In this document: piece after piece, positions 1 to 64,000 of the stretch
Numbering within the stretch: position 1 is the stretch's first letter
Layout of the letters: each line of letters starts with the position of its first letter
Source: Candidatus Gastranaerophilales bacterium
GTDB lineage: Bacteria; Cyanobacteriota; Vampirovibrionia; Gastranaerophilales; Gastranaerophilaceae
Reading direction: 5' to 3'
NCBI GenBank assembly: GCA_947589425.1
Contig: CANQAV010000004.1
Location: forward strand, 1 to 64,000
DNA length: 64,000 nt
The notes under the pieces: model-generated
The model's database searches: none
What the model was told of the DNA's origin: nothing
Seen by the model: only the letters and a program-made list of their open reading frames with translations
Translations under genes and position numbers: made by a program

Positions 1-62
1 CGGGGATACAGGCTCACAAGGCTCGTACCTCGCCTGTTCGCTTTGTAGAGTTCAGGGTGACA
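1..62. repeat. Dispersed palindromic repeat, long form, truncated by window edge
   Basis: The window opens inside a repeat that recurs almost unchanged at 47908-47995 and 48346-48432, and in shortened form at 15079-15128. Complete copies begin with an ACCCTGAAC-type arm and end with GTTCAGGGTGACAG. Here only the interior and right arm are present. The stretch from 63 to about 150 holds no gene; the segment around 84-105 resembles sequence near 48003-48030. Confidence 0.8.
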
Positions 63-151
63 GGGTAGAGCAACCTCTTTCACTAAGTGCACGTTGAAAT
101 TTGTATGTTATGATTACTATGGGCTTTACGCTCTTAAGGATGTTATCCCAC

Positions 152-184
152 AAAAAAACCGATGATATTATCATCGGTTTTTTT
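152..184 (-). terminator. Terminator hairpin downstream of fba
   Basis: A 9-bp perfect stem (CCGATGATA at 159-167, complement at 169-177) is flanked by an A run and a T run, so it can act in both directions. It lies 20 bp past the fba stop codon and most likely ends that transcript. Confidence 0.85.
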
Positions 185-203
185 GTATATAATCAATCAA
201 CTA

Positions 204-1163
204 TTAATCTTTAGCGTGACCTGCAGTACCTAATACATCTCTCATTTTATGCATTACCATTTCTTTAACCGCAGTTCTTCCGGGTCCCATATATTCTCTC
301 GGGTCAAATTTTTCAGGGTGTTCAATAAAGAATTCTCTGATAGTTGAAGTCATTGCCAATCTTAAATCGGTATCGATATTGATTTTAGCTACACCGTTCT
401 TTGAAGCATAGCTCAGCATTTCTTCGGGAACTCCTTGTGCATCAGGCAAGTTGCCGCCAAATTTATTGCATTTTGCAACAAATTCTTTAGGAACTGAAGA
501 AGAACCGTGAAGTACGAGAGGATAATCATATCCTACAGTGCTGTTAACAGCTTCTTTAATTTGTGCAAGTCTTGTGAAATCAAGTTTTGCTTCCCCTTTG
601 AATTTGTAAGCACCGTGAGATGTACCGATTGCAACGGCTAATGAGTCACAACCTGTTTCTTTAACGAATTTTACGGCATCATTAGGGTCTGTATAAGTTG
701 AATCAGCAGAGCTTACTTTAACATCATCTTCAACACCCGCTAATTTTCCGAGTTCGGCTTCAACTGAAACACCTCTTGCGTGTGCATATTCTACAACTTT
801 TTTTGTTAAAGCTATGTTTTCTTCAAGCGGAAATCTGCTTCCGTCAATCATTACGGAAGAAAAACCGCCGTCTATGCAAGATTTGCAAATATCAAAATCT
901 GCGCCGTGGTCAAGGTGAAGTGCAATAGGAATAGTTGTTGTAGCTAATGCTGCCTCAACCAATTTAATTAAATATGTTTGATTGGCATATTTTCTTGCGC
1001 CTGCCGAAACTTGTAAAATGATTGGTGATTGAGTTTCTTCAGCGGCTTCTGCTATACCTTGTAAGATTTCCATGTTGTTAACATTGTAAGCACCGATAGC
1101 GTATTTGCCTGCGAGTGCTTTTTTGAACATTTCGCCTGTTCCGACTAATTTTCTTTCACTCAT
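204..1163 (-). CDS. fba: Class II fructose-1,6-bisphosphate aldolase
   Basis: Zinc-dependent aldolase that interconverts fructose-1,6-bisphosphate with dihydroxyacetone phosphate and glyceraldehyde-3-phosphate in the cytosol, for glycolysis and gluconeogenesis. The 319-residue length fits the family. The LHLDHG motif (residues 82-87) carries the catalytic Asp85 and zinc ligand His86; further expected metal/phosphate residues lie in AELG (E136), TSHGAYK (H183) and LHGSSS (H219), with NIDTD near the C-terminus. It is a single-gene unit with its own terminator, divergent from rpiB, so 1164-1266 should hold both promoters. Nothing appears missing. Confidence 0.96.
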   Translation of the reverse strand: MSERKLVGTGEMFKKALAGKYAIGAYNVNNMEILQGIAEAAEETQSPIILQVSAGARKYANQTYLIKLVEAALATTTIPIALHLDHGADFDICKSCIDGGFSSVMIDGSRFPLEENIALTKKVVEYAHARGVSVEAELGKLAGVEDDVKVSSADSTYTDPNDAVKFVKETGCDSLAVAIGTSHGAYKFKGEAKLDFTRLAQIKEAVNSTVGYDYPLVLHGSSSVPKEFVAKCNKFGGNLPDAQGVPEEMLSYASKNGVAKINIDTDLRLAMTSTIREFFIEHPEKFDPREYMGPGRTAVKEMVMHKMRDVLGTAGHAKD

Positions 1164-1266
1164 AAGTTTATCCTTATAATTATTACCTCTACGTCTAATA
1201 ATTTATATCAAAAATGTTTTTTCTACAAGATAATTATTGTATAATAATTCAAAAAAGGACTAAAAA

Positions 1267-1704
1267 ATGAATGATATAAAAATTGCAATAGCCTCTGACC
1301 ATGGCGGTTTTACCCTTAAAGGCGAAATATATAATCATTTGAAAGAAAAAAATTATATAGTAAAAGATTTAGGGACATATTCTCTTGAATCTTGTGATTA
1401 CCCGATATATGCAAAAAAATTATGCAAAGCGATATTAGACGGAGAATTCGAAAAAGGGATTTTGGTTTGCGGTACGGGAGTCGGTATGGCAATTTGTGCA
1501 AATCGTTTTAAGGGAATAAGGGCGGCAAATGTATCTGATACATATAGCGCAAAGATGTCCCGTGAGCACAATAATTCAAATGTTTTAACCCTAGGGGAAA
1601 GGGTTTTGGGCAAAGGTCTCGCACTTGAAATTGTTGATGTTTGGCTTAGAAGCGAATTTGCTCAGGACAGACACCTAAAAAGAATTAGTATGATTGATGA
1701 ATAA
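1267..1704 (+). CDS. rpiB: Ribose-5-phosphate isomerase B
   Basis: Interconverts ribulose-5-phosphate and ribose-5-phosphate in the pentose phosphate pathway. The RpiB/LacAB fold signature is clear: IASDHGGF at residues 8-15, the catalytic Cys68 in VCGTGVGM, and the SREHNNSN segment with His101. The 145-residue length is typical. A Shine-Dalgarno-like AAGGAC precedes the ATG, and a TATAAT box lies at 1240-1245 in the divergent gap with fba. Allose-6-phosphate isomerase activity is possible in this family, but no allose genes are nearby. Confidence 0.95.
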   Translation: MNDIKIAIASDHGGFTLKGEIYNHLKEKNYIVKDLGTYSLESCDYPIYAKKLCKAILDGEFEKGILVCGTGVGMAICANRFKGIRAANVSDTYSAKMSREHNNSNVLTLGERVLGKGLALEIVDVWLRSEFAQDRHLKRISMIDE

Positions 1705-1786
1705 AAATTAATCTGTCTTGTATTATATAATTTTTCATTGTAAAATTTTATCGTGGATATAATTAACTCATAATAAGGAAGCTTAC

Positions 1787-4249
1787 ATGTTTGAAAGATT
1801 TACGGAAAAAGCAATAAGAGTCATAATGCTTGCACAGGAAGAATCACGCAGACTGGGACATAATTTTGTAGGCACGGAACAACTGCTTTTGGGTCTTATT
1901 GCGGAAGGTACGGGCATTGCTTCCAAAACACTTAAATCAATGGGAGTTAATATAAAAGAAGCTCGTGAAGAGGTTGAAAAAATAATCGGCAGAGGATGCG
2001 GTTTTGTTGCTGTTGAAATTCCTTTTACGCCGAGAGCAAAAAAAGTTTTGGAATTGTCCTGGGATGAAGCAAGGCAATTGGGACATAACTATATCGGTAC
2101 GGAGCATCTTCTTTTAGGTCTTATTAGAGAAGGCGACGGGGTTGCGGCTAAAGTTCTTGAAAATTTGGGTGTTGACCTTAATAAATGTCGTTCTAACGTT
2201 ATTAAAATGCTCGGCGAAACAAAAACAACTTCATCAGGTTCTCAATTAACAACGCCGGGCGCATCTCAATCAAAAGTTAAAACTCCTTCTTTGGATGAGT
2301 TTGGTACGGATTTAACTCTTGCAGCGCAGGAACAAAGGCTTGACCCCGTAGTAGGCAGAGAAAAAGAAATTGAGCGTGTTATACAAATTTTAGCAAGAAG
2401 AACAAAAAACAATCCTGTTTTGCTTGGCGAGCCGGGGGTTGGTAAAACGGCAATTGCTCAGGGGTTAGCCCAAAGAATAGTTGATTGCGAAGTGCCTGAT
2501 ATATTGGAAAACAAAAAAATAATTCAGCTTGATATGGGGCTTTTGATTGCAGGTACAAAATACAGAGGTGAATTTGAAGAACGTCTTAAAAAGATAATGG
2601 ATGAAATTCGTCAAGCGGGAAATGTAATCCTTGTTATTGACGAAATGCATACACTAATCGGTGCAGGTGCCGCAGAAGGCGCAATTGATGCTGCAAACAT
2701 ATTAAAGCCGGCATTATCAAGAGGCGAAATTCAGGTTATCGGCGCTACAACATTAGATGAATACAGAAAATATATTGAAAAAGATTCCGCTCTTGAAAGA
2801 CGTTTTCAAACGGTAATTGTTGAACAGCCGACAATTGAAGAAACAATTGAAATTATAAAAGGCTTAAAATCTAAATATGAAGAGCATCACAAATTAATAA
2901 TTTCGGATGAAGCTATTGTTGCCGCTACCGAATTATCAAGTAAATTTATCACCGAAAGATTTTTACCCGATAAAGCAATTGATATTATTGACGAAGCGGC
3001 TTCAAAAGTGCGCCTTAATGTTTCAACCCTTCCTCCCGAAGGAAAAGAGCTTGATAAAGAACTTAAAGCAATAATTAAAGAAAAAGAAGAAGCAATCAGA
3101 AATCAAGAGTTTGAAAGAGCTTCGGATTTAAGAGATGACGAAGCAAATCTTAAAGATAAAATCCATGAAATTTCTGAAAAATGGAGAGAAACGCAAGACG
3201 AAAACAAGCCCACGGTAGGGGTTGATGAAGTTGCTCAGGTAGTTTCAACAATTACGGGTATTCCCGTTACAAAAATCACAGAGGCAGAGTCCGAAAAACT
3301 TTTAAAACTTGAAGAAACGCTTCATCAACGTGTTATCGGTCAGTCTGATGCGGTTATATCTCTTGCAAAATCTATAAGACGTGCACGTGTAGGTTTGAAA
3401 TCTCCCAACAGACCAATCGGAAGCTTTATTTTCTCGGGTCCCACCGGCGTTGGTAAAACCGAACTTGCAAAAGCTTTGGCAGAAGCCGTGTTTGGCTCTG
3501 AAGATAATATGGTCAGAATTGATATGTCAGAGTTTATGGAAAAACATGCAACTTCAAAATTAATCGGCTCTCCTCCGGGATATGTCGGTTATGATGACGG
3601 CGGAAATATGTGCGAAATCATAAGAAAGAAACCATATTCGGTTGTATTGTTTGATGAAATCGAAAAAGCGCATCCCGATACATTTAATATAATGCTTCAA
3701 ATACTGGATGATGGTCGTTTAACCGATTCTAAAGGCAGACACATTAATTTTAAAAACACAATCATAATAATGACTTCAAATGTCGGCGCAAGCATGATTG
3801 TTAATACTCAAAAACTCGGATTTTCGGTTTCGGGCGATGATAAAAAAGATAAATATGAAAAGCTGAAAGAAACGGTTAACGAAGAACTTAAAAAAGCGTT
3901 CCGTCCCGAATTTTTAAACAGGGTAGATGACATTATCGTATTCTCGCATTTAAATCAGGAAGAAATCAGACAAATTGTTGATTTAATGATGAAAGACCTG
4001 TTTAAAAGATTATCCGAAAGAGAATTGTCGATTGAGGTTACGGATGCCGCAAAAGATTATCTTGCAAAAGAAGGATATTCGGAAACCTATGGCGCAAGAC
4101 CTTTAAGAAGATTAATTCAGAAAAAGGTTGAAGATGTTCTTGCGGAAGAAATATTAAGCGGTAATTATAAAGCTAACGATAAATTGATTATGGATTACCG
4201 TGACGACAAAATCATCATTGAGAAAAAACCCGAGCAGAGTGAGTCTTAG
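1787..4249 (+). CDS. clpC: ATP-dependent Clp protease ATPase subunit ClpC
   Basis: AAA+ unfoldase that feeds substrates to ClpP for protein quality control. Order: Clp N-domain with two related repeats (about 1-145), first AAA+ module with Walker A GEPGVGKT (about 214-221) and Walker B VIDE (near 285), a UVR-type middle helix (about 425-460) that marks ClpC rather than ClpB, and a second AAA+ module with GPTGVGKT (about 551-558). The length of 820 residues is normal for ClpC. A GGAAG-type ribosome-binding site precedes the ATG. The last few codons (PEQSES and stop) lie inside a dispersed repeat beginning near 4228, so the natural C-terminus has been replaced or extended. clpP is not in this window. 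Confidence 0.96.
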
Positions 4250-4528
4250 TTCGCAGGGCGAACTTGACGAACGAATGCGAGGGCATCGGTGTGTGGAGCA
4301 CACGCACGGCAAGCGTGGAGCTTGACGGGCTTGTGCGTAATCCGTACCATGGCGACGTGGAAATCTCCGATTTCCACAGGAGCAAACCCGAATGAAGCGA
4401 GCTTTAGTGCGAGGGCACTTAGCGAGCAAAATGAGGGCAGGAATTTGAAACGTCGCTGTGGTACGGTTTCGTAATCGCCTTGCTCCACGCAAGCCGTTTA
4501 CTTCACCTCGGCTCACGCTTTCAAGTTC
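4228..4528. repeat. Composite repeat with concentric inverted repeats
   Basis: This GC-richer stretch begins with the module CCGAGCAGAGTGAGTCTTAG followed by TTCGCAGGGCGAACTTGACG, shared with 47337, 47509 and 47705. At least four inverted-repeat pairs are nested around one centre: 4260-4267 with 4521-4528, 4307-4321 with 4482-4496, 4342-4358 with 4450-4466 (imperfect), and 4357-4365 with 4369-4377. The open frames across it on both strands lack codon patterns like the neighbours and are treated as chance. Confidence 0.8.
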
Positions 4529-4542
4529 AGCATGACAAAATC

Positions 4543-4749
4543 CTACAAATTTTCTATATTCATGAAAAAAATATCATTATACAATTTATATTTTTTAAGC
4601 AACAAGAATAAGTCCTTTAAATTAAAAATTTTTAATTTTTCATTGCTTTCAAGCTGCCTTAGTATATAAATAATTTTTTTAATGTTAACCCTGTATTTTT
4701 TGTTTTTACATTTTATCGTAATGAACTCAGATTTCTTTTTCTCTTTCAT
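4543..4749 (-). CDS. Small Lys-rich hypothetical protein
   Basis: A 68-residue basic protein if the internal ATG at 4749 is used; a GAAGG ribosome-binding sequence lies 4 nt upstream of it. The frame stays open to an upstream ATG at 4779, but that sits directly after the bamA terminator without a binding site. The sequence FITIKCKNKKYRVNIKKI followed by an amphipathic helical half faintly recalls a LytTR-type DNA-binding fold, but this is not enough to assign it. It would depend on read-through from bamA or a very short promoter. It may not be a real gene. Confidence 0.4.
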   Translation of the reverse strand: MKEKKKSEFITIKCKNKKYRVNIKKIIYILRQLESNEKLKIFNLKDLFLLLKKYKLYNDIFFMNIENL

Positions 4750-4784
4750 ACAACCTTCTTTCTTGTATCTTTTTGCCATGCATT

Positions 4785-4808
4785 AAAAAAGGCGGTTAAA
4801 AACCGCCT
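4785..4808 (-). terminator. Terminator hairpin downstream of bamA
   Basis: AGGCGGTT/AACCGCCT stem (4790-4797 and 4801-4808) followed, on the minus strand, by a run of six T. It lies about 185 bp past the bamA stop codon; the sequence between is AT-rich with no gene visible. Confidence 0.8.
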
Positions 4809-4992
4809 GAGTTATTAAATTTTAATGCATGTGTATTTATCTTGTATCGTATTAAGTTCAAGTTTGGGGTGCAAAATTTTATTCCTTTTTCTAACTGGTA
4901 TATTAAAGCAATAATTATATTTTTAAATGTTATTTGAAATCAAATTTTATTTCAAGCAAAGATTAAAATTTTTTTTACATTTATTAACATTA

Positions 4993-7149
4993 TTAATACA
5001 TTTCGCCCATACCAAATGTAAAGAAGCCTGATTTCCTATCAACACTGTATGTGTTTGTTAAAGGAATACCATAGTCGAGGTTGATTGGTCCGAGCCCCGG
5101 AATAAATACTCTTAAGCCGACACCTGCGGCAATTGCATAACCAGGTCTGTCATATACTCTTGAGCCTATCGACCTGTTAAATAATGTACCTGCATCAACA
5201 AATGCTGCAAGTCTTAAGTTGTTAAGAAACGTATTTGAAGTTAGCCTGTCAATAAAGGGTATCGGCACACGATATTCGGCACTTCCCATCATATATCCGT
5301 CGCCGACACCAACTTCGGATATATTGAAACCTCTAATGGTATATGGTCCGCCGAGTGCAAAGTTTGCAAATTCGGGTATATTGCCGTGGATTTTTCCGCC
5401 AGCTCTTGCGGTCACAACGACAGACGATTTTTTGCCGACAGGTACAAATTTTCTTATCATACCGTGTAATTTACCAAATGTACTTCCTGAAATACCGAGA
5501 TTTTCTTCAAAAGTTACACGTGCCAAAAGCCCTCTTCTTGCATTAACTGCGCTATCCCTTGTATCAAAAGTCAGAGCGGGGGTTATCTTAATAAAGAAAC
5601 CGCCGTCAAGTTCTTTGTCACGCTGTTTCCAGTTAATACCGCTTACGGCATATTTTCTTCTTATGGCATCAACGTCGCCTTCGGATAAATCAACATTTTC
5701 AACTCCAAAACCGATTGAGCCGGATAAGTTTTTATATGTTATAAATTTCCTTGCTATTGTTGCTTCTGCACCAAATCTTTTTTCAATTGCAAGAGGTACC
5801 TGATAGCTTCCGTAATATCTTCCAAAGCCTCTTATTGCAAGAGATTGATTTTCACGTTTAAACATCGGCTCCAAGAAGCTTAATTCACCTTGAAAATTGG
5901 CTTTATTAACAACCGAACTGTCATTCATCAAAATACCCGTACCTGCAAGAAGGTTAAGATTTAATTTTTGACCCAATCCTCTAAAGTTATTTTCTCCAAA
6001 GCCGACAGAGCCGAAAAATCCTGAAGCCGAATCAATACCAACCCCGAGAGAAATTTTACCCGTTCTTTGTTCTTCAAGCGAAATATAAACATCATAAAGC
6101 CCTGTGCGCTCATCTTGTTTCAGTTCACGCTGAACATCTTTAAAAGCTTGAGTTCCCATTAATCTTAAAATATCAGAGCGCATTGTATTTTCGTTATATA
6201 CGCTTCCGGGCTGTAAAAATATATTTCTTTTAACAATAAAATCTTTTGTTTTGTTATTGCCTTCAACAATAATATCCCCGATAACCCCTTCATCAATAAG
6301 AAGATTAATATATCCGTCGGGGTCATCTACAACTTTGGAAACACGAGCAAGAATGTAACCTCTTGAGGAATAAAGCTCCTGAATTTCGTTAATTGCATTG
6401 TTTATACTTAATATGTTCTGCGGAAGTCCTTTATATCTGTCTAAAATATTCATGATTTCATTGTTTGAAATACTTTTATTTCCGACTATTCCAAAACCCT
6501 CAACCGGAGGATTTTCCTCAAGAACAATACGCAGTTTAACATTATTATCGTCAATTTTAATGGGCAGAGCTCTTAAATTTTGAGTAAAATATCCTGTCGC
6601 ATAAAGGCTTCTTAAATCATCCGAAACATCTTGACGATTATATTGAGTGCCCTCTTTTGACCTTATTTGTTCTTTGATATAGTTTACATCCAAAAGATTG
6701 TTTCCGTATATTTCAACTTCACGAATATAAACAATATCTTTATCATCATTTATATAGGTGTGTTCGTTATTGAAATTATCGGTATTCTCTTCGGTTGTTT
6801 CTTCGGGAAGGATTTCCTGTGTCTCGGTTTTTTTCTTTTTGTTAAACAGTTTAAATTTCTTTTTTTCTTTTTTTTGTTTTTTTAACACAACGGGCTTTTC
6901 GGTTTGAGAATTTGTAAATGTTTCATCATCAACATCTTCAAAAGATGAAAATGTTGATGTATCCAAAGGAGTTTCCTGAAGTTCAAGTTTTTTTTGTTTT
7001 TGTTCTTTTGGTTTTTTCTTAAAAAAAGTTTTAATATTTTTAATTTTTTTGAACTCGGCGATATCTACCCCTTCTGCGCAATAAGCATGCCCTGAAAGTA
7101 TAGATACAAATAAAAGAACTATTAATATTTTTTTGTATATTTTTTTCAT
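4993..7149 (-). CDS. bamA: Outer membrane assembly protein, Omp85/BamA family
   Basis: Inserts beta-barrel proteins into the outer membrane. A signal peptide (about 1-24, ending AYCAEG) is followed by an unusual Lys/Glu-rich low-complexity segment (about 35-135). About three POTRA repeats follow (about 140-365); cyanobacterial Omp85 also has three, against five in proteobacterial BamA. The C-terminal surface-antigen barrel (about 375-718) contains the loop motif IRGF. The length of 718 residues fits. The last residue is Tyr. No Bam lipoproteins or lptD are nearby. TamA-like function cannot be excluded, but BamA is more likely. It demonstrates a diderm envelope. Confidence 0.9.
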   Translation of the reverse strand: MKKIYKKILIVLLFVSILSGHAYCAEGVDIAEFKKIKNIKTFFKKKPKEQKQKKLELQETPLDTSTFSSFEDVDDETFTNSQTEKPVVLKKQKKEKKKFKLFNKKKKTETQEILPEETTEENTDNFNNEHTYINDDKDIVYIREVEIYGNNLLDVNYIKEQIRSKEGTQYNRQDVSDDLRSLYATGYFTQNLRALPIKIDDNNVKLRIVLEENPPVEGFGIVGNKSISNNEIMNILDRYKGLPQNILSINNAINEIQELYSSRGYILARVSKVVDDPDGYINLLIDEGVIGDIIVEGNNKTKDFIVKRNIFLQPGSVYNENTMRSDILRLMGTQAFKDVQRELKQDERTGLYDVYISLEEQRTGKISLGVGIDSASGFFGSVGFGENNFRGLGQKLNLNLLAGTGILMNDSSVVNKANFQGELSFLEPMFKRENQSLAIRGFGRYYGSYQVPLAIEKRFGAEATIARKFITYKNLSGSIGFGVENVDLSEGDVDAIRRKYAVSGINWKQRDKELDGGFFIKITPALTFDTRDSAVNARRGLLARVTFEENLGISGSTFGKLHGMIRKFVPVGKKSSVVVTARAGGKIHGNIPEFANFALGGPYTIRGFNISEVGVGDGYMMGSAEYRVPIPFIDRLTSNTFLNNLRLAAFVDAGTLFNRSIGSRVYDRPGYAIAAGVGLRVFIPGLGPINLDYGIPLTNTYSVDRKSGFFTFGMGEMY

Positions 7150-7331
7150 TAATTGTTTTTAAGCAAAATAATTATCTAAATATTATTATATATCTAAATG
7201 CAATTAAAGCCAAAAAATTAACAAAATAAGACATTTATCTTATAAATTAATTATGAAATGTTACAAAATATGTTAACAAAGTGTCATAATAATATTATTT
7301 ATACTAATATTTAATTAAGATGGTGGGGGTT

Positions 7332-7994
7332 ATGAAAAAATTACAAATTAAACAAGAACACAAACTATTAATTGAGTCCGTAATTAAGGAAAGCTCTAAA
7401 TACAAAGGAAATGAACAGCTTTTGGACTTATTCTGTGAGGCGGTATATAAAAAATCTTATCTTTTGATTGGTGCAATTAAAGATATGCCGCGTTTAAGGC
7501 GTCATCTTGCCATGATTTGCGACGGATGTATTGATAGTGTTATCAGAGAAAAGAATAAATTTGAAGCCCTTGCGCCTTCAAAATCAAAAAATAAACCTGT
7601 TTCAAACAAGGAAATAGTAAGTTTAAAAGACAGAACTTCGGCAAGAAGCGACAATCTTGAGCATGAATTTTTCATGCAAAAAACAAAAAGAGAAATTGTA
7701 AATTTAAAAGCCGAAATACAAAAAAGTGAAAAAAATGATGATTCGGACACCCTTTCAGATCCTCTTGAGTCATGTCCCAAAAAGAATGTTTCACAAAAAA
7801 CTCTTGAAAAACTTGTGCAAATTGTAAAAAGCGTTGATGATAAATTTCCTAAAAAAAGATATTTTGAAATATTTTCATACAGATATATAAAAAGATACAA
7901 TCAATCTCAAATTGCTCGTGAAATGAAGCTTTCACAAGTTGAATTGTCAAAAAGATTTGTTGAGATGATTAAACTTACACGTGAAGCGGTTTAA
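7332..7994 (+). CDS. Divergent sigma-70-like/HTH protein
   Basis: About 220 residues. The N-terminal helical block (LLDLFCEAVYKKSYLLIGAI, about 26-45) is reminiscent of a region 2-like fold, and the C-terminus (RYFEIFSYRYIKRYNQ through the SQIAREMKLSQVELSKRF stretch) looks like a sigma region 4 helix-turn-helix. The middle (about 85-150) is Lys/Ser-rich and poorly conserved-looking. The first ATG in frame is at 7320 with no binding site; the ATG at 7332 follows a G-rich GGTGGGGG, so it is preferred with moderate certainty. It stands alone between bamA (divergent) and a glycosyltransferase. It might be an alternative sigma factor or merely a DNA-binding protein. Confidence 0.55.
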   Translation: MKKLQIKQEHKLLIESVIKESSKYKGNEQLLDLFCEAVYKKSYLLIGAIKDMPRLRRHLAMICDGCIDSVIREKNKFEALAPSKSKNKPVSNKEIVSLKDRTSARSDNLEHEFFMQKTKREIVNLKAEIQKSEKNDDSDTLSDPLESCPKKNVSQKTLEKLVQIVKSVDDKFPKKRYFEIFSYRYIKRYNQSQIAREMKLSQVELSKRFVEMIKLTREAV

Positions 7995-8071
7995 TATAGT
8001 TATATTCCATTATTTGGATGTAGTAATGATTTGCTGTTTTTGCCATACTTAAAATAAAAAACGAGGTAAAA

Positions 8072-9739
8072 ATGGAAAACTTTTTTTATCAAAGATTAAA
8101 AAGAGCTTCTTTTGCTGCATTATTAGAGGAAAATAAAATTGAAGAAGCGCTTTTGGAATATGAAAAATACAGGAAAAATATCAAAAATCTGCTAAAGTCT
8201 TTTAAGTATTTAAATAAGCGAAAAATAATCAAACAGGAGCTTGAAGCTTCTTCTAAATTTTTGTGTAATAAATTATTACCGATTGCAAACAAGCTATTTG
8301 GCGAAAAGTCGTATAACCTTGCACTTAAATGTTACGATATCATTTTTAAAACAGACCCTTTTAATCAAGAAAATTTGAGAAAATATATTAACACTCTTGA
8401 AAAAGTCGAACAAAATGACCTGTGTCTTGAATTGGCTTCCAAATTAATTAATATTGAAGAAAGTGCGGAAAATTATAAGATTTTATCATCTGCGTATGCA
8501 TCCAACAAGAAATATCATAAAGCAATTGAATTATATGAAAAATATGTGGAATATGACGGAAGATTAATGGATGGTGTTGATTATAATTTAATCGGATGCC
8601 ACTATTACAATTGTTATACAAAATCCAGTTCAAATATTGAAGATATGAAAAAATCACTGGAATATTTTCAAGAGGCGCTTAAATTTGAGCCTGACAGCAA
8701 AATCTATATAAAAAATACCATGCTCTCCGCTTCAAAATTAAAAGATTACGACACTGAGCGGGCATTGTGGCGAAAATGTTTTAAATTAGGGTATTGTGAT
8801 GAAGATGATAAATTTGCATACAGTGCTTTTTGTTTAAGAAACGGTGATATTAAAACCTGGGGAAAATATTATAATGCAAGATTTACAAAACAAAAACCCG
8901 CAGTATATCCTAAAATTTCAAAACCTGTGTGGAATGGTGAAGATATTTCGGATAAGATTCTTTTAATTCATTCCGAACAGGGCTTTGGGGATAATTTTTT
9001 AATGTGGGGTTATGCCCCAAGGGTTGTAAAACTTGCAAAAAAAGTAATCTGGGTTGCACGTGAAAATACCGATACTTTATTAAACCAAAATAATTTCGGA
9101 ATTGAAGTTATACCTAATAATAAAGCCGACCTTGATAAAATAGAGTTCGACGTGTCTTTACCTTGTATGTCTTTACCTATCGTTTTAAATCTTGATAAAA
9201 GTAATATTTCCGTTGGCGGAGGATATATTAAAGCACCGCTGAATCGGGTTGAAAAATATAAACAAGAATATTTTAATACGGACAAATTTAAAGTCGGCTT
9301 TGGTTTTATGGGTATTTCAAGCAATTCAAAAAGAGATATTCCTTTTGATAAGCTTTTGATGCTGGATAAGCTTAAAGATGTTGAATTGTATTGTTTTACA
9401 AAAGGCATAGCCGATAAAAAGTTTGATGCTTTCAAAAACAATAAAGTGAATAATATTGCTAAATATTTTAAAGATTTTGCAGACACTGCGGCCGCAATTG
9501 AAAATGTTGATATTGTTGTATCAAGCGATAATTGCATCTTAAATCTTGCAGGTGCAATGGGTAAAAAAACAATAGGCGTCTATAATTATGACTATGAATT
9601 CAGGTGGTTTGATCTGACAGGTGAAGATTGCGGATGGTATACATCTGTTAAACCCATTGTAAATAACAAAGATAATGATTGGGGTTTAACCATGAAGCTT
9701 GCAATTGATGAAGTAAATAAGTATAGGCAAATGAAATAA
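8072..9739 (+). CDS. TPR protein with GT9-like glycosyltransferase domain
   Basis: A 555-residue cytosolic protein. Residues about 60-280 form tetratricopeptide-type helical repeats (for example NYKILSSAYASNKKYHKAIE). The C-terminal half resembles the GT-B domain fused to TPRs in many bacterial glycosyltransferases: ILLIHSEQGFGDNFLMWGY, a central VGFGFMGISSNSKRDIPF, then DIVVSSDNCILNLAGAMGKK followed by FRWFDLTGEDCGWY. These features match the family-9 heptosyltransferase-like group seen in TPR sugar transferases. The acceptor (protein, glycan or lipid) cannot be told. A GAGG ribosome-binding site precedes the ATG, and a terminator follows at once, so it is monocistronic. Confidence 0.75.
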   Translation: MENFFYQRLKRASFAALLEENKIEEALLEYEKYRKNIKNLLKSFKYLNKRKIIKQELEASSKFLCNKLLPIANKLFGEKSYNLALKCYDIIFKTDPFNQENLRKYINTLEKVEQNDLCLELASKLINIEESAENYKILSSAYASNKKYHKAIELYEKYVEYDGRLMDGVDYNLIGCHYYNCYTKSSSNIEDMKKSLEYFQEALKFEPDSKIYIKNTMLSASKLKDYDTERALWRKCFKLGYCDEDDKFAYSAFCLRNGDIKTWGKYYNARFTKQKPAVYPKISKPVWNGEDISDKILLIHSEQGFGDNFLMWGYAPRVVKLAKKVIWVARENTDTLLNQNNFGIEVIPNNKADLDKIEFDVSLPCMSLPIVLNLDKSNISVGGGYIKAPLNRVEKYKQEYFNTDKFKVGFGFMGISSNSKRDIPFDKLLMLDKLKDVELYCFTKGIADKKFDAFKNNKVNNIAKYFKDFADTAAAIENVDIVVSSDNCILNLAGAMGKKTIGVYNYDYEFRWFDLTGEDCGWYTSVKPIVNNKDNDWGLTMKLAIDEVNKYRQMK

Positions 9740-9750
9740 TATGAGCATAT

Positions 9751-9785
9751 AAAAAACAACCTCCTTTATCGGGAGGTTGTTTTTT
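9751..9785. terminator. Bidirectional terminator between convergent genes
   Basis: A 14-bp stem, AAAAAACAACCTCC at 9751-9764 pairing with 9772-9785, serves the glycosyltransferase gene on the plus strand and the large repeat protein on the minus strand. Confidence 0.9.
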
Positions 9786-9801
9786 GATTAATAAACTCTG
9801 A

Positions 9802-12800
9802 CTATTCATCAATTTCGTCTTTTATTTTTTCAACAGTTTCTTTTACTTCAGCAGCTTCCTGTTTTACTTCGGCAGCTTCTTGTTTTGGTGTATCAGCTGC
9901 TTTTGCTGCTTCCTGTTTTACTTCAGCAGCTTCCTGTTTTACTTCGGCAGCTTCTTGTTTTGGTGTATCAGCTGCTTTTGCTGCTTCCTGTTTTACTTCG
10001 GCTGCTTCCTGTTTTACTTCGGCTGCTTCCTGTTTTACTTCGACAGCTTCTTGTTTTACTTCGACAGCTTCTTGTTTTGGTGTATCAGCTGCTTTTGCTG
10101 CTTCCTGTTTTACTTCAGCAGCTTCCTGTTTTACTTCGGCTGCTTCCTGTTTTACTTCGACAGCTTCCTGTTTTACTTCGACAGCTTCTTGTTTTGGTGT
10201 ATCAGCTGCTTTTGCTGCTTCCTGTTTTACTTCAGCAGCTTCCTGTTTTACTTCAGCTTTATCACTTTCTTTTACAGAGCCGCCACCAAGGTCTATTGTG
10301 CCGTCTGAAGTTATATCATTATCTGCTTTTGCTGTTTCTTGGCTTGTATTGCCATTATCTTCACCACGATCGATTGCAGGATTGTCACCACAGTCTTCAC
10401 CTTCTGAAGGTTCAACTGAAGGTTCAACCGATGGCTCAACTGAAGGTTCAACCGATGGCTCAATTGAAGGTTCAACGGATGGCTCAATTGAAGGTTCAAC
10501 GGATGGCTCAATTGAAGGTTCGTCTGAAGGCTTAACAGTAGGCTCATCTGTTGGCTCATCTCCTACTATATCATCTCCCGGTTCTGCCGGAGTATCTTTG
10601 CTCGGGTCTTTTTCGGGACCTACAGGAGGATTTGGATCGCAGGTTACTGTTTCTTTTTCGACAACTGTTTCTTTTTCGACAACTGTTACGGGTACTTCTT
10701 CCGTTACCGTTCTATATCTTATGCTTGTGCCGCCGCCAACTCTTATTGTTTCGGTTTCTATTCTTGTTTCTACTCTTGTTCTTGTTACTGTTTCAACTTC
10801 TGTAACGACTTTTTCGACTACTCTTTCAGAAACGGAAATCTGAACATCAGTTACCGTAACAGTACTTGTAACTTCTTTTTCAATAACTGTTGGTTCGCCG
10901 TCTATTATTACAGTAGTTGTTTCGGTTTCTACACTTGTTATAACTTGAGGCTCAGGTTCTGATGCTACAGGCGTCGGTTCATTTACGGGTTCATCCTTCT
11001 TTGGTGTTGTAGGTGTTTTTGGTGTTACAGGTGCTTTTGCAGCTATGGGTGTATTGACTTTTGGAGCCGCAGGCATAGATTTGCGAACATAAGCAACATT
11101 TTCAATTACAATATGATCCATATCGGGATGACCTTCCTTAAGGTCTTTTACCGCCTGTAAATATTTATCATCATACAACATTTCATATTGGTCATAACCG
11201 TCGACTTTAGAGCTTGATAAGAATTCTTTCAAATCGCCGTTATTTTCAAAAATTTGTTGAAGAGCCGTTGCTGCAAGTGCCGTTGTTGCTTTAAAATCAG
11301 GTACATTATTTTCTTTGACTTTATCTTTTGCTTCTTCAATTTGTGCCCGTAAATCTTCAAGAGCAACAGGGTCGCTTCCGTTTTCTTGAATATATTCTCT
11401 TATGGCATATTCAATATTTCTTGCATCTTCATCATCTTTTGCTTTTTCGGTGTATGTTTCCAGAAGTTTTTCAACATCAACCTGTTCTTTTCCGTCTGCA
11501 TTTTTAACGGGCTCACCGTTTTCATCTTTGATTACGGCACTGTCTAAATCTGCATTTGCCAATTCATTTAATGCCGAGTCTTTAACGGCATCTTTTAAAC
11601 TGTATCCGTCAGTATATTCAACATTTGACAGGATATCGGAAGTATGATTAATATCATCAATATTCATTGAATTTGCGGTTGCATGGAGATATACCGTTCC
11701 GCCTCCGATATTATTTAAGAGATATTCTCTGCCGTCTAATGTAGGATCATCAGTTAATACCGATACTGATACTTCAGGGCATGTAATTTCAAAGTCTTTG
11801 CCTTCTTTTGCAATATAGCTGTCTATCATTTTGTTTAAGAAATTGCGTGATGATTCTTCTTTAATATCATCAAATATTTCATTATTTGCTTCATCAAGTC
11901 CTATTGCACGCAGAATTGCCTGACCTGCAAGATTTGCTTCACCGTTTTTATCAAACAAATCTCTGTCAGCGGGTATACCATAGTTATTTTCAATTGTTTC
12001 AAGGATATGCTCTTCAACTTCTTTTCTTATAGCTTCTTTTGCTTCTTCTGTTTGCTGATCTTGCGGAAGCGCATTGAAGTCTGCGATTTTTTGGCTTAAT
12101 TCGTCATTTTCGACTTTTAATTTTTCTTCTTTTGAATCAAAACCAATGCTGGTTTCAATGTTATCGGCTTTAACATCTCCGTCTGTTGCAAGCGTTTTAA
12201 CTCTTTGAAGATGTAATTTTGTGTTATCATCCAATCTTTCAAGAGAACGTCCCACAAGATCGGGATCCATAAAGTCTACGTCTGTTTTCGAAATTTCATC
12301 ATATTTTTTATTGGCTTTATCGGCATCAAATGCATCAATTGCATCTGTTAAGGTTTTAAATCCGTCTTTGCCGTTTTCGCCTAATGCTTCAATTATGTTA
12401 TATAATTCTTCGCCATATTGTGCTTTAAATTTATCGACATCTTTAATATCTGCGCTGCCGCCGTTATATGCGGAATTAAATATTTCATTAAGAGCTTCAA
12501 GAGTTGCATCATTTATATTTTCAAAATCAAATCCTTTATCTGTCATATTATAGACAAAATCCGTAAAATATGCTTCTTTTTGAAGCGCAGCATCCAATTC
12601 GCTTCTGTTATTGTCAAACAGGTTGCGAAGGATTGTTTCTTTTTCGCCGTTGTTTAGGTCCGTTCCGTATTTATTAAGAACTTGTTCCGAATTTGAAGTT
12701 TCAAGAGTAGAATCAAGCTCAACGGAATTGTCTTTAGGTGTTAGTTTTCTTTCGCCGTAATCTTTTGATGCAATTACGGTAATAGATGTAGAATTGCCTC

Positions 12801-13035
12801 TGGAGATGTCGTCATTGCCGTTTTCCATTGTGTCAAGATCGGATTTTGCCTGATCAAGTTCATCTAAAGCCTTTTTATCTTCGTCGGTTAAATCTCCTAC
12901 TTTTTTTTCTTGAGCATTTTTAACCGTCTTGTCTTTTTCTAAATCCTCAACTTGCTTTTTTTTGTCGTCAATTTGTTTTGGGGTAAAATGACTCCCAAAA
13001 AATACTTTACCCAGTTTTTCAAAGAATTCGGACAT
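9802..13035 (-). CDS. Very large acidic repeat protein of unknown function
   Basis: About 1077 residues from the ATG at 13035. The frame extends to a GTG at 13044, but that codon overlaps the AGGAAGG ribosome-binding site, which has ideal spacing to the ATG. No signal peptide or membrane segment is visible. Residues about 1-655 are acidic and helical with no recognised fold. A Pro/Lys linker follows, then a Val/Thr/Glu-rich beta-like block with VEKETV repeats, a run of EPSV/EPSI tetrapeptides, and finally many VKQEAAE heptads interrupted four times by [10 protein letters not shown]. One long unit (about 39 residues) is duplicated. The tail suggests a long amphipathic helix or spacer; the DNA repeats make length variation likely. 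It has its own terminator and a 323-bp upstream region. Confidence 0.8.
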
Positions 13036-13358
13036 ATCTTGCACCTTCCTTTTTTATTGTTGTTCTACTAATACTAAAGACATAAATCCACAATATGCTT
13101 ACTTTTAAACATGGTATGATTTCTTATTTTACAAAAGTTAACAATGCGCACAACATCAAATAGTATGATTTTTATTTTTTACATATTATTTATAAAAAAT
13201 TTTAAGAATAATTTTTGCTAAAAATATTAAATTTCTTTACAAAATTATAACAAATGCCAGAATGTAAATAATTGTAACAAAATTATATAAATGTGATATA
13301 TTTTTTATTTAATTTGTTTTTATAAATATATAAGACAAAGCTTTATAAAGGATATTTT
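13036..13358. promoter_or_regulatory. Divergent AT-rich intergenic region
   Basis: This gap separates two divergently read genes and must contain both promoters. It is very AT-rich, with many possible -10 boxes, so no single promoter can be chosen with confidence. No small gene or strong hairpin was seen. Confidence 0.4.
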
Positions 13359-13565
13359 ATGGACAGCAGAACGAGTTCAATTTTGATTAATTTAGACTTA
13401 AATTTAAATTCTAAATTTGTTTCAAACAAATACATGGATTTTAAGGCAAATATTCAAGCAACAGAGAAATCAAACGAAAAGAAAATATATAATTCTCTGC
13501 GTCAGACCCTAAGAGAGTCTTATCTGACAGGCTCGCTGAGATACGGAAACAACTTTGTGTATTAA
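13359..13565 (+). CDS. Small hypothetical protein
   Basis: A 68-residue, basic, polar protein with no signal peptide or recognised motif. It is supported as real by a good ribosome-binding site (AAAGGA, 7 nt before the ATG), its own 300-bp promoter region and a clear terminator 25 bp after the stop codon. The C-terminal half (YNSLRQTLRESYLTGSLRYG) could form an amphipathic helix. No function is offered. Confidence 0.6.
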   Translation: MDSRTSSILINLDLNLNSKFVSNKYMDFKANIQATEKSNEKKIYNSLRQTLRESYLTGSLRYGNNFVY

Positions 13566-13590
13566 TACAATGTTGATGAACAATATATGA

Positions 13591-13616
13591 AAAGACGGTT
13601 TATACCGTCTTTTTTG
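13591..13616 (+). terminator. Terminator after the 68-residue gene
   Basis: The AAAAGACGGT/ACCGTCTTTT stem is followed by a T tract. The sequence from 13617 to 13799 is AT-rich and holds only the likely promoter of the next gene. Confidence 0.85.
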
Positions 13617-13799
13617 TTGCAAGATTTACGCAATTGAGGATATTTTAATTAAAATTTGGTATAAAATTCAAAAAATGCTTGTGCAAATATAAATTTTTAT
13701 ATAAAATAGTTATTGTAGTTTTTAATGAGAGTGTATTAACATATTGCCTGTTAAAATTTTATTATGTGATGGGTCTAAAATAATAGAAAGATTATCCTA

Positions 13800-14549
13800 A
13801 TGTATACTAATAAATGCATTAAATGCGGTAAAGAATTTGAAACTAAAAACCCGAAAAGGGTTATTTGCCCCGATTGTTTATATCCCGAAAGAACAACCGC
13901 AGCAGATATGCCGACAGACGAAAACGGCGCTGCGCAAGATTTTTCCCGTGGTTATTCAGCAGGCTCGGGAAATCCCGAAGGATATAGCAGAAGATACGGC
14001 AATCGACCCGGAAGTCAAGGCGGATACAATAAAAACAGAAATAATCGTCCGAATAATCAGGGCGGATTTCAAAAAAGAGGTCAACGCCCTCAAAACGGAA
14101 AATTCAACAAAAAGAGCCCGAGACCGAATAAATCAAAACCGTTATTAATAAGCAAAGAACAACTGGCTCAAATTGAAGAGATGTATAAAAAAATGCTTCC
14201 CCTTCCAAATCCGGATGCACACGAAGTTATCGCTGCGGCAATTGAATTAGAGCCTAAAAAAGTATTTTTCGGAATTAACCTGATAAGACAGAAAATGATG
14301 CTTCCGAAAGTTCAATTTCCAAAAAGAAAGCTTGCAATAACCCCTGATCAGATGATGGCAATTAAGAATTTATATGAGCCATTGCTTCCGCTTCCCCCTA
14401 TAGGATGCCATAAAATTCTTGCAGCACAGCTTAAAATGGACGAATGGCGTGTGCATGTGGGAATTGGGCTTGTAAGAAAACAAATGGGACTTGACAGGTG
14501 GAATGAGAACAGGGAAGATATTCCCGACGAATTCAAGAAAAAAGCGTAA
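13800..14549 (+). CDS. Zinc-ribbon protein with disordered linker and duplicated domain
   Basis: 249 residues. A zinc ribbon uses Cys6, Cys9, Cys23 and Cys26 (CIKCG...ICPDC). A Gly/Asn/Arg-rich, probably disordered linker (about 40-115) resembles RG/RGG-type RNA-binding tails. Two copies of an approximately 55-residue helical domain follow (about 117-170 and 177-232), sharing QLAQIEEMY/QMMAIKNLY, the LPLP turn, a central His, an IAA/LAA helix and GINLIRQKM/GIGLVRKQM. I do not recognise the domain. The composition suggests nucleic-acid binding. It stands alone; the stop codon is followed directly by palindromic repeats. Confidence 0.75.
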   Translation: MYTNKCIKCGKEFETKNPKRVICPDCLYPERTTAADMPTDENGAAQDFSRGYSAGSGNPEGYSRRYGNRPGSQGGYNKNRNNRPNNQGGFQKRGQRPQNGKFNKKSPRPNKSKPLLISKEQLAQIEEMYKKMLPLPNPDAHEVIAAAIELEPKKVFFGINLIRQKMMLPKVQFPKRKLAITPDQMMAIKNLYEPLLPLPPIGCHKILAAQLKMDEWRVHVGIGLVRKQMGLDRWNENREDIPDEFKKKA

Positions 14550-15150
14550 GCCGGAGTGAAGCCGTAAAAAAAATGGCAATGCGTTGAGCATTGACATTTT
14601 TAGGCGTAACTATCGATAGGCGACGTAGGATGTTGAGCGTTTGAGCATCTGAGGAGTATAGAAGGACATGTTTTATACTGGCAGCAGTAAGACCCTGAAA
14701 CGAGTTCAGGGTGACAGTATACAAAGATGCCGGTATTCTAACACCCAACTACGCATGTCATGCTGAATTCATTTCAGCATCTGACCAGGCTTCGCAATAC
14801 ACAATAATTTTGCAAACCATGTTTCTTTTATCCTCTACATATAAGACCCTGAAATAAATTCAGGGTGACAGTATACAGGGATGTAAGTATTCTAACACCT
14901 AACTACACTGTCATGCTGAACTGACTAGAAAATATCGTGAGCGTTATTTTCTGTCCTCTGTGAGCATTTCAGCATCTGAGGAGTATAGAAACACATGTTT
15001 TATACTGGCAGTAGTAAGACCCTGAAACGAGTTCAGGGTGACAGGGCAAGGGGTGATGTGATTAATGCATACTTCGGTCCCACAAGGCTCGTAACTCGCC
15101 TGTTTGCTTTGTAAAATTCAGGGTGACAATTATAGTGTATTGCACTCAAA
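14550..15150. repeat. Cluster of palindromic intergenic repeats
   Basis: No gene is present. Short palindromes ACCCTGAA-loop-TTCAGGGT occur at 14692-14712, 14846-14866 and 15019-15039. A second family, ATGCTGAA-loop-TTCAGCAT, occurs at 14760-14780 with a 5-nt loop and at 14913-14975 with a 47-nt loop that itself contains AGAAAATA/TATTTTCT arms (14927-14934, 14945-14952). A 74-bp direct repeat lies at 14644-14717 and 14971-15044. A shortened copy of the long palindrome (see 48346) occupies 15079-15128. Segments near 14812-14860 match 48308-48350. Confidence 0.85.
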
Positions 15151-15155
15151 ATATC

Positions 15156-16127
15156 TTATTTAAGCGCTCCTGCTCCTGATATAACCTCAGTAATTTCCTG
15201 AGTAATTTTTGCCTGTCGCTCTTTATTATATTCAATCGTTAAATTAGCTATCATCTCTCCGGCATTATTTGTAGCAGCACTCATTGCAGTCATTCTTGAA
15301 GCCAATTCGCTTGCCGTTGCTTCTAAAAGAGCCTGATAAATAATATTTGTTATATACATCGGAACGATTTTTTTTAATACCGTTTTTAAATCAGGAATAA
15401 ATTCACTTAACGGCTGGATTGTTTTTCCTTTAATGTTAATTTTAAGTTCTTCATCAAGTTCTTTGTTTCTGAAATCTTTTATTGTTTCTTTGTCTGTAAC
15501 GGCGGGAAGAAGCTGCCAATTTTCAACGGTATATGTCATCATATTTTTATATCTTGTTGTTATGAGCTGGATTTCATCAATATTATCCGCAATATAATCT
15601 TCTGCAAGATTTGATGCGATTATAAAAGCAGAGCTTGAATTAATTCCGTCAAGTACATTTATATATGTTTTTTTGATTTCAAAATTATACTGTTTTTGTG
15701 CGGTTTTTATTGCAGGTATTGCTTTTTGCCCGACAAGATAAACAATTACTTTTTTGCCTTCACGGGTATAATTTTTTATCATATTAATACTGTACCTTAC
15801 AATATTTGCACTATATGCACCGGCAAGCCCCTTGTTGGATGAAATTATGACTATTCCTACGGTATCTATTTCCCTTTTTAATAAAAGGGCTTTATAATTT
15901 TCAATGGATTGATTTTTGCTAACGGATGTGCTAAGCCCGTCTTTCTGCGCTTCTTTATACGCAAAACTGAACATTTTATGCAATGCATTTGTAAAGGGAC
16001 GTGATGCCCTAACATTGTTTTCCGCTTTTTTTACTTTTGCCGCCGCAACCATTTTCATGGCACGGGTAATTTTTTGAGTATTTTTAATACTGTTTATTCT
16101 GTCTTTTACATTTCGAAGATTTGACAT
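15156..16127 (-). CDS. atpG: ATP synthase gamma subunit
   Basis: Central rotor shaft of F1, turning inside the alpha/beta hexamer. The N-terminal helix (NLRNVKDRINSIKNTQKITR) and C-terminal helix (SELASRMTAMSAATNNAGEM and after) are strongly conserved. At 323 residues it is longer than the usual 285-290 and near the cyanobacterial size; extra residues lie near 55-75 and in the stretch before PLSEF. It is the last gene of the operon, 11 nt after a membrane-protein gene. Beta and epsilon do not follow, so they must be elsewhere, as in cyanobacteria. Confidence 0.95.
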   Translation of the reverse strand: MSNLRNVKDRINSIKNTQKITRAMKMVAAAKVKKAENNVRASRPFTNALHKMFSFAYKEAQKDGLSTSVSKNQSIENYKALLLKREIDTVGIVIISSNKGLAGAYSANIVRYSINMIKNYTREGKKVIVYLVGQKAIPAIKTAQKQYNFEIKKTYINVLDGINSSSAFIIASNLAEDYIADNIDEIQLITTRYKNMMTYTVENWQLLPAVTDKETIKDFRNKELDEELKINIKGKTIQPLSEFIPDLKTVLKKIVPMYITNIIYQALLEATASELASRMTAMSAATNNAGEMIANLTIEYNKERQAKITQEITEVISGAGALK

Positions 16128-16138
16128 TTTTCTCCTTT

Positions 16139-16771
16139 TTATTGTTCCGGGTCAAATGTGTTGTTTGCATATTGCGCCGTCAAGTCATAAAGTGAATAAA
16201 AAAGCATAGGCATTGTTATCAGCGCACCAATTCCCAAGGTTACACCCGTTAACATAGATAATACTATTACAATAACTCCCATTAATAATACATATTTAAT
16301 AAAATCAATTCCGTTGTTCTGACTTACGATAGTGTTAATTTGCGATAAATTGAAAAATGCTGAAAATTTTAAATCTTTTATATAAGATATCTGTGCAGCT
16401 GCGTTGTAATAAAGAATAATTAATATAGCAACCATACAAATACCTGTAGTAAGTATAGAGCCGTTCGGGTCGGTAAAGGAAGCTAAACCTGCAAACATTG
16501 CCGGAATACATAGTAATTGTATAAGTATATAGAAAAGGAAGGCGTATAAACCGGCGCCAAGAATATTTTTTGTATTATTCCAGCCGTATAGCCCGGCATT
16601 TGGGTTTTTAGCTTTTTCATGTGCATTACATATAAAATATCCGATTAGATATATCCCCACAAAAGGAATAACCATACTCAAAACAAATATTACGTGAAAT
16701 AAAACAAATTTTTTAAACCATGTTTTGTCCTGAAATGGGGATTTTAGTGCTTGACCTATGTCTAATCTCAT
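16139..16771 (-). CDS. Multipass membrane protein in the ATP synthase operon (DUF4013-like)
   Basis: 210 residues with about five hydrophobic segments and short polar loops. The overall pattern (an N-terminal amphipathic stretch with W-F-K-K before the first membrane span, a YNAAAQISYIKDLKFSAFFN loop, then paired C-terminal spans rich in Gly and ending in LYDLTAQYA) resembles the DUF4013 family of unknown function; that naming is tentative. It sits between the 285-residue membrane protein and atpG with little spacing, so it should be co-transcribed with the synthase. It resembles its upstream neighbour in layout (both have a DLKxSxFFN motif and a C-terminal DLTAQ/DMSAQ motif), suggesting a duplication. 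Confidence 0.75.
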   Translation of the reverse strand: MRLDIGQALKSPFQDKTWFKKFVLFHVIFVLSMVIPFVGIYLIGYFICNAHEKAKNPNAGLYGWNNTKNILGAGLYAFLFYILIQLLCIPAMFAGLASFTDPNGSILTTGICMVAILIILYYNAAAQISYIKDLKFSAFFNLSQINTIVSQNNGIDFIKYVLLMGVIVIVLSMLTGVTLGIGALITMPMLFYSLYDLTAQYANNTFDPEQ

Positions 16772-16821
16772 CTTTTTCTTCTCCTATTTTTAAGTATATT
16801 TTTAGTTTTTGTTTGTTGCTG

Positions 16822-17679
16822 CTATTCTTTTTTTAAATTTTTACAATATTTACCTTTATTTATATCCGTATTCGTGATAATTTTTCTCATAAATTGAGCG
16901 CTCATATCCGTTAGTATATAAAAAAGATAAGGTAATATAATGCAATAAGCAAATATAACGCTAACAAAGATGTATACCTCGCCTGAGCCCCCTTCGCTGC
17001 TTAATAAATTAAATGAAGATGCAATAAGAATTGCTATAACTATAACCGGCAGGGTAATTATAAGCGAATAAAAACTTATTGAAATAAGAATATAGTTAAT
17101 AAAAATGTAAGCTGCACAGTCTTTTAGGTTTTCAACTTTTTTAAGAGCGTTTATCATTGTTAAAAAATTAAAAAATGAACTTAATTTTAAATCAATACTA
17201 AAAAATGAAAGACTGAGCATTAAAACGGTAATTAAAATCGGAAAAAGAATCCATATAACGGATTCTGCAAATGAATCGTTTGTTCCCGTTATAAAATTTA
17301 TTATACGGGGAGCGCTAAAGATTAAGTACCATATTAGTGTGCCTATTGAAGCAGCCAAGCCTGTTTTTAATATGCGTATAATATTAAACGAATTATGAGC
17401 GGGCTCATCAGGCTTTAATATTCGATAGTTTATAAGATTGCAAAAATATCCGAGCAGATATACCCAAGATACAATAAATAAAAATATCCATATAATCTCG
17501 TTTAAATCATTATAGGGAGCGTTTTTTGTAATAATTGAAACCGGATTTACGCCTTTGATAAGTGCGGCATAAAATATTAGAGTTGTTGGTATAAGCAGAA
17601 AAACGTAGTTTAAAAACCTGTTTTTTTGCTTAAACATATATGTAATAACAGTTTTTATATTGTATCCGAAAATATCCAT
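16822..17679 (-). CDS. Multipass membrane protein in the ATP synthase operon (paralogue)
   Basis: 285 residues with about six membrane spans. It shares with the next gene the IDLKLSSFFNFLTMINALKK loop and a late ILTDMSAQF segment, so the two look like diverged paralogues of a DUF4013-like family. It starts 21 nt after the atpA stop codon and lies on the same strand, which predicts co-transcription with alpha and gamma. It is not atpI or atpZ, which normally precede the a subunit. Possible roles include synthase assembly or an unrelated envelope function; the sequence does not decide. Confidence 0.75.
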   Translation of the reverse strand: MDIFGYNIKTVITYMFKQKNRFLNYVFLLIPTTLIFYAALIKGVNPVSIITKNAPYNDLNEIIWIFLFIVSWVYLLGYFCNLINYRILKPDEPAHNSFNIIRILKTGLAASIGTLIWYLIFSAPRIINFITGTNDSFAESVIWILFPILITVLMLSLSFFSIDLKLSSFFNFLTMINALKKVENLKDCAAYIFINYILISISFYSLIITLPVIVIAILIASSFNLLSSEGGSGEVYIFVSVIFAYCIILPYLFYILTDMSAQFMRKIITNTDINKGKYCKNLKKE

Positions 17680-17700
17680 ATTCTGTTTTTGTTTCTTGAT

Positions 17701-19221
17701 TTATACCTTGAAAATATTTTCTTTAAAGTTTTTAATGTGTTCGATAAGCTCTTCCTTATCTTTGTCTTCAAGTTTTTCGCCGTCATTAAGCCTTTTTTCC
17801 AAATCAGAGCAGTTAATTGAAAAATATTCAAAGAATTGTTTTTTAAATTCCTGAATATTTTTATTTTCAACATCATCAATATATCCTTCGTTTGCACAGA
17901 ACAAAATTGCAACCTGATAAGCAACGCTTAAAGGATTGTATTGGGGCTGTATTAATACCTGAGTTAATTTTTCTCCTTTTAAAAGCTGTGCTTTTGTGAC
18001 GCTGTCCAAATCGGAAGCAAATTGAGCAAATGCCGCAAGTTCTCTATATTGCGCCAAATCAAGTCTTAATTGCCCCGCAACTTGTTTAATGCCTTTTGTT
18101 TGAGCGGCACCTCCCACACGGGATACCGATATACCTGCGTTAATTGCCGGTCTTTGACCTGCATTGAATAAATTTGTTTCTAAAAATATCTGCCCGTCAG
18201 TAATTGAAATTACATTTGTCGGGATGTAAGCCGAAACATCGCCTGCCTGTGTTTCAATTATGGGGAGTGCGGTAATTGAGCCCGCTCCTCTTTCATCCGA
18301 TAATTTGCAGGCACGCTCAAGCAGCCTTGAATGAAGATAGAATACATCTCCGGGGTATGCTTCACGTCCCGGAGGTCTTTTTAAAAGGAGGCTCATTGCC
18401 CTGTATGCCTGTGCGTGTTTTGTAAGGTCATCATATATAATTAGTACGTGTTTGCCTTCTTCTAAAAATTCTTCAGCCATTGCGCAACCCGAGAATGGCG
18501 CAATATATTGAAGAGGTGCGGAATTATCGGCAGTGGACGAAACAATTATTGTATAGTCCATTGCTCCTTTTTCTTCAAGTGTTTTTGCCAAATGTGCTAC
18601 CGTTGATGTTTTTTGACCTATTGCGACATATATACAGATAACACCTTTTCCTTTTTGATTAATTATTGTATCTATTGCAATTGCGGTTTTACCTGTTTGT
18701 CTGTCGCCGATTATAAGTTCCCTTTGTCCTCTGCCGATAGGAGTCAGGGCATCAATTGCGCTCAAACCTGTTTGCAGGGGCTCATGAACTGATTTTCTTT
18801 CGATTATACCGGGGGCAACTCTTTCAATCGGTCTTGTTTTTTGGGTTGTTATGTCGCCTTTTCCGTCGACGGGTTTACCTGTCGGGTCTACTATTCTTCC
18901 TATTAGCGCTTCTCCTACGGGAACGGATGCAATTCTTCCCGTTGCACGAGCGGAAGTGCCTTCTTTTATTTTTGTGTAATCGCCTAAAATAACCACTCCG
19001 ACATTATCTTCTTCAAGATTTAACGTTATACCCAAAGTCTTGTTCTCATCGTCAAATTCAACAAGTTCTGATGCCATGACGTTTTTGAGCCCGTATATTC
19101 TTGATATACCGTCCGAGATTTCAACAACGCTTCCGGTGTTTGAAACCTCGGTTTTTGCATCATAATTTTTAATCTTTTCTCTTATAATAGAACTAATTTC
19201 ATCAGGTCTGATTACTGCCAT
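17701..19221 (-). CDS. atpA: ATP synthase alpha subunit
   Basis: Nucleotide-binding, non-catalytic subunit of F1. The Walker A motif GDRQTGKT is at residues 172-179, preceded by the beta-barrel N-domain and followed by the conserved [11 protein letters not shown] and [10 protein letters not shown] segments. The 506-residue length is standard. It lies 22 nt after atpH. The gene-coupled arrangement of delta before alpha is as in other atp operons; the genes after it (two membrane proteins) are not standard. Confidence 0.98.
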
Positions 19222-19243
19222 ATATTTTTTCCTTTTTTTATTG

Positions 19244-19792
19244 TTATTTTATTAATTCCTGTTTGAGTTTTTCAATTTTGTGCAAAAATGATGTATCTAA
19301 GACTCTGTCTTCCGTTTGATATATCAATCCTGCAATAATTGAAGGATTTAAAATATAGTTTATTTGTATATTTTTATTTAATTTTTCTTTGATTTTATTT
19401 TCAATTTCTTGTTTTTTTTCTTCCGTGAGTTCAATTGCGCTTGTAACCGTGACTTTTACAATATTATCAAGTTTATCCGCCATTTCATTAAAAGCATCAA
19501 CAATAGAATAAATTAAATTAAATCTGTTTTCTTCTACCAGCAATTTTAAAAAGTTTTGTACCGTTTCATTTGTATCACGTTCAAAAACAGAATTAATTAT
19601 CTCTTTTTTATCTGTAATTGAAACAATGGGGTTTGTTATAACGGAATATAATTCGGGTGATGACTGAAGTATTGTTTTGACATTTTCGACACCTTTTTTA
19701 ATTTGACCGTTGTCTTGTTTATTGTCAGTCATTATTCCAATTAATGATTTTGCGTATCTTTTTGCTATTGATAAATTGTCTTTGTTGTTCAT
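19244..19792 (-). CDS. atpH: ATP synthase delta subunit
   Basis: Peripheral-stalk cap joining the b subunits to alpha (OSCP type). It is 182 residues long, with the expected N-terminal helical domain ([11 protein letters not shown]) and the C-terminal segment [20 protein letters not shown]. Its ATG overlaps the atpF stop codon by one base (TAATG), which favours translational coupling. Confidence 0.93.
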
Positions 19793-20292
19793 TATTTTAG
19801 TCCGTTAATCTCTTCAATGCTTTTTTGCAGAAATTGTTCGTGATATTCCGGTTTTTCATTTAATAATTTTATTACGTGTTTTTTTGCAAGCTCAATTGAA
19901 GCAAGCACTGTTTTTTGAGATAAATTTGATTTTATCTTAAACTCTTTGTTTGCAACTATTTTTTCAGTATTTTCTTTAATTTTTTGTATAATTTTTTGGG
20001 ATTCCAGTGAAAATTTTTCCTCTATTTGCAAAATGTTTTTTTCTCCCAAATCCTCAATTTCTTTTATTTCATTGGGGATATTTGAAATAATTTTACGGGT
20101 GTTTTCAAGTTCTTGAATTGATTTATCTTTTGCATTTGTTGAATTATCAATTTTAGTTTTAACTTCATTTACCGCTTTTTGAAGTTTGTCGCCTAATTTG
20201 CAAGATTTGAAGATTAGCCAAATTAAAGCAAGCATTATAATAAAATTGATAACATTTGATTCAAGTATGTTATTTATATTCAAAATATCCAT
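19792..20292 (-). CDS. atpF: ATP synthase b subunit
   Basis: Peripheral stalk subunit. A single N-terminal membrane span (about 13-32) is followed by a long charged helix up to residue 166. It is weakly conserved, as is normal for b. A second b-type gene lies just upstream, giving the b/b' heterodimer found in cyanobacteria and a few other lineages. Confidence 0.85.
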   Translation of the reverse strand: MDILNINNILESNVINFIIMLALIWLIFKSCKLGDKLQKAVNEVKTKIDNSTNAKDKSIQELENTRKIISNIPNEIKEIEDLGEKNILQIEEKFSLESQKIIQKIKENTEKIVANKEFKIKSNLSQKTVLASIELAKKHVIKLLNEKPEYHEQFLQKSIEEINGLK

Positions 20293-20300
20293 TTTGTTCC

Positions 20301-20774
20301 TTAGTTTTCCATTATAGCCTTGATTAATTCCTGATTTTCGTCTTTGTTGATTTTTTCATTTGCATCAAGGAATTTATCCGAAATGATTTGTGCAAGATTT
20401 GCTATTTCTTCTTCAAGAGCATCTATTGTTTCATCTTTAGCCTTTTCAAGCGAGCAAAAAGAACTTTCTTGTTCTGTTTTTGCCTGTGCTTTTGCTTCTT
20501 CGGTAATTTTATTTTGCTTTTCTTGTGCTTCCTTTTTTTTAATTGATGTTTTATCTTTAAGGGACAATCTTGCACTTTTCAGTTTTTCATCTCTTTCATT
20601 TAAAAGAGCTTCGGATGTTGTTGCATTTTGTTTTGCTTCGTTATAATTTTCATCAATAAAATCATTGCGTTTTTGAACGATATCACCAATAGGTTTATAT
20701 AAAATTTTATTCATGATAAGTATAAAAATGACAAAACTTATAAAGGCAACTATAAATGTAGCATTAAATTCCAT
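20301..20774 (-). CDS. atpF': ATP synthase b' subunit
   Basis: The second stalk subunit: membrane span at about 6-25 (FIVAFISFVIFILIMNKILY), then IGDIVQKRNDFIDENYNEAK, the conserved b/b' helix start, and a coiled-coil tail to residue 157. It lies directly after the c-subunit gene. Which of the two stalk genes is b and which b' is assigned from cyanobacterial gene order. Confidence 0.85.
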   Translation of the reverse strand: MEFNATFIVAFISFVIFILIMNKILYKPIGDIVQKRNDFIDENYNEAKQNATTSEALLNERDEKLKSARLSLKDKTSIKKKEAQEKQNKITEEAKAQAKTEQESSFCSLEKAKDETIDALEEEIANLAQIISDKFLDANEKINKDENQELIKAIMEN

Positions 20775-20782
20775 TTTTAATC

Positions 20783-21034
20783 CTAACCAATTAATTTAAA
20801 CGCAATTACCAAAGCATACAATGCGGTAGCTTCGGCAAGACCGGCACCAATAATGAAGAAGCCGAATGCTTTACCTGCTATTTCGGGTTGTCTTGCAACG
20901 GCATCCATTAAACCTTTTGTCGCAACACCAAGTCCGAGACCTCCGCCGATTGCGCCAAAACCAATTGCAAGACCTGCTCCTAATTTTGCCAGAGCCGCAA
21001 TATCAACTACTGTTGTTACTTGTTCTAATGCCAT
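20783..21034 (-). CDS. atpE: ATP synthase c subunit (rotor ring)
   Basis: A two-helix hairpin of 83 residues, with the polar loop RQPE at 48-51 and the ion-carrying Glu68 in GLAEAT. At the position where Na+-type rings have Gln32 (GPGVGQG) this protein has Leu35 (GGLGLG), and the residue after the Glu is Ala rather than Ser; this argues for proton coupling. A strong ribosome-binding site (AAAGGAG) precedes the ATG, in keeping with the need for many copies per complex. Confidence 0.95.
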   Translation of the reverse strand: MALEQVTTVVDIAALAKLGAGLAIGFGAIGGGLGLGVATKGLMDAVARQPEIAGKAFGFFIIGAGLAEATALYALVIAFKLIG

Positions 21035-21057
21035 AATTTATCTCCTTTTTTTCGTAT

Positions 21058-21738
21058 CTATTCTTCCTGATTTACGGCAAGCGCTATATAGGTTGATGAA
21101 AGTAATGTAAATACCAGCGCTTGCACAACCGCAACAAATATTTCAAATAACATAAAAGGCAGGGGCAGCATAATTGAAAACATACCTACAAAAGTAAATA
21201 TAAGTATTTCGCCTGCCATAATATTTGCAAAAAGTCGAAGCGCCAAAGAAAAAGGTCTTACGAATATTTCCAATAAATCAACAAGGGCCATAATAATTCC
21301 TTCTATTTTGAAATTTTCGATAAAGAATTTAAAACCTTTTTTTCTGACGCCGTAATATATATAATATATTGAAACAACAATTGCCATTGCTGCAGTCATA
21401 TTAATATCGTTGTTTGGAGATGCAAGCTCTCCTGTCTGCAAATGAATTAATCTCCAGGGCAATTGTCCTATTGAATTTGCCGTTAATATAAATAAAAATA
21501 ATGTTAAAAGTAACGGTAAATGTTTTTTTGCTTCTTTTTCTCCCATGTTTGAAGATGTGACTTGCGCAAAATAGTTAATTATACTTTCAAAAATAAATTG
21601 TAATTTACCCGGAAATATTGAGAGGTTTCTTGTGCATATTAAAGATACTACTATTAACAATGCCATTGTAATCCACATTGTAATTAATGTATCCATATTA
21701 AAAGAAAAACCGTTAATATTTGCAATCCAGTGATGCAT
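21058..21738 (-). CDS. atpB: ATP synthase a subunit
   Basis: Membrane stator that carries the ion channel next to the c ring. The essential arginine is R168 in LALRLFANIMAGEI, and helix 5 and the late segment LVFTLLSSTYIALAV are conserved. It is 226 residues long and is the first gene of the operon; no atpI precedes it. The promoter should lie in the gap before the divergent response regulator. Confidence 0.95.
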   Translation of the reverse strand: MHHWIANINGFSFNMDTLITMWITMALLIVVSLICTRNLSIFPGKLQFIFESIINYFAQVTSSNMGEKEAKKHLPLLLTLFLFILTANSIGQLPWRLIHLQTGELASPNNDINMTAAMAIVVSIYYIYYGVRKKGFKFFIENFKIEGIIMALVDLLEIFVRPFSLALRLFANIMAGEILIFTFVGMFSIMLPLPFMLFEIFVAVVQALVFTLLSSTYIALAVNQEE

Positions 21739-21929
21739 CTTTAATATACCTAAAACTACTATTTCAGTGTTTATATTACATTAAAATATTCAACTTTTGT
21801 TAATCTGTTTGTATGAATTTAGAAAAAAATACCTTAAAGCTTTATGGCGCAGCTTATTAATCTTTAGATTTAGATAATGAGATGCACTTTATTTGTGCGA
21901 AATTTAAATCTTGATATTGATGAATAAAT
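21739..21929. promoter_or_regulatory. Divergent gap between atp operon and response regulator
   Basis: AT-rich stretch that must contain the atp operon promoter on the minus strand and the response-regulator promoter on the plus strand. No coding frame or conserved RNA was recognised in it. Confidence 0.4.
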
Positions 21930-22011
21930 CGCCTCAAAGAAGTATATTTTTTATGTAAGTTACGCAAATTGGATTATAAGAAAAGCTAAAAATATACTTT
22001 TTGGAGGGGCG
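21930..22011 (+). promoter_or_regulatory. Leader hairpin masking the ribosome-binding site of the response regulator
   Basis: The arm at 21930-21952 can pair with 21988-22011, immediately before the ATG at 22012. The core, AAGTATATTTTT with AAAAATATACTT, is 12 bp without mismatch, and the outer CGCCTC can pair with the GGAGGGGCG that forms the Shine-Dalgarno sequence. The loop is about 35 nt. It could lower translation or respond to a ligand, temperature or protein; the ligand idea is speculation. Confidence 0.55.
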
Positions 22012-22725
22012 ATGAGCAGAACGATTGATTTTAAAAGAAAACAAAAAGTCATTGTTGTAGACGATAAATATGAACATGCTTCCGGTGTTCGTGAATTGGT
22101 TAATCTTGAAAATGATTATGAAGTAATTGCAAATGCGGGAAATGCAAATGTGGCAATTTCATTAATAAAAAAATATCAGCCGGATATTGTTTTAATGGAT
22201 GCCAATATGCCTGAAATGGATGGTATTACCGCTATTGAAGAAATTCAAAAATTAAACGTTAAAACAAAAATTATTGTTTTAACGGCTTATGATGATGCTG
22301 ATTTAATTTATCGTGCAATGAAAGTCGGCGCTTGCGGATATGTTTTAAAAACAATGGTTTCGGCACAATTAATTAAAGCGCTTGATGAAGTTTCAATGGG
22401 AAGGATTTATCTGCCCGGCGTGCTTTGTTCAAAATTCTTTGAATATTTCCAAGGTTTTGAAAAGAATGGGGCAAACGGTCAAAATGATGACAGCGAAGAA
22501 AATCTTCTCCACTATTTAACTAACAGAGAAGAAGAAGTGCTTTCTCTGCTTCTTGAAGGATACACTTATAAAGATGTTGCAAGTGAATTATTTATTTCCG
22601 AAACCACCGTTAAAACACACGTAAATAATATTTTCCAAAAATTACAAGTCAAAGAAAAGACTCAAGCCGTGCTTTATGCAATAAATAAGGGCTTTAAACC
22701 GAGAGCGAGAAAAATTGCGGTATAA
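22012..22725 (+). CDS. LuxR/NarL-family response regulator
   Basis: Cytosolic transcription factor of 237 residues. The receiver domain (about 11-130) has the acidic pair D17-D18, phosphoacceptor D63 in LMDANMP, and the Lys in YVLKTM. A linker leads to a LuxR-type helix-turn-helix (about 167-225: LTNREEEVLSLLLEGYTY...SETTVKTHVNNI). It is followed after 12 nt by a histidine kinase gene, so the two are a two-component system. The targets are unknown. Its start is preceded by a strong but possibly hidden GGAGG. Confidence 0.92.
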   Translation: MSRTIDFKRKQKVIVVDDKYEHASGVRELVNLENDYEVIANAGNANVAISLIKKYQPDIVLMDANMPEMDGITAIEEIQKLNVKTKIIVLTAYDDADLIYRAMKVGACGYVLKTMVSAQLIKALDEVSMGRIYLPGVLCSKFFEYFQGFEKNGANGQNDDSEENLLHYLTNREEEVLSLLLEGYTYKDVASELFISETTVKTHVNNIFQKLQVKEKTQAVLYAINKGFKPRARKIAV

Positions 22726-22755
22726 TTTTCAATTTAATTGACTTATGACCTAAAA

Positions 22756-23982
22756 ATGAACAACAAAACAGGGAAAAACTTTAACTTTTACTTCGAGAAC
22801 AAAGACTTGGCACAATATGAATATTATTCATTTTCTATAGTCAAGTCTTTGATAAGAAGTATTTTAGAGCCCATGGCAGCTTCAAATCAAAAGGGCTTTA
22901 TTATAACCCATATCAAGGATATCCCCGAAACAAAGAGCCTTATGAAAAGGTTGGAATATTCAAATGATGTGCATGTTGCAGAATTCAGCGATTTTGAATT
23001 TTCAAAGTTTGATATAGAAAAGTTTGGTTTCATAATTCTTACTTCTCAAAGATATAATGCCGTTTTGCTTTTTAGGAAAAAAACGGAAGATAAATATGAA
23101 ATTTATGTTAAATTCAATTCAAAATGCGTAAATGAAGTATATGAAACTCTTAAATCGGTATTTTCAGTTGATTATGACAAAGAATTTTATGAGTTTAAAC
23201 CCGAACGCCGAGAAAATGAACTGTTGAACAGGGCATTTGAAAACATATTAAAACAGTATGAAGAAACAATTCAAGAAGGCATATATAATGTAAAAATTCA
23301 GGAAAACTATAAGTCTGTCAATGCGAAAAATACAACCTTGAGAAATGAAATGTATCAAAATGTCCGTCAAATTGCCCACGAAATAAAAAATCAACTTAGC
23401 ATTCTTGATATATATACAAGAATATTTGAAAAGAAAACAGGTGATACTTCGACAATCGAGCCTATAAGAAAGTCGGTAAATCTTATAAAATCTCAAATCG
23501 AACAGTTCAAAAATTTTGATGTGGTTAATCTTCAGGAGAAGGATGTTAAAACAATCATCCAAGATGCTATAAAACTTTATACAAACATACTCAAAGAAAA
23601 AAATAATAAATTAATTTTGATTGATGAAATGGCGGGAGTTGAAGCAAGTGCTTTTTTAGATGAGGAAAAACTTCTGATTGTTGCGGGAAATATTATTAAA
23701 AACGCAAATGATTCAACGCATGATGATGAAATTATCGTTAAAATTTCAAGGGTAAAAGAAAAAATCAAAATTTCATTTATAAATCACGGAGATGCAATAG
23801 AAAACAGCGAAAAAGATAAAATATTTGATTCCGGTTATACAACAAAAAAAGACGGCTGGGGTGTGGGGCTTGCGGTTTGCAAAAAATATATAGGCTCTCA
23901 ATTTGGAACTTTTGAACTTGAAAAAAGTGATAATAACGAAACAATATTTTCAATTTTGCTTCCTCTTGTGCATACAAAATAA
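22756..23982 (+). CDS. Cytosolic sensor histidine kinase
   Basis: Partner kinase of the preceding regulator; about 408 residues from the ATG at 22756. A TTG at 22738 would add six residues; neither start has a clear ribosome-binding site. The N-terminal approximately 175 residues form an unidentified sensory region with no membrane span. The phosphoacceptor is His208 in IAHEIKNQLS, followed by the N box (NIIKNANDS), a G1-like box and GWGVGLAVCKKY (G2). The short ATP lid with DSGYTTKKDGWGVGL is of the HPK family with HATPase_c. The signal sensed is probably intracellular. Confidence 0.88.
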   Translation: MNNKTGKNFNFYFENKDLAQYEYYSFSIVKSLIRSILEPMAASNQKGFIITHIKDIPETKSLMKRLEYSNDVHVAEFSDFEFSKFDIEKFGFIILTSQRYNAVLLFRKKTEDKYEIYVKFNSKCVNEVYETLKSVFSVDYDKEFYEFKPERRENELLNRAFENILKQYEETIQEGIYNVKIQENYKSVNAKNTTLRNEMYQNVRQIAHEIKNQLSILDIYTRIFEKKTGDTSTIEPIRKSVNLIKSQIEQFKNFDVVNLQEKDVKTIIQDAIKLYTNILKEKNNKLILIDEMAGVEASAFLDEEKLLIVAGNIIKNANDSTHDDEIIVKISRVKEKIKISFINHGDAIENSEKDKIFDSGYTTKKDGWGVGLAVCKKYIGSQFGTFELEKSDNNETIFSILLPLVHTK

Positions 23983-24086
23983 AGGTTAAATTTATAATTT
24001 TTTAACAAAACTATGTTATTTTTAATTGTCATTGTATAATTTTGTATGTGTTAAACTAATATTATTGTTTATATGGAGAAAGCAAA

Positions 24087-24725
24087 TTGTTTGATTTTAA
24101 TTGCGATATGGCTCAAGGCTGGGGTATATATGAGAATGATAAAGAGTTTGAAATTGCAAAATATGCAAGCTCGGTAAATATTTCTGCGGGTTTTCATGCG
24201 GGTGATCCCCGTGCCATAAGAAAAGCTTTTTTGTTTGTAAAAGAACGCAATATCGCTCCTGGTGTTCATATCGGATTTCCTGATATTCAGGGTTTCGGCA
24301 AAAGAAAAATGGATATGGATAAAGATGAGCTTGATGCAATTGTTACATATCAAGCCGGGGCTGTTTCGGCTTATGCAAAAACTTTTGATTTGGAACTTGA
24401 ACATATAAGATTGCATGGTGCCTTGAAGGACATGGTTAATGAGTCGGAACAAACGGCTTTGATTGTTGCTCAAGCAATTAAAAAGATTAATCCGTGGCTT
24501 AATTTGATTGTTCAAAACCCCGAAACAAAAGAACTTATTGAAAAAACGGGGCTTAAATCGGCTTATGAAGTTGATTTTAATCAAAACAGCTCAATAAGAG
24601 AAATAAGAGAACTGTCAACAAAGCCTGATACAATTCATTTTCGCACGATTGAAGACATAAAAAGAGCGTATGATATTATAAAACCAACCCCGATTAATTA
24701 TAACAGAGTCCAAGGACAGATATAA
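24087..24725 (+). CDS. pxpA: LamB/YcsF family protein (5-oxoprolinase subunit A-like)
   Basis: Related to PxpA, which with PxpB and PxpC cleaves 5-oxoproline to glutamate. The family signature FDFNCDMAQGWG at the N-terminus and NISAGFHAGDP (about 32-42) are clear, as is RLHGAL. At 212 residues it is shorter than the usual 245-255. The start is TTG, supported by GGAGAA seven bases upstream and by the family alignment. No pxpB/pxpC genes lie near, so activity as a 5-oxoprolinase is uncertain. Confidence 0.8.
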   Translation: MFDFNCDMAQGWGIYENDKEFEIAKYASSVNISAGFHAGDPRAIRKAFLFVKERNIAPGVHIGFPDIQGFGKRKMDMDKDELDAIVTYQAGAVSAYAKTFDLELEHIRLHGALKDMVNESEQTALIVAQAIKKINPWLNLIVQNPETKELIEKTGLKSAYEVDFNQNSSIREIRELSTKPDTIHFRTIEDIKRAYDIIKPTPINYNRVQGQI

Positions 24726-24738
24726 TAGGACAAACGAG

Positions 24739-26082
24739 ATGAAGATTTTTGAAAAGAGAGTTAGATTACCTAAGGATGCTATATTGCTTATACCGGGCTT
24801 AAGAGTTAAAAGATGGTTTGCTCTTAGCGTTTTGGGCTCTACCGTTGCGGCAATAGGCGTAACATTTTTATTTAAGCTTGAGCCTTTATATTATATTGTT
24901 AAACTGGCAAAAGAAATATTTCATATTATTCCGCCCGAGCCCATAGGTATTTTGTTTATTTTAATGGGCGCCGTGTTTTTTATTCTGGCATGGAAAAAAA
25001 CAAATTATTCCATGATGAAAGAAGTTGATAATGATGCAATAAGAAAACAGAAATCTCTGGGAGAAGTATTGTACCGAAGAATGAAGCTTGACCATGGACC
25101 GAAAATTGTTGCAATCGGCGGGGGTACGGGTTTATCCATGCTCTTAAGAGGCATCAAAAAGATGACAAACAATATAACGGCGGTTGTAACCGTTGGTGAT
25201 GACGGAGGCTCATCCGGAAGATTAAGAGAACAAATGGGGGTCTTGCCTCCGGGGGATATAAGAAACTGTATCGCAGCACTTGCGGATGATGATGATATTG
25301 TGACAAAGCTTTTTCAATATCGTTTCAAAACAGGCGAAGGACTTGAAGGACACAGCTTTGGAAACTTGTTTATTACGGCAATGACAGCCATTTGCGGAGA
25401 TATGGTGACTGCAATTAAAGAATCATCAAAAGTTCTTTTAATCAGAGGAAGAGTTTTGCCTGCAACGTGTGATGATATGAAGCTTTATGCAAAAATGGAA
25501 GATAATTCAATTGTCAGAGGGGAAAGCAATATCCCCGAAGCCCATAAAAAGATTATGCAGCTGTGCTGTGAGCCTTCTAATTGCAAACCGACTCCCGAGG
25601 TTGTAGAAGCAATTCTTAATGCGGATTTAATTGTTATGGGACCCGGAAGTCTTTACACTTCAATTATTTCCAATCTTTTGGTAAAAGATATTACAAGAGC
25701 GGTATGGCAGTCAAAAGCAAAAAAAATATATGTATGCAATGCCATGACTCAAGTCGGAGAAACCGATAACTATACTGTTTCAGACCATATTAAAACAATT
25801 TTTGAACATGCAAAAATAGACGGCATTGATACAAAAGGCAAAAAGTTTTTTGAAACAGTTCTTGTTAATAATTCTTTCCCTAAAAATCTTGCAAAAAAAT
25901 ATGAAGAAGCGGGCTCGCTGCCTGTTGAAATTGATATGACCGAGCTCAGAAAAATGGGCATGGAAGTTGTTGAAAGACAGCTTTTAGAGGATACCAAAGA
26001 AGGATATGTTCGCCACAATTGCTCAAAAGTGGGTAAGGCGATTTATTTTTGGTACAAAAGAAAAATAAAAAACATAGTATAA
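24739..26082 (+). CDS. yvcK: YvcK/CofD-like gluconeogenesis and morphogenesis factor
   Basis: 447 residues. The N-terminal region holds two hydrophobic spans (about 27-47 and 70-88); the C-terminal domain begins KIVAIGGGTGLSMLLRGIKK, with VGDDGGSSGRLREQ and LPPGDIRNCIAALAD, all typical of YvcK. In Bacillus this protein binds UDP-sugars and is needed for growth on gluconeogenic substrates and for cell shape. It is 13 nt from the preceding gene and 19 nt from panB. The membrane-anchor N-terminus occurs in cyanobacterial-type members; this point is from memory. Confidence 0.9.
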   Translation: MKIFEKRVRLPKDAILLIPGLRVKRWFALSVLGSTVAAIGVTFLFKLEPLYYIVKLAKEIFHIIPPEPIGILFILMGAVFFILAWKKTNYSMMKEVDNDAIRKQKSLGEVLYRRMKLDHGPKIVAIGGGTGLSMLLRGIKKMTNNITAVVTVGDDGGSSGRLREQMGVLPPGDIRNCIAALADDDDIVTKLFQYRFKTGEGLEGHSFGNLFITAMTAICGDMVTAIKESSKVLLIRGRVLPATCDDMKLYAKMEDNSIVRGESNIPEAHKKIMQLCCEPSNCKPTPEVVEAILNADLIVMGPGSLYTSIISNLLVKDITRAVWQSKAKKIYVCNAMTQVGETDNYTVSDHIKTIFEHAKIDGIDTKGKKFFETVLVNNSFPKNLAKKYEEAGSLPVEIDMTELRKMGMEVVERQLLEDTKEGYVRHNCSKVGKAIYFWYKRKIKNIV

Positions 26083-26101
26083 AATTCGGTAAAAAGGTTA
26101 G

Positions 26102-26938
26102 ATGAGAAATAATATACAAAAAATACAAAAATATAAAGAGGAAGGCAAAAAAATTACCGTTCTTACCGCTTATGATTATTCGACAGCTAAATGCATAGAT
26201 AAAGCAGGGGTTGATATGATACTTGTGGGCGATTCTTTAGCTCAGGTAGCTCTCGGGTATCAAAATACCACTGATATTTCAATGGATGAAATGTTGATAT
26301 TTACTTCGGCGGTTTCCCGCGGGGTTGAAAACGCACTTTTGATTGCAGATATGCCTTTTATGAGTTTTCAAATTAACAAAAATGAAACCGTAAAAAATGC
26401 CTGTGAGCTTATTAAAGCAGGGGCAAATGCGATTAAGCTTGAAGGAAGCTCGGATTTGATTATAGAAACGGTTAAACATTTAACACAAAACGGAATTCCC
26501 GTTGTAGGGCACCTTGGTTTTACTCCGATGAGTATTAATGCTCTGGGCGGACATAAAATTCAAGGCAAGGATGCAAAACGTATAACGGAAATTACGGAAG
26601 ATGCTTTAAAATTACAAAATGCCGGCTGTTTTGCCGTTGTGCTTGAAATGGTCCCTGCGCAAGGGGCAAAATATATAACTCAAAAATTATCAATTCCTAC
26701 AATCGGTATCGGAGCAGGAAGATTTTGCGACGGTCAGGTACTTGTATCGGATGATATATTGGGTAAATATGACAGATTTAAACCTAAATTTGCCCGTCAA
26801 TATTCAAGTCTTAAAGATATTATTTACAGTGTTGCAAAGGCATATTGTTCGGATGTTGAAAGCGAAGTTTTTCCGTCCGAAGAGGAATCTTTTGCACTTA
26901 ACGAAGCGGAGAAAGAAAAACTTGAAAATTTTAGATAA
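26102..26938 (+). CDS. panB: 3-methyl-2-oxobutanoate hydroxymethyltransferase
   Basis: First dedicated step of pantothenate synthesis: adds a hydroxymethyl group from methylenetetrahydrofolate to 2-oxoisovalerate. Conserved segments are LTAYDYSTAKCID, VGDSLAQVALGY, IADMPFMSF, ALGGHKIQG and the EMVPAQ motif; the 278-residue length is standard. The end overlaps the panC start by 17 bp, so the two are translationally coupled. Confidence 0.96.
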   Translation: MRNNIQKIQKYKEEGKKITVLTAYDYSTAKCIDKAGVDMILVGDSLAQVALGYQNTTDISMDEMLIFTSAVSRGVENALLIADMPFMSFQINKNETVKNACELIKAGANAIKLEGSSDLIIETVKHLTQNGIPVVGHLGFTPMSINALGGHKIQGKDAKRITEITEDALKLQNAGCFAVVLEMVPAQGAKYITQKLSIPTIGIGAGRFCDGQVLVSDDILGKYDRFKPKFARQYSSLKDIIYSVAKAYCSDVESEVFPSEEESFALNEAEKEKLENFR

Positions 26939-27764
26939 TATAGCGGATTTAAAAAAAGAAATAAGTTCCCTTAAAGGCTCAATCGGACTTGTTCCGACTA
27001 TGGGAGCACTGCATAAAGGGCATCAATCTTTAATAGAAAAAGCCGTGAATGAAAACGATAACGCAATAGTGTCAATCTTTGTTAACCCTATCCAATTCGG
27101 GATAAACGAGGATTTGGATAAATACCCCCGCTGTCTTGCTTCGGATTCAAAACTTTGTGAAGAAGCAGGGGTTAAGATTGTTTTTGCGCCCAAAATAAGC
27201 CAGATGTATGCTGAAGGCAAAGAAAATCTGACTCTTATATGTCCGCCTTACAGCGCTGTTGATAAATTGTGCGGAAAAAGCAGAATAGGTCATTTTGACG
27301 GAGTTGCAAGCGTTGTAGCAAAATTATTTAATTTAACAAAAGCAAACAGGGCATATTTTGGACAAAAAGATGCACAGCAGCTTTTTATCATACAAAAAAT
27401 GGTGCGTGATTTAAATTTTGATATCGAAATCATACCCTGTCCGATTGTAAGAGAAGAAGACAATCTTGCTTTATCAAGCAGAAACCAATACTTAACCAAA
27501 AGCGAAAGAGCGCTTGCTCTTAATATTTCAAAAGCGCTTTTTGAAGCAAAAAAACTTGCAAAAACAAATACAATTACAAAAAGAGCCGTAATTGACAATT
27601 CTCTTAAAATCATGGAAGGGCTTGAAGTTGAATATATTGAATTTGTTGATATAAATACATTTGAAATTCAAGACGAAATAAACAAAAATACTCTTATGCT
27701 TATAGCGTCAAGAACTCCCGAAACCAAAACAAGACTTATAGATAATATGAAATTATTTGATTAA
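26922..27764 (+). CDS. panC: Pantothenate synthetase
   Basis: Condenses pantoate with beta-alanine using ATP. 280 residues: LVPTMGALHKGHQSL carries the HIGH-type ATP-binding motif, followed by IVSIFVNPIQFG, the FGQKDAQQLFIIQKM segment and ALSSRNQYL (KMSKS-like). I place the start at the TTG at 26922, preceded by GGAG and giving the family length; the open frame runs further upstream but inside panB. No panD was seen. Confidence 0.94.
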   Translation: MKILDNIADLKKEISSLKGSIGLVPTMGALHKGHQSLIEKAVNENDNAIVSIFVNPIQFGINEDLDKYPRCLASDSKLCEEAGVKIVFAPKISQMYAEGKENLTLICPPYSAVDKLCGKSRIGHFDGVASVVAKLFNLTKANRAYFGQKDAQQLFIIQKMVRDLNFDIEIIPCPIVREEDNLALSSRNQYLTKSERALALNISKALFEAKKLAKTNTITKRAVIDNSLKIMEGLEVEYIEFVDINTFEIQDEINKNTLMLIASRTPETKTRLIDNMKLFD

Positions 27765-27765
27765 G

Positions 27766-29682
27766 CTAAAGTTTTTTAAATTCTTCAATTGCGTATGAGA
27801 AAGCTTCTGTAAGTTCGGGAGAATATTTTTTGTTTGCATTAAGCTTAATTTCTTTAATTGCATCTTCATCGCTGTATGCTTTTCTGTATGGGCGATATGA
27901 GGTCATTGCAAAGTAGCTGTCCACAATTAAAATTATCTGCGAAGTAATTGGAATTTCGTTTCCTTTTTTATTGTTGGGGTACCCGCTTCCGTCCCAGTTT
28001 TCGTGGTGCTGTTCAATTATTGGAATAATGTTTGAAACCGAGCCTATGGGTTTTAATATTTCTTGGGCTCCCAAAATGGGGTGTTTTTGAATTTGTGTTT
28101 TTTCGTGTTTGCTTAAAGGTGCCGGTTTTTTCAATAAGTCTTTAGGCATCATTGTGTTGCCGATATCATATAAAAGCATTGCAATTTTCAATTTATCAAC
28201 TTCCGACTTGGGTAAATTCATTCTCTTTGCAATTAAAACGGCAAGCGCAACCTTGTTTTTTGTGCTTCCTTCCTGATAGAGAGGGAAATACGATTTTGAA
28301 ATTGCATCTACTATTCCAAAAAGTATTTCCTGAGTGGATGAACCCGTTGAATCCTGCTGTTTGAGGTGCAGTTTTTCAATTAATTCGGCAGCAAGGTTTT
28401 TATTAAAGGGAATTCTATGCTGAGTTAAAATATCCACAAACGCATCTATTGCAATATCCTGCCATGAGGTCATGTTGTCTGTGTCTGCAAGAGTTACCTG
28501 ATTTCTTCCTTTTTGTTTTGAAGAATACATTGCTTTATCGCACATTTCAAACAATTCATCAATATTTGTTGTTTGCTCAATAAAGCTTGATACTCCTAAA
28601 GATGCGGTAATACCTTCATTTAAACCTTCAACATGGGTTTTTTCGATTGTCGTTCTAAGCCTTTCGGCTGCAATTACACCGCCTTTGGCATCAATCCCGG
28701 GCAATATAATGAAAAATTCTTCTCCGCCGTAGCGAGAGGGTATATCAACGCTTCGTGACGAACTTGTGATTACGTTTGCAATTGCCGCTATTGCCTTATC
28801 ACCCATTGAATGCCCATAGGTATCATTTATTCTTTTTAAGTGGTCTAAATCAAGACCTATAAGGCAGAAAGGCTGTTTTGTACGAAGCGAACGTGTTGCT
28901 TCACGATGAAGGGCATCTTCAAAAAATCTTCGATTGAATAAATTTGTTAAATGGTCTGTTACCGCCTGTTTTTTAACTGTTTCAAAAAGATTTGCGATTG
29001 TAATTGCAAGCTCAATCTGTCTTGCAAAAAGATTTAAAAAGCTCAATTCGTCATCTTTAAGTTCTTTTCTCGGAGAGAATACGGCTAAAAATCCGCTGAA
29101 CTGGTCTTGTACGGTAATCGGGAATATAATGATTGTTTTAACATTATGATTTTCAATAAATTCTTTGACATGTTCGGGATCGGCATCCGGAATGTTATCT
29201 TCAATAAAATCTTTAAGACTTATATAGTAGCTGATTTCCTTTCGGGCAATCGCATTTTCAATTATACCTTGTGTTTTGGGGTGAAATTTAAAATTATATA
29301 TATTATTTTGAGTTAATTTGATTAAATCTGTTGAAAAATCGTTTTCAAGATATGTTTTCAGGGCAAAACAATTTTTCCCTTCATCATATTCTTTTTGGGC
29401 GATAAAACTGTATAAATAGCCAAATTCTCCGTATAGACTGGATGCAATTGTTTCCAAAACACTGGAGAGAGGGCGGGAAGAATTCATCATGTCCCAGACC
29501 TGCTCCAGTGTAAGCAATGTTTGGTTTGCAAGGCGCAGCTCTTCGGTACGCTGGGCGATTTCACGCTCTAAAACGACGTTTCTTTGATAAACTTCATAAA
29601 CGTCTTTTGTTTCTTCGCCGATTTTTGTTTCAATATCTTTGAGCTTTTTAGCTGATTGTGTTATCCAATCGAAAATTCCCAT
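27766..29682 (-). CDS. GAF-GGDEF-degenerate HD-GYP signalling protein
   Basis: A 638-residue cytosolic protein. Coiled coil at 20-60, GAF-like sensory domain about 70-235, diguanylate cyclase domain about 240-400, HD-GYP-type domain about 460-638. The cyclase has GGEEF at 319-323 and an inhibitory-site RxxD (R310-D313) exactly five residues before it, so it should make c-di-GMP with product feedback. In the HD-GYP domain the metal-binding HD is Y505-D506 and the usual next Lys is Asn; H534, HHE (559-561) and GYP (567-569) remain. That half is probably not an active phosphodiesterase. It converges with panC with one intervening base. Confidence 0.9.
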   Translation of the reverse strand: MGIFDWITQSAKKLKDIETKIGEETKDVYEVYQRNVVLEREIAQRTEELRLANQTLLTLEQVWDMMNSSRPLSSVLETIASSLYGEFGYLYSFIAQKEYDEGKNCFALKTYLENDFSTDLIKLTQNNIYNFKFHPKTQGIIENAIARKEISYYISLKDFIEDNIPDADPEHVKEFIENHNVKTIIIFPITVQDQFSGFLAVFSPRKELKDDELSFLNLFARQIELAITIANLFETVKKQAVTDHLTNLFNRRFFEDALHREATRSLRTKQPFCLIGLDLDHLKRINDTYGHSMGDKAIAAIANVITSSSRSVDIPSRYGGEEFFIILPGIDAKGGVIAAERLRTTIEKTHVEGLNEGITASLGVSSFIEQTTNIDELFEMCDKAMYSSKQKGRNQVTLADTDNMTSWQDIAIDAFVDILTQHRIPFNKNLAAELIEKLHLKQQDSTGSSTQEILFGIVDAISKSYFPLYQEGSTKNKVALAVLIAKRMNLPKSEVDKLKIAMLLYDIGNTMMPKDLLKKPAPLSKHEKTQIQKHPILGAQEILKPIGSVSNIIPIIEQHHENWDGSGYPNNKKGNEIPITSQIILIVDSYFAMTSYRPYRKAYSDEDAIKEIKLNANKKYSPELTEAFSYAIEEFKKL

Positions 29683-29818
29683 ATTGTATATTATACCCTA
29701 ATTTTTAAGTTATATACAAGCAAAATTATATATATTTTAGTTAAAATAGTTTAAATTGTTGATTATTATTAAAATATGTTGTTATATATTATTATGTAAG
29801 AAAATTTATGGAGTTTTT

Positions 29819-30913
29819 ATGATTATAGAAGAAGTATTGGAATTAGCCGTTTCGAAAAAAGCGAGTGATATTCACATCTCGGCAAATCTTCCTCCGGTAT
29901 TGAGGATAGACGGCAGACTTTTAAGAACAAATCTTCCCACCCTGTCGCCGGATGACGTTGAAACGCTTTTATTCCCTATTTTATCAAATGACCAGCGACG
30001 TGAGCTTGAACAAAATTGGGAGCTTGACTTTGGTTACGGACTTGTTGGCGTGGGCAGATTCCGTGTTAACATATATCGTGATAAAGGCTCTTATGCTGCG
30101 GCATTCAGAACAATTAATTCTTCACCGCCTAAGTTTGAAGAATTGGGCTTGCCTGAAGTTGTAAAAACAGTATCAGACAGACCCAGGGGACTTATTCTTG
30201 TAACGGGGCCTACAGGTTCAGGTAAATCAACAACACTTGCAGCTATGATTGACTATATTAATGCGACAAGGGTTGAACATATTTTAACAATTGAGGACCC
30301 GATAGAATTTATTCACCAGAGTAAAAAATCAGTAGTTCACCAAAGGGAATTGGGTCAGGATACAAAATCAGTTGCAAATGCTTTAAGAAGCGCACTTCGT
30401 GAAGACCCTGACGTTATACTGGTCGGCGAAATGAGAGACCTTGAAACTACAAGACTGGCGCTCACAGCTGCTGAAACAGGGCACCTTGTTATGGGAACAC
30501 TCCACACCTCATCAGCTTCTCAAACAATAGACAGAATTGTGGACATCTTCCCCGAAGTTCAACAACAACAAGTAAGATTACAGCTTTCAATAAGCCTTGT
30601 TGCCGTATTCTCTCAATGCTTGCTTCCGAGGCTTCAGCCGGACGGCACAAAGCGAGGTCGTATTATGGCGCAGGAAATAATGCTTGTAAATTCAGCAATT
30701 TCAAACTTAATTCGTGAACAAAAAACGGCTCAAATATATTCCGCTATTCAAACAGGTACGGGAATGGGCATGCAGACTTTGGACTCATGTTTAAAAAATC
30801 TTGTTGATAAGAAACTTGTTGATGTTGATGATGCAATAACAAAATCACAACGTCCCGACGAATTCAGGCGTTCTTTAGGTTTAGCCGTTTCTTCACGCAT
30901 GTTTGAAGATTAA
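29819..30913 (+). CDS. pilT: Twitching motility retraction ATPase PilT
   Basis: Hexameric ATPase that retracts type IV pili. 364 residues from the ATG at 29819, chosen because GGAG lies seven bases upstream; an earlier in-frame start would add 21 non-homologous residues. The Walker A motif is GPTGSGKS (130-137), followed by LTIEDPIEF, the LREDPDVILVGEMRD Walker B region, and TGHLVMGTLHTSSA. No pilus subunit genes are nearby. It converges with apt; the two stop codons are adjacent. Confidence 0.94.
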   Translation: MIIEEVLELAVSKKASDIHISANLPPVLRIDGRLLRTNLPTLSPDDVETLLFPILSNDQRRELEQNWELDFGYGLVGVGRFRVNIYRDKGSYAAAFRTINSSPPKFEELGLPEVVKTVSDRPRGLILVTGPTGSGKSTTLAAMIDYINATRVEHILTIEDPIEFIHQSKKSVVHQRELGQDTKSVANALRSALREDPDVILVGEMRDLETTRLALTAAETGHLVMGTLHTSSASQTIDRIVDIFPEVQQQQVRLQLSISLVAVFSQCLLPRLQPDGTKRGRIMAQEIMLVNSAISNLIREQKTAQIYSAIQTGTGMGMQTLDSCLKNLVDKKLVDVDDAITKSQRPDEFRRSLGLAVSSRMFED

Positions 30914-31441
30914 TTAATATTTAACCAGAGATAAAATTTTAAGGTTGGAAGGCAGTTTTTTTCTGCCTTCCAATTCTTTTAATTCAATTACAAAAGCAAT
31001 TCCCACAGGCTCTGCTATTTTTGAAATTAATTGAACGGCAGCAGCTGCTGTTCCCCCCGTTGCAAGAAGGTCATCCACAATTAAAACCCTGTCCCCTTTT
31101 TTAAGTGCATCTTTGTGGACTTCAATCGTGTCTTTTCCGTATTCAAGCTCATATTCCTGACTTATAACTTCGGCGGGAAGCTTGTGGGGTTTTCTTATGG
31201 GTATAAAACCGCAGTTTAATTTATATGCCAAGGGCATGCCGTATATAAAACCTCTGGATTCAATCCCTGCAATGTAGTCGATTTTGTCCTCTTTAAATGC
31301 TTCATACATTTCATCAACGGTTAATTTAAGAGTCTGTTTATCTTTGAGAGCTGTTGTAATATCACGGAACAAAATCCCTTTTTTCGGGAAATCGGGAATA
31401 TCTCTTATTGCGTTTTTAATTTTTTGAATATTTTCTTCCAT
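30914..31441 (-). CDS. apt: Adenine phosphoribosyltransferase
   Basis: Salvages adenine to AMP using PRPP. 175 residues from the ATG at 31441, which follows AAGGAGAG at good spacing; a longer frame starting at 31480 lacks a binding site. The PRPP motif [16 protein letters not shown] and the flexible-loop segment are clear, with [13 protein letters not shown] near the N-terminus. The last part of the gene (30945-30973) encodes a perfect 11-bp hairpin that may also act as the terminator for pilT. Confidence 0.95.
30945..30973 (+). terminator. Hairpin inside apt, possible pilT terminator
   Basis: TTGGAAGGCAG (30945-30955) and its complement (30963-30973) enclose a T7 loop; the sequence after it is T-rich. 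It lies in the apt reading frame, 32 bp after the pilT stop codon. It is convincing as a structure but less so as a terminator. Confidence 0.45.
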
Positions 31442-31511
31442 ATTGCTCTCCTTAAAACAGACACTTATATATTTTATCAAAAAAGAAAATTTTTTATAGT
31501 AAAATTAATTT

Positions 31512-32610
31512 ATGGCAGATAAAATTATACAAGATGAAATAAAAGATAAATTAAACACTCTTTTAAAAAGATATGCTTCAATCGGGAGGTGTCTTTGACG
31601 GTGATGAAATTGAAAACAAATTAAGAGAAATTGATGAAAGTCTTAAAAAAGAAGATATCTGGTCTAATCAGGAATTGTCATCAAAATTATTAAGAGAACA
31701 AAAAGAATTATCTCAAAAACTTGAAAAATTGAAAAAATGGTCTTTAATTTTAGAAGATACCAAAACCGCAATTGAACTGAATGATGATGCTTTAATTTTG
31801 GAAAGCAAAGAAAATTTGGACAAGCTTGAAAAAGATTTTGACGAGTTTGACCTTGAAAACATGTTAAACGGCGAATATGATAAAAATGATGCTATTTTAA
31901 CAGTTAATTCCGGTGCCGGCGGTACGGATGCACAGGATTGGGCGCAGATGCTTCTTAGAATGTATATCAGGTGGGCGCAGTTAAAAGGCTACAAATATGA
32001 GCTGTTGGATGAGTCATTGGGAGATGAAGCGGGGATTAAATCCGCAACGATTAAAGTTTCGGGACTTTATGCCTACGGCTATTCAAAGGCTGAAAAAGGT
32101 GTGCACAGACTGGTTAGAATTTCGCCTTTTAACGCAAACGGCAAAAGACAGACAAGTTTTGCATCTTTGGAAGTATCGCCCGTAATTGAAAATTTTGCGG
32201 ATAAAATTGAGATAAATCCTTCCGATATTGAAGTTGATACAATGCGCTCGGGCGGAGCGGGCGGACAAAACGTAAACAAGGTTGAAACCGCAGTTCGAAT
32301 AAAACATATTCCAACGGGAATAGTGGTAAAATGCCAGCAGGAGCGCTCGCAATTGCAAAATAAAGAAACGGCAATGCAGATGCTTGCTTCAAAATTAATT
32401 GCTCTAAAACAATCCGAACACGAGAAAAAAATGGGTCAGATTAAAGGCGAAGCCATGGATATTAATTTCGGCTCTCAAATAAGAAGTTATGTATTTCACC
32501 CGTATAAAATGGTAAAAGACCACAGAACAAATTTTGAAACGGCAAACGTAGATAACGTTATGAACGGTGAAATAGAGGGATTTATTGAAAGTTATCTGAG
32601 AAAAAGTTAA
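31512..32610 (+). CDS. prfB: Peptide chain release factor 2 (programmed +1 frameshift)
   Basis: Recognises UAA and UGA and releases the finished peptide. Translation starts at the ATG at 31512 and meets an in-frame TGA at 31596-31598 after 28 codons. The site is the classical one: internal Shine-Dalgarno GGGAGG, then CTT TGA C, so ribosomes slip +1 and continue as Asp-Gly-Asp. The product is 365 residues, the same as E. coli RF2. The stop-recognition motif SPF ([11 protein letters not shown]) and catalytic GGQ ([10 protein letters not shown]) are both present. A -10 like TAAAAT at 31500-31505 ends six bases before the ATG. Confidence 0.96.
31585..31599 (+). promoter_or_regulatory. prfB autoregulatory frameshift site
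   Basis: Sequence GGGAGGTGTCTTTGAC: an internal Shine-Dalgarno sequence three bases before the slippery CTT codon and the poorly terminated TGA C. When RF2 is scarce the ribosome shifts and makes more RF2. Confidence 0.93.
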
Positions 32611-32667
32611 CAGCTTTTTTTGTTTATTGTAAAATTAAAACAACGAACAGTTAAGGAGATTCAGCTG

Positions 32668-33696
32668 ATGCCCCTTGTGAGTGTGGTTATTCCCGTTTAT
32701 AACGTTGAAGAATATATCGCTCAATGTGTTCAAAGCGTTATGAAACAAACTTTGAAAGATATTGAAATAATCTGTATTGATGATTGCGGAAGCGATAATT
32801 CTTTTAAAATTGTCGAAAATTTCGCAAAATCCGATACCAGAATAAAAATTTTTCGCAACGCTGCGAACTATGGACAGTCCATAGTTCGCAGCGTTGGAAT
32901 TAATAATGCTAAAGGAAAATATATATTCTTTTTAGATTCCGACGACTACTTGCTTGAAAACGCACTTGAAGATATGTATAAAAAGGCGCAAGAATTTGAT
33001 AACGACGTTGTGTTATCCAAAACCGAAATTTTATTGGACGGTATTTCCAATCCCATTATTGAAAAAAGAATTAAATTTGCACAAAAAAGGCTTGCGCTTG
33101 AGCCTTTTGACAATATTCAGGTAACTAAAGAAAATTTTGACTGCATGGTGCAAAATATTCCCGTTGTTGTTTGGAACAGGTTGTTTAAACTCCAATTCCT
33201 GAAAGACAATAAAATTGATTTTATACACGAAAATGTTACATACGAGGATATTGGATTTTTTATTAAATATTTAGCGTGCTTTCCTTCAATGAGCGCAGTT
33301 GACAGTTACGGACTTGTGTATAGAATAAGACCTAATTCAACAACCACTTCAAGAAGGGGCATTGTAAAAAAAGATTTAAAAAAATATATAAAAGATATTA
33401 CCCTGTTTTTAAATAACCGCTTCCGTAAAGAAGAAGCAAAAGAAATGTTGAAACTTGTTGCATCAACTCCCGTACAGGCTAATCACTTTGAAAAAAATTT
33501 CTTAAATCTTTTAAGAATAACCTGGACAAAATATCAAAAAAGAGTGATATTTTTGGGCATACCTTTGTTCGGACAGAAAACAGATAAGGAAGATGTTATC
33601 TATAAAATTTTAGGATTTATCAAAATTAAGAAAAAATATCAAGGACAGACGCTTGAAGAAAAATTTAATGAAATCTGCTATAAAGGAAAACTATGA
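32668..33696 (+). CDS. Family 2 glycosyltransferase
   Basis: 342 residues, cytosolic GT-A domain: VSVVIPVYNVEEYI at 4-17, IICIDDCGSD (nucleotide-binding Asp38-Asp39) and the metal-binding FFLDSDDYL near 88-95. It transfers sugar from a nucleotide-sugar to an unknown acceptor. I choose the ATG at 32668 because AAGGAG precedes it; an earlier start adds 16 residues before the fold. A perfect 41-nt hairpin (32856-32896) encodes residues about 63-77. Its end overlaps the hisS start (ATGA), an odd coupling of an envelope gene with a tRNA synthetase. Confidence 0.88.
   Translation: MPLVSVVIPVYNVEEYIAQCVQSVMKQTLKDIEIICIDDCGSDNSFKIVENFAKSDTRIKIFRNAANYGQSIVRSVGINNAKGKYIFFLDSDDYLLENALEDMYKKAQEFDNDVVLSKTEILLDGISNPIIEKRIKFAQKRLALEPFDNIQVTKENFDCMVQNIPVVVWNRLFKLQFLKDNKIDFIHENVTYEDIGFFIKYLACFPSMSAVDSYGLVYRIRPNSTTTSRRGIVKKDLKKYIKDITLFLNNRFRKEEAKEMLKLVASTPVQANHFEKNFLNLLRITWTKYQKRVIFLGIPLFGQKTDKEDVIYKILGFIKIKKKYQGQTLEEKFNEICYKGKL
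32856..32896 (+). repeat. Perfect 20-bp inverted repeat inside a coding sequence
   Basis: CAACGCTGCGAACTATGGAC, one A, then the exact reverse complement. It sits in the glycosyltransferase reading frame at NAANYGQSIVRSVG without changing the family length. Confidence 0.95.
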
Positions 33697-34928
33697 TAAA
33701 AGCTCAAAGAGGAACAAAAGACATACTCGCCGATGAAATATATTCATGGCAATTTATTTTGGAAAATGCAAAAAAAGTATTCCAAAATGCTAACTATAAG
33801 GAAATTAAAACTCCGATTTTCGAAGCAACCGAACTTTTTGCAAGAGGGGTCGGAGATTCTACCGACATTGTAAATAAAGAAATGTATACTTTTTCAATTG
33901 GCGGTGTTGATAAAAACGAAACTTCAATTACTCTTCGCCCCGAAAATACGGCAGGTGTCGTAAGGGCATATATAGAACACAATATGAACAGACTAAGCCC
34001 GCCTTCCAAGTTTTGGTATTTTGGACCCATGTTTCGCTATGAAAGACCCCAAGCAGGCAGACAAAGGCAATTTCACCAGATAGGAACAGAAGTTTTCGGC
34101 GTAAAAGATGCTTCGTGTGATGCCGAAGTTATTTTAACGGCCGTTGAATTTTTAAAAAGTATCGGGCTTGATGAGCTTGAAGTTGAATTAAATACTCTGG
34201 GCTGTCCTAAATGCAAAAATGAATACAGGGCTCAAATTAAAGAGGTTTTAAAGCCCTATCTTGATAAGCTTTGTGATGATTGCAAAATGAGATATGAAAA
34301 AAATCCCTTAAGAATACTTGATTGCAAAAACGAGGATTGCCAAAAAATATTTGAAATAAAAGAAGTAAGCGAGGTTATTTTAAAAGATTATATCTGTGAT
34401 GAGTGTAAAAATCATTTTGATGAACTTATAAAATATCTTGATGAATTGAATATTAAATACAAAAGAAATAAGCTTCTTGTAAGAGGTTTGGATTATTATA
34501 ACAGAACTGTTTTTGAAATAAAAAGCGAAGCTTTAGGTTCTCAAAGCGCAGTATGCGGGGGCGGAAGATATGACGGGCTTGTTGAAATGCTGGGCGGTAC
34601 CCCAACACCCGCAATTGGTTTTGCAATGGGAGTTGAAAGGTTATATGCATTAATTAACAAAATAAATCCCGAAAAAATCAACTATTTTATTGTTTCAAAC
34701 GACACAATTTCCGCTTTGAAGCTTGCTCAAAAATTAAGACGGAATAATAAAAGTGCTGATTTTGACCTTCAAAACAGAAAATTTGCGAAACAATTGGAAA
34801 AAGCTTCAAAAGTCGCCAATTTTGCGATTATTTTAGGGGAAGATGAAATAAAAGGAAATTATTACAGTTTAAAAAACCTTGCAAACGGCGAGCAGATAAA
34901 AATTTATGATTTTTCTAAACTTTTATAG
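33693..34928 (+). CDS. hisS: Histidyl-tRNA synthetase
   Basis: Charges tRNA-His in translation. 411 residues, class II core with RGTKDILADE at the N-terminus, motif 2 FRYERPQAGRQRQFHQIG, the histidine-specific LVRGLDYYNRTVFEI, and motif 3 AIGFAMGVERL. Four Cys residues in an insertion (CPKCKNEY...CDDCKMRY) and others look like a zinc knuckle. The C-terminal anticodon-binding domain is present but short. It starts at an ATGA overlap with the glycosyltransferase and ends with a terminator. Confidence 0.95.
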   Translation: MIKAQRGTKDILADEIYSWQFILENAKKVFQNANYKEIKTPIFEATELFARGVGDSTDIVNKEMYTFSIGGVDKNETSITLRPENTAGVVRAYIEHNMNRLSPPSKFWYFGPMFRYERPQAGRQRQFHQIGTEVFGVKDASCDAEVILTAVEFLKSIGLDELEVELNTLGCPKCKNEYRAQIKEVLKPYLDKLCDDCKMRYEKNPLRILDCKNEDCQKIFEIKEVSEVILKDYICDECKNHFDELIKYLDELNIKYKRNKLLVRGLDYYNRTVFEIKSEALGSQSAVCGGGRYDGLVEMLGGTPTPAIGFAMGVERLYALINKINPEKINYFIVSNDTISALKLAQKLRRNNKSADFDLQNRKFAKQLEKASKVANFAIILGEDEIKGNYYSLKNLANGEQIKIYDFSKLL

Positions 34929-34931
34929 CTG

Positions 34932-34961
34932 AAAAACTCCCAAAAATTTGGGAGTTTTTTT
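34932..34961 (+). terminator. Terminator after hisS
   Basis: Long stem AAAAACTCCCAAA/TTTGGGAGTTTTT with a 2-nt loop and T tract; it can also serve the convergent small gene. Confidence 0.9.
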
Positions 34962-34976
34962 GGTTTTGGCATAAAA

Positions 34977-35228
34977 TTATGCCAAATAGTTCAATCTTGA
35001 ACTGTTTAGTGAGTCAAGTTCAGTGTTAATTGCCATAAGTTGTGCTGACGCTGAAACATTTTCCATTGTCATTGCAGTTTCAATGTTGTTAACTTCTTGC
35101 AAATTGCCGCTAAAATAAGGATTTGACATCAAAGACTGGCGGTATGGGGAATTTTGCAGTATTTGATATTGCAAATTGTTCTTCTGTGCTATTAAGCTTT
35201 GTCTGTAAAGTGAAGTTAATATTGACAT
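34977..35228 (-). CDS. Small hypothetical protein
   Basis: 83 residues, no Cys, Asn/Leu/Ser-rich, with a short internal repeat (YRQSLIAQ and YRQSLMSN). A GGATAG ribosome-binding site precedes the ATG. The C-terminal half is likely helical. It faces hisS across a shared terminator. It resembles small flagellar-rod or filament-type helices in composition only; no function is proposed. Confidence 0.55.
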   Translation of the reverse strand: MSILTSLYRQSLIAQKNNLQYQILQNSPYRQSLMSNPYFSGNLQEVNNIETAMTMENVSASAQLMAINTELDSLNSSRLNYLA

Positions 35229-35397
35229 TTGCTATCCTTTCAGAGGTATGTATTATATCACTAACAATTATTTTTTTCAAGTGTGTAATCATATAATGTT
35301 TCAAATTGTGTACTTTTTTCTATATTCTTTTATCCGATTAATTAATCAATATTTTTTCCTATCTTTTTAATGTATAGCAAAAAGTAAGGAAAAACCC

Positions 35398-35982
35398 ATG
35401 AAAAAAGCTTTAACTTTATTATTTTTATTATTCTTTTTGGGCGAAATCGCACTCGCATATAAAACAACATATTTAAGACCCAACAGGAGTTTATATGGAA
35501 GAAATACGCTTTATGGCTCAAATTATGCGCCCTTGCGTTCATATTATAATCCCTACAGGTCAAATTATATCCCCCGCAGCTCATATTACAACCCTTATAG
35601 CACATATTACAGCCCCTATAATTACGGCGGTTGGGGTGTTTGGAATAATTCTCAAGCGTTAAGGCGTTTCCAAGGGTTTAGATTATTAAACAGATTTTTC
35701 AACGGCTGGACAATGAATAATAATTTGATTGCTCTGAAAAAAGATGATAAAGGGACTTTAACGGGCTATTCCGTTCCTGTTGATGAAGATATTTATAATC
35801 AAAACGGGGCTAGTCCATATAATTCAAAACCGGGGACAAGACAAATGAAACATCCTTCAAATTGCAATACGGATTTATTTTCCGCTCCCTTGAGGGATGA
35901 AATGTACTATAATAACGGTGAATACTATAGGAGTATAGGCGGTGCATCAGGTAAAACAGGCGTTACAATAATATATGATTAG
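35398..35982 (+). CDS. Exported Tyr/Asn/Ser/Arg-rich protein
   Basis: 194 residues with a clear signal peptide (MKKALTLLFLLFFLGEIALA). The mature N-terminal half has repeated RSxYYNPY/RSNYIPRS-like units, rich in Tyr, Pro and Arg, with a Gly-Trp motif; the C-terminal half is ordinary. It is likely periplasmic or at the surface. An AAGGA sequence lies upstream of the ATG. It stands alone, before an LD-carboxypeptidase gene. Confidence 0.75.
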   Translation: MKKALTLLFLLFFLGEIALAYKTTYLRPNRSLYGRNTLYGSNYAPLRSYYNPYRSNYIPRSSYYNPYSTYYSPYNYGGWGVWNNSQALRRFQGFRLLNRFFNGWTMNNNLIALKKDDKGTLTGYSVPVDEDIYNQNGASPYNSKPGTRQMKHPSNCNTDLFSAPLRDEMYYNNGEYYRSIGGASGKTGVTIIYD

Positions 35983-35988
35983 TTTTTC

Positions 35989-36024
35989 TTTACTTAAAAA
36001 AAGAATAAAACTATAATTATATTT
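35989..36024 (+). promoter_or_regulatory. Promoter of the LD-carboxypeptidase gene, probably leaderless
   Basis: TTTACT (35989-35994), 17 bp, TATAAT (36012-36017), then seven bases to the ATG at 36025. The expected transcription start would fall on the start codon, and no ribosome-binding site is present. Confidence 0.6.
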
Positions 36025-36843
36025 ATGAAAAAAATAAATACCATTGCTCTTGTTGCGCCAAGCGGAAATATCAGAGATTTTGAAAAGTTAAACAAACAAA
36101 TACAAACGCTTGAAAAATATTTCAAAGTTAAAAAATATTTTGATGAAGATAAAAATTTTTATTATCTTTCGGATACCGATGAAAACAGGGCAAAATATTT
36201 TACCGATGCTTTTTCGGATGATGAAGTTGATTTTGTGATATCGCTTAGAGGCGGTTATGGCGCAATCAGAACGCTTGATAAAATAGATTTTGAGAGCATT
36301 AAAAATTCGGATAAATATTATCTTTCGAGCTCGGACGGCTCAATTTTGCTTTCGGCATTGTCTAAAAAAACAAATATTAAATGTTTTCACGGACTTATGA
36401 TTTCAAACGGATTTTGTGAAAATTTATCTCAAAATATTAAAATTATTGAAAATGATATTTTTGATATTAATTTAAATAAAATATATTCTTCAAAAAAAAG
36501 CTCAAAAGGGGCTCTCTGGGGCGGAAATTTATCAAGCATTGTCTGCTTGTTGGGAGATGAAAAATATTTACCCGACAGAGATATTATTCTTTTTGTTGAA
36601 GATTTAAACGAAGCTCCTTACAGGGTTGATAAAATGCTTTATCAAATTTATTCAAAGGATTTTTTGAGGGATAAAATTAAAGGAATTATTTTTGGAGATT
36701 TTTATCTTTCGGAAGCACAAATAGGGCATATTTTAGAAGATTTTTCAAAACTATTTGATGTCAATTGCTATACAACATTTGATATTACTCATAAAATTAA
36801 CAATATAACTATTCCATATATGAAAGAAATTTCTTTAAGCTGA
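36025..36843 (+). CDS. LD-carboxypeptidase (peptidase family S66)
   Basis: Cleaves the L,D bond of muropeptide tetrapeptides in peptidoglycan recycling; also related to MccF immunity peptidases. 272 residues: VAPSG start, LRGGYGAIRTLDKIDF (about 73-88), the nucleophile region LSSSDGSILLSAL, the Glu in FVEDLNEAPYRVDKML and the His region THKINNITIPY. The segment before the nucleophile Ser is less standard (SSSDG instead of GYSD), so the exact Ser needs alignment. No signal peptide, as is usual. Confidence 0.82.
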   Translation: MKKINTIALVAPSGNIRDFEKLNKQIQTLEKYFKVKKYFDEDKNFYYLSDTDENRAKYFTDAFSDDEVDFVISLRGGYGAIRTLDKIDFESIKNSDKYYLSSSDGSILLSALSKKTNIKCFHGLMISNGFCENLSQNIKIIENDIFDINLNKIYSSKKSSKGALWGGNLSSIVCLLGDEKYLPDRDIILFVEDLNEAPYRVDKMLYQIYSKDFLRDKIKGIIFGDFYLSEAQIGHILEDFSKLFDVNCYTTFDITHKINNITIPYMKEISLS

Positions 36844-36851
36844 TATAAAAA

Positions 36852-36871
36852 ACTGCCCCTTAAAGAGGCAG
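36852..36871 (-). terminator. Terminator of RNase P RNA
   Basis: On the minus strand, CTGCCTCTTTAAGGGGCAG is followed by six T; it lies just past the rnpB 3' end and just past the convergent carboxypeptidase stop codon. Confidence 0.85.
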
Positions 36872-36873
36872 AA

Positions 36874-37236
36874 AGTCGGTTATAAGCCGGGTTCTGTATT
36901 AGATAGTTATCTGTCTGAGCGCTTTGTTTTTGTAATTTTTCATAAAGAAAACGGAAATAGCACCTTCTTACAAATTTAAGCTTGCAGTCAATCGGGGTTT
37001 ACCTTGCCTGATACCTCACGGTATTCAGCGGTGGGCTCTTACTCCGCCGTTGCACAATTGCTGTTTTTAAACAGCGTTCTTCTTTTCTGTGGCACTGTCC
37101 TCACCCTCACGGGCACTCGGGTTTCCCGAGCAAATTTGCTATTTGGACTGCCCGGACTTTCCTCATACCTGACCTTTACAAGTCCGCCCTGCGGGCTAAG
37201 GCTCGTTTGGCTCGGGTATGCAACTATCAGCCGACT
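36874..37236 (-). ncRNA. rnpB: RNase P RNA (bacterial type A)
   Basis: Catalytic RNA that matures the 5' end of tRNAs. Read on the minus strand, the ends AAGUCGGCUGAU and CCGACUU form helix P1. The universally conserved GAGGAAAGUCCGGGC, AGUGCCACAGAAAA, CAAGGUAAACCCC and ACAGAACCCGGCUUAU segments are in the right order. Length about 363 nt. A frame on the plus strand here is an artefact. Confidence 0.95.
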
Positions 37237-37258
37237 TTTTTAACATTTTACCATAAAA

Positions 37259-37534
37259 TCAAAATGCAACTACATCATCAAGCATAAAACGATACATCTG
37301 GACTTCTTCATAATCTTGAACGGGTTTGCTTTTTTCTTTTTCAAGCTTAACTTGTTCTTCTTTAATTTCTGATTTTAACTGAACTAAAGGCTGTCCTTTT
37401 TCCCGATTAAAGAAATTCCATTTAAAGCCGTCTATTAATCCGTAGTCGGTTTCGGTTTTATATGTTCCGAAGTTAACTGCAAATGACGGTGATGAAATTA
37501 AAATTATTGCCGTTATGATAAAAAATTTTTTCAT
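37259..37534 (-). CDS. Small exported protein
   Basis: 91 residues from the ATG at 37534, with a signal peptide (MKKFFIITAIILISSPSFA). The mature part is short and charged (KETEYGLIDGFKWNFFNR-like core, then an acidic/Lys helix). An upstream TTG would add six residues before the signal peptide and is not used. It ends 22 bp before rnpB, so it might share a transcript with it. No function is recognised. Confidence 0.65.
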   Translation of the reverse strand: MKKFFIITAIILISSPSFAVNFGTYKTETDYGLIDGFKWNFFNREKGQPLVQLKSEIKEEQVKLEKEKSKPVQDYEEVQMYRFMLDDVVAF

Positions 37535-37571
37535 ACTTATATAATAGCACAATTTAAGGTATTATAAAAAT

Positions 37572-37895
37572 ATGTTTGAATATGATTACGAAAATGAAGA
37601 CAAAGAACTTAAGCTCGTCGGACTCGAGCTGATGTTTTTGACACCCGAAAAATATTCAAACCCCGAAGGAATTACGGCTGTTGAGCTTGCAAAAAGACTT
37701 GAGATGAATATTGATATCGTAAAGAAAAAATTAAAAGTTTTATACGACCACGATATCATACGCTGTTCAGGCATGAATCCGAAATATTGGCGATTTGATG
37801 AATATAAATATCAAAGGCTTGATGAAAATGATGAAATATATCAACTGCTGTGTTCTTTTGATGATGTAGATTTTGACAGGTACTTTACATATTGA
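37572..37895 (+). CDS. Small winged-helix-like protein
   Basis: 107 residues, acidic. The central GITAVELAKRLEMNIDIVKKK followed by LKVLYDHDIIRCSG matches a winged-helix DNA-binding pattern (helix-turn-helix plus wing). The C-terminus is Asp/Tyr-rich. TATTAT at 37560-37565 ends six bases before the ATG with no binding site, so it may be leaderless. Its stop codon overlaps the start of the methyltransferase gene, so the two are coupled. It could be a regulator of that operon. Confidence 0.6.
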   Translation: MFEYDYENEDKELKLVGLELMFLTPEKYSNPEGITAVELAKRLEMNIDIVKKKLKVLYDHDIIRCSGMNPKYWRFDEYKYQRLDENDEIYQLLCSFDDVDFDRYFTY

Positions 37896-39256
37896 TAGGA
37901 AAAGGAAAAATAATCGAAGTAACAATTGAAAAATCGGCTTTCGGGTCTGAGGGAATTGCACGCTTTGGTGAAGATAAATTTGTGGTTTTTGTAAAAAATT
38001 CGGTTCCCGAGGATAAATTGAAAGTAAAGATTACTTCTCTGAACAAAAGATTTGCAAGGGCTCAAATTGTTGAAATTGTTGAGCCTTCAAAATATCGTAA
38101 AAAACCCTTCTGTCCGTATTACAATGCTTGCGGAAGCTGCAGCAGCCAAATATTTGATTACGATTTTTTGGTTGATACAAAAACCGAAATTTTAAAAGAT
38201 ATATTTAAAAATACCGAATTGCAAGGTAAAATAATGCCCGTTTTAAAATCTCCCCAAGTCCTTGAATATCGTCATAAAGTACAATTCCCCGTGCGTCAGA
38301 CAAAAAATTCAAAGAGGGTTTTAATCGGCTATTTTAAGGAAAATTCCCACGATATAACAAATATAAAATTCTGCCCTCTTATGCCCGAAATAATAAATGA
38401 AATAGTTCAATTTATAAGGGATAACTATAAAGCGGGCTGTTATGACGAAAATAGGAACAAGGGTTTGTTAAAAAATATCCTTTTCAGGATTTCAAAAACA
38501 ACGGGCGAAATTTTAATGACTTTTGTATTAAACAGCAGTGAAGATGATTTTGAAAATCTGTATCAAAAAGAGATTTTTAAATTGTTTTCAAAAATTAAAA
38601 ATAATTTTCCTTCGATTAAAGGTGCGTTTATTAATTTAAATCCGAATAAAACAAATACAATCCTGTCCGATATAAATTATAAAATTTTAGGAGACGACTA
38701 TATAATCGAAAAACTGGACAATAAAAAGTATAAAATAGGCTCTTTAAGCTTTTTTCAGGTAAACCCTCAGGGGGCGCAGATTTTATTTGAAACGGTTAAA
38801 AGTTTAATAAAAGATAACTCTTCAATACTTGATGCTTATGGCGGAGTGGGTGCGATAGGGATATATCTGAGCGATAAGGCAAAAAAAATCACGCTTGTTG
38901 AAGAAAACACCAATGCCCTTGATATGGCTTTATTGAATTTTAAGCTTAATGACGTTAAAAATTTTGAAATATTTAAAGGGGATGCTAAAAATCACTTTAT
39001 TAATTTTCAAAAAGAAAAAAGACATTTTGATACAACAATCATTGACCCGCCCCGTTCGGGCTGTGAAAAAGAAGGTCTTGAAGCAATTGCTCAAATATCA
39101 AAAAATATTGTTTATGTTTCCTGTAACCCTCTTACTCTTAAAAGAGATATGGAAGTATTACTTGAGTACAATTTTAAACCCAAACTCTTACAGGGAGTTG
39201 ATTTATTTCCTTACACGCATCACATTGAATCGGTTGTTTTGTTTGAAAAAGCGTAA
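37892..39256 (+). CDS. 23S rRNA/tRNA uracil-C5 methyltransferase (RlmD/TrmA family)
   Basis: Methylates uridine in RNA using SAM. 454 residues: TRAM-type RNA-binding domain (1-65), Cys cluster CPYYNACGSCS plus a later CPLM (4Fe-4S ligands), SAM motif ILDAYGGVGAIGIYL, DPPRSGC and the catalytic Cys in VSCNPLTLKRD. The start is TTG overlapping the preceding stop codon (TTGA), supported by the TRAM domain beginning directly. Target nucleotide (747, 1939 or 54) not determined. Confidence 0.9.
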   Translation: MIGKGKIIEVTIEKSAFGSEGIARFGEDKFVVFVKNSVPEDKLKVKITSLNKRFARAQIVEIVEPSKYRKKPFCPYYNACGSCSSQIFDYDFLVDTKTEILKDIFKNTELQGKIMPVLKSPQVLEYRHKVQFPVRQTKNSKRVLIGYFKENSHDITNIKFCPLMPEIINEIVQFIRDNYKAGCYDENRNKGLLKNILFRISKTTGEILMTFVLNSSEDDFENLYQKEIFKLFSKIKNNFPSIKGAFINLNPNKTNTILSDINYKILGDDYIIEKLDNKKYKIGSLSFFQVNPQGAQILFETVKSLIKDNSSILDAYGGVGAIGIYLSDKAKKITLVEENTNALDMALLNFKLNDVKNFEIFKGDAKNHFINFQKEKRHFDTTIIDPPRSGCEKEGLEAIAQISKNIVYVSCNPLTLKRDMEVLLEYNFKPKLLQGVDLFPYTHHIESVVLFEKA

Positions 39257-39422
39257 GATTTTAGTACGATTTTTCATTTAAATTTGGTAACATTTCTTAA
39301 TAGAAGTGCTGTAAGTAAGCTATATCAACAATCTTTTTTGTTAAGCATTGTTAAGAAGAGAGAAAAAAATAAAATCTCATTTTAATATTTCTTAACACAT
39401 GTCTTGAAAAATAAATTTTGAA

Positions 39423-39454
39423 ATGATATATTAAGTATATCAATTGTATATCAT
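39423..39454. promoter_or_regulatory. Palindrome upstream of the sigma factor gene
   Basis: ATGATATA (39423-39430) and TATATCAT (39447-39454) are perfect inverted arms separated by 16 bp. It is 57 bp before the ATG and could be an operator. The gap from 39257 to 39510 is otherwise AT-rich with short TTCTTAAC-type repeats and no gene. Confidence 0.4.
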
Positions 39455-39510
39455 TTTTTTAGTTCTCCCTTTGTTAGTTAGATAGATTAAATGTGTTGTA
39501 TGAGGTATTT

Positions 39511-40314
39511 ATGAAAAAAAATCTTTGTGAATTAGAATTGGAAAATGAAAATGAATTAATTTCAAGAGCAAAAAAAGGTGATGTTTTTGCAAGAAATAAA
39601 GTTATTGAACTCAATCTCCCTTTAATTACAAAAATTGCTTCAAAATCAATTCAATCAAGCGTATTGTCAAAGTCTGATTTAATTCAGGAAGGAACTTTGG
39701 GGCTTGTTGTTGCAATAGATAAATTTAACCCCGACTTAGGTTTTAAATTTGCAACTTATGCTTCATGGTGGATTAAACAGGCGATGTTTAAAGCAATTTC
39801 CGAACAGTCTTACGCTCTTAATATTCCGGTTTATATACAAGAAACACTATCAAGATACAATAAAACAAAACAGCAAATGGAACAGGCTCAAAATAAAGAA
39901 GTTTCAAAAAAAGACGTTGCAAAAAAATTAAACTTAACCGAAGAAAAAATAGACACCTTCTTGAATGTTTTCAATCGTGCTCTTTCAATTGAGCAGGGAA
40001 GCGCACTTTCAGGCAACAAAGAATTAAGCTTAAGCGAAATCATTGAAGATGAAAAACAAAATGTTGAGCGTGAAGTTGTTGATATTGAACTCAGGAACGA
40101 CATTAAAAAAGCCCTTGATAATTTAAAAGAAAAAGAAAGAAATGTTCTTGTCTTGAGGTTTGGTCTTGAAGATAATAAAAGAAAAACTCTTGAAGAAATC
40201 GGAAATTCTTACGGCGTTACAAAAGAATGCATAAGACAAATTGAAAAAAGGGCGCTTGATAAAATTTCTCATCTTGATATAGCGCAGGAGTCATTAATTT
40301 ATTATATAAGATGA
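39511..40314 (+). CDS. Sigma-70 family RNA polymerase sigma factor
   Basis: 267 residues from the ATG at 39511, preceded by GAGG at seven bases; a GTG at 39493 would add six residues. Region 2 has DLIQEGTLGLVVAIDKFNPD and FKFATYASWWIKQAM (the RpoD-like -10 recognition helix); region 3 NIPVYIQETLSRYNK; region 4 KTLEEIGNSYGVTKECIRQIEKRALDKI. It lacks region 1.1 and the long non-conserved region, so it is a group 2/3 factor rather than RpoD. The targets are unknown. Its 3' end overlaps the convergent glycosidase by 13 bp. Confidence 0.9.
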   Translation: MKKNLCELELENENELISRAKKGDVFARNKVIELNLPLITKIASKSIQSSVLSKSDLIQEGTLGLVVAIDKFNPDLGFKFATYASWWIKQAMFKAISEQSYALNIPVYIQETLSRYNKTKQQMEQAQNKEVSKKDVAKKLNLTEEKIDTFLNVFNRALSIEQGSALSGNKELSLSEIIEDEKQNVEREVVDIELRNDIKKALDNLKEKERNVLVLRFGLEDNKRKTLEEIGNSYGVTKECIRQIEKRALDKISHLDIAQESLIYYIR

Positions 40315-41348
40315 TTTTTTAAATCTATTATTTTTTGATAGGATTTGTCTATTTTGCTTTCATCTATGTTTTTGTTTTTAATTTCTTCTTTTATAATTCT
40401 GTGAATTTTATTTGTTAAATTTTTATCTTCATACATCATATGATTTGAAAACAAAAGAATGTTAACCCCCGAATTTATCGAATTTACAACAATATCCCTT
40501 AAATCGTAATTATCTCTTATTGCTTTCATATCGTAATCATCCGAAACAATAACTCCTTTAAAACCTATTGAATTAATTAAAAACCCTTCAACCGTTTTTT
40601 GAGATAAGCTTGCAGGATATACATTATCAAAATTTTTGTTATAGATATGAGATACCATAACCGTATTCATCTCGTCTTTATTTTTTAAGTGATAATAGGG
40701 CATTATTTCATCTTTTATAAAAGTTTCGGTTGAAGATGCAAACTCTTTATGTGTATCTTTATCAATTGAGCCGTGACCGGGGAAGTGTTTTATTGAAGTG
40801 ATTATTTTTCTTTTGTTGTGTTCTTCGATAAAGATTTCCGCATATTTTGAAACTTTTTTATAGTCGCTTGAATAGCTTCTGCGTTTTTTGCTTATTATTG
40901 AATTCGGGTTGATATCTAAATCCACACAGGGTGCAAAATTTAAATTAAAGCCGAGTTCATGTTCTTCTTGAGCCATTTTGGCAAATTCCTGCCTTGCTTT
41001 TTCATAAGATAATTTTGAGATTTCTTTTGCGCTCTTTTGCTCTATATAATTATATCTTTGAACTTCGCCCCCTTCGTTATCCACTGCGATAAACGGGGGA
41101 ATTTTATTTGCTTTTTTTAGTTTTTCCGTCATTTTAATCAAATCATCTTTTGATTTGATGTTATTTGAAAAGAAGATTACTCCCGAAATTTCACCTTTTT
41201 TTATTTGCTTTAATACTTTTTTAAAGCCTTTTGAATGTATTGTGTTTCCTCTGAAGCCGGTAATTATCATCTGACCTGTTTTATTGCTTAATTCAGTGCA
41301 TTGGGCAGACAACAAAAACATAAGTAAAATCGTTAAAAGAAATCTCAT
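40302..41348 (-). CDS. Family GH3 beta-N-acetylhexosaminidase (NagZ-like)
   Basis: 348 residues with a signal peptide (about 1-17). Conserved GH3 blocks: VDNEGGEVQRY, NFAPCVDLD, KHFPGHGSIDKDTHKE (with the NagZ-type His-containing loop), and the nucleophile Asp in VSDDYDMKAI. It should remove N-acetylglucosamine from muropeptides; the signal peptide makes it periplasmic, unlike cytosolic NagZ. It is preceded by an overlapping YihY-family gene (ATGA), so these are co-transcribed. Confidence 0.88.
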   Translation of the reverse strand: MRFLLTILLMFLLSAQCTELSNKTGQMIITGFRGNTIHSKGFKKVLKQIKKGEISGVIFFSNNIKSKDDLIKMTEKLKKANKIPPFIAVDNEGGEVQRYNYIEQKSAKEISKLSYEKARQEFAKMAQEEHELGFNLNFAPCVDLDINPNSIISKKRRSYSSDYKKVSKYAEIFIEEHNKRKIITSIKHFPGHGSIDKDTHKEFASSTETFIKDEIMPYYHLKNKDEMNTVMVSHIYNKNFDNVYPASLSQKTVEGFLINSIGFKGVIVSDDYDMKAIRDNYDLRDIVVNSINSGVNILLFSNHMMYEDKNLTNKIHRIIKEEIKNKNIDESKIDKSYQKIIDLKNHLI

Positions 41349-42226
41349 TCTTCACTCGCTTTTTGTTTTTTCTTTTCAAGAATAATCAGTTTTCTTAAGG
41401 TTTGATTGTTAACCTGTGCGCCTATTAAAAGAATTACGGATGAATAATAAAGCCATACCATAAAAATCGCAAATACACCGATTGAGCCGTAAACCTTGTT
41501 ATATGTACCAAGAGCATTAACATACAGCGAAAAAGCCCATGAGCCCAATAACCAGAATATACAGAAGAACAGGGCTCCCGGAATTACGCTTTTTCTTTTT
41601 GCGCTAAAATCCCTTGCGGGAAGGACATAATAGTTAATTGATGCCAATAAAAATAACATTATAAATGCAACGGGCCATCTTAAAACCAAAATGGTGTCAA
41701 TTATGTGAGACGGAATTGAAAGATATGTTCCTATAAAGTTTAAAATTACTTTTCCTAAAATGATAAGGTTTATACTTATAAAGAGGAAAAACGTATTTAC
41801 AAAAACCATTAAAACGGAAAGCAGTCTTACTTTTATGAAACTTCTGTTTTCGTTTACGTTGTTTGCCCTGTTTAAACCTTTGATAATTACTGCTATGGCA
41901 TTTGAAGTTAAAAATAATGTTACAAAAAACCCTGCTATTGCCATTATTTTTCCGCTTTTAAAGATTGAAACTTCCGTTAAAACGTCATTTATAAGCTCAA
42001 TTACACCTTCGGGAGCAATCAGCGAAAGTCCGAAAATTATTTTGTTAACAAAAAATTTTTTCCCGAGCCAGCCAAAAACCGCCATTAAAAACAGCATAAA
42101 AGGGAAAATTCCCAACGCCGTCATATATGCCATTTCTCCTGCAGCATTTGCAAAATCATCTCTTATAATGCTTTTTATGAGGTTTTGTATATAATCTTTC
42201 AGAATTTCGTATATTTTTTTAATCAT
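41345..42226 (-). CDS. YihY/UPF0761 family inner membrane protein
   Basis: 293 residues with about six membrane helices and the family's pattern: an N-terminal DDFANAAGEMAYMTALGIFPF, a RPGALFFCIFWLLGSW-like segment near 215-235, then VYGSIGVFAIFMVWLYYSSVILLIGAQ, the strongest signature. Members were once misnamed RNase BN; the function is unknown. It overlaps the GH3 gene by 4 bp and the DHH gene by 8 bp on the same strand. Confidence 0.88.
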   Translation of the reverse strand: MIKKIYEILKDYIQNLIKSIIRDDFANAAGEMAYMTALGIFPFMLFLMAVFGWLGKKFFVNKIIFGLSLIAPEGVIELINDVLTEVSIFKSGKIMAIAGFFVTLFLTSNAIAVIIKGLNRANNVNENRSFIKVRLLSVLMVFVNTFFLFISINLIILGKVILNFIGTYLSIPSHIIDTILVLRWPVAFIMLFLLASINYYVLPARDFSAKRKSVIPGALFFCIFWLLGSWAFSLYVNALGTYNKVYGSIGVFAIFMVWLYYSSVILLIGAQVNNQTLRKLIILEKKKQKASEE

Positions 42227-43181
42227 AATTTAACAGATTTTTTGCTTCTTCAAGTAATTTTTCTTTTGCAGAGTTAATGTTTGTTTTAATTGTACAGCCC
42301 GCCGCTCTTTTGTGTCCTCCGCCCTGAAATTTTGAGCTGATTTTTGTTGCATCAAGCTCCTTTGTTCTTATTGAAACTTTCGTTCCCTGTGCTGTTTCTT
42401 TTAAAACAAAAGCTGTTTCAACTCCTTGAATTGAGCGCAGAGTTTCGCAGATGCCTTCGGTATATTCATCCTTTGCGCCGTATTTTTCAATAATATCTTT
42501 TGTAATCAGAGTATATGCGATTTTGTCGTTTAAACAAAAAACGGCATTGCTGACAAGATAATTTTGAAACAAAATCATGTTTTTCGGTTTGTTTGTATAG
42601 CATAAATCCGCAATTTGCGAGGTGTTTATTCCTGATTCGGATAATTTTTGCGCAATTTCAAAAGTATGAGGAGTAACCGATTCATACTTAAAGCACCCCG
42701 TATCCGTTAAAAGCCCGCTGTATAAGCCGACTGCCATTTCTTGGGTTATATTTATATTTAATTTTTCAAATAAATCGAACATGACTTCGGCCGTGGAAGA
42801 AACTCCGCCTTTTATGCAATTTATTTTTCCAAAGCCCGAATTTGTTTTGTGGTGGTCTATTACTATCGTGTTTTCAGTTTTTTCAAAAATTGTTCTTGCC
42901 TTGTTTATAATTCTGTCTATTGAAGCAACATCAACCGTTATTATTAAATCATAGCAATCGGTTAGGGTTGAAAAATTTTTTGCTTCTTTAAGAAAAGGAA
43001 GAAAATTATATGTTGAAGGAAATTCAAAATTATCTTTAATTTGGATTAAAATATCAGCCTTTTGACCGATATAGCTTTTTAGTGCGCTGGCGCATCCTAA
43101 TGTATCACCATCGGGATTAACATGTGTTATAATTAAAACTTCAGAGGAGTTATTTATTAAATTTAAAATTTCTCTTTCCAT
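42219..43181 (-). CDS. DHH family phosphoesterase (NrnA-like)
   Basis: Probably hydrolyses nanoRNA and/or 3'-phosphoadenosine 5'-phosphate. 320 residues from the ATG at 43181: metal sites THVNPDGDTLG, VDVASIDR, DHHKTNSGFG, and the DHHA1 motif GGGHKRAAGCTI. A longer frame to 43220 overlaps the divergent gene and adds hydrophobic residues outside the fold. Neither start has a good binding site. The active sites appear intact. Confidence 0.9.
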   Translation of the reverse strand: MEREILNLINNSSEVLIITHVNPDGDTLGCASALKSYIGQKADILIQIKDNFEFPSTYNFLPFLKEAKNFSTLTDCYDLIITVDVASIDRIINKARTIFEKTENTIVIDHHKTNSGFGKINCIKGGVSSTAEVMFDLFEKLNINITQEMAVGLYSGLLTDTGCFKYESVTPHTFEIAQKLSESGINTSQIADLCYTNKPKNMILFQNYLVSNAVFCLNDKIAYTLITKDIIEKYGAKDEYTEGICETLRSIQGVETAFVLKETAQGTKVSIRTKELDATKISSKFQGGGHKRAAGCTIKTNINSAKEKLLEEAKNLLNYD

Positions 43182-43218
43182 TTGCAAATAGAATACCATA
43201 AAAGCAGGAAAAAAATAC

Positions 43219-44247
43219 ATGCCTTTTATTCATATAATACATATAATAATATTGCTCTTGGGAATTATATATTCTTGTGTATTTTTTACAAATGCAATTG
43301 AGCATCTGGGCTTAAGACTTAAATTGGGAAATAATGCCGTAGGCTCTATTCTTGCGGTTGTGGGTACAACATTGCCCGAAACAGTTATTCCTTTAGTTGC
43401 GATATTGGGCTCGCTCCTCTTTCATAAAAATTTTAATATCGCTTCAAATATCGCTCAGGGCGCAATAATAGGCTCTCCTTTTATATTATCCACTTTTGCA
43501 ATATTTTTAATGGCGCTTACGTTATTTATTTCATATTTAAAGAAAAAAAGAGATAAACTTGAACTTGATGTTAACATTGATAATATTTTAAGAAATTACA
43601 AATATTTTTTATTAACTTATACCATAGGAATTATAACTTTATTTATAAAAATAACTCTTATAAAATATTTTATTGCCTTGTTTCTGGTTGTTCTTTATTT
43701 GATTTATGTATATCGGACAATAATTAAATCAAAGCAAAATTTTACGGAAGAAGAAGTTGACGAACTTTTTATTTTAAAACCGTTTAAGAATAAATGCCCC
43801 GCCGGTATGTTCTTTGTATATTTACAGATAATTATTTCTCTTTTTGCGCTTGTTTTGTTTTCGCATTATTTTGTCAGAGAAATAAGCATTATATCATCTG
43901 CTTTTAAGTTTTCCGCAGTGCTTTTAAGCCTTTTTGTAACCCCTTATGCGACAGAGCTTCCCGAATGTATAAACAGTATTATATGGGTTAAAAACAACAA
44001 AGATGATCTTGCAATCGCAAATGTTGTGGGCGCAGTTGTTTTTCAATCAATGATACCTTTTACAATAGGTATATTGCTTACAAACTGGGAATACAGCAGA
44101 GATGTTTTTATAAACAGCCTGTTTGTAATCAGCTGTTCTTTGTTGTTTATTTTTTCAATTGTTAAATATAAAAAAGTTAAATTTGCTCCGATGGCTTTAT
44201 GTCTTTTGTTTTATCTGGGGTATTTTGTATATATATTAATAAAATAA
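43219..44247 (+). CDS. Cation exchanger-like membrane protein (Na+/Ca2+ type)
   Basis: 342 residues, about ten membrane helices. Two inverted repeats are visible: AVVGTTLPETVIPLVAI (about 46-62) and VTPYATELPECINSI (about 238-252), the alpha repeats of the CaCA superfamily with their Glu residues, then AIANVVGAVVFQSMIPF. It may export Ca2+ or another cation. The order and spacing are a little shorter than YrbG. It shares a two-base overlap only with the long form of the DHH gene, so the intergenic space is about 37 bp. Confidence 0.85.
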   Translation: MPFIHIIHIIILLLGIIYSCVFFTNAIEHLGLRLKLGNNAVGSILAVVGTTLPETVIPLVAILGSLLFHKNFNIASNIAQGAIIGSPFILSTFAIFLMALTLFISYLKKKRDKLELDVNIDNILRNYKYFLLTYTIGIITLFIKITLIKYFIALFLVVLYLIYVYRTIIKSKQNFTEEEVDELFILKPFKNKCPAGMFFVYLQIIISLFALVLFSHYFVREISIISSAFKFSAVLLSLFVTPYATELPECINSIIWVKNNKDDLAIANVVGAVVFQSMIPFTIGILLTNWEYSRDVFINSLFVISCSLLFIFSIVKYKKVKFAPMALCLLFYLGYFVYILIK

Positions 44248-44270
44248 AAAGGAGGGCATTTCCCTCCTTT
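44248..44270. terminator. Terminator hairpin between convergent genes
   Basis: AAAGGAGGG/CCCTCCTTT stem. The A-rich flank at 44241-44250 gives a U tract for the minus-strand gene; on the plus strand the T tract is short. Confidence 0.75.
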
Positions 44271-44292
44271 AGTATTGTTGTTAATTGTAATA

Positions 44293-45648
44293 TTAAACTG
44301 ATTCATCGGCTAATCTGTATGCCATAAATGTTTCAAGTGCACTCAAGACATTTTCATAACCATATTGTTGTACAAGTTCGGAATATTTTCCGCTATCGCT
44401 TTTAAGTGCGCTTACAATTGCCTTGGCATCTTCGGGGATTGCTTTTAAGACGTTTGTATATGTTCCTTCGGGTACATTTTTAAGTCCTTTAACGGTATTA
44501 AGTACGCCGTCTTTTTTGATGTTAGCTTTTGCCGTCTTAAGTGCTTCGCCTATATTTGTTTCACTGAGTTTTGAAGTTAATTTACCGAAAGGTGTTTCTG
44601 CTTTAGCTTTAGCGAGATTATTTTTTGCACGAGTTCTTGCGCGTCTGGCATTTGTAATCTGGGTTTTATCGCCTTGTTTTTCGATTTCTTCCAGTGCGCT
44701 TTCCGCCTCTTTAAGCGTTTCTTTTTTAGCTTTTACATTTTTAATTTTACCTAAAGTCGTGTTTTCAGCTTTATATTGTTCAAGTGCTTCTTGCGCTTTT
44801 TTTAATCCCTTTTCTGCAGCTTTAATATCATCGGCATTGTTTGCTTTTTTTGCTTCATCAAGTGCTTCTTGCTTTTTTGTAATTTTGTTTTTATATTCAT
44901 CAATTTGTGCTTTATTATCTTTATGTGTCTTATACAATTGAGATACACCTGATTTTATATTATTAAAGTTGTTTTTGGTTGATGAAACTGCATCTTTACC
45001 TAAAGCGGCAAGTTTTTGCGTTGCTGATGCATTACTATCTAACTGGCTTATAGCGGAAGTTTTTCCTTGTGCTATTGCTTCAGCCGCTGCAGTATCATCC
45101 AAACCTTGAAGCCCTGCGGTAGAAGAGCTTTTCATTGCACCATAACTTGCTTTAGCGCCGACAATTGAGCCTGCAAGAGTTAATCCGCCATCACCTACCT
45201 GCTCCCAAGCATCTTTTGCTTCGGCATCGGTTTTGGCATTTAATGCTTTATAAGTACCTGTTACAAGTTTTGCCCCGCCTGCTACTGCGCCGACTCCGCA
45301 TGCAACAAGACCTACCGCGGGAAACGCTATACAAGCCGCACCGAGCGCAACAGTACCCAGAGTTTTCAGAATTGAAAATTTACCGTCTTTGTTGGTAAAC
45401 ATGCCTTTTGCACCGTTAATCAAGCCTTTTGCAGCACCTTCAATAACATTGCCAATGACAGAAAATAAACCGATTTTACCGTCATCTTTTCCGTCGGTAC
45501 AGCTGTTTGTGCTTCCCGTTGTTTGTGATGATGTCATTATGCTTGCATCATCTTGTTGTGCGGTTTTTGATGTTCCCGTCTGCATTCTTGCAATTCTAGA
45601 AGCATAATAATCGCTGCTTACGCTTGCCCAATCAATTCCGGTACTCAT
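44293..45648 (-). CDS. Unknown protein with Gly-rich hydrophobic hairpin and coiled coil
   Basis: 451 residues. A polar, Ser/Thr-rich N-terminus (1-60) without a signal peptide; a Gly/Ala-rich hydrophobic stretch (about 92-130, including ALGAACIAFPAVGLVACGVG) that could form a membrane hairpin; then coiled-coil-rich helices (about 245-345, Lys/Glu/Ala-rich) and a helical C-terminus. This layout is reminiscent of translocator, effector or pore-forming proteins, but no motif proves it. GGAGT precedes the ATG. It has its own terminator. No secretion genes are nearby. Confidence 0.65.
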   Translation of the reverse strand: MSTGIDWASVSSDYYASRIARMQTGTSKTAQQDDASIMTSSQTTGSTNSCTDGKDDGKIGLFSVIGNVIEGAAKGLINGAKGMFTNKDGKFSILKTLGTVALGAACIAFPAVGLVACGVGAVAGGAKLVTGTYKALNAKTDAEAKDAWEQVGDGGLTLAGSIVGAKASYGAMKSSSTAGLQGLDDTAAAEAIAQGKTSAISQLDSNASATQKLAALGKDAVSSTKNNFNNIKSGVSQLYKTHKDNKAQIDEYKNKITKKQEALDEAKKANNADDIKAAEKGLKKAQEALEQYKAENTTLGKIKNVKAKKETLKEAESALEEIEKQGDKTQITNARRARTRAKNNLAKAKAETPFGKLTSKLSETNIGEALKTAKANIKKDGVLNTVKGLKNVPEGTYTNVLKAIPEDAKAIVSALKSDSGKYSELVQQYGYENVLSALETFMAYRLADESV

Positions 45649-45805
45649 CCTTTAACTCCATATTCCCCTTTAAACCTTATAAATTAATAAAGTGTTTTTT
45701 TTGCGCAATATTTACATTTTTAAAAATAATGTTAATTTTTGTTAAGATAACCGGGCAATGTTTTTCTTTTTTCTTTTGATTAAAATTCAAAAAAAGGAGA
45801 ACGTT

Positions 45806-45946
45806 ATGGAAAAATTTAAATGCACTATGTGCGGTTATATTTATGACCCGAAAGAAAACAATAATATTGAATTTAACGATTTACCACAAGAGTGGGTCTG
45901 CCCTTTGTGCTCTGCCGATAAAAGTTTTTTTGAAAAAACCGAATAA
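45806..45946 (+). CDS. Rubredoxin
   Basis: 46 residues: iron is bound by Cys6, Cys9, Cys32 and Cys35 in [10 protein letters not shown] and CPLC. The central loop is shorter than in standard rubredoxins (about 52). The ATG at 45806 follows a good AAGGAG; a longer frame upstream adds a hydrophobic run that is not part of the fold. It is a cytosolic electron carrier, typical of anaerobes that reduce oxygen or peroxide; no partner rubrerythrin is nearby. Confidence 0.93.
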
Positions 45947-45996
45947 AATGTGGCAAAAAAACTTCTTTTCTGCTTTTATATATATGGTGAAAAATT

Positions 45997-46671
45997 ATGC
46001 CTATAGATAAAACACGCTTTAGCCAATTCATACCATATAAACCAATAATTGCACCGTATAACAAGCCGAATATCAAGCCTAAAAAGAGCATTAAATCTTT
46101 AATAGGAGCATCTGTCGGAGTTGCGGGTGCTATTGTGTTATCCAAAAAATTTATTACGGATGAAAAAATAAAAAATAAAACAGTCCGTGATGTTGCCGAG
46201 ATGCTCACCATGGCGGGTTTCGCCAATGTTGGCGCAGTGCTTGCAACATCATATAAAGAAAAAAAGGAAAATATAAATAAAAAGTGGAAAGAAGCAGCTT
46301 TTCAGATGATGAATACCACAATCCCAATGCTTATGGTAAGCGGTGTTCTGGAATTGTGCAAAAAAACAAAAATGCTCTCAGGTAAAATCCCAAGAGCAAT
46401 TGCTTCAATTTTGGCAATGGTTTCGGGGGCTGCGGCAGCAACAAAAATTACCAATATGACAAAAGATAAGAATGAACCAAAAAGAAAATATACAATAAAA
46501 GACTCCGTTGCAAATTTTGATGATATTGTTGCAACAATTAAAATAGGTTTTTCCGAGATTGAAAAATATGTCCCCGTTGCAAAAATTTTGCCGTTTATTT
46601 ATATATATTGCGGCTCTCGTGCGGGAGATGCCGTTTGCTCTGCCGCTAACGAAGAAAAACACGGCAATTAA
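45997..46671 (+). CDS. Hypothetical membrane protein
   Basis: 224 residues with a short Pro/Lys-rich N-terminus and several hydrophobic segments (about 35-52, 68-85, 104-120, 130-147). GGTGA lies before the ATG. Basic loops follow each span. No family is recognised. A hairpin follows at 46674. Together with the neighbouring small gene and the 451-residue gene it forms an accessory patch. Confidence 0.6.
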   Translation: MPIDKTRFSQFIPYKPIIAPYNKPNIKPKKSIKSLIGASVGVAGAIVLSKKFITDEKIKNKTVRDVAEMLTMAGFANVGAVLATSYKEKKENINKKWKEAAFQMMNTTIPMLMVSGVLELCKKTKMLSGKIPRAIASILAMVSGAAAATKITNMTKDKNEPKRKYTIKDSVANFDDIVATIKIGFSEIEKYVPVAKILPFIYIYCGSRAGDAVCSAANEEKHGN

Positions 46672-46673
46672 AA

Positions 46674-46697
46674 AGCCTTATTGAAATCAATAAGGCT
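46674..46697 (+). terminator. Terminator-like hairpin
   Basis: AGCCTTATTGA/TCAATAAGGCT perfect 11-bp stem after the membrane protein; the following tract is GT-rich rather than pure T, so it may be a weak terminator. Confidence 0.6.
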
Positions 46698-46756
46698 GTG
46701 TGTTGTTTGTTGTTTATGCTTCGAGATTGTGTTGTTAGGTGTTGATAATGCTTTTT

Positions 46757-47005
46757 TTACGCAATAGCGTCAAATTTATTTTTTGAATTCAATCCTTTTT
46801 CAATGCTTTTCTGTCTTTGGAAGAATGTATCATAGAACAGAGGAGATTGTTTTATTGTCCCTAAGAAGTCTGTTAAAAAACTTCCTTCGTGTTTTACTTC
46901 TGTTGTGTTGATAACATTTGCTCCGTAGTTTGATTGAACTCCCGATTTGAAGCTTATATTATTAATTGTATTTTTTACATTTGTTATTGGGTTTACTGCT
47001 AACAT
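46757..47005 (-). CDS. Small hypothetical protein with an ISFKSG motif
   Basis: 82 residues from the ATG at 47005; AAGAGGTG lies upstream. A GTG at 47020 overlaps that site and is not used. The N-terminus contains NPITNVKNTINNISFKSG, followed by an Asn/Gly/Lys tail ending KFDAIA. No signal peptide, membrane span or known domain is seen. The ISFKSG-like motif near the N-terminus may be a lineage-specific feature; this is an impression only. Confidence 0.5.
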   Translation of the reverse strand: MLAVNPITNVKNTINNISFKSGVQSNYGANVINTTEVKHEGSFLTDFLGTIKQSPLFYDTFFQRQKSIEKGLNSKNKFDAIA

Positions 47006-47172
47006 TTTGGTTTGTCTCACCTCTTGTTTTGTTTGATATTTAGTGTTTAATTAACACTTTATCCTTACATTTTCATTATGCATCTAAAAAAAATATTTGT
47101 CAACCCCTATTTATAAAATATTTTTTTCAAGATATAACTGGGATTACAGAAAATTTATGAAATATATAGTAA

Positions 47173-47336
47173 TAACTGTCTAATGTACACTTATTATTTT
47201 TGCAGAAATTTTTAAATATTACCCATGTGTGTAATTGTTTTTGTGGCAGAAGTATAATTATATATAATTAATCTTTTTCATACTTCCAGCTATTCTTAAT
47301 TCCAGACAGTTAGGGGCTTATGCCCCATTTTTTTTT
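47173..47336 (+). ncRNA. Candidate structured small RNA
   Basis: No protein is encoded from 47021 to 47336. TAACTGTCT (47173-47181) pairs with AGACAGTTA (47304-47312) to close an approximately 120-nt region containing possible hairpins, including GAAGTAT with ATACTTC. It is followed at once by GGGGC-TTAT-GCCCC and nine T, a good plus-strand terminator that serves no visible protein gene. Promoter not identified. A 6S-type RNA was considered but not supported. Confidence 0.35.
47312..47336 (+). terminator. Orphan Rho-independent terminator
   Basis: GGGGC/GCCCC stem with a 4-nt loop and a run of nine T. No plus-strand protein gene precedes it within 600 bp. Confidence 0.75.
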
Positions 47337-47760
47337 ACCCGAGCAGAGTGAGTCTTAGTTCGCAGGGCGAACTTGACGAACGAACGCAAGGGCACTAAAG
47401 AGTGCGAAGCCCGTGACGGCAGACTGTTGAAGTCTGACGGACAGGGCGTAGACATTTCTACGGCGACGTTTCAAATTCTTGCCCGAAGGGCGAATTTGCC
47501 AGGAGCAAACCCGAGCAGAGTGAGTCTTAGTTCGCAGGGCGAACTTGACGAACGAACGCAAGGGCACAAAAGTGTGCGCAGGGCGTGCGGGAAGGCGTTG
47601 AGCCTTGCCGACAGCCCGAAGACCGTACTATGCCGCCGTAGGATAATTGAGCAATGCGAAGCGACTTAGCGAAGCACTTGCGAGATACCCACAGGCGGAA
47701 AGCATGAGCAGAGTGAGTCTTAGTTCGCAGGGCAAACTTGACGAACGAACGCAAGGGCAC
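47337..47760. repeat. Three tandem copies of the clpC-type repeat module
   Basis: The module beginning GAGCAGAGTGAGTCTTAG and containing TTCGCAGGGCGAACTTGACG starts at 47337, 47509 and about 47705; a fourth copy in this window is at 4228. Units are about 172 and 196 bp. Between modules lie differing, hairpin-rich inserts, but GGCGACGT and AGGAGCAAACCCG recur. The minus strand of each copy keeps a frame ending [11 protein letters not shown] and stop. The copies are close but not identical. Sequence from 47760 to 47905 holds further hairpins such as AAAATTAGACC with GGTCTAAATTTT. Confidence 0.85.
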
Positions 47761-47907
47761 TAAGGTTGCTTCAGCCCTTTGCGAACGAAAAAGTGAGCAT
47801 TAGGAATGAAGTATGCGAAAGTGTGCGTAAGAAAATTAGACCGCAGGTCTAAATTTTCAAGCACTCGAGCTGTGCGAAGCTGAAGGTGTTTTATCCTCTA
47901 CCCCTAA

Positions 47908-47995
47908 GACCCAGAACACCTCGGCTTCGCCTGGGGATACAGGCTCACAAGGCTCGTACCTCGCCTGTTCGCTTTGTTAAATTCAGGGTGACAGG
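47908..47995. repeat. Long palindromic repeat
   Basis: An ACCC(T)GAAC-like left arm, the approximately 60-bp interior seen at 1-62, and right arm TTCAGGGTGACAG. The left arm has a change (CAGAAC). Confidence 0.85.
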
Positions 47996-48142
47996 GTAGA
48001 GCGACCTCTTTTCATGTGCACTTATTGAAATATTACTGCGTAAGATTGTCTGAGCGTAAGCGAGTTATCTGAAGCAGTGATATTGAACTTAGTGCACTAC
48101 AAGTAACCCACATAAAATTAAGCCGAGGTTTCTTTCTTTTTG

Positions 48143-48199
48143 CTTCGTTTTTCTTTCTTTGCGTTATGGCGTTTGAATGACAAAGAAAGAAAAATGAAG
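48143..48199. repeat. 19-bp stem hairpin repeat
   Basis: Arm CTTCGTTTTTCTTTCTTTG (48143-48161) pairs with 48181-48199 (one G-T pair) around a 19-nt loop. It is in a 600-bp region with no gene (47996-48448). It may be a REP-like element or part of an RNA. Confidence 0.8.
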
Positions 48200-48345
48200 A
48201 ATTAAAAAATTAAAAAAGAATAAAAGTTTAATTTTGTTAAGTGCACGTAAAAGAAGTTGTTTTCCACATATACTTAAGCATCTTACCAAGCTTAGGTATA
48301 CTCAATAATGTTGCAAACCATGTTCTTTTCATCCTCTACTCCTCA

Positions 48346-48432
48346 GACCCTGAACACCTCGGCTTCGCCTGGGGATACAGGCTCACAAGGCTCGTACCTC
48401 GCCTGTTCGCTTTGTAGAGTTCAGGGTGACAG
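48346..48432. repeat. Long palindromic repeat, best copy
   Basis: Left arm ACCCTGAAC (48348-48355), approximately 60-bp interior, right arm GTTCAGGGT, then GACAG. It ends 16 bp before the csoR stop codon. Compared with the short palindromes at 14692 and 15019, the loop is filled by an insert. Confidence 0.85.
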
Positions 48433-48448
48433 AGTGAAGCAGCATCTT

Positions 48449-48724
48449 TTAAGTTTTCATCAATTTTGAAATCACATCAATCATTTCTTTAATTTTTTGT
48501 TCGCTGTCTTTTTCGCTTCCTTGCGTGAGCGCTTCTTTAACACAATGATTAAGGTGTCCTTCAAGTATTTCAAAATTAATCTTTTTTAAAATGGATTGGC
48601 TTGCTAAAATTTGGTTTGAAATTTCAATACAATCTCTGTTATCTTCAACCATTTTTATAAGCCCGTCCATTTGTCCTTTTGTGGTTTTAAGGAGTCTTAA
48701 AACCTTTTTGGTATCTGCATGCAT
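48449..48724 (-). CDS. csoR: CsoR-family copper-sensing transcriptional repressor
   Basis: 91 residues, an all-helical dimer/tetramer. The copper ligands Cys32, His57 and Cys61 keep the exact C-25-H-4-C spacing of the copper sensor of Mycobacterium (Cys36, His61, Cys65), which favours Cu(I) over nickel. Members bind their operator when metal-free and release on Cu(I). It is the second gene of an operon, 15 bp after the Cys-rich gene, and a CsoR-type operator lies at the operon promoter (49157-49176), which implies autoregulation. No copper ATPase or chaperone gene is near. Confidence 0.9.
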   Translation of the reverse strand: MHADTKKVLRLLKTTKGQMDGLIKMVEDNRDCIEISNQILASQSILKKINFEILEGHLNHCVKEALTQGSEKDSEQKIKEMIDVISKLMKT

Positions 48725-48739
48725 TATATTGCTCCATAA

Positions 48740-49132
48740 TTATTTATCGCAATTGCATTTAATTTTTGATTTTTTTACAAAGAAATGTTTTTTTGCTTTT
48801 TTTGCGCATTTACATTTTTTGCCGCAATCGCAATTTTTTTCACACGTGCATTCTTTTCCTTCCTGACAGCCGCATTTACAATTTTCATCACATTTTTTGT
48901 GGCAATCACAGCTGCAATTTTCATCACATTTTTTGTGGCAGTTGCAGTCGCAATTTTTTTCACACGTGCAGTCTTTTCCTTCGTGGCATCCGCATTTGCA
49001 ATCTTTGGGGCAAGTTTTATGACATTTACAGCTGCAATTGGGGTCTTTACATCCGCAATCACATGCCATGGCGCAATTTGAAGCAAGGAATAAAACTCCC
49101 ATAAATGTAAGAATTGAAAGTATTTTTTTCAT
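48740..49132 (-). CDS. Exported Cys-rich metal-binding protein
   Basis: 130 residues with a signal peptide (about 1-23, ending ASNCAMA). The mature part has about 31 Cys in roughly 105 residues, in CxC and CxxxC patterns with His and Asp/Glu, arranged as repeated units such as KCGCHEGKDCTCEKNCDCNC followed by HKKCDENCSCDC, then a Lys-rich tail. It resembles a metallothionein secreted to the periplasm or surface. A strong promoter with a CsoR-type operator precedes it. The role is probably sequestering Cu(I) (inference). ATP-dependent pumps were not found. Confidence 0.85.
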   Translation of the reverse strand: MKKILSILTFMGVLFLASNCAMACDCGCKDPNCSCKCHKTCPKDCKCGCHEGKDCTCEKNCDCNCHKKCDENCSCDCHKKCDENCKCGCQEGKECTCEKNCDCGKKCKCAKKAKKHFFVKKSKIKCNCDK

Positions 49133-49156
49133 TACGGTTCTCCTTCTAATCTTTTA

Positions 49157-49208
49157 ACACCCCCCTAGGGTATGGTGTTATTATAGAACTGTATTTTGTT
49201 TTTGTAAA
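49157..49208 (-). promoter_or_regulatory. Copper operon promoter with CsoR-type operator
   Basis: On the minus strand: TTTACA (49208-49203), 17 bp, TATAAT (49185-49180), then a sequence ACCATACCCTAGGGGGGTGT (49176-49157) that covers the expected start site. The operator has the TACCC-N2-GGGGG arrangement of known CsoR sites in Bacillus and Listeria. A repressor here would block transcription. Confidence 0.75.
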
Positions 49209-49221
49209 CCCCTAATTTAAA

Positions 49222-50403
49222 CTAAATTTCATTTAATGCTTCAGCAAGCCTTTTAATGCCTTCTTCAATAGTTTTTTCATCCGCATTTGTATAGTTTAGT
49301 CTTAAGGTATTAACGTTTCTTTCTTTGACATAAAACGGATCGCCCGGAACAAAAGCAACATTTTTTTTGATTGCGATATTAAATAAATCAACCGAGCTTT
49401 TTCCTTCTTCAAGAGTTACCCATGTGAACATCCCGCCTTTTGGACGGGTAAATTTAACTGTTTTTGGAAAATATTTTTCCATTGCATTTACCATGGCGCT
49501 GCTTTGTGTTTTATATAATTTTTTAATTTTTTCAATGTGCTTATCAAGGTCATTATTTTGAAGATAATCCGCAATCAAATATTGTCCGAAAATATTAGAA
49601 TGTAAGTCCGAAGCTTGTTTTGCCGTTTCCGCCATTCTGATTATTTCTTTATTTGCAATAATATATCCAAGGCGCATTCCGGGCGTCACGATTTTTGAAA
49701 AAGAGCCCAAATAAATATTTTTTTCGGTCTGATTTAAGCCTATATAAGGTATTCTTTCTTCGTCGCTAAATCTTAATTCGCCATAGGGGTCATCTTGAAT
49801 TAAAAGCATATCTTCATCTTTGATTGCTTCAAAAACCGCTTCTCTGTTTTCTTTTGTATAGGTTAAGCCGGTAGGATTTTGAAAATTCGGAATAAGATAA
49901 GCAAGTTTCGGTTTATGAGTTTTTAGGGTATGTTTAAGATTTTCAATATCAAGCCCGTCATCATTTAATTTTGTTTGAACAAAATCCGCTTCATATAATT
50001 GGAATGCTTGTAATAAGCCGAGGTATGAGGGTTTTTCAACCATAATTTTATCATTTTTGTTAATAAATGCTTTTCCGATTAAATCAAGCGCCTGTTGAGA
50101 GCCTGTTGTTATAATGACATTATCAACCGTAATATCCATATTCCAAAGTTTTTTATATCTTTGAACAATAAATTCTCTTAAAGATTCAAGCCCCTGGGTT
50201 GTTGAATATTGATATATTTTTGCTCCGAATTTGTCCGCAATTCTGTTCATTGAAATTTTTAATTCTTCCTGCGGAAAAGATATCGGGTTGGGCAACCCCC
50301 CTGCAAAAGATATGATTTCAGGGTTTTGAGTAACTTTTAAAATTTCTCTTATAAATGATGAAGGTGTGTTTTTAATTCTTTCGGAAAAATATTTTTCAAA
50401 CAT
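49222..50403 (-). CDS. PLP-dependent class I/II aminotransferase
   Basis: 393 residues, of the 2-aminoadipate/aromatic transaminase (LysN-like) group without a MocR helix-turn-helix. Pyridoxal-phosphate site: IYLGSFSKIVTPGMRLGYI contains the Schiff-base Lys. Also ISFAGGLPNPISFP, TTGSQQALDLIGKAF and PNFQNPTGLTYT. The substrate is not known from sequence. It stands alone, divergent from the MFS gene. Confidence 0.9.
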   Translation of the reverse strand: MFEKYFSERIKNTPSSFIREILKVTQNPEIISFAGGLPNPISFPQEELKISMNRIADKFGAKIYQYSTTQGLESLREFIVQRYKKLWNMDITVDNVIITTGSQQALDLIGKAFINKNDKIMVEKPSYLGLLQAFQLYEADFVQTKLNDDGLDIENLKHTLKTHKPKLAYLIPNFQNPTGLTYTKENREAVFEAIKDEDMLLIQDDPYGELRFSDEERIPYIGLNQTEKNIYLGSFSKIVTPGMRLGYIIANKEIIRMAETAKQASDLHSNIFGQYLIADYLQNNDLDKHIEKIKKLYKTQSSAMVNAMEKYFPKTVKFTRPKGGMFTWVTLEEGKSSVDLFNIAIKKNVAFVPGDPFYVKERNVNTLRLNYTNADEKTIEEGIKRLAEALNEI

Positions 50404-50537
50404 AGCTTATCCTCAAAACGGTGTCTTTTTTATATTACACTAAAACTTCCCTTTTGTCTTTTAAAAATTATATTGCTATCAAAAATTAAAGTGCTAATAT
50501 CAATAGTTGGAAGCATTAATGAAATACGGTTTATAAG

Positions 50538-51947
50538 ATGTTCAGTGAAGAAACACAAAAATTAAAATGGATAATTTTTATTGTAAGCGCCGTGGGCGGT
50601 TTTTTGGCCATGATGGATTCAAATACCGTAAATGTTGCGCTCTTTGAAATTGCCCAAAATTTTAATATAGATATAAATAAAGCACAATGGGCGGTAACAA
50701 TATATATATTGATATTATCAACATTTTTAACGCTTTTCGGAAAATTAAACGATTTAATTTCAAGAAAAAATTTATATGCCTTGGGCTATCTTATATTTGC
50801 CTTAGGCGCTTTTTTTAACACGATTTCATTTAATTTAATTTCTTTAATTTTAGCTCGTATTATACAGGCAACGGGTGCAAGTATATTATTGTCAAATAAC
50901 TATGCCATTATTTCATCTATTTTTAAAGGAAATGAAAGAGCAAAAGCTCTCGGTTTTTCAACCGCTCTTATGGCGCTGGCGGGCATGTCCGGTCCGATTG
51001 TCGGCGGTTTTTTAATGCATTATGTGAATTGGAGAGCAATATTTATCCCAAGCATCATAATAGGACTTGTTGGCGCATATTATTCCAAAAAATATATCCC
51101 CGAAATTGTTCACAGGGGCGAATTTAAGTTTGATTATTTCGGTATGGTTTATATGCTTATTTCTACTTTATCCATGCTTTTAATTATTTCAAAAGGTCAC
51201 TCCTGGGGCTGGACGAGTCACAGAATAATTGTTTTAACGGTAATATTCATAATATTTTCAACAATATTTTATTTTCAGGAAAAAAGAATCAGCTATCCCG
51301 TTGTTAATTTTGAACTGTTTAAATCAAAAGTATTTCTATACGGTAATTTTGCGCTTTTAATCGCATATTTTGCTCTTTTTACAAATGCGCTTTTATTTCC
51401 TTTTTACACTCAGGAAGTTTTAAAATTGTCCCCTTTGATGACGGCGGTTTTAATTTTGCCGTTTTCCTTTATGTTTATGCTCTTAGCGCTTTTAAACGGC
51501 AAAATGACAAAAAAACTTCACAGTTCAATTCTTATGACAACGGGAACAATATTAATAGTATTGGGATATATTTTATTTACAACGGTCGGGGATAAATTAA
51601 CATATTGGAATATAATTCTTGCTCAAATGTTAATCGGAGCAGGCTCGGGCTGTTATCAGCCGAGTGTTAATGCGCTTATAGTTTCGGTTGCGCCCATGGG
51701 AAAAATGGGAATAGCATCAGGTATTCTTGCAATGTTTCGAAATGTCGGAATGCTCCTTGGAATTACGATTTCGGTAAGCATTTTTGACTATATAAAAAAT
51801 ATCAATATTTCAAAAGGTGTTGATATGGAGCATTCATTTATTGCCGGTTATCATGGTGCAATATATTGGGCGATTTTTTTCGGGATAGTTTGTTCAATCC
51901 TTTCATATATGTCGCACAGGGCATATAAAAACGAAAAAAATGCATAA
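50538..51947 (+). CDS. MFS drug exporter, DHA2 (EmrB/QacA) family
   Basis: 469 residues and about 14 membrane helices. Start MFSEETQKLKWIIFIVSAVGG, then FLAMMDSNTVNVALFEIAQNF (helix 1 with the D of the H+-coupled DHA2 group), LILARIIQATGASILL and FSTALMALAGMSGPIVGGFLM (motif C). It probably exports toxic compounds. No membrane-fusion partner is nearby. The ATG at 50538 lacks a strong binding site. Confidence 0.88.
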   Translation: MFSEETQKLKWIIFIVSAVGGFLAMMDSNTVNVALFEIAQNFNIDINKAQWAVTIYILILSTFLTLFGKLNDLISRKNLYALGYLIFALGAFFNTISFNLISLILARIIQATGASILLSNNYAIISSIFKGNERAKALGFSTALMALAGMSGPIVGGFLMHYVNWRAIFIPSIIIGLVGAYYSKKYIPEIVHRGEFKFDYFGMVYMLISTLSMLLIISKGHSWGWTSHRIIVLTVIFIIFSTIFYFQEKRISYPVVNFELFKSKVFLYGNFALLIAYFALFTNALLFPFYTQEVLKLSPLMTAVLILPFSFMFMLLALLNGKMTKKLHSSILMTTGTILIVLGYILFTTVGDKLTYWNIILAQMLIGAGSGCYQPSVNALIVSVAPMGKMGIASGILAMFRNVGMLLGITISVSIFDYIKNINISKGVDMEHSFIAGYHGAIYWAIFFGIVCSILSYMSHRAYKNEKNA

Positions 51948-52003
51948 TTTTGCAATTTGCATTATTTGTTTGATAATAGTAAAATTTAATTACAGAGTGT
52001 ACA

Positions 52004-52705
52004 ATGGTAGCAATGTTGCAATCTAAATTAAAAGATTATATTGATATAATACAAAAAGTTGCAAGGGTAGAGTACAAGAGAATTCCAAGCCACATGATGG
52101 ATTGCGAGGAGCTTGTATCAATCGGTATTATTGCACTTCAGGCATTATTTAAAAATAAAACCGAAGAGCAAATGAAAAACTACAATTCTTCATATATTGC
52201 AACTGCCGTACGCTGGGCTATAAGAAATGAATTAAGAAACAGATACAAGTGGTATACTCTGAAACACAAAAAAGAAGATGATGAATTGCGAAATGACGGA
52301 AGCGACGGGGTTGACGGAAGTGATGAATATACGGAAAATCAGTCAGCGCTTGATGTTTCTCCGAATAAAATCAGAGAAGCTGTATATGAAACAATTCTTT
52401 CGATTGATTCAATTATGGCGGCAAGCTCCGACAATGATTCGCCTTTTGATTTCATAAAAGATACATCCGCAACCCCAGACGAAAATGCGGAAATATCGGA
52501 ATTAAGCAAATTAATAAAAGAAGCAATTGCAAAACTGCCCCAGAAGGATAGAACTATTGTAGAATACAGATTTTACCGCAATATGCAGGTAAAACAGATT
52601 GCACAGATGGTCGGACTTTCAAGCTCCCGTATTACAAGAATTGTGCAATCTTCCCTGAATACCGTGAGGGAGTATCTTCAAAAAAGGGGTCTTACGAACT
52701 ATTAA
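52004..52705 (+). CDS. Sigma-70 family factor (FliA/SigB-like)
   Basis: 233 residues. Region 2 is at about 15-90 (MMDCEELVSIGIIALQALF, AVRWAIRNELRNRY) and region 4 at about 180-232 (LPQKDRTIVEYRFYRNMQVK, IAQMVGLSSSRITRIVQSS). The spacer is acidic and Asp/Ser-rich instead of a normal region 3. It is an alternative sigma factor, the second clear one in this window. Start ATG at 52004 or 52013. The downstream gene malQ begins 22 bp on. Confidence 0.86.
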   Translation: MVAMLQSKLKDYIDIIQKVARVEYKRIPSHMMDCEELVSIGIIALQALFKNKTEEQMKNYNSSYIATAVRWAIRNELRNRYKWYTLKHKKEDDELRNDGSDGVDGSDEYTENQSALDVSPNKIREAVYETILSIDSIMAASSDNDSPFDFIKDTSATPDENAEISELSKLIKEAIAKLPQKDRTIVEYRFYRNMQVKQIAQMVGLSSSRITRIVQSSLNTVREYLQKRGLTNY

Positions 52706-52727
52706 TATATAATAAGGAGAGGAATAA

Positions 52728-54644
52728 ATGTTATTGGAAGAAACTAAATTATTCAATAAGCAATATAAAGAAACAATTAAAGAAGCGCTTGATGTGCTGG
52801 GTAAAAAAAATCTTGCCCTTATTATGCAGGGCGTAAGTTTTCCTTCTCTGAAAGATGAAAATACCGGTTTTGGTACCTATAATTCTCAAGGTGCAAAGGA
52901 GTTGTTTAATTATATCACCGGAATTTTTAACGCAGTACAACTTGGACCTTGCGGTAAAACAAAAATGTCGGATTCTTCTCCTTATACAGGTACGGTATTT
53001 TCAAAAAATCCTCTTTTTATCAATTTAAAAGAATTAACAACTTCAAAATGGGATAAAATTTTATCTCAGAAAACTCTTGATAAAATAATTCAAAATAATC
53101 CCAATAAAGGTACAAATAAAGCTGCATACGTTTATGCAATCGAAAATTTGGAAATTGCTTCAAACGAATTTTATAATAATTTTAAAAAGTCAACAAATAA
53201 GCCCCTTAAAAAGGCTTTTGATAATTTTGTAAAAGAAAACGGCTTCTGGCTTGAAAAAGATTCGCTATATGAAGCACTGTCAATTGAAAACAAAAGTGAT
53301 TATTGGCCTCAATGGGAAAATGAGCTTGATAAAACTTTATTTGCAGCAAAAGATAAAAGTGCGGCAGAAAAAAGAATTAAAGAAATAACAAAAAAATATA
53401 AAGATGTTATTGAAAAATATAAGCTGGAACAATTTATCGTACAGGAACAGAGTGCACAAACTCTGAAATATGCTCAAAAATTAGGTATTAAGCTCATTGC
53501 CGACAGACAAGTAGCATTTTCTGACAGAGATAATTGGGCTTATCAATCTTTATTTTTAGAAGGATGGTGTTTGGGCTGTCCTCCGGATTATTTTTCTGAA
53601 GATGGTCAGGCATGGGGCTTCAGCGTTGTAAATCCCGAAAAATTATTCAACAAAGACGGCTCTTTAGGCGAAGCAGGAATACTTTTAAAGAAATTGTATA
53701 CAAAAATGTTTAAAGAAAACCCCGGCGGAGTTAGAATTGACCATACCGTAGGACTTATTGACCCTTGGGTTTATAAAAAAGGCTCGCTTCCTAAAATTGA
53801 AGAAGGTGCGGGAAGATTATATTCTTCACCAAATCACCCCGAGCTTAAAAAATATTCAATTGCCAAAGAAGAAAACATTAACAAAACTCCGATTGAAGGC
53901 AAGTTTGTTACCGCAGACGATGAAAAATGGATTGATAATCTTTCTGATGAACAGGTTGGTTTGTATGGCAGAATGATTGAAAAGATTGTTATAGCTTCCG
54001 CAAAAGATGCCGGTCTTGATAAAAATGCAATCATAGCCGAAGATTTGGGAACTCTTACATATCCTGTTGTAAGGGTTATGGAAAAATACGGACTTCAGGG
54101 AATGAAACTTGTGCAGTTTGTTGTTCCTCAGGAAGAAATTCATCCTTACAGATGTAAAAATATAACTCCAAATTCATGGACAATGGTTGGAACACACGAT
54201 AACGAGCCTATCAGAATGTGGGCTTCAAAACTTGTTAATACTCAAGAAGCTAACCCTTATATTAAAAATTTAATAGAAGATTTGTGTTCTGAATTCGGAA
54301 ACAAAGATGAAATCTGGCATAAAATGTATACGGATGAAAAATTCTTTGCATTTATGAAACTTGTTGAATGTTTTGCTTCAAAATCTCAAAACATACAAAT
54401 TTTCTTTACGGATTTCTTTGGAATTAACGAAGTTTATAATACCCCCGGTACTTCGGGAGACCCTAACTGGACATTAAGATTAAATGATAATTTTATTGAA
54501 CTCTACAAAGATAAATTAAAATCCGAAGAAGCGCTCAACTTGCCCCTTGCAATGATATACGCTCTTAAAGCAAGAGGCTGGGATTTTTATAAAAATCATC
54601 AGGAATTGCTTGAAAAACTGGAAAAATTGGTAAATGAAAAATAA
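52728..54644 (+). CDS. malQ: 4-alpha-glucanotransferase (GH77)
   Basis: Transfers alpha-1,4-glucan segments in glycogen or maltodextrin metabolism. 638 residues, longer than the common approximately 500, with an extra helical segment near 130-250. GH77 blocks are present: SSPYTGTVFSKNPLFI, GVRIDHTVGL with the catalytic Asp, AEDLGT with the acid/base Glu, and VGTHDNEPIRMW. It begins at AAGGAGAGG. The end overlaps the metallophosphoesterase by 11 bp. Confidence 0.93.
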   Translation: MLLEETKLFNKQYKETIKEALDVLGKKNLALIMQGVSFPSLKDENTGFGTYNSQGAKELFNYITGIFNAVQLGPCGKTKMSDSSPYTGTVFSKNPLFINLKELTTSKWDKILSQKTLDKIIQNNPNKGTNKAAYVYAIENLEIASNEFYNNFKKSTNKPLKKAFDNFVKENGFWLEKDSLYEALSIENKSDYWPQWENELDKTLFAAKDKSAAEKRIKEITKKYKDVIEKYKLEQFIVQEQSAQTLKYAQKLGIKLIADRQVAFSDRDNWAYQSLFLEGWCLGCPPDYFSEDGQAWGFSVVNPEKLFNKDGSLGEAGILLKKLYTKMFKENPGGVRIDHTVGLIDPWVYKKGSLPKIEEGAGRLYSSPNHPELKKYSIAKEENINKTPIEGKFVTADDEKWIDNLSDEQVGLYGRMIEKIVIASAKDAGLDKNAIIAEDLGTLTYPVVRVMEKYGLQGMKLVQFVVPQEEIHPYRCKNITPNSWTMVGTHDNEPIRMWASKLVNTQEANPYIKNLIEDLCSEFGNKDEIWHKMYTDEKFFAFMKLVECFASKSQNIQIFFTDFFGINEVYNTPGTSGDPNWTLRLNDNFIELYKDKLKSEEALNLPLAMIYALKARGWDFYKNHQELLEKLEKLVNEK

Positions 54645-55773
54645 TAAAAAAAGAATATTTTTAATTGTTTTCGCATTCGTATTTATTGCCTTAGGATGCG
54701 CATGGGGCTTTTCTTTCAGGAATATGACTCTGGATTTTGTACAAATTTCAGATACTCATATAACTGATAGAGCTGATACTTCCTATAAAGCATTGGGCTC
54801 ATCAAAAGAACTTTTGAAAGATGCGATTGATCAAATTAACAACATAAAAGGGCTTGATTTTGTTATGTTTACGGGCGACCTTGTAGACAGTGCAACGGAA
54901 GAAAACTTTTATGAATACTATAAATTATTAACTAAGCTGAAATATCCTTCGCTTAATACATTCGGTAATCATGACGTTGTCTATGGACCAATGAGCAAAG
55001 AAGAGGTTTTAAATACCGTAAGAAGATACAATCCTAATTATACTTTTTCTGATACATATTATGCAATCACTCCAAAAACGGATTACAGAATTATCGTGTT
55101 AGATGCAAACCCTTCGGATACAACAACCGCAAACGGATATTTTCCTCCCGAACAATTGGAATTTTTAGATAATGAATTGGCGCAAAATCAGGATAAGGTT
55201 GTTTTAATTGCGCTTCATCATCCTCCGGTTGAGCCCTTTGCTTCAAAAGAACACTCAATTATAAATGCAGATGAATTTATTGAAATTTTATTAAAATATA
55301 AAAACCCGATTGTTGTAATTTCGGGTCATTATCATGCAACCAAATTGTATCACTGGGGAAATTTAGTATTTGTTTCAACTCCCGCAATGGTTACATATCC
55401 TATGGCATTTCGCCATATCAAAATAACAAATTATAAAGACAGAGTTCAATTTAACTTTGAATTTATCCCGACACGCCTTGAGGATGTTAAAGAAAAAAAC
55501 AGACAGTCCGTGATTTCTTATTCAACTCTTGCGGGCTTTGAAAAAGACAGAAACCTGAGTTATACCTTTAAAAAAAGACACCCCAAATCGGCAAGTTATA
55601 AAAGAAATAAAATAAAAAATGCCGTTAAAACAGCTCGAATTAAAAAAAGTGAGCTTAAAAAACTTTCACAGCCTCAAAAAGAAAAAGTAAAAAAAATAAA
55701 AAAAGAAAAAGTGCAAAAACAAAAAACACAAAGAAAGTGGTTTAAGAAAAAAGAATTACAGCAGGCAAGCTGA
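54634..55773 (+). CDS. Membrane-anchored metallophosphoesterase
   Basis: 379 residues with an N-terminal signal anchor (about 7-26). Metal-binding blocks: VQISDTHITDR, MFTGDLVD, TFGNHDVVYG, ALHHPP and SGHYHATKLYHW. Dimetal phosphoesterase of the calcineurin type; substrate unknown. The C-terminal approximately 75 residues are strongly basic, Lys/Arg-rich, perhaps a nucleic-acid or membrane contact. It follows malQ with an overlap. Confidence 0.87.
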   Translation: MKNNKKRIFLIVFAFVFIALGCAWGFSFRNMTLDFVQISDTHITDRADTSYKALGSSKELLKDAIDQINNIKGLDFVMFTGDLVDSATEENFYEYYKLLTKLKYPSLNTFGNHDVVYGPMSKEEVLNTVRRYNPNYTFSDTYYAITPKTDYRIIVLDANPSDTTTANGYFPPEQLEFLDNELAQNQDKVVLIALHHPPVEPFASKEHSIINADEFIEILLKYKNPIVVISGHYHATKLYHWGNLVFVSTPAMVTYPMAFRHIKITNYKDRVQFNFEFIPTRLEDVKEKNRQSVISYSTLAGFEKDRNLSYTFKKRHPKSASYKRNKIKNAVKTARIKKSELKKLSQPQKEKVKKIKKEKVQKQKTQRKWFKKKELQQAS

Positions 55774-55782
55774 GGTTTTTAA

Positions 55783-56703
55783 ATGAATAATTCAGACTTT
55801 ACAGTTAAATTCAGAGGTACAAGGGGTTCATATCCGTCTGCTAAAGCATCATTTTTAAAGTACGGTGCAAATACTTCCTGTGTCGAAGTAAGATGTAAAA
55901 ATCAACTTATAATTCTTGATGCCGGAGGCGGAATAATTGATTTAGGATTGGATGAAATAAAAAATAAAATAATCTCACAGGATAAAACGCCCTATTGCGC
56001 TACAATACTTTTAAGCCACATTCATCAAGACCATATTCAGGGATTGCAGTTTTTTAAACCATTATTTATTCAAGGCTCTAAAATTAATTTATACGGCTTG
56101 AATACGTCTGATGAAGATTTAAAAGACACTCTTAAAACAATTCTTTTTGATAAAGTTTTTCCGCTTGCGCTTGATGAAATCAGAAGTGATTTTAATATAT
56201 ATAATTTTTCGCAGAATAATATTTTAGTCATATCCCAAGACGGAAATACAAGGCTGTATAATGTTCAAGAAAAAAATATTGATACAAAAGATGATGATAT
56301 TATAATTACCGCACATAAAACTCCGGCACATCCCAAAATCGGCTGTTTGTGCTATAAAATAGAATATAATTCCAAAACTCTGGTCTATGCAACGGATAAA
56401 GAAAGCTATATCGGTGCGGATAAAAAATTTATTCAATTTGCACATAATTGTGATTGTTTAATCCATGACGCACAATATACTTATGAAGATTATATTAACC
56501 CCATACAGCCAAAACAGGGCTTCGGACATTCAACTTTTGAAATGGCAATAGAAACAAAGGAACTTGCAAAAGCAAAACAGCTCTTTTTCTTCCATTATGA
56601 CCCGGAATATGATGATGAAAAACTTTCAATGCTTGAAGATGAATTTTCATCAAATACAAAAGGTATATATTTTGCAAAAGAAAACCATGAAATCAGTTTG
56701 TAG
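55783..56703 (+). CDS. MBL-fold metallohydrolase
   Basis: 306 residues. The fold begins FRGTRGSYPSAK; metal site LLSHIHQDHIQG with the His-x-His-x-Asp-His order (HIHQDH), DAGGGIIDLG and a late GHSTFEMAI. It resembles phosphodiesterase-like MBL proteins with a GSYP start. Substrate unknown. GAGG precedes the ATG by seven bases. Its end overlaps the next gene by 17 bp. Confidence 0.88.
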   Translation: MNNSDFTVKFRGTRGSYPSAKASFLKYGANTSCVEVRCKNQLIILDAGGGIIDLGLDEIKNKIISQDKTPYCATILLSHIHQDHIQGLQFFKPLFIQGSKINLYGLNTSDEDLKDTLKTILFDKVFPLALDEIRSDFNIYNFSQNNILVISQDGNTRLYNVQEKNIDTKDDDIIITAHKTPAHPKIGCLCYKIEYNSKTLVYATDKESYIGADKKFIQFAHNCDCLIHDAQYTYEDYINPIQPKQGFGHSTFEMAIETKELAKAKQLFFFHYDPEYDDEKLSMLEDEFSSNTKGIYFAKENHEISL

Positions 56704-57253
56704 AATAATTTTATTATTATTTTTTATTAATAGCTTCTGTTCATACGCATCTTTAAGAGGGCTTGACGGCTTTGAATACGGAGCAATTGATGCAGTTAAA
56801 AATGCAAGATTGCACAGTTCAATGGGTAATATTTATTTTAATGAAGATAATTTTAAAGCGGCATTATCGGAATATGAAATTGCATATAACTTAGCATCCG
56901 AAAATTCCGGGGCTTCCGTGTATCTGTATAACATTGCAAGATGCCATTTTAAGCTCGGAAATTATGCAATTGCAAAAAAAGCTCTTGAAGGCGCAATATT
57001 TAAAGATTGTATGAATATGACATATTATGAAGCGCTGGCAGATTGTATCGTTATTTTAAAGGAAGATAAAACCGAATTAAATAAATATTTAAATGACAAA
57101 GAAAATCCCTACAGCAGAATAGTTGCGGGTTTAATTCTTTTAAAAACCGGAAGAAAAACCGAAGCAAGAACAATATTTGATGAATTTGTTTCAAAAAATC
57201 CCGATATGATGATAACGCAGGATATAAAAAGTTTAATTAAAAAAATAAATTAA
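56687..57253 (+). CDS. Exported TPR protein
   Basis: 188 residues from the ATG at 56687, with a signal peptide (MKSVCRIILLLFFINSFCSYA). TPR-like helices: ARLHSSMGNIYFNEDNFKAA, YLYNIARCHFKLGNYAIAKK, IVAGLILLKTGRKTEARTIF. The open frame begins further upstream but within the MBL gene and without homology. It likely acts in the periplasm as a protein-interaction domain. Confidence 0.72.
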   Translation: MKSVCRIILLLFFINSFCSYASLRGLDGFEYGAIDAVKNARLHSSMGNIYFNEDNFKAALSEYEIAYNLASENSGASVYLYNIARCHFKLGNYAIAKKALEGAIFKDCMNMTYYEALADCIVILKEDKTELNKYLNDKENPYSRIVAGLILLKTGRKTEARTIFDEFVSKNPDMMITQDIKSLIKKIN

Positions 57254-57306
57254 CATAAATTTATATACTTATCCGCCATGACCTGATAACGTGTTAGAAT
57301 TTTAGT

Positions 57307-60300
57307 ATGAAGTATGTTCCCTTACATATACACACAGAATATTCACTGTTAGACGGAGCCATTAGAATACCGGATTTTTATAAATTTGCAGCGCAAAATG
57401 ATATGCCTGCAATTGCAATTACAGACCACGGGGTTATGTATGGCTGTGCCGATATGTTCATTGCAAAAAATGAGATGCTTTCTCATATGCTGGATGAATC
57501 CGAGCAGGAATTTAAAAAGAAAATTGAAGCGGTAAAACCGATAATCGGCTGTGAATTTTATCTTTGCGAAGGAGATGTTCTTGAGGACAGAACTAAAAAA
57601 ACAAGATATCACCTCATTCTCCTTGCAAAAAATCAACAGGGTTATCATAATCTTTGCAAACTTGATTCAATTGCAACAACAAAAGGTTTTTACAGATACC
57701 CGAGAATAAACCATGAATTATTGGAAGAATATAAAAGCGATTTAATATGCCTGTCAGCATGCATTCAAGGGGAAGTTGCAAGATATTATCTTGACGGAAA
57801 TGAAGAAGAAGCAAGAAAAAGAATTGAATACTATAAAAATTTGTTCGGAGATGATTATTATATCGAACTTCAAGATCACGGGCTCGAAGAACAAAAAAGA
57901 GTTAATCCCTTTTTAGTTCAAGCCGCAAAAGATTATGACATTAAAACGGTTATAACAAACGATTCACACTATCTTAGAGCACAGGATGCACTGTGGCATG
58001 ATACTCTTTTGTGCGAACAAACAAAATCCAAAAAAACAGAGCCGAACAGGTTTAAATTTTCGGTTAATGAATTTTACGTTAAAACCGTGGACGAATTGAG
58101 AAAAGCATTCTCCTGGATGGATGAAGAATATTTTAACAAATGTATTGAAACAACCGTTGAAGTTGCATCTAAAATTGATTTTCAAATGGATAAACTTGAG
58201 TTTGGAAAAACAAAAGAATATCTTCCAAAGTATCCTTGCCCTGATGGTTTATCGGAAGAAGAATACTTTGATAAGCTCTGTATAAAAGGTTTAAAGAAAC
58301 ATTACGGCGACCCCGTGCCCGAATCTATCAAAGAGCGTTATGAATATGAAAAAAGCGTCATTTTTAAAATGGGCTTTCCTGCATATTTCTTGTTGACATG
58401 GGACTTTATAAACTGGGCAAAAGAAAATAAAATTCCCGTAGGACCGGGGCGTGGCTCGGCTGCGGGAAGTATTGTCGCATATTCTTTAGGTATAACAGAA
58501 CTTGACCCCATAAGACACAATCTGTTGTTTGAAAGATTTTTAAACCCCGAGCGTATATCAATGCCTGATATTGATATAGATTTCTGTAAAAGAAGAAGAG
58601 GGGAAGTAATTGACTACGTTTGCCAAAAATGGGGAGATGACCATGTTTGCCAGATTATAACTTTTGGTACTTTAGCTGCAAAAGCTGCCCTTAAAGCCGT
58701 GTGCAGAGTTTATGACATACCTTTTTCACAGGCAAACACCTGGGCGGGCATGATTCCGACATCTCCTAAGACAAAATTAAATGATGCTCTGGGAGACGGT
58801 ATGGAGCTTAAGGAATTGTGCAAAAGCAATCCTCAAGTTCAAAGTCTTGTTGATGAAGCGCTTCATATGGAAGGCTTAAAAAATCAGGTAGGTACCCACG
58901 CAGCGGGTGTTATTATAGCTCCAAAACCAATGGATGAAATTATTCCCGTTGCCCTTTCAAAAGAAAAAGCAACAACCACGCAATATCCCATGGCGGGGAT
59001 TGAAAAAATCGGTCTTTTAAAAATGGACTTTCTCGGGCTTGAAACTTTAACAATTATTCAAGATGCCCTTGATTTGATTAAAGAAAGAACGGGAGAAATA
59101 ATTGATATTAACGCAATTCCTCTGGATGATAAAGAAACATTTGAAATGCTTACCCGAGGGGAAACAGATGCCGTGTTCCAGCTTGAATCAAGCGGTATGA
59201 AAAAGCTTGTGAAGCGCCTTAAACCGAACGTTTTTGAAGATTTAGGCGCACTTGTTGCTCTTTATCGTCCGGGACCTATTGAAGCGGGCATGATTGATGA
59301 CTTTGTAGACAGAAAACACGGACGTCAAAAAGTTGAATATGCTCATCCTCTTTTGGAAAATATTTTGAATGATACATACGGCACAATTGTATATCAAGAA
59401 CAAATCATGCAAATATTCAGAACGCTTGCCGATTATTCGCTTGGCGATGCTGATATGGTGCGCCGTATGATGGGTAAGAAAAAAATCCAGCAGATGGCGG
59501 AACAAAAGGAGCGTTTTGTTAAAGCTTCCGCTTCCAAAAACATGAGTGAAGCAAACGCTGTTGCACTTTTTGAGCAGATTGAAAAATTTGCGGAATATTG
59601 TTTCAATAAAGCCCACTCATCTGCCTATGCTTTTGTTGCTTATCAAACAGCATATTTAAAGGCTCATTATCCTGTTGAATATATGTGTGCTATGCTGACT
59701 TCCGTAGCGGATGATCAGGATAAAACACAGCAGTACATTCTTCAATGTCAGGCGCAAGGAATTGAAGTTCTTCCGCCCGATATAAATAAATCTAATTCGC
59801 AATTTACACCCGACGAAAAAAATATCCGATTTGGGCTGGCATCAATTAAAAATGTCGGCGAAGCGGTCATTGAATGTATTGAAGACGAAAGAAAAGAAAA
59901 ACCGTTTGAAAGCTTTTATGACTTCTGTTCACGTGTTGATTCAAAATGTTTGAATAAAAGAACGCTTGAAAGTTTGATTAAAGCCGGCGCATTTTCATGT
60001 ATCGAAAAATCAAGAAAACAACTTCTTGAAAATATGGATTATGTTCTTGAATATGTTCAAAGCTCGCAAAAAGCTAAATCTTCGGGACAGGTAAGCCTCT
60101 TTTCAGCCCTCGGAGATACAAGTAAAGAAGAGTTAAATATTCCGACATTTACTCTTCAGGGAAGCTCGGATGATGAATATAACGATTCTCAAATTCAGAT
60201 GTTTGAAAAAGAGCTTTTGGGTATTTATGTTACATCACACCCTCTACAGACCATAAAAGATACTCTTAAATATATAACAACAAATACGATAGCGGATATT

Positions 60301-60837
60301 TTGGAAAATCCCAAAAACGGTCAAAACGTTACAATCTGCGGTCTTTTATCTCAAATTACCCAAAAAGCCAAAAAAAGCGATGCGACACAGTTTTTTAAAA
60401 CGGGATATATTGAAGATTTAACGGGAAGAATTCAAATCGGAGCATATTCCAAAAATACCATGGAAAAATACGGTGCTATGCTTGAGTCCGAAAAGAAAGT
60501 AATTATTAAGGCAAAAGTTGAAAATAAGGATGAGGAAATAAGGCTGACCGTTTTTGAAGTAAAACCCCTTGAAGCTGCAAATCTTGTAACAATAAAACTT
60601 TTAAAAGATATGATGTCGGAAGAAAATGTTTTATTGAAAGAAATTCTTGTTAAATATAAAGGCGAAACCCCTGTTGTAATTGATTTTGAAGCGGAAGATG
60701 AATTTAATGAGCCAAAAAGATTTCAATTGCTTACAAATAATCATCTATGGGTTAATGTTGATAATGATGATATGAAAAAAGCAATTGAGGCAACTTTCAA
60801 AGATAAAATGGAAGTCGAAGTTGTTGCTCTTAACTAA
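57307..60837 (+). CDS. dnaE: DNA polymerase III alpha subunit
   Basis: Replicative polymerase, 1176 residues. PHP domain first (VPLHIHTEYSLLDGAIR, 4-20), then the catalytic palm with MPDIDIDFCKRR (about 419-430), fingers, helix-hairpin-helix region, and a C-terminal OB domain (about 1000-1080). The gene is in one piece and has no intein, whereas many cyanobacteria carry a split, intein-joined dnaE. TAGAAT at 57295-57300 ends six bases before the ATG and no Shine-Dalgarno is seen, so it may be leaderless. It converges with a zinc-ribbon gene, overlapping by 8 bp. Confidence 0.97.
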   Translation: MKYVPLHIHTEYSLLDGAIRIPDFYKFAAQNDMPAIAITDHGVMYGCADMFIAKNEMLSHMLDESEQEFKKKIEAVKPIIGCEFYLCEGDVLEDRTKKTRYHLILLAKNQQGYHNLCKLDSIATTKGFYRYPRINHELLEEYKSDLICLSACIQGEVARYYLDGNEEEARKRIEYYKNLFGDDYYIELQDHGLEEQKRVNPFLVQAAKDYDIKTVITNDSHYLRAQDALWHDTLLCEQTKSKKTEPNRFKFSVNEFYVKTVDELRKAFSWMDEEYFNKCIETTVEVASKIDFQMDKLEFGKTKEYLPKYPCPDGLSEEEYFDKLCIKGLKKHYGDPVPESIKERYEYEKSVIFKMGFPAYFLLTWDFINWAKENKIPVGPGRGSAAGSIVAYSLGITELDPIRHNLLFERFLNPERISMPDIDIDFCKRRRGEVIDYVCQKWGDDHVCQIITFGTLAAKAALKAVCRVYDIPFSQANTWAGMIPTSPKTKLNDALGDGMELKELCKSNPQVQSLVDEALHMEGLKNQVGTHAAGVIIAPKPMDEIIPVALSKEKATTTQYPMAGIEKIGLLKMDFLGLETLTIIQDALDLIKERTGEIIDINAIPLDDKETFEMLTRGETDAVFQLESSGMKKLVKRLKPNVFEDLGALVALYRPGPIEAGMIDDFVDRKHGRQKVEYAHPLLENILNDTYGTIVYQEQIMQIFRTLADYSLGDADMVRRMMGKKKIQQMAEQKERFVKASASKNMSEANAVALFEQIEKFAEYCFNKAHSSAYAFVAYQTAYLKAHYPVEYMCAMLTSVADDQDKTQQYILQCQAQGIEVLPPDINKSNSQFTPDEKNIRFGLASIKNVGEAVIECIEDERKEKPFESFYDFCSRVDSKCLNKRTLESLIKAGAFSCIEKSRKQLLENMDYVLEYVQSSQKAKSSGQVSLFSALGDTSKEELNIPTFTLQGSSDDEYNDSQIQMFEKELLGIYVTSHPLQTIKDTLKYITTNTIADILENPKNGQNVTICGLLSQITQKAKKSDATQFFKTGYIEDLTGRIQIGAYSKNTMEKYGAMLESEKKVIIKAKVENKDEEIRLTVFEVKPLEAANLVTIKLLKDMMSEENVLLKEILVKYKGETPVVIDFEAEDEFNEPKRFQLLTNNHLWVNVDNDDMKKAIEATFKDKMEVEVVALN

Positions 60838-61225
60838 ATTTAACTTTTTTAAGAGGCAATTGCTTGATTTTGCATCCCTCTTCTTCAACCCAAATTTGTG
60901 CTTCAGGGTGCAGAGTTTGAAGTTCATCCGCTATTTCTTTTATATATACAGCGTATTTTGCATCAATAAAATTAACTTTATCGAGCTTTTCAATGTAATA
61001 GTCCTCACATCCGCAGTTTGAGCAATATTTGTCATTTGGAACGATTTCACCCCATGAAAATTTTGCTTCTCTTTTTATATCGCATCTTGAACACCTTACA
61101 AGATAATAACTTTTAATAAGATATTGTCCGCATTCGGGACAATATCCTTCGTTGGAATGCAAAAGCGCTTTTTTGTGTTTACATTTATTTTTATTCAAAA
61201 AAAATGAAATTAAAATACTCTTCAT
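60830..61225 (-). CDS. Zinc-ribbon protein of unknown function
   Basis: 131 residues with three Cys pairs: CPECG (about 29-33), CSRC (about 45-48) and CSNCGC (about 68-73). The N-terminal basic part has KNKCKHKK. The C-terminal half is an ordinary alpha/beta-like segment (YAVYIKEIADELQTLHPEAQ). It might bind nucleic acid, but no family was recognised. Its stop codon overlaps the dnaE end. Confidence 0.65.
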   Translation of the reverse strand: MKSILISFFLNKNKCKHKKALLHSNEGYCPECGQYLIKSYYLVRCSRCDIKREAKFSWGEIVPNDKYCSNCGCEDYYIEKLDKVNFIDAKYAVYIKEIADELQTLHPEAQIWVEEEGCKIKQLPLKKVKFS

Positions 61226-61258
61226 ATTAAAAATATAATTAAAGCCCTCAAAAAGTCA

Positions 61259-61350
61259 CTGTTTTAATTTATATATTAAGAAATGTAAAGTATATATTTT
61301 TTAAAACAGCAATTTTATATACTTAATATACTTTATATATATGTAAGTAT
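61259..61350 (+). promoter_or_regulatory. Cluster of TATACTT half-sites upstream of an RHH gene
   Basis: AAGTATA at 61288, TATACTT at 61318 and 61327, and AAGTAT at 61345, plus the longer arms CTGTTTTAA/TTAAAACAG (61259-61267, 61301-61309). Spacing and direction suggest an operator for the ribbon-helix-helix protein that follows. AT-richness makes chance occurrence possible. Confidence 0.4.
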
Positions 61351-61389
61351 TGATAAAAGATAAATGAGAGATATAAAGGAGACACAAAA

Positions 61390-61578
61390 ATGGCAAGAGT
61401 TTTGATTTCAATGCCCGAAAAATTTCTTTCTCAAATTGATTCTGTTGCGGAAGGGGAAAACAGATCAAGAAGCGAATTGATACGTGAAGCACTTCGCACA
61501 TATATCAATCGTTCTAAAATGAGAGAAAACAGCTATGCAACTAAAAATGCCGCTATCTTAGAAGCACTTTTGGATTAA
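61390..61578 (+). CDS. Ribbon-helix-helix (CopG-type) DNA-binding protein
   Basis: 62 residues: MARVLISMPEKFLSQIDSVA is the beta strand and first helix, then RSRSELIREALRTYINR the second helix. AAAGGAG lies before the ATG. It resembles CopG/ParD antitoxins, but no toxin-like gene follows; a terminator lies 70 bp downstream. It is probably an autoregulator or orphan regulator. Confidence 0.8.
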   Translation: MARVLISMPEKFLSQIDSVAEGENRSRSELIREALRTYINRSKMRENSYATKNAAILEALLD

Positions 61579-61649
61579 AAGAGATATCAAGAGAGAACTG
61601 AGTAAAAAACACAAAGGCTAATTCAAGAGAGAAATAAAATTGATTAGCG

Positions 61650-61683
61650 AAAGACCGTACAATGTTTGTACGGTCTTTTTTTT
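61650..61683 (+). terminator. Terminator after the RHH gene
   Basis: AAGACCGTACAA/TTTGTACGGTCTT stem and a run of eight T. Confidence 0.9.
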
Positions 61684-61701
61684 ACTATCGGTTGTAAAAA
61701 A

Positions 61702-62052
61702 TTATTTTGCGCTTTGTGCTGTTTCAACAAGTACTTTAAATGCTTCGGGCTCATTTACCGCAAGTTCTGCAAGCATTTTTCTGTTAACTTGAATATTGGC
61801 TTTTTTAAGCATATTCATAAATTTGGAATAGCTTAAGCCAAGTTCTCGAACTGCTGCGTTGATTCTTATTATCCAGAGTGAGCGCATGTTTCTTTTTAGT
61901 ACACGTCTGTCTCTGTATTGATATTTAAGTTTTTTCATTACCGCAATATTAGCAACTTTAAATATTCTGCTTCTTGCGCCTAAAAAACCTTTAGCTAATT
62001 TTAATATTTTTTTATGTCTTTTTCTTAATACGTTACCGCGTTTAACTCTCAT
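61702..62052 (-). CDS. rplT: 50S ribosomal protein L20
   Basis: Basic 116-residue protein that binds 23S rRNA early in large-subunit assembly. The sequence ([20 protein letters not shown] and the [14 protein letters not shown] segment) is typical and the length is normal. In many bacteria infC-rpmI-rplT form an operon under L20 control; here only rpmI precedes it. Confidence 0.97.
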
Positions 62053-62067
62053 AGTTCACAACCTTCC

Positions 62068-62277
62068 TTACTTTGCATGTTTCTTATAGGGTAATTCCTT
62101 AGCAATCATTGCTAAATTTCCTTCAAATACTTCAACGGTACCTGTCAGTCTGTTTTTTCTTGAAGGGCTTTTGTGAGCTAATAAGTGTCCTTTGCCTGCT
62201 CTTTGGCGTAAAACTTTACCTGATGCGGTAATTTTGTAGCGTTTAGCCGCTGATCTGTGTGTTTTCATTTTTGGCAT
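62068..62277 (-). CDS. rpmI: 50S ribosomal protein L35
   Basis: 69 residues, basic: MPKMKTHRSAAKRYKITASG is the standard L35 start. It leads rplT by 15 bp. A strong AAGGAG precedes the ATG. infC is not adjacent; a peptidase gene lies upstream. The 120-bp leader (62278-62397) has a GCCCGAAGAAGGC-type short hairpin and might take part in L20 autoregulation, but I could not match it to a known leader. Confidence 0.96.
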   Translation of the reverse strand: MPKMKTHRSAAKRYKITASGKVLRQRAGKGHLLAHKSPSRKNRLTGTVEVFEGNLAMIAKELPYKKHAK

Positions 62278-62397
62278 TTTTATTTTCTCCTTTTTATCCC
62301 TTGAGGCATACCACAGCCTTCTTCGGGCATTAATAATTTTATTTAAAACATATTTTTATTGCAAGTATGGGATTAATTTATTATTAAAATATGTAAA

Positions 62398-63633
62398 TTA
62401 TATGTTTTTTAAATATTCTTCCGGTGCAAGAATTACGACAAGTTTCGGCATTGAAAGAAGATTTTTTGCCATTTCGCTTACGTCTTTTTTATCTACGGCG
62501 TTTATTTCTTTTATAAATCTTTCGTTATAGTCAAGTCCGAGCCCCATCATGAAATTATATCCTTCGGTTGCAGTTATTTGGGCATTGTTTTGAGTAAAAT
62601 ATTTTAATCTTCCGGAGATATTTTCTTTTGCCCCTTTTAACTCTTTTTCATCAGGCGGTGTATCGGCAAGTTTTTGAAGCTCGTTTTTAAATCCGTCAAG
62701 AGATTTTTGGATATTTTTCGCAGCGGTGCCTATATACATATTAAAAATTGCGGAATGCAAAAGAGTTTCATATTGGCTTCTTACGGTATATGCAAGCCCT
62801 TGTTTATCTCTTAAATTAACAAATAATCTGCTTGATAAACCGGATGAGCCCAAAATATTATTTAAAATTGAATATTTTGCACTGTTTTCGCTTTTAAAGG
62901 AGTCTACAAGCCAGCCTTGTATGATTTGTGCTTGAGCAACATCGTTTTTCACAATTTTTATTATTTTATCTTTTTCGATTTCATTTTTAAATATATCTTC
63001 TATTTCATCAAATGTATCGTATGAACGCATAAAATCGAAATTATCTTCAAAATATTGAAGAAGTTTTTCTTCTTCATCTTCAAAATCGCCCGTTAAAACA
63101 ATTGCTTTTTCGGCTTTGAAAAAGTCATCTTTTGCTTTTAAGATATCCTCTTTTGTGATTTTATCCAAATCTTCAAGAATTTTTGTGTGAGTTGAGCTAT
63201 AGGGGTGGTCTTTAAAAATATTTTTTACAAAGCTGTCGCTTAATTTAAAGCGGGGATTATCCAAATCCGCCGTAATTTCCCCTTTCATTTTGAATATTTC
63301 TTTTTCAAAATCATCAAATGTCGAATTTAAAATTAATTCTTTTGTTAATTCCATTGCACGTTTGAAATCTTCATTTAAAAAGATAAGGCTGATTTTAAAA
63401 TAGTCCTGTTTTGCTTTAAAAGTTATATCTATACATTCATTTTCAAACATAAGTGCTAATTCAGAGGCATTGTAATTTTTTGTGCCTTGAAGAAAAAGTC
63501 TTGCCAGAAGGGAATTTATTCCGTAATATTTTTCTTTTTTTGAGGTTTTAAAGAAAAATGACATACTTATTCGGGGTGTTTTCGGCGCTTTTTCAAGAAG
63601 TATATTTATACCTTTTCTGTTATACAGTTTCAT
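62398..63633 (-). CDS. M16-family peptidase subunit without the zinc motif
   Basis: 411 residues from the ATG at 63633, which follows CGAAGGAG; a longer frame to 63729 overlaps the upstream gene without homology. The fold is that of M16 (mitochondrial-processing-peptidase-like). The zinc motif HxxEH is absent: at its place is NSLLARLFLQGT. The substrate-binding R/Y motif is present (SSRLFVNLRDKQGLAYTV). In two-subunit M16B peptidases one subunit carries the zinc and the other the R/Y pair; this looks like the second. Its start overlaps the upstream M16 gene by 14 bp. Confidence 0.85.
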   Translation of the reverse strand: MKLYNRKGINILLEKAPKTPRISMSFFFKTSKKEKYYGINSLLARLFLQGTKNYNASELALMFENECIDITFKAKQDYFKISLIFLNEDFKRAMELTKELILNSTFDDFEKEIFKMKGEITADLDNPRFKLSDSFVKNIFKDHPYSSTHTKILEDLDKITKEDILKAKDDFFKAEKAIVLTGDFEDEEEKLLQYFEDNFDFMRSYDTFDEIEDIFKNEIEKDKIIKIVKNDVAQAQIIQGWLVDSFKSENSAKYSILNNILGSSGLSSRLFVNLRDKQGLAYTVRSQYETLLHSAIFNMYIGTAAKNIQKSLDGFKNELQKLADTPPDEKELKGAKENISGRLKYFTQNNAQITATEGYNFMMGLGLDYNERFIKEINAVDKKDVSEMAKNLLSMPKLVVILAPEEYLKNI

Positions 63634-64000
63634 TTTTTTCTCCTTCGGGTAAAAGTATGCTTGTTGAAACAAAATCAGGGTGCAGATATTTTTTTGCAAT
63701 TTCTTCCAAGTATCTGCAATCAATTTCATCTAATACTTTAAGGTATTTATCCGCTAAAGATAAATCTTCGCATACCGTTGCATAATAACCTATTGTATCA
63801 GCTATATCGCTCACCATTTCGGAATCTTGAGCAAATGTGACTTTTGCTCTTTTTTTAGCTTTCTTTAGTTCGGCTTCCGTAATTTTATTTAAATTTAAAA
63901 GATGTTCTTTTAATTCTTTTATTACAACATCTTTCTTTTGAGCATCAAAATTGGCTTCAATCATAAAGTTATCGCCGTCCTTAAATTGATAATGACAGCT
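63620..64000 (-). CDS. M16-family peptidase, C-terminal part (cut by window edge)
   Basis: The reading frame is open from the window edge at 64000 to the stop codon at 63620, 126 codons. The visible part ends YLEEIAKKYLHPDFVSTSIL and then LPEGEKNETV, as in the last domain of M16 peptidases. The catalytic HxxEH would be outside the window. It precedes and overlaps its partner by 14 bp, so the two are co-translated. Confidence 0.8.
   Translation of the reverse strand, partial: SCHYQFKDGDNFMIEANFDAQKKDVVIKELKEHLLNLNKITEAELKKAKKRAKVTFAQDSEMVSDIADTIGYYATVCEDLSLADKYLKVLDEIDCRYLEEIAKKYLHPDFVSTSILLPEGEKNETV

Follow-up and report, generated by a model that had tools for sequence, protein, structure and literature searches.

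A predicted CsoR-type operon pairing its repressor with a putatively exported metallothionein-like protein in Gastranaerophilales

Introduction

CsoR is, in the textbook view, the switch for copper pumps. In the locus described here, the same switch and operator are tied to what is predicted to be an exported trap for metal, and no copper-class P1B ATPase was found in the genome. This raises the question of whether metal stress can be survived by sensing inside the cell and binding outside it, without a dedicated pump.

The locus lies in a 64,000-nucleotide stretch of contig CANQAV010000004.1 of Candidatus Gastranaerophilales bacterium, which as a whole is called the window below. Its genome, of 1.87 Mb in 32 contigs and with a completeness of 99.8%, was examined together with a survey of 383 genomes of the order. 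We describe the two genes and their control region, then the conservation of the pairing and the relatives of the repressor, and finally discuss which metal the operon may answer to and how it compares with known systems.

Results

Promoter and predicted operator

The operon lies on the minus strand and reads, in order, promoter, operator, ribosome site, Cys-rich open reading frame and csoR (Table 1), with csoR starting 15 bp beyond the stop of the Cys-rich frame. In an alignment of relatives, the -35 element is mostly TTGACA, vs. the TTTACA of the window. The putative operator core sits inside an inverted repeat, AACACC...GGTGTT, and would cover the transcription start. In Streptomyces lividans, the type-2 CsoR operator has the consensus ATATACCCCTNAGGGGTATAT, with the plan TAC-N9-GTA (PMC3902906). 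The predicted window site follows the type-2 plan TAC-N9-GTR with G-tracts, in the form TAC-N9-GTG, and the corresponding site of another genome of the genus, G027, is exactly TAC-N9-GTA. Exact matches to ATACCCYNNGGGGGT in the 1.87-Mb genome are limited to the window site. Across the 383 genomes, 35 exact sites were counted vs. 3 for a reversed-pattern control, and most of the 35 adjoin a CsoR-family gene.

Table 1. Features of the operon and of its flank, in window coordinates.
Feature	Position	Strand	Description or evidence
Two-gene operon	48449-49208	-	
-35 element TTTACA	49203..49208	-	sequence; alignment of relatives
-10 element TATAAT	49180..49185	-	17-bp spacer to the -35 element; sequence and alignment of relatives
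Predicted CsoR operator core ATACCCTAGGGGGGT	49159..49173	-	pattern match; conservation
Cys-rich, metallothionein-like protein, predicted exported	48740..49132	-	130 aa; signal peptide at about residues 1-23
CsoR-family repressor	48449..48724	-	91 aa; PF02583, E=2.5e-24
124-bp element, two copies	47889-48012 and 48327-48450		90% alike
86-bp repeat, three spaced copies	47337-47787		79-91% alike; no clear genes there
Long imperfect hairpin	48110-48214		CTTTCTTTTTGCTTCG...AAAGAAAGAAAAATGAAG

The 124-bp element occurs in about 29 full or partial copies genome-wide, one of which touches the end of csoR, and Rfam gave only two matches over the region, the long hairpin included, both sub-threshold and at chance level. 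In four relatives (loci L038, L039, L040 and L048; genomes G025, G023, G011 and G048), a terminator-like hairpin of -17 to -22 kcal/mol occupies the gap between the Cys-rich gene and csoR; it could keep the dose of CsoR low, read-through control being possible. The window is devoid of it.

The Cys-rich protein

The first gene encodes a protein with 32 cysteines, 31 of them within the 107 residues that would remain after the predicted cut between AMA and C. It has 17 CxC motifs, two aromatic residues and its histidines in CHK motifs; these are metallothionein hallmarks (high Cys, CxC, few aromatics), and we infer metal binding from this composition. The N-terminal segment starts with MKK and has a hydrophobic core at residues 4-19 (mean hydropathy 1.97). 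The signal core and the AxA-type cut recur family-wide, while the Cys part is highly variable. Export is predicted from this signal peptide, the cleavage site of which was judged by eye, and the likely location is the periplasm rather than the surface or the medium. Lipoprotein sorting was considered; in our judgement, export by Sec with signal peptidase I is preferred, because no standard lipobox is found at the junctions between AxA and C, and position +1 is not a Cys in several relatives.

No Pfam, NCBIfam or PDB match was obtained for the window protein, and 11 members of the family had no match in Pfam or NCBIfam save chance low-complexity matches of one member. AlphaFold returned no confident structure (mean pLDDT 44); such a prediction is as expected for an apo-metallothionein, yet is no proof of one. 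The protein was also compared with the copper storage proteins (Csp) and set apart from them, given the lack of a Pfam or PDB match and of a predicted four-helix bundle. Homologue searches located the family in Gastranaerophilales only. Some exported relatives (L017-L019 and L021, in G019, G017, G026 and G022) carry a long Ala/Glu/Pro-rich tail, have neither csoR nor the operator, and apparently form a constitutive branch of the family.

The CsoR-family repressor

The second gene is the only CsoR-family gene of its genome. The nearest solved structure of its product is Geobacillus CsoR (PDB 4m1p, E=9e-18), which is also the best fold match (TM 0.83) of the AlphaFold model (pLDDT 92.5), and the three-helix PF02583 fold is found. 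The X-Y-Z ligands Cys32, His57 and Cys61 are present and invariant across the seven aligned sequences, and the second-shell "B" residue, Glu80, aligned to Glu81 of the Mycobacterium tuberculosis protein, is invariant in the same alignment. The second-shell "A" position, directly before Cys32, is occupied by Asp31 and not by Tyr. A Tyr is found there in 39/39 CopA-linked relatives and in seven of the 16 Cys-linked CsoRs, and the G008 orthologue has it; CDF-linked CsoRs, with C-H-C ligands, have Asp or Glu. Because the "A" Tyr is replaced, we file the window protein, on its residues, as a predicted CsoR/RcnR-family member with CsoR-type ligands rather than as a proven Cu(I) sensor. An N-terminal His2 is present but not conserved in the alignment. 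Two other sensor types were rejected: RcnR requires His-Cys-His-His ligands and the Z position is here Cys61, while CstR, a persulfide sensor, is expected to have no His at Y, where the window protein has His57.

The first-pass annotation had announced a promoter with a 17-bp spacer and a CsoR-type site over the start, a signal-peptide protein with about 31 Cys and a CsoR with its three ligands intact, and had read the pair as an exported metallothionein-like protein in the place of CopA/CopZ. Coordinates and elements of the promoter were right, the Cys count and the ligands agree with those given above, and the reading of the pair suits a two-gene operon with a predicted CsoR operator and an export signal.

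Conservation of the pairing

A search of csoR neighbours across genomes, which the first pass had proposed, found that each of the six genomes of the genus that carry the window csoR type (G000, G008, G011, G023, G025 and G027) has the Cys-rich gene as the immediate upstream neighbour of csoR; the seventh csoR of the genus, in G001, belongs to a different clade. The same order occurs in several other genera and in one other family. Because gene order and operator recur in this way, in the genus and beyond it, the pairing is, judged from these sequences, not due to chance.

In the whole order, 27 loci carry the window CsoR type, and the following classes reflect our own reading of the locus listings. 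The Cys-rich gene lies upstream of csoR, within about 100 bp, at 13 loci, and at two more a contig end cuts the locus with the Cys-rich gene, or a fragment of it, at the edge. Eight have a CDF exporter alone as partner. At one locus (G197, L080:188-1770), a single operator is followed first by a Cys-rich gene with an export signal and then by a DmeF-like CDF exporter, while csoR is convergent. The remaining three have neither partner, and two of their CsoRs have lost metal ligands. These two (L092:1498-1767 in G028 and L093:1498-1770 in G080), for which no Cys-rich or CDF partner was found, read C-Y-S and Y-H-C, and are possibly metal-blind repressors or decaying genes. A P1B ATPase adjoins csoR at none of the 27 Gastranaerophilales loci; for the same CsoR clade in Firmicutes and others, most named loci adjoin one (CopA).

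The operator was found upstream of 14/15 csoR-linked Cys-rich genes vs. 0/17 of those without csoR (Fisher p=3e-8, to be taken as a guide only, because the genomes are related and the samples not independent). Upstream of Cys-rich genes without csoR, the promoter is often kept though the operator is gone. Homologues regularly lying apart from csoR and the operator had been named at the outset as a sign against the pairing, and the result is divided. Indeed, 29 of the 43 genomes with a Cys-rich match are without the window csoR type, which counts against it, but the inspected cases are also without the operator, which counts for it. Since both are missing from these cases, operator and regulator appear to be gained and lost together.

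CsoR relatives linked to CDF exporters

Only the strongest forks of the CsoR tree are used, since the alignment behind it has 93 columns and the bootstrap did not reach convergence. Gastranaerophilales CsoRs group with Firmicute CsoRs that adjoin a P1B ATPase (support 95/88) and, inside this CopA-linked group, the window subclade branches with a Clostridium pair that is likewise CopA-linked (99/86). In genera g26, g37 and g46, a sister CsoR clade with the same operator is linked to a DmeF-type Co/Ni CDF exporter (DmeF-type loci L083, L084, L086, L087, L089, L090, L091 and L079). The g26 exporter, at 327.9 bits, passes the 250-bit cut-off of the DmeF Co/Ni equivalog, and that of g37, at 237 bits, falls slightly under it.

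In another genus, g39, a Cys-rich peptide gene lies right before csoR (L209:1037-1509 in G270 and L210:1507-1981 in G136). The peptide (MAKCSNPKCKCENCTCGDNCQC..., 37-38 aa, 10 Cys) has no signal peptide and stands under a ATACCCCATGGGGGT site, and its CsoR is of a different clade, with an N-terminal HPCHK. From its sequence, this pair appears to be a metallothionein-CsoR operon in its own right, independent and cytosolic.

Metal pumps and envelope redox in the same genome

A profile search of the window's genome found a single P1B ATPase, of the Cd/Zn class (463 bits vs. a Cd-class cut-off of 313.5, and 358 vs. a Cu-class cut-off of 397). No CopA or other Cu-class P1B ATPase was found by this search, whose scope was P1B ATPases and HMA proteins, and no CopA or CopZ is linked to csoR. 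The only HMA protein found in the genome adjoins the P1B ATPase; together with a MarR-type regulator, this free-standing protein and the ATPase (G000:C6:75151-77734, L058) likely share one operon. In G025, where the Cys-rich gene-csoR operon is present, there is no P1B ATPase match. The window's genome also encodes a VKOR; because of it, thiols may be oxidized in the envelope, which would make difficulty for a metal trap there.

Discussion

A proposed self-regulated metal-stress operon

We consider it somewhat probable that the window locus is a self-regulated metal-stress operon. Apo-CsoR, judging by its family and operator, would sit over the start site and block transcription. A cytosolic thiophilic metal, of which Cu(I) is the likeliest candidate, would bind at Cys32, His57 and Cys61 and release the repressor. 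The Cys-rich protein would then be made, passed unfolded through Sec and left to hold metal in the envelope, so that less of it re-enters the cell, and CsoR, resynthesized from the same operon, would close the loop. The arrangement of G197 fits this scheme, since metal pumped out by the CDF exporter could be held beyond the membrane. The trap of the window genome, where no Cu-class P1B pump was found, may work on its own. A bolder version, for which we have only limited confidence, is that of a pump-less copper defence, in which a cytosolic CsoR controls nothing but an exported metallothionein, as the substitute of CopA in an otherwise Firmicute CsoR lineage. In this version the Cys-rich module would be swappable with a CDF pump within Gastranaerophilales, the two standing in tandem behind one operator in one genome.

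Copper, the metal named in the first pass, is retained as the probable inducer, in the form of Cu(I), but without the certainty then given to it. Copper is favoured by the C-H-C ligand set together with the "B" Glu, by the type-2 operator and by the place in the tree beside the CopA-linked Clostridium pair; Asp31 in the place of Tyr and a sister clade whose CsoR and operator precede a CDF exporter speak against certainty. Asp31 and this sister clade also count against our explanation as a whole, as do the VKOR and the many Cys-rich homologues without csoR or operator.

Alternative explanations

The same operon might instead answer to Ni(II) or Co(II), with a repressor resembling InrS or DmeR and an exported Cys/His-rich protein buffering the metal. 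We find this unlikely but the most serious of the alternatives weighed here. The sister clade and its operator do control CDF exporters in g26, g37 and g46, one of them passing the DmeF cut-off, position 31 is like that of the CDF-linked members, InrS too has C-H-C ligands, and His2 could serve as a "W" ligand. However, the window subclade goes with the CopA-linked Clostridium pair, away from the CDF-linked clade, the Tyr is kept in part of the Cys-linked CsoRs, and His2 varies. Dense CxC thiolate proteins, moreover, prefer Cu(I), Ag, Zn and Cd over Ni and Co. Work on InrS cautions that the ligand pattern alone is no predictor of the metal (PMC4235346).

The other alternatives concern the Cys-rich protein itself. 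It could be a thiol/disulfide buffer or a structural envelope protein, induced in response to metal, which oxidizes envelope thiols, with metal binding secondary. The VKOR, the apparently constitutive homologues without operator or csoR and the long non-Cys tails of some of them would suit such a role, which we nevertheless hold for improbable: the gene is tracked by operator and csoR where both exist, and its Cys spacing, with the CxC and CHK motifs and few aromatics, is of the metal-thiolate type. More improbable still is an uncleaved or non-exporting signal segment, leaving a metallothionein of the MymT kind, tethered to the membrane or in the cytosol. Cleavage was indeed predicted by eye alone, and g39 has its cytosolic Cys-rich peptides under a similar operator, with another csoR type; but the MKK start, the hydrophobic core and the AxA-type cut persist throughout the family while the Cys part varies. 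The reading of an exported metal-binding protein under CsoR control is the one that we keep.

Comparison with known systems

With CsoR-copZA and csoR-copA (Bacillus subtilis, S. lividans, M. tuberculosis cso), the window shares the repressor family, its fold and C-H-C ligands, the predicted type-2 G-tract operator over the promoter and a small operon. In contrast, its effector is a predicted exported Cys-rich protein, with no adjoining CopA or CopZ. RicR of M. tuberculosis is a CsoR-family Cu(I) repressor of the metallothionein MymT and, separately, of exported lipoproteins (PMC10961391). The RicR regulon (MymT, LpqS, MmcO) also places a CsoR-family repressor over a metallothionein, and RicR-MymT, which the first pass had not named, is the nearest precedent for the pairing. 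However, MymT is small and cytosolic and the regulon is scattered, whereas in the window the metallothionein-like protein carries its own putative export signal and shares one operon with the repressor. Csp1 and Csp2 of Methylosinus are exported, have many Cys and have been proposed as a metal sink outside the cytosol (PMC5171941), as may be the case for the window protein. Csps are Tat-exported, pre-folded four-helix bundles, whereas the window protein is predicted to be of the Sec type, CxC-rich and without confident fold. DmeR-DmeF (Co/Ni) resembles the window in linking a CsoR/RcnR-family repressor to an export function, and in sister genera the same CsoR clade does go with a DmeF-type CDF, but the window operon has no DmeF and its ligands are C-H-C. 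Finally, InrS, the Ni sensor of cyanobacteria, likewise has C-H-C ligands without the second-shell Tyr; it differs by its tree position and by an extended His-rich N-terminus (PMC4235346).

In the literature searched, mostly open-access, we found no report of a CsoR operon with an exported metallothionein-like effector and, for copper or metallothionein in Gastranaerophilales or Melainabacteria, no account of a CsoR and Cys-rich pairing; the early suggestion that the pairing may be undescribed is in line with this. CsoR-type repressors with their operator and metallothionein-like proteins are known, and what we have not found reported is the exported metallothionein-like effector within a csoR operon.

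For the uncultured Gastranaerophilales of the gut, the locus is a first functional entry point to how they deal with metals. Besides, CopA, a CDF exporter, an exported Cys-rich protein, or both of the latter, form a natural series in which the changing effectors of one repressor, and perhaps its changing metals, may be followed.
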